A DNA stretch of 8,629 bases from Treponema sp. (GTDB lineage: Bacteria; Spirochaetota; Spirochaetia; Treponematales; Breznakiellaceae), in the NCBI GenBank assembly GCA_031284385.1, contig JAISZZ010000065.1, positions 1-8,629 of the forward strand, read 5' to 3'. The notes below the pieces were generated by a model. That model was not told the DNA's origin. It did not search any database and saw nothing but the letters and a program-made list of their open reading frames with translations. Below, in pieces: positions 1 to 8,629 of this stretch. How positions within the stretch are numbered: the stretch's first letter is position 1; each line of letters starts with the position of its first letter. The position numbers and the translations under genes are program-made.

Positions 1-166
1 AAAGTTTCGTATAAGCGTGGTTGAATCCATGATTGAAGTATAGACTGCCCGCCTGAAAGCCGCAATGCGCCTGAAAGCCGCAAGCCGGCAGGTTTAAATA
101 CGCCGGTATGTCAGGTATGGTACTTGTCATTTGCCTGGCCTTCAACGATTCTTTAATATGGCGCAT
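1..166 (-). CDS. Partial unrecognised ORF running off the left edge
   Basis: A minus-strand frame stays open from the TGA at 280-278 to the window edge, about 92 codons. The first ATG is at 166, giving MRHIKESLKARQMTSTIP at the N-terminus. The frame contains a tandem repeat read as CGFQA-H-CGFQA, caused by two exact 16-nt copies at 50-65 and 68-83 with an 18-nt period. No Shine-Dalgarno sequence precedes the ATG, and upstream the frame continues through the hairpin at 224-252, so the true start, if any, is uncertain. I do not recognise a domain. It could be the start of a real gene, or an open frame inside a dispersed repeat; the second is at least as likely given the hairpin and tandem repeat. 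Confidence 0.3.
   Translation of the reverse strand, partial: MRHIKESLKARQMTSTIPDIPAYLNLPACGFQAHCGFQAGSLYFNHGFNHAYTKL
50..83. repeat. 16-nt direct repeat, two copies, period 18
   Basis: CGCCTGAAAGCCGCAA occurs at 50-65 and again at 68-83, separated by TG. On the minus strand the period of 18 is a multiple of three, so it adds a six-residue repeat to the partial ORF without shifting its frame. Confidence 0.8.
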
Positions 167-223
167 CGCCGCATTTTGTCGAACCTTCGGTTCACAGGCG
201 CTTAGCCTGAAAAACTGCAAGAC

Positions 224-252
224 TGTTCGACAACCAACCGGGTTGTCGAACA
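224..252. repeat. Strong inverted repeat upstream of the methyltransferase
   Basis: TGTTCGACAACC (224-235) and GGTTGTCGAACA (241-252) form a perfect 12-bp stem with a 5-nt loop, extendable by GAC/GTC with one bulged base. It lies about 60 nt before the methyltransferase start and has no T run after it. It resembles the TTGTTC...GAACAA hairpins at 2586 and 3180, so it is probably one of a family of dispersed dyads; a regulatory or terminator role is not excluded. Confidence 0.75.
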
Positions 253-261
253 AGTCTACTA

Positions 262-267
262 TATAAT
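262..267 (+). promoter_or_regulatory. Possible -10 box for the methyltransferase
   Basis: A perfect TATAAT lies 44 nt before the ATG at 312. No convincing -35 box sits at 16-18 nt; the nearest TTGTCG, inside the hairpin arm, is only 13 nt away. The call is therefore weak. Confidence 0.3.
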
Positions 268-311
268 GAATATGGCTTCACGAAGACAAAAATTTCTGCT
301 AAAATATTGTT

Positions 312-1451
312 ATGGGTAAACAATTTCTTTTACTTAATATCGAAACAAATGAAATTTTATGTGAAAAGAAGGAATTTCTCAGTCAGCAACTTATTACTTA
401 TATTGGTAATAAAAGGGCATTACTCACATTTATAGGTGATGGAATTAGAAAAGTACAAAAACGATTACATAAAAATAAACTGTATATGTTTGATGTATTT
501 AGTGGTTCTGGAATTGTTTCTCGTTATTTTAAACAATTTTCCGATTTACTAATTGTAAATGATTTGGAAAAATACTCTACTTTGATAAATGAATGTTATT
601 TATCAAATAAAGATGATATCAATATGGTTTTATTGCATAAATATTATTATGATATTCTTGACAAAGTTAATAATCATTTAGTTAAAGGGTTTATATCCGA
701 GTTATATGCTCCAAAAAATGACATAAATATAAAAGCTGGTGAACGAGTTTTTTACACATCAAGAAATGCGATGTATATTGATACTGTCCGGCAAATAATA
801 GGAAAATTGCCTCAACAAGACCAAAAGTATTTTTTAGCGCCTTTATTATCAGAAGCATCGATACATACTAATACTTCAGGTGTTTTTAAGGGGTTTTACA
901 AAAACAAAAAAACCGGCATTGGACAATTTGGCGGTTTAAACCAAGACGCATTATTTAGAATTACCGGTGATATAAAATTACCATTTCCACTATTTAGTAA
1001 TTTTAATTGTGAATCCATTATCTGTAATGGAGATTCTAATCAAATAATAAGAAACTTGCCAGAAGTTGATATAGCATATTTGGATCCGCCCTATAATCAG
1101 CATCCATACGGCTCTAATTATTTTATGCTCAATTTAATATTGGATTATGAATGTCCAAAAAATACCAGCAAAATATCGGGGATTCCAGAAAATTGGAACC
1201 GTTCGAATTACAACAAAGAGAATTATGCGTTAAAATCACTTACCGAACTTGTTGAAAAAATTAAATCAAAATACGTTATAATATCATTCAACTCAGAAGG
1301 ATTTGTTAGTCATGTGGATATGAAAAATATGCTGAATAAAATCGGAAAAATCGAAGTATTAGAAATAAAATACAATACTTTTAGAGGAAGTAGAAATTTG
1401 AATAACCGAGAAATACATATAAAAGAATATCTATATTTACTGGAGAAATGA
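312..1451 (+). CDS. D12-class DNA adenine-N6 methyltransferase, 379 aa
   Basis: This gene should transfer a methyl group from S-adenosylmethionine to N6 of adenine in a specific DNA site. Three family landmarks are visible in order: YIGNKRALL (residues 30-38, the N-terminal AdoMet-site motif), FDVFSGSGIVS (60-70, the FxGxG motif), and the catalytic DPPY at 258-261 followed by NQHPYGSNYF. The order and spacing fit D12/alpha-class Dam-like or type II enzymes, but the recognition site cannot be read from the sequence. The gene is much richer in A and T than everything downstream, with A or T at most third codon positions, which suggests horizontal transfer. No intact restriction endonuclease is beside it; it either acts alone or lost its partner (see 1448-1576). 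No clear Shine-Dalgarno sequence precedes the ATG. The family call is firm, the biological role open. Confidence 0.9.
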   Translation: MGKQFLLLNIETNEILCEKKEFLSQQLITYIGNKRALLTFIGDGIRKVQKRLHKNKLYMFDVFSGSGIVSRYFKQFSDLLIVNDLEKYSTLINECYLSNKDDINMVLLHKYYYDILDKVNNHLVKGFISELYAPKNDINIKAGERVFYTSRNAMYIDTVRQIIGKLPQQDQKYFLAPLLSEASIHTNTSGVFKGFYKNKKTGIGQFGGLNQDALFRITGDIKLPFPLFSNFNCESIICNGDSNQIIRNLPEVDIAYLDPPYNQHPYGSNYFMLNLILDYECPKNTSKISGIPENWNRSNYNKENYALKSLTELVEKIKSKYVIISFNSEGFVSHVDMKNMLNKIGKIEVLEIKYNTFRGSRNLNNREIHIKEYLYLLEK

Positions 1452-1576
1452 ACCTACCAGCGCAGAATGGCTGCGTATTATCCCCACCCCCACTACAAAA
1501 AAAACTGCGGATAACCGTCCTTAAAATAACCATAGAATTACAAACTCTGGTTGACGAAATAGTTTCCGGTGATTAA
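1448..1576 (+). CDS. 42-codon ORF coupled to the methyltransferase, possible gene remnant
   Basis: The start ATG overlaps the methyltransferase stop as ATGA, and GGAG lies just before it, the usual layout of a translationally coupled second gene. The product begins MNLPAQNGCV and ends LKITIELQTLVDEIVSGD. The tail, with an L-x-x-L-V-D-E-I pattern, reminds me of the C-terminal ends of restriction-modification specificity regions, but it is too short to assign. A reasonable inference is that a partner gene once followed the methyltransferase and that a deletion joined its first codons to its last ones. It may equally be a chance ORF. It is GC-richer than the methyltransferase in its first half. 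Confidence 0.3.
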   Translation: MNLPAQNGCVLSPPPLQKKLRITVLKITIELQTLVDEIVSGD

Positions 1577-1618
1577 GCGTAAATCCTTACAAACTATAAA
1601 TTTGCGGACATCGTATCA

Positions 1619-2446
1619 TCATGCTCTTTTATGATTTTCTAGGATTTGATCAATAACTTTTATCACGCCGAAGTTATCGTTTGATTCGGCGGTAAAGGCC
1701 GCGTACTGTTTCATATCCGCATGGGCATTTTTAACAATATAGCTGTATTTTACGGATTGCAGCATTTCTATATCATTATAAGTATCGCCGAACGCCATCA
1801 TTTGTTCATATTTTAGCCCCATATCATCCGCGAGCATCCGTATCGCTTTACCTTTATTTATCCCAAAATTCATAATGTCAATCCAAATAGTGTCGCCCAC
1901 AGTTACGGAAAAATCATTCTCATATTTTGGCTTAAATATGTTTTCATAAAATTCTTTGCTGTTTTTATTCGGGAAATAAACGGTAAATTTATTCGCGTCT
2001 GCCGTAAACCGGTTAAAATTTTTGATAAAAGTAATTTTTGAATAAAAATATCTTAAATAATCTTCGTACATTTTATATTTTTCATGTACATAAGCCGAAT
2101 CTACTCCGCAGAGTATCGCTACGCCGTCAGTGTTATTTTCAGTGAAATCAATCATGGATTGGTATGCGGCGGGGGCAAGCAAGTCCTTAAAAATTATTTT
2201 TCCATGGCGGCTTATAATACAGCCGTTATCGCTGATAAAATTCATCTTGAGCTTCGCTTGTAAAAAAAGAGACTCCAGTGTGTATAATGGCCGTCCGCTT
2301 GCGGCGGTAAATTCTATGCCCAGTTTATTCAGTTCCGTGATATAATAATCAATATCCGGCGGTAATTCGCCCTTTTCAGTAAGAAGCGTATGATCCATAT
2401 CCGCCGCTATCAATTTTATGTCGTCTGTTATAGTCGCGGTTTGCAT
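1619..2446 (-). CDS. Cof-type HAD-superfamily phosphatase, 275 aa
   Basis: A haloacid-dehalogenase-superfamily hydrolase of the Cof/IIB type, expected to dephosphorylate sugar phosphates or other small phosphorylated metabolites in the cytoplasm. All four HAD motifs are present: DMDHT with nucleophile D16 and acid/base D18, motif II SGR at 50-52, the motif III lysine around K198 in NKGKA, and motif IV GDTYND at 220-225. The roughly 130 residues between motifs II and III match the C2-type cap of this group. The length is normal for Cof proteins. A run of five G, 5 nt before the ATG at 2446, is a good ribosome-binding site and supports this start. It stands alone on the minus strand, convergent with the methyltransferase. 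Substrate preference cannot be inferred. Confidence 0.92.
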   Translation of the reverse strand: MQTATITDDIKLIAADMDHTLLTEKGELPPDIDYYITELNKLGIEFTAASGRPLYTLESLFLQAKLKMNFISDNGCIISRHGKIIFKDLLAPAAYQSMIDFTENNTDGVAILCGVDSAYVHEKYKMYEDYLRYFYSKITFIKNFNRFTADANKFTVYFPNKNSKEFYENIFKPKYENDFSVTVGDTIWIDIMNFGINKGKAIRMLADDMGLKYEQMMAFGDTYNDIEMLQSVKYSYIVKNAHADMKQYAAFTAESNDNFGVIKVIDQILENHKRA

Positions 2447-2460
2447 AATTCCCCCTTTTT

Positions 2461-2480
2461 AATTCGTGTAATTCGCAGAC
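2461..2480 (+). repeat. Short interspersed repeat, copy 1
   Basis: AATTCGTGTAATTCGCAGAC matches the reverse complement of 3997-4016 at 17 of 20 positions and 4066-4085 at 16 of 20. The latter two form the ends of an inverted-repeat element; here there is a single arm, directly upstream of the ribosome-binding site of the HAD gene. Confidence 0.6.
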
Positions 2481-2539
2481 TTTTGCCAAATTCATGCCAT
2501 TGGATATGCTCAATAGCTTTATCGTTCTTTCACAAGTCG

Positions 2540-2575
2540 CAGCAAATGCTGTGCAAAATGCGGCACATTTTGCTG
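2540..2575. repeat. Imperfect dyad
   Basis: CAGCAAA (2540-2546) pairs with TTTGCTG (2569-2575), and TGTGC (2550-2554) pairs with GCACA (2563-2567). Together they make an interrupted hairpin in the gene-free stretch upstream of the HAD gene. Confidence 0.4.
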
Positions 2576-2585
2576 TTTTCATCGG

Positions 2586-2617
2586 AATTTGTTCAAAACT
2601 TCAGTTTTGAACAAATT
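2586..2617. repeat. Perfect 14-bp hairpin, TTCA loop (family copy 1)
   Basis: AATTTGTTCAAAAC (2586-2599), loop TTCA, GTTTTGAACAAATT (2604-2617). A near copy with the same loop is at 3180-3209, which marks this as a dispersed element and not a one-off terminator. No gene ends immediately before it on either strand. Confidence 0.8.
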
Positions 2618-2699
2618 TATTATAGAAAAAGGCCTTGCGTTAGGCAATGCCTATTCAGCGCCACCCAGATATATTTTCACCTAAAAACCCTAAAACTAG

Positions 2700-2770
2700 T
2701 ATATTTTAGCAAATTTTCTAAATATGATTTCCATATTTGGATAAAAATCGCGAATTTTGCTTAAAATATA
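2700..2770. repeat. 71-bp bipartite AT-rich dyad
   Basis: The outer arms are 2700-2717 (TATATTTTAGCAAATTTT) and 2753-2770. The complement of the right arm matches the left apart from one extra A on each side of GCAAA. Inside lies a second 7-bp dyad, AAATATG (2720-2726) and CATATTT (2732-2738). The nested symmetry suggests a cruciform-forming element. No coding capacity is seen here. Confidence 0.5.
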
Positions 2771-2802
2771 GTGGTTTCTAAGGAGCAAGCTCATTTCATT
2801 AC

Positions 2803-2846
2803 GCATTCGTCAATGAAATGGACGCGTCAATTTCATTGACGAATGC
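2803..2846. repeat. Perfect 17-bp inverted repeat with 10-nt spacer
   Basis: GCATTCGTCAATGAAAT (2803-2819) is exactly complementary to 2830-2846, with GGACGCGTCA between. A further CATTTCATT precedes it at 2792-2800. The right end abuts the CTAGGG-type repeat at 2845-2873, so the two may form one composite element. There is no T run to make it a clear terminator. Confidence 0.8.
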
Positions 2847-2873
2847 ACACTCGCTAAATCAGTGTTGCCCTAG
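2845..2873 (-). repeat. CTAGGG...GAGTG repeat, copy 1 (minus)
   Basis: Read on the minus strand, CTAGGG is followed by CACTGATTTA and GCGAGTG. It matches 7756-7785 on the plus strand at 26 of 30 aligned positions with one gap. Its CTA (minus TAG) supplies the stop codon of the radical-SAM remnant at 2870, so insertion next to or into that gene is possible. Confidence 0.6.
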
Positions 2874-3164
2874 GGAACAGCCAAATTCATTCCGCAGGCG
2901 CAAAAGTCTTTTATTTTTTTACCGAACAGCATATTTTGGTAGTAGTGCAGGCATCCGGGAAACATACCGTCCTCCGATTCGTTGAGGGATTTGCGGAAGC
3001 GGTTTGCGCGATCGCCGTTCACGATTTCCATGAACGGCGGCTGCTTTATATTTCCTAAAACATAATCAGGGGGTAGTCCGCTCAAAAATGAATGTCTCCG
3101 TTATAATTGAAATTCGCCTGACACAGGGAACTATGCAATGGTTTCGTACCGGCGACTCAAAATC
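2870..3164 (-). pseudogene. Degraded C-terminal remnant of a radical-SAM/SPASM protein
   Basis: The frame that ends at 2870 reads SGLPPDYVLGNIKQPPFMEI then VNGDRANRFRKSLNES and FPGC, the LGNI-x-eIwNG-xxxxFR-xxxx-C layout of SPASM domains that bind auxiliary iron-sulfur clusters. Directly upstream the match continues one frame over as NFNYNGDIHF (3114-3085), the usual NGDxxxC segment, and then hits TGA; a one-base shift at about 3085 would join the two as GDIHF-SGLPPDY. Further upstream, FESPVRNHCIVPC (to 3164) fits the Cys-containing lead-in but in a third frame. The cysteine expected after HF is lost, and the final Cys pair has become LHYY. No radical-SAM core (CxxxCxxC) is visible nearby. 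At least two frameshifts and a missing N-terminus mark it as dead. Confidence 0.6.
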
Positions 3165-3179
3165 AGAATAGTAAATAGA

Positions 3180-3209
3180 GTTGTTCAAGAACTTCAGTTT
3201 TTGAACAAC
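3180..3209. repeat. 13-bp hairpin, TTCA loop (family copy 2)
   Basis: GTTGTTCAAGAAC (3180-3192), loop TTCA, GTTTTTGAACAAC (3197-3209), with one G-T mismatch that would be a wobble pair in RNA. Same loop and core as the hairpin at 2586-2617. Confidence 0.75.
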
Positions 3210-3486
3210 ATCCGCTTAAAAACGGCAGACAACCAAAATCGCTATGTGAATTTTTTGCAGAATACTATACAATTTTTGTCCGTTAATATTTTTATTGCAG
3301 CCGGTATTATAACTTTCAAGGCGAGATATGTCCGTATACAGTTTTTCTTTCGTCATTTTTTTATGCCGTCCAACAATTACATCGTTGGTATAAGTTCCCA
3401 GATTGAATATGTGTACACCAAGTGCGAAATGCCGTTGCTGTCTCACGCTACTGTTCAAAACGCCGTTTTTTCGCCATATTATCGTT
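3210..3486. other. Stretch without a convincing gene
   Basis: Open frames exist on both strands (3138-3494 plus, 3216-3509 minus), but neither product resembles a known family, neither has a good ribosome-binding site, and they overlap each other. The minus frame could be eroded upstream sequence of the radical-SAM remnant, but I see no core motif that would show it. Confidence 0.4.
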
Positions 3487-3894
3487 ATGACTAAGCTGTC
3501 TACTTTCACGCTTCAAACACGCTCCCGTAACGAATGGATCAACATCACGGCTCAGGCGCAAAAAGCCGTAGCTTCTTCCGGTGTAAACGAAGGAATCTGC
3601 GTTGTTTTTACGCCACATACGACGGCGGCCATCACTATCAATGAAAACGCTGATCCGGATGTGCCGCGGGATATGCTTACCGCGCTCAACGCCGTTTCGC
3701 CTGACCGCGCGGATTTCCGCCATGCGGAAGGGAACTCCGCCGCCCATGCGAAAACCAGCCTTGTAGGGCCGTCAATCACGATAATCGTCTCAGGGGGCTG
3801 CCTGTTGCTCGGCACATGGCAGGGTATCTGGTTTACAGAATTTGACGGTCCCCGTGAACGTTCCGTCCATGTAAGGGTATTAGGCGGCGGTTAG
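3487..3894 (+). CDS. yjbQ: YjbQ/UPF0047 family protein, 135 aa
   Basis: A small cytoplasmic protein of the UPF0047 family, often named secondary thiamine-phosphate synthase because some members show weak activity of that kind; the physiological role is not settled. Visible family signatures are PHTTAAITINE (residues 43-53), HAEGNSAAHAKTSLVGPS (79-96, the conserved histidines and the NSxAHxK motif) and GTWQGIWFTEFDGPR (109-123). Starting at the ATG at 3487 gives the normal family length of about 135 residues. The same frame is open further upstream to 3403, but those 28 residues are Cys-rich and fit nothing in the family. No strong Shine-Dalgarno sequence precedes 3487. The gene stands alone and converges with the rpe-tmk run. 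The family assignment is firm. Confidence 0.93.
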   Translation: MTKLSTFTLQTRSRNEWINITAQAQKAVASSGVNEGICVVFTPHTTAAITINENADPDVPRDMLTALNAVSPDRADFRHAEGNSAAHAKTSLVGPSITIIVSGGCLLLGTWQGIWFTEFDGPRERSVHVRVLGGG

Positions 3895-3934
3895 TCCACG
3901 TTCTGTTTGGCGTTGCCAATTCTAACCGCCCTAA
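3880..3934 (+). terminator. Stem-loop over the yjbQ stop codon
   Basis: TTAG-GC-GGCGGTTAG (3880-3894) pairs with CTAACCGCC-CTAA (3922-3934) over 13 bp with a 2-nt bulge, and the loop holds a second small hairpin, TTGGC/GCCAA (3907-3919). The stem includes the stop codon. There is no U run after it, so it may act as an mRNA 3' stabiliser or a factor-dependent terminator. Confidence 0.45.
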
Positions 3935-3967
3935 AGTCGCACGTGTGCGGCAAACTTTGTGGCGGAG

Positions 3968-3979
3968 CCCCCCCCCCCC
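3968..3979. repeat. Run of 12 C
   Basis: A homopolymer between the convergent yjbQ and the 229-residue gene. It is not in a promoter position for either neighbour. It is the second long C run in the window; the other is in the lipoprotein gene at 7562-7574. Confidence 0.9.
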
Positions 3980-3996
3980 ATCAACCGCAGATTATG

Positions 3997-4085
3997 GTCC
4001 GCGAATTACGCTAATTTTCGCGAATAATGACCGCTGTAGTCCGTAAATCGCCTATTATTCACGTTAATTCGTTTAATTGGAGGAC
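3997..4085. repeat. 89-bp inverted-repeat element
   Basis: Two 32-bp arms, 3997-4028 and 4054-4085, begin with GTCC and end with GGAC and are complementary at 24 of 32 positions without gaps, around a 25-bp centre. The outer 20 bp of each arm matches the single copy at 2461-2480. It has no coding capacity and no evident target-site duplication, so it looks like a REP- or MITE-like dispersed element lying between convergent genes. Confidence 0.6.
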
Positions 4086-4135
4086 TCATTTTTGCGGCTT
4101 TTTTGCTCAAACGCGCTCAATGTAAAGTGCGTGTG

Positions 4136-4825
4136 CTAATAGGTGTTTTCGTCCATGGCTTCGAATTGGGCGCGTACTTTTTGGAGCAGCTCAAGTTCAC
4201 GGTTTAGTGTTTTTTCGTAATCGAGCGCGCCGTTTTCCATGCGGGTGGCCTCGTCTTCCCAGAATTGGATGCGCGGCAAGTTTATAAAACGAAAACGCTT
4301 ATCCAACGCTTTTTCCGCCCATTCTTTAGCGCCGTTCCAGTAGTAAAGTGCGGTACGGTAACAGGTTTCGGCAGTGTTAAGGCTGTCAAGATTTTGAGGC
4401 TTCCAAGGCGCATTGTAAAAGTATGCGTTACGTTTATTCCATTTGTTACCCAAAAATATGTATTGTTCGATAAGTTTAAGGTTTATATGCATCATAAAAA
4501 GGTAACGATACTTTTCCCACTGAGTTGTATTTTCTATCAGCGCCTCGGCGTACATCGGATTAGAAAAATCAGCGGCCAGCGACTTTTCCAGCCAATAAAT
4601 ATTCTCCATCGTGTCATCTGGATATTGAATATGGTGTAGATGGTAGAGCCGGTAAAACTGTTCTTTGTAGCGTACGATATACCCGTCAAGCGGCGCGGAA
4701 TTAGTAAGCAAAAGCGTGAGGGCGCAACAGGCTATAAGCGCGTTTTTGAGATATCTGCCGGCATTTTCGCATTTTATTGGTATGCACACCCTTTCATTAT
4801 CGGCATTAAACAAATATTTTGCCAA
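4136..4825 (-). CDS. Conserved spirochaete-type protein with N-terminal membrane segment, 229 aa or shorter
   Basis: I recognise no catalytic domain. A hydrophobic segment (LIACCALTLLLTNSAPLDGY, about residues 29-48) is followed by a hydrophilic, aromatic-rich, apparently helical body (YRLYHLHHIQYPDDTMENIYW, FLMMHINLKLI, YFYNAPW, CYRTALYYW), as in TPR-like or periplasmic anchored proteins. I recall similar proteins beside tmk in treponemes, but this is memory and not a search. The longest frame starts at TTG 4825, 52 nt inside tmk, without a Shine-Dalgarno sequence. A GTG at 4789 has AAAGG directly against it, too close for a normal site, so the true start is unclear; any of these still overlaps the tmk end, suggesting translational coupling. 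It is the last gene of the rpe-tmk run, and no clear terminator follows. Confidence 0.75.
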   Translation of the reverse strand: MAKYLFNADNERVCIPIKCENAGRYLKNALIACCALTLLLTNSAPLDGYIVRYKEQFYRLYHLHHIQYPDDTMENIYWLEKSLAADFSNPMYAEALIENTTQWEKYRYLFMMHINLKLIEQYIFLGNKWNKRNAYFYNAPWKPQNLDSLNTAETCYRTALYYWNGAKEWAEKALDKRFRFINLPRIQFWEDEATRMENGALDYEKTLNRELELLQKVRAQFEAMDENTY

Positions 4826-5427
4826 ACAGTATGCGCCACGTCATCTATTCCGGCGGAAGCGTCTATAATAACGACACGGCTGCCGTCGGCGCGACATGAA
4901 TCCAGCAGGCTGAGGTAACGCTCGCGGACGCGGATTTGGAAGTCAAGTTTTTCGTAAATATCTTTTTGGACGCGGGTTACAAGGCGTTTTTGCGTAATAT
5001 TCGGGTCTACATCAAAAAACAAGAGTAGTTCCGGCGCGGGAAAATCTTCATTGAATGTGGCCGGCAGCTTGTCGCCACATTCCAGCCCCTGATAAACACG
5101 CGATGAGAGTGTGTAGCGGTCGCATACGACAAGAGTGCCGTTAATGGCGGAAGCCACAATACCACCTTCACCGCGCAAATGTTCGGCGCGGTCAGCCGAA
5201 AAGAGACGCGCCATTGTTTCACCGAGCAATTTCACTTCACCGCGCAACGCGCCGCGTAAAAGCCGTCCGATGACTCCGTCTGTGGGCTCAAATGTGAACA
5301 ACACTGGCGGCAGAACTTGTTTTTGGCCGCTCTTACCATCAAAACGCCGCTTTAATATGTCAAGTTGAGTGCTTGTACCGCTGCCGTCTCCGCCTTCAAA
5401 CACAACAAAATTTTGCAAAACCGCCAT
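4774..5427 (-). CDS. tmk: Thymidylate kinase, 217 aa
   Basis: Phosphorylates dTMP to dTDP with ATP, an essential step towards dTTP. Visible motifs are the P-loop FEGGDGSGTSTQ (residues 10-21), EPTDG (47-51), LFSADRAEH (75-83) and the substrate-site CDRYTLSSRVYQG (102-114) with DRY at 103-105, then LLLFFDVDP. The usual P-loop lysine is replaced by threonine (GTST in place of GKST). I recall such variants in spirochaete Tmk proteins, so it need not mean loss of activity. The ATG lies 1 nt after the rpe stop, with AAGG 5 nt ahead, so the two are co-translated from one mRNA. The last 52 nt overlap the longest frame of the next gene. Length is normal for the family. Confidence 0.93.
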   Translation of the reverse strand: MAVLQNFVVFEGGDGSGTSTQLDILKRRFDGKSGQKQVLPPVLFTFEPTDGVIGRLLRGALRGEVKLLGETMARLFSADRAEHLRGEGGIVASAINGTLVVCDRYTLSSRVYQGLECGDKLPATFNEDFPAPELLLFFDVDPNITQKRLVTRVQKDIYEKLDFQIRVRERYLSLLDSCRADGSRVVIIDASAGIDDVAHTVWQNICLMPIMKGCAYQ

Positions 5428-5428
5428 A

Positions 5429-6085
5429 TCAACCTTGCCCGCGCAATTTTTTTACAAGTGCCGGTTTATCAACAGCGTTAAAAAATGTGGAACCGGCGAC
5501 AAGAACATCAGCGCCCGACGCAACGGCCTCTTTTGCCGTACTTTCGTTGATACCACCGTCAACCGACACTAAAAAATTAAGACCGCGTTCAGCACGTTGG
5601 CGTGTCAATTCCTCAACTTTTGTAAAACATTCTGTAATACAAGTTTGCCCACCATAGCCCGGGTTCACAGTCATAACGAGAACAAGGTCGAGAAATGGCA
5701 ACAAACAGGAAATGGCGGTGGCAGGTGTAGAGGGAACGATGCTGATACCAGCTTTTTTTCCGAGCTTGTGTATATTTTGAATGATAAGATGAGCGTGAAC
5801 AGCCGCCTCGATGTGGAACGTTATGCAATCCGCTCCAGCCTGAGCAAACGGCGCAAGCTGATTTTCGGGGCTGCACGTCATAAGATGTACATCAAACGGC
5901 AATGAAGCCCTGCCGCGCAAATCTTCCAGCATTTTTACGCCAAACGTGATGGGCGGCACAAAATTGCCGTCCATCACGTCTATATGTACCCAATCCGCTC
6001 CAGATGCGGATATGCTGTCAATCGCCTGTCCCATGTTAGAAAAATCCGCGCTAAGCAGGGAGGGCGCAATCAATAGTTGTTTCAT
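5429..6085 (-). CDS. rpe: Ribulose-phosphate 3-epimerase, 218 aa
   Basis: Interconverts ribulose 5-phosphate and xylulose 5-phosphate in the non-oxidative pentose phosphate pathway. It is a TIM-barrel enzyme with all metal and catalytic positions visible; numbering from the ATG at 6097, these are H38 and D40 in HIDVMDGNFVPP, H71 in FDVHLM, MTVNPGYGGQ (142-151) and D180 in VDGG. I prefer the ATG at 6085, which gives MKQLLIAPSLLSADF, the usual family N-terminus. The ATG at 6097 adds four residues and lies within the -10 box. Neither start has a Shine-Dalgarno sequence. It is the first gene of a run with tmk (1-nt gap) and the 229-residue protein. The position after GYGGQ is TC where many family members have KF, a minor change. 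Confidence 0.94.
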   Translation of the reverse strand: MKQLLIAPSLLSADFSNMGQAIDSISASGADWVHIDVMDGNFVPPITFGVKMLEDLRGRASLPFDVHLMTCSPENQLAPFAQAGADCITFHIEAAVHAHLIIQNIHKLGKKAGISIVPSTPATAISCLLPFLDLVLVMTVNPGYGGQTCITECFTKVEELTRQRAERGLNFLVSVDGGINESTAKEAVASGADVLVAGSTFFNAVDKPALVKKLRGQG

Positions 6086-6092
6086 GCCGTCT

Positions 6093-6120
6093 ATCATAAC
6101 TAAAAATTTAACTTTGTCAA
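6093..6120 (-). promoter_or_regulatory. Sigma-70-type promoter for rpe-tmk
   Basis: TTGACA (6120-6115, consensus -35) and TATGAT (6098-6093, one mismatch from the -10 consensus) are separated by 16 nt on the minus strand. A start point about 7 nt after the -10 box would fall on or next to the A of the ATG at 6085, giving a leaderless or nearly leaderless mRNA. Confidence 0.6.
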
Positions 6121-6138
6121 ACAGACGGCCTGATAATT

Positions 6139-7649
6139 TTAAGCGTCATCCACCGCCGGCTCTTCTATAACCGGGGCATCATCACCCGTATCTGCTGTAA
6201 CCTCCGGCTTATTGCCTAAATAAGTAATACGAATATAACCTGAGCCGCTATGCCCCTTTTCATTTTCGCCATCCGGGGACGGCATATCCTTATCACCGGC
6301 TATCATTGTAGTAGTGTATGTAACAGCCTCATTTTCACCAATTTTAATGCTCAACTCTGGGATAAAAGCCTTTCCGCTGAAATGCAGGGCTCGTGGAACT
6401 ACGCCCTTTTTGATGGTAACAGTATATTCAACTTCACTAACATCTTTACTGTCAGGGTCTGTAACCCATGCTATTCCGGTAAGCACTTCATCAGGTTCAC
6501 CGGTAGCGGTATTACTGGCGCTACTGGAGGCGGTACTTCCGGCAGCCGCAATAGCCACACAACCCGTATAACCGGAAATGAAGGAAGAGCCGCCGCCGCC
6601 GCCGCCGTTATAGATTCTCTGACCGCCGCCGCCGCCGCCCCAGTAACCGCCGCCGCCGCCGCCTGAACTTTCAGATTCACCATCATAATTCCCGCCAAAG
6701 CCAAAACTACCCGGATTACTGTTCATCTCTCCGGCGATTCCACCGGCTGTTTGTGTAGCGCCTTTACCCGGAGCGCTATCTGCGGTAGCGTTACTATCTC
6801 CACCTGTAAGCCCACCGCCAAAGCCGCCTGTCCAGAATCTGCTGGAAGGCTGGGTTTTTTCACCTGTTTTTGCCGTAGTGTTTGCGCCGCCGCCGCCCGC
6901 CGCGACAATTATGCGGTCATAAAGCGTGTCGCCGCCCCAACGCAGGTCTGTAGCGCCGCCGCCGCCGCCTTCTTTAAAGCCGGAGTTATTGGAACCGCCG
7001 CCGCCGTTACCACCCGTGCCGCCTTGTGCTATGCCGCCCACACTCAAAACAAATTTTGCCGCCGCCGTTACCTCTTCGTCCGTAATTTCCAGAATGCCCC
7101 TAGCGTAACCGCCCCTACCGGCGTACGTGTTTTCTTTCGCCGGCGGGTTCCAGCCCTGCGCCCCCCAAAGCTCAATCTGATAATATCCCGCTATTTTCGG
7201 CGTATAAGTTACGTCGCTATTCGTTTCAGGATAATCACTCGAATCCGGCAATCCTTTAACCCACTGGGCATAGACCATCAAAGAATTCTGACCAATATCG
7301 GTATTTATGCTGAAGGGAGAACCGTTGCCGTTCTCCTCCGTATTCCAGCCCACAAACGAGTGGTCAATCTTTTTGGGCGGCGTTGGAAGGCTCGTTACTA
7401 TATACTCTTTTATGCCATTCTTGCTGATCTCAGTTATCTTTTTCTTGTTTGGGTTAGCGAGCGTTGTCGCGCCGTTACTGTGGAACGCCACATACCCCTC
7501 TTCCAATTTGGCGGTTTCTTCCGCCGGCGAGCCCGGTTTTACGGCAGTCACGGCCGATTCGCCCCCCCCCCCCCACCATCGCATGAAAACGCGGATATTG
7601 CCATAAACAGGCACGCAAATACCGCCGCCGAATGATTACTCTTTTTCAT
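6139..7649 (-). CDS. Glycine-rich surface lipoprotein, interrupted at a 13-G run (probably phase-variable)
   Basis: The ATG at 7649 follows a GGGGGAG ribosome-binding site and opens a typical lipoprotein signal: MKKSN, hydrophobic AAVFACLFMAISAFS, then Cys23 and DGGG. Thirteen G (7574-7562) then put translation out of frame, so it stops at TGA 7550-7548 after 33 residues. The long body, open as one 491-codon frame from 7614, resumes at ESAVTAVKPG; 11 or 14 G would join both (about 503 aa with 14 G). Body, restored numbering: residues 53-131 are one Listeria-Bacteroides/InlB-type repeat (VAFHSNG, FVGWNT, VYAQW); from about 145 lies an ALK-type glycine-rich domain (YYQIELWGAQGW, GGNGGGG, GGGGATDLRWGGDTLYDR, VAAGGGG); the C-terminus is acidic (VIEEPAVDDA). 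GGC-codon runs encode poly-Gly. The inference is a surface adhesin-like lipoprotein, OFF here; a homopolymer error would look identical. Confidence 0.8.
6590..6662 (-). repeat. Cluster of GGC trinucleotide runs in the coding sequence
   Basis: Three runs of about five to six GCC/CCG units (plus strand) encode poly-Gly stretches; similar shorter runs lie at 6887-6900, 6955-6969 and 6996-7005. Because the unit is three bases, length changes would alter glycine number without shifting the frame. Confidence 0.7.
7562..7574. repeat. 13-G/C homopolymer, candidate phase-variation tract
   Basis: Thirteen C on the plus strand, read as G in the lipoprotein gene, lie between the codons for Asp24-Gly25 and the body. 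A tract length leaving remainder 2 on division by 3 is needed for a continuous product; 13 leaves remainder 1. Confidence 0.9.
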
Positions 7650-7704
7650 AAACTCCCCCTACTGCGATGAAAAAGTAAAAGCCTAAGCTGCTACTCCCCA
7701 CCAT
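7636..7704 (-). CDS. 22-codon ORF overlapping the lipoprotein start
   Basis: ATG at 7704 opens MVGSSSLGFYFFIAVGG and ends at TAA 7638-7636, 12 nt inside the lipoprotein gene and in another frame. It spans the ribosome-binding site, so it could be a short leader that influences initiation, but no ribosome-binding site of its own is clear, and chance occurrence is likely. Confidence 0.12.
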   Translation of the reverse strand: MVGSSSLGFYFFIAVGGVYEKE

Positions 7705-7755
7705 GTTACTTTGTAGCATACAACTTTCACCGGTATTAAACAAGTAGCGGAACGG

Positions 7756-7785
7756 CTAGGGAAGCACTGATTTATGCGAGTGCGC
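7756..7785 (+). repeat. CTAGGG...GAGTG repeat, copy 2 (plus)
   Basis: CTAGGGAAGCACTGATTTA followed by TGCGAGTGCGC matches the minus-strand copy at 2845-2873 at 26 of 30 aligned positions. A small GCGC/GCGC dyad (7783-7795) follows. It lies 23 nt after the end of the 241-codon ORF and upstream of the lipoprotein gene. Confidence 0.6.
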
Positions 7786-7808
7786 TAATTGCGCCGGCTG
7801 CGTCATTG

Positions 7809-8534
7809 TTACTCCGACGACGGGCGGCTGATGTTTACCACAACTCCAAACTCATAATTGGCGATATTATAGATATTATCAACAAAATAAACAAAATTAC
7901 CCGATAAAAGGTAAGGGGAACTAAAATAAACGGTGGCGGAACCCGTAACCGCGTTCTCAGCCGATGCTGAACCGGTATCCTCTATGTACAACATACCGTT
8001 GCTAAGGGTACCCAGCGTAAAATGATAGGCGGATAAAGAACCCTCGTGAATAAGGCCGCCGTGCGTCACGACACTATTCGCTGTTTCCAGTCCGCTTCCT
8101 AAAATGACACCGGTACTTGACGAAGGGTCGACAGGCCAATTGGTGGAAATATAAGCGTCGGGCGAATTACCTGATATTAAAGTTCCTACAGATCCAGCGG
8201 AAACCAGATCCACCATGCTGTCAACGGTATTTATCGTTGTGTTGTTGTTGTATTTGTTGAAAAATTTGCCTGCGGCTCCCCGCAAGCTGTTCACTCTAGC
8301 GAGATCTGAACTCTCTACCGGCAGCGTAACAGAAGCTACAGTGTCTGATTGCATCATAGCCATCATGGCGCCGACAGTGAGTGTAATACTATTCCCGGCA
8401 TACGCTGATGTACCTCCTCCCGCATATAGCAATGCTCCCATGTGACCGCTGACGGCGGCGGTAGTGTCGCCAAATGTGCCTTTAGTAATGAGAAACCAAT
8501 AGCTTGGAGAAAAATATAAATCCTTGCCGTCCAA
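7809..8534 (-). CDS. Unrecognised Ser/Thr/Gly-rich protein, 241 aa (possibly truncated)
   Basis: No known family is recognised. The product is rich in Ser, Thr, Gly, Ala and Val with alternating beta-type segments (SITLTVGAMM, SATVYFSSPYLLSG, FVYFVDNIYNIANYEFGV), as in secreted, cell-surface or tail-like beta-rich proteins, and has almost no Cys. The only plausible start is TTG at 8534, with GGGAG 5 nt ahead. The frame stays open upstream to TAA near 8605 (reading DLYKVLVSLCQYAVTGAV), but without ATG or GTG, and no signal peptide is seen, so the N-terminus may be lost or frameshifted. It lies upstream of the lipoprotein gene on the same strand with about 160 nt between them. A remnant of a larger surface or phage protein is a fair alternative. 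Confidence 0.5.
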   Translation of the reverse strand: MDGKDLYFSPSYWFLITKGTFGDTTAAVSGHMGALLYAGGGTSAYAGNSITLTVGAMMAMMQSDTVASVTLPVESSDLARVNSLRGAAGKFFNKYNNNTTINTVDSMVDLVSAGSVGTLISGNSPDAYISTNWPVDPSSSTGVILGSGLETANSVVTHGGLIHEGSLSAYHFTLGTLSNGMLYIEDTGSASAENAVTGSATVYFSSPYLLSGNFVYFVDNIYNIANYEFGVVVNISRPSSE

Positions 8535-8594
8535 TACCGCTCCCGTAACAGCATATTGGCAAAGTGATACTAGTACCTTGTAAAGGTCAAACAG

Positions 8595-8612
8595 ATTATA
8601 TTATATTATATT
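8595..8612 (-). repeat. Tandem 5-bp repeat forming three overlapping TATAAT boxes
   Basis: About 3.6 copies of ATTAT on the plus strand read on the minus strand as TATAATATAATATAAT, upstream of the 241-codon ORF. Each unit ends a perfect -10 box. A change in copy number would alter promoter spacing. No -35 box at 16-18 nt is visible; the sequence before it is cut by the window edge after about 17 nt. Confidence 0.45.
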
Positions 8613-8629
8613 CACCCAAGCAGGAGAGG

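Follow-up and report, generated by a model that had tools for sequence, protein, structure and literature searches.

Poly-G phase variation is known mainly from pathogens, in which it is often explained as a means of immune escape. Theiss and Wise reportedly described, in 1997, a surface lipoprotein of a mycoplasma that is phase variable by frameshift; that case differs from the one considered here both in the phylum and in the gene concerned. In Campylobacter, the PhasomeIt survey of the poly-G phasome (PMC6321876) gives tract lengths peaking at 9-10 G, with 77% of the tracts located within ORFs. In Treponema pallidum, a study of poly-G tracts at the tpr genes and Tp0126 (PMC7864442) places the tprL tract in the promoter and states that 8 versus 10 G alters promoter activity.

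How does the present locus compare with these systems? It lies in a stretch of 8,629 nucleotides, hereafter the window, from contig JAISZZ010000065.1 of a Treponema sp. As in the T. pallidum study (PMC7864442), the organism is a spirochaete and a poly-G tract is associated with a gene for a surface protein (a predicted one in the window); however, the window tract lies within the coding sequence, 3′ of the lipobox, and is 13 nucleotides long. The Campylobacter phasome (PMC6321876) resembles what we found in the relatives of the window organism in that there are many G tracts per genome, that their lengths are peaked, that intragenic tracts mostly have G on the coding strand and that slippage would switch translation on and off. 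It differs in that the tracts in the sampled genomes of the genus of a related genome, G153, peak at 13-15 G, in that only 14 of 102 tracts are intragenic and in that the target genes are others. The mechanism itself is of a known kind; the differences lie in the length class of the tracts, in their mostly intergenic position, in the protein family concerned and probably in the host. No report of the glycine-rich surface family as phase variable was found in the literature listings searched, and neither poly-G nor homopolymer nor phase vari- occurs in the main text of a paper on termite spirochaetes (PMC13067680).

The features of the window on which the argument depends are as follows.

7653..7660, minus strand: Shine-Dalgarno-like sequence AGGGGGAG, 3 nt 5′ of the ATG, read directly
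7649-7647, minus strand: start codon ATG, read directly
7584..7649, minus strand: putative signal peptide MKKSNHSAAVFACLFMAISAFS, from the translation, matching the lipobox regular expression
7581..7583, minus strand: codon of the lipobox Cys (AFSC), separated from the tract by an Asp and a Gly codon
7562..7574, minus strand: 13-G tract, dividing the signal-peptide frame from the body frame
6139..7560, minus strand: body, 473 residues up to the stop, in which a List_Bact repeat precedes an ALK/LTK glycine-rich domain
3968..3979, minus strand: second G tract, of 12 G, between the 3′ ends of a UPF0047 gene (ending at 3894, plus strand) and the ORF 4136-4825 (minus strand)

The initial annotation had described a ribosome-binding site, a start at 7649 and a signal peptide with a lipobox-like Cys, followed by 13 G and by a long open body in a different frame. 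The first three are all present in the minus-strand sequence, the 13 G (7574-7562) and the body open to the stop at 6139 were confirmed, and the statement that 11 or 14 G would give a single protein is correct by frame arithmetic. As assembled, the N-terminal frame, which reads MKKSNHSAAVFACLFMAISAFSC, Asp and Gly and then runs into the 13 G, terminates after 33 codons according to its translation. The body frame (stop at 6139) is, by ORF calls, already open 5′ of the tract, with its earliest possible start at 7614, and its 473 codons contain no further frameshift or stop. As at a contingency locus, a long homopolymer in the coding sequence thus puts the start and the body in different frames, and the elements expected of a lipoprotein, namely an N-terminal positive charge, a hydrophobic stretch and a lipobox Cys, are all found in MKKSNHSAAVFACLFMAISAFSC (by translation and regular expression). 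A tract located within the promoter, as in the T. pallidum type, was not found at this locus; a role of the 13-G tract as a promoter switch is rejected, because its first base is already 75 nt into the coding sequence. A promoter scan of positions 5900-8000 gave 3 candidates, versus a mean of 2.8 in shuffles, which is no excess. G8 is matched 11 times in the window when overlaps are counted, whereas 200 shuffles averaged 0.19 matches and not one of them reached 11; shuffling is, however, the wrong yardstick for this organism, because related genomes carry 21 to 298 runs of at least 9 G each. The window tract is notable for its position, directly 3′ of the lipobox, and for the kind of gene in which it lies, rather than for the run itself.

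The body has a clear domain content. Pfam places the ALK/LTK glycine-rich domain (PF12810) at about body residues 124-448 (E 3.5e-35, 122.6 bits versus a cut-off of 24.5) and the InlB-type repeat List_Bact (PF09479) at about residues 24-99 (E 6.2e-7), and the only addition from an NCBIfam scan of the window was TIGR02543, also in the body. A profile of the family searched against the PDB matches ALK chains (best E 7e-5). An AlphaFold model of the body, built from an alignment of 13 sequences, has a mean pLDDT of 65, with the first ~113 residues poor, and the top 21 Foldseek matches of this model are all ALK/LTK (best E 2.3e-6, target TM-score at most 0.40); because the TM-scores are low and the mean pLDDT is 65, the detail of the fold is not established. 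The window body is like ALK/LTK (PF12810; PDB 7nwz, 7ls0 and others) in its Pfam, profile and fold matches, and differs in that the window protein is a putative bacterial lipoprotein without the kinase part.

Do the signal peptide and the body belong together? The initial annotation had named, as evidence that would speak against its proposal, relatives in which the two are never joined. In 12 of 17 relatives (P0002-P0009, P0016, P0032, P0098 and P0105, the last of which shares only the repeat part with the window body), we found by eye a hydrophobic start and a Cys joined to the body; in P0005, the order is Cys, Gly-Ser linker, repeat and glycine-rich domain. Two of the 17 are fragments without an N-terminus (P0010 and P0021), and the three without a lipobox (P0038, P0043 and P0044) are more distant, at 30-33% identity. 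Of four tract-free glycine-rich-domain genes inspected in G153, three also start with a signal peptide and a lipobox (L148, L164 and L268); neither was present in the stretch read of the fourth, L242. As judged by these sequence comparisons, the predicted signal peptide and the body are parts of one protein. Among the relatives compared, no orthologue of the window gene bearing the same tract was found.

The ribulose-phosphate epimerase encoded in the window is 74% identical to that of G153, the best among 241 genomes from the order, 226 of which gave a match. G153 and G205 both retain the gene order rpe, tmk and an ORF resembling 4136-4825, and G227 retains rpe and tmk; the window thymidylate kinase is 85% identical to a dTMP kinase [Treponema sp.], with further matches named Spirochaetaceae bacterium. 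We took the G153 genus (11 genomes) as the nearest relatives of the window organism. By their sample labels, the organisms of this genus are probably termite-gut spirochaetes.

The remainder of the window contains several other features. A D12-class adenine methyltransferase (PF02086) is encoded at 312-1451 on the plus strand, with a GC content of about 25-32%, below that of most of the window, and this stretch was possibly acquired. A near-perfect 22-nt inverted repeat without a spacer, 95% complementary, lies at 2803-2846. Two copies of a motif of the form CTTCAGTTT..TGAACA are located inside palindromic intergenic stretches, at 2599-2613 and 3192-3207; 683 kb of G153 contain 6 copies of the motif and 190 kb of G205 contain 1, and no copy falls inside a called gene. 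Of the 113 tracts in the four sampled genomes, only 1 has the motif no more than 150 nt away. Upstream of the lipoprotein gene, a 241-residue ORF (7809-8534, minus strand) gave no Pfam or NCBIfam match. The window had no match in a plasmid collection, and its Rfam and tRNA scans returned nothing.

Long G tracts are general among the nearest relatives. The 11 genomes of the G153 genus together contain 1308 runs of at least 9 G (21 to 298 per genome), of which 1167 are of at least 13 G (71 to 95% per genome), and the run lengths are bimodal, with few at 9-12 and a peak at 13-15. In the sampled genomes, leaving out of the length counts all runs of more than 30 nt and those less than 150 nt from contig ends, the G153 contigs (683 kb) yielded 22 runs of G7, 5 of G8, none of G9-G11, 1 of G12, 10 of G13, 36 of G14 and 4 of G15; the sampled contigs of G246, G205 and G227, when pooled, yielded 3 of G9, none of G10-G12 and 30 of G13-G16. 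Throughout the order, 77 of the 241 genomes have no run of at least 11 G, and G153 tops all 241 with 279. Shorter tracts occur elsewhere in the order: G231 has 307 runs of at least 9 G, 13 of them of at least 13, the corresponding numbers are 90 and 4 in G102 and 59 and 6 in G189, and G029 likewise has a shorter typical tract length than the G153 genus. Each genome thus seems to have its own typical tract length, to which sequencing differences between studies may contribute, and the window tracts, of 12 and 13 G, fit such a length class. Loss of MutS as the source of tract richness is unsupported: MutS domain I is present in 41 of 45 genomes, including both the tract-rich G153 and the genomes with shorter tracts (G231, G102, G189 and G029), and those without it are G243, G227, G248 and G012, the assemblies of which may be incomplete.

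Most of these tracts lie between genes. By a test based on codon scores on both sides, 14 of 102 tracts were intragenic (13 in G153 and 1 in G205), versus 303 of 552 random positions (Fisher 1.8e-15); the 102 include the two tracts of the window and leave out runs of more than 30 nt or less than 60 nt from contig ends, and the 552 include a few positions near contig ends, which were scored as not intragenic. The window's own 13-G tract fails this test because the coding part upstream of it is short. Simple ORF calls placed 16 of 84 tracts within genes, and inspection placed there 12 of 50 in G153 and 1 of 6 in G205, and none of the 24 in G246 or of the 2 in G227; both of these counts leave out runs less than 150 nt from contig ends, and the inspection also leaves out two poorly resolved runs in L264. 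Because only 14 of 102 are intragenic, most tracts in the G153 genus switch no reading frame, and because long G tracts are general in the genus, mostly intergenic and abundant also in G246, which has no glycine-rich-domain gene, a G13 run alone says little for a switch.

The intergenic tracts tend to lie near the 3′ ends of genes. Of 69, a set that still includes L150:7834 and L176:9685, which are intragenic by codon score, 33 have such an end no more than 200 nt away, against 18.6 expected. These 33 show no strand preference, with 17 sense and 16 antisense. We considered that they might be orientation-specific 3′ elements, such as terminators or RNA G-quadruplexes, and rejected this because the G is found equally on either strand; for the same reason, a role of the intergenic tracts at the transcript level is unsupported. 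A fixed insertion element with shared flanks was likewise rejected, as no common flank motif or target duplication was seen by eye; the one exception is the second base after the tract, which is A or T in 46 of 62. Tracts that touch core genes include L233:5177, located 5′ of a gatB-like start, and L193:11898, in the last codons of a RluA-like gene (both names by eye). Facing tracts between convergent ORFs were observed at L178:2107-2138 in G246 (C13/G13, 6 nt apart) and at L168:6583-6676 in G153 (C14/G13, 67 nt apart), and the 12-G tract of the window, between convergent gene ends, resembles the intergenic G13-15 tracts of the G153 genus.

What kinds of genes hold the intragenic tracts? When the codon-score set and the inspection are joined, the sampled genomes contain 16 such tracts, 15 in G153 and 1 in G205. 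Seven of the 16 are in PF21722 or PF12810 genes (L240, L251 with two, L276, L168 and L150 with two); a lipobox start was seen in five of these seven tract-bearing glycine-rich-domain genes, the N-termini of the L150 pair being outside the stretch seen. The other intragenic tracts are in the following genes.

L232: putative lipoprotein with an FGE-sulfatase domain
L264: short putative lipoprotein
L142, L270 (two) and L272: four members of a repeat-rich family, with Big_3 in L142 (domain scan of L142 only)
L167 and L176:6482: radical SAM proteins
L176:9685: acyltransferase-like end (by eye)

Two of these tracts are placed much as in the window: L264:419 in G153 reads ..VMSCDN and then the tract, two codons after the lipobox Cys, exactly as in the window, and L232:5331 in G205 reads ..LGSCENPA and then the tract, four codons after it. 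By regular expression, 6 of 12 testable tract genes have a lipobox N-terminus, versus 51 of 791 tract-free genes (Fisher 6.5e-5); L272, which begins at a contig end, was excluded from this test, and in a seventh tract gene, L251:6848, the lipobox was seen by eye and missed by the regular expression. In the G153 contigs examined, of which C29, C91 and C161 were chosen for homologues and the remainder by number, 7 of 12 glycine-rich-domain matches are in tract genes, versus 8 of 438 other called genes (6.7e-9), and without two homologue-picked contigs the proportion is 5 of 9 (1.0e-6); one of the five tract-free matches is cut by a contig end. Position lists point to at least four more tracts near the start of glycine-rich-domain frames (C245, C107, C145 and C159), where the domain was taken as the C-terminal end of the frame and tracts preceded by C were left out.

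The evidence on gene class comes almost wholly from G153. Matches to PF21722 or PF12810 number 30 in G153 (one just under the cut-off), 21 in G227, 11 in G245, 4 in G205, 2 in G222 and 1 in G248. G246 has no such match, 177 runs of at least 13 G and no intragenic tract among the 24 sampled; because it is tract-rich without the family, the tracts are not kept for the glycine-rich family. Not every intragenic tract has G on the coding strand: 3 of 14 have C. Nor does a tract have to code for glycine, since two glycine-rich-domain genes of G153, L150:105 and L150:7834, have C tracts, proline-coding in the sense direction, in an N-terminal stretch.

Tract lengths and reading frames bear on whether the tracts vary. 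In three sets of paralogues, with 31-80% flank identity, the positions of the tracts match exactly or almost so, and the lengths are 14 and 14, 14 and 12, and, in the set L142, L270, L270 and L272, 14, 15, 13 and 15 (12 to 15 over the G153 sites). The occurrence of different lengths at the same site in paralogues argues for maintenance of the tracts and for real change in their length. Of the 14 intragenic tracts in the codon-score set, which is without the window, 1 is in frame and 13 are out of frame, 8 of them in one wrong phase and 5 in the other; given a neutral expectation of one third, the probability of at most 1 of 14 in frame is 0.027. Scored by the longest open frame, with the window included, 13 of 14 are out, and codon scores on that same set give 12 of 14. 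Such a surplus of out-of-frame tracts could mean either that most switches are OFF or that some tracts were miscounted.

On these comparisons, the window locus is probably a slippage-switched, that is, phase-variable, surface lipoprotein gene caught in its OFF state. The proposal made to this effect in the initial annotation is thus supported as the best reading, by comparison rather than by watching the switching. A different account is that the gene is always on, that the tract length was miscounted in assembly through homopolymer stutter in PCR or short reads, and that the G run is a mere glycine linker. The proportion of intragenic tracts in relatives that are out of frame (13 of 14) exceeds the expectation for neutral switches, the contig ends of G153 are rich in G/C runs (40 contigs have 19 runs of at least 9 in the 150 nt next to their ends) and a metagenome consensus hides mixed lengths, all of which would fit a miscount. 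However, a single uniform miscount does not suffice when both wrong phases are present, same-site paralogues differ in length (13, 14 and 15), and a tract prone to stutter would probably slip in vivo too; we therefore regard this account as unlikely.

That the tract is simply one of the many neutral G tracts of the lineage, landed in a gene that is now a pseudogene, appears decidedly improbable. The tens to hundreds of tracts per related genome, most of them intergenic, and their even division between the strands near 3′ ends (17 sense, 16 antisense) would fit such an origin, yet the body is intact over 473 codons, the site is retained in diverged paralogues, and the tracts, which avoid genes in general (14 of 102 versus 303 of 552), concentrate in the lipoprotein and glycine-rich-domain genes of G153. 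Long homopolymers are slippery for polymerases and ribosomes, and slippage of the RNA polymerase or a frameshift of the ribosome at the tract might yield some full-length protein at any DNA length, which would accord with nearly all sampled tract genes being out of frame. Recoding alone, however, does not account for the differing lengths of the paralogues, although it may coexist with switching at the DNA level, and as the whole explanation it is highly improbable.

The reading of the window locus as a phase-variable lipoprotein gene would work as follows. The locus would be a simple-sequence contingency locus, and its product an outer-surface lipoprotein, with a signal peptide and a lipobox Cys for lipidation, followed in order by the tract, which would encode a glycine linker, by an InlB-type repeat and by a glycine-rich domain like that of ALK/LTK. 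At replication, slipped-strand mispairing would add or remove Gs, and each change in tract length would join or separate the signal-peptide and body frames, only some lengths joining them. Within one clone, some cells would thus display the protein and others would not. The assembled copy would represent the OFF state, and cells in the ON state would lipidate and export the protein with its extended glycine-rich domain, which may plausibly serve as an adhesin or surface decoration, or in cell-surface identity.

A wider conjecture may be offered tentatively. The spirochaetes of this genus are uncultured and probably live in insect guts; each genome has tens to hundreds of G tracts, of about 14 G and almost never of 9 to 12, and it is possible, if rather doubtful, that some species, G153 above all, have turned a subset of them into separate switches that control a large ALK-like family of glycine-rich lipoproteins (30 domain matches in G153 and 21 in G227), mostly OFF, with each cell displaying a random few. 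This reading is put no higher because G246 lacks the family and nearly all the evidence from intragenic tracts comes from G153. The poly-G device appears at scale in spirochaetes that are probably insect symbionts, and the gap in lengths, together with the typical lengths specific to each genome, makes the control of tract length a testable question. If the conjecture is true, the surface identity of a cell would be combinatorial, and these cells may be symbionts of a host that lacks adaptive immunity.
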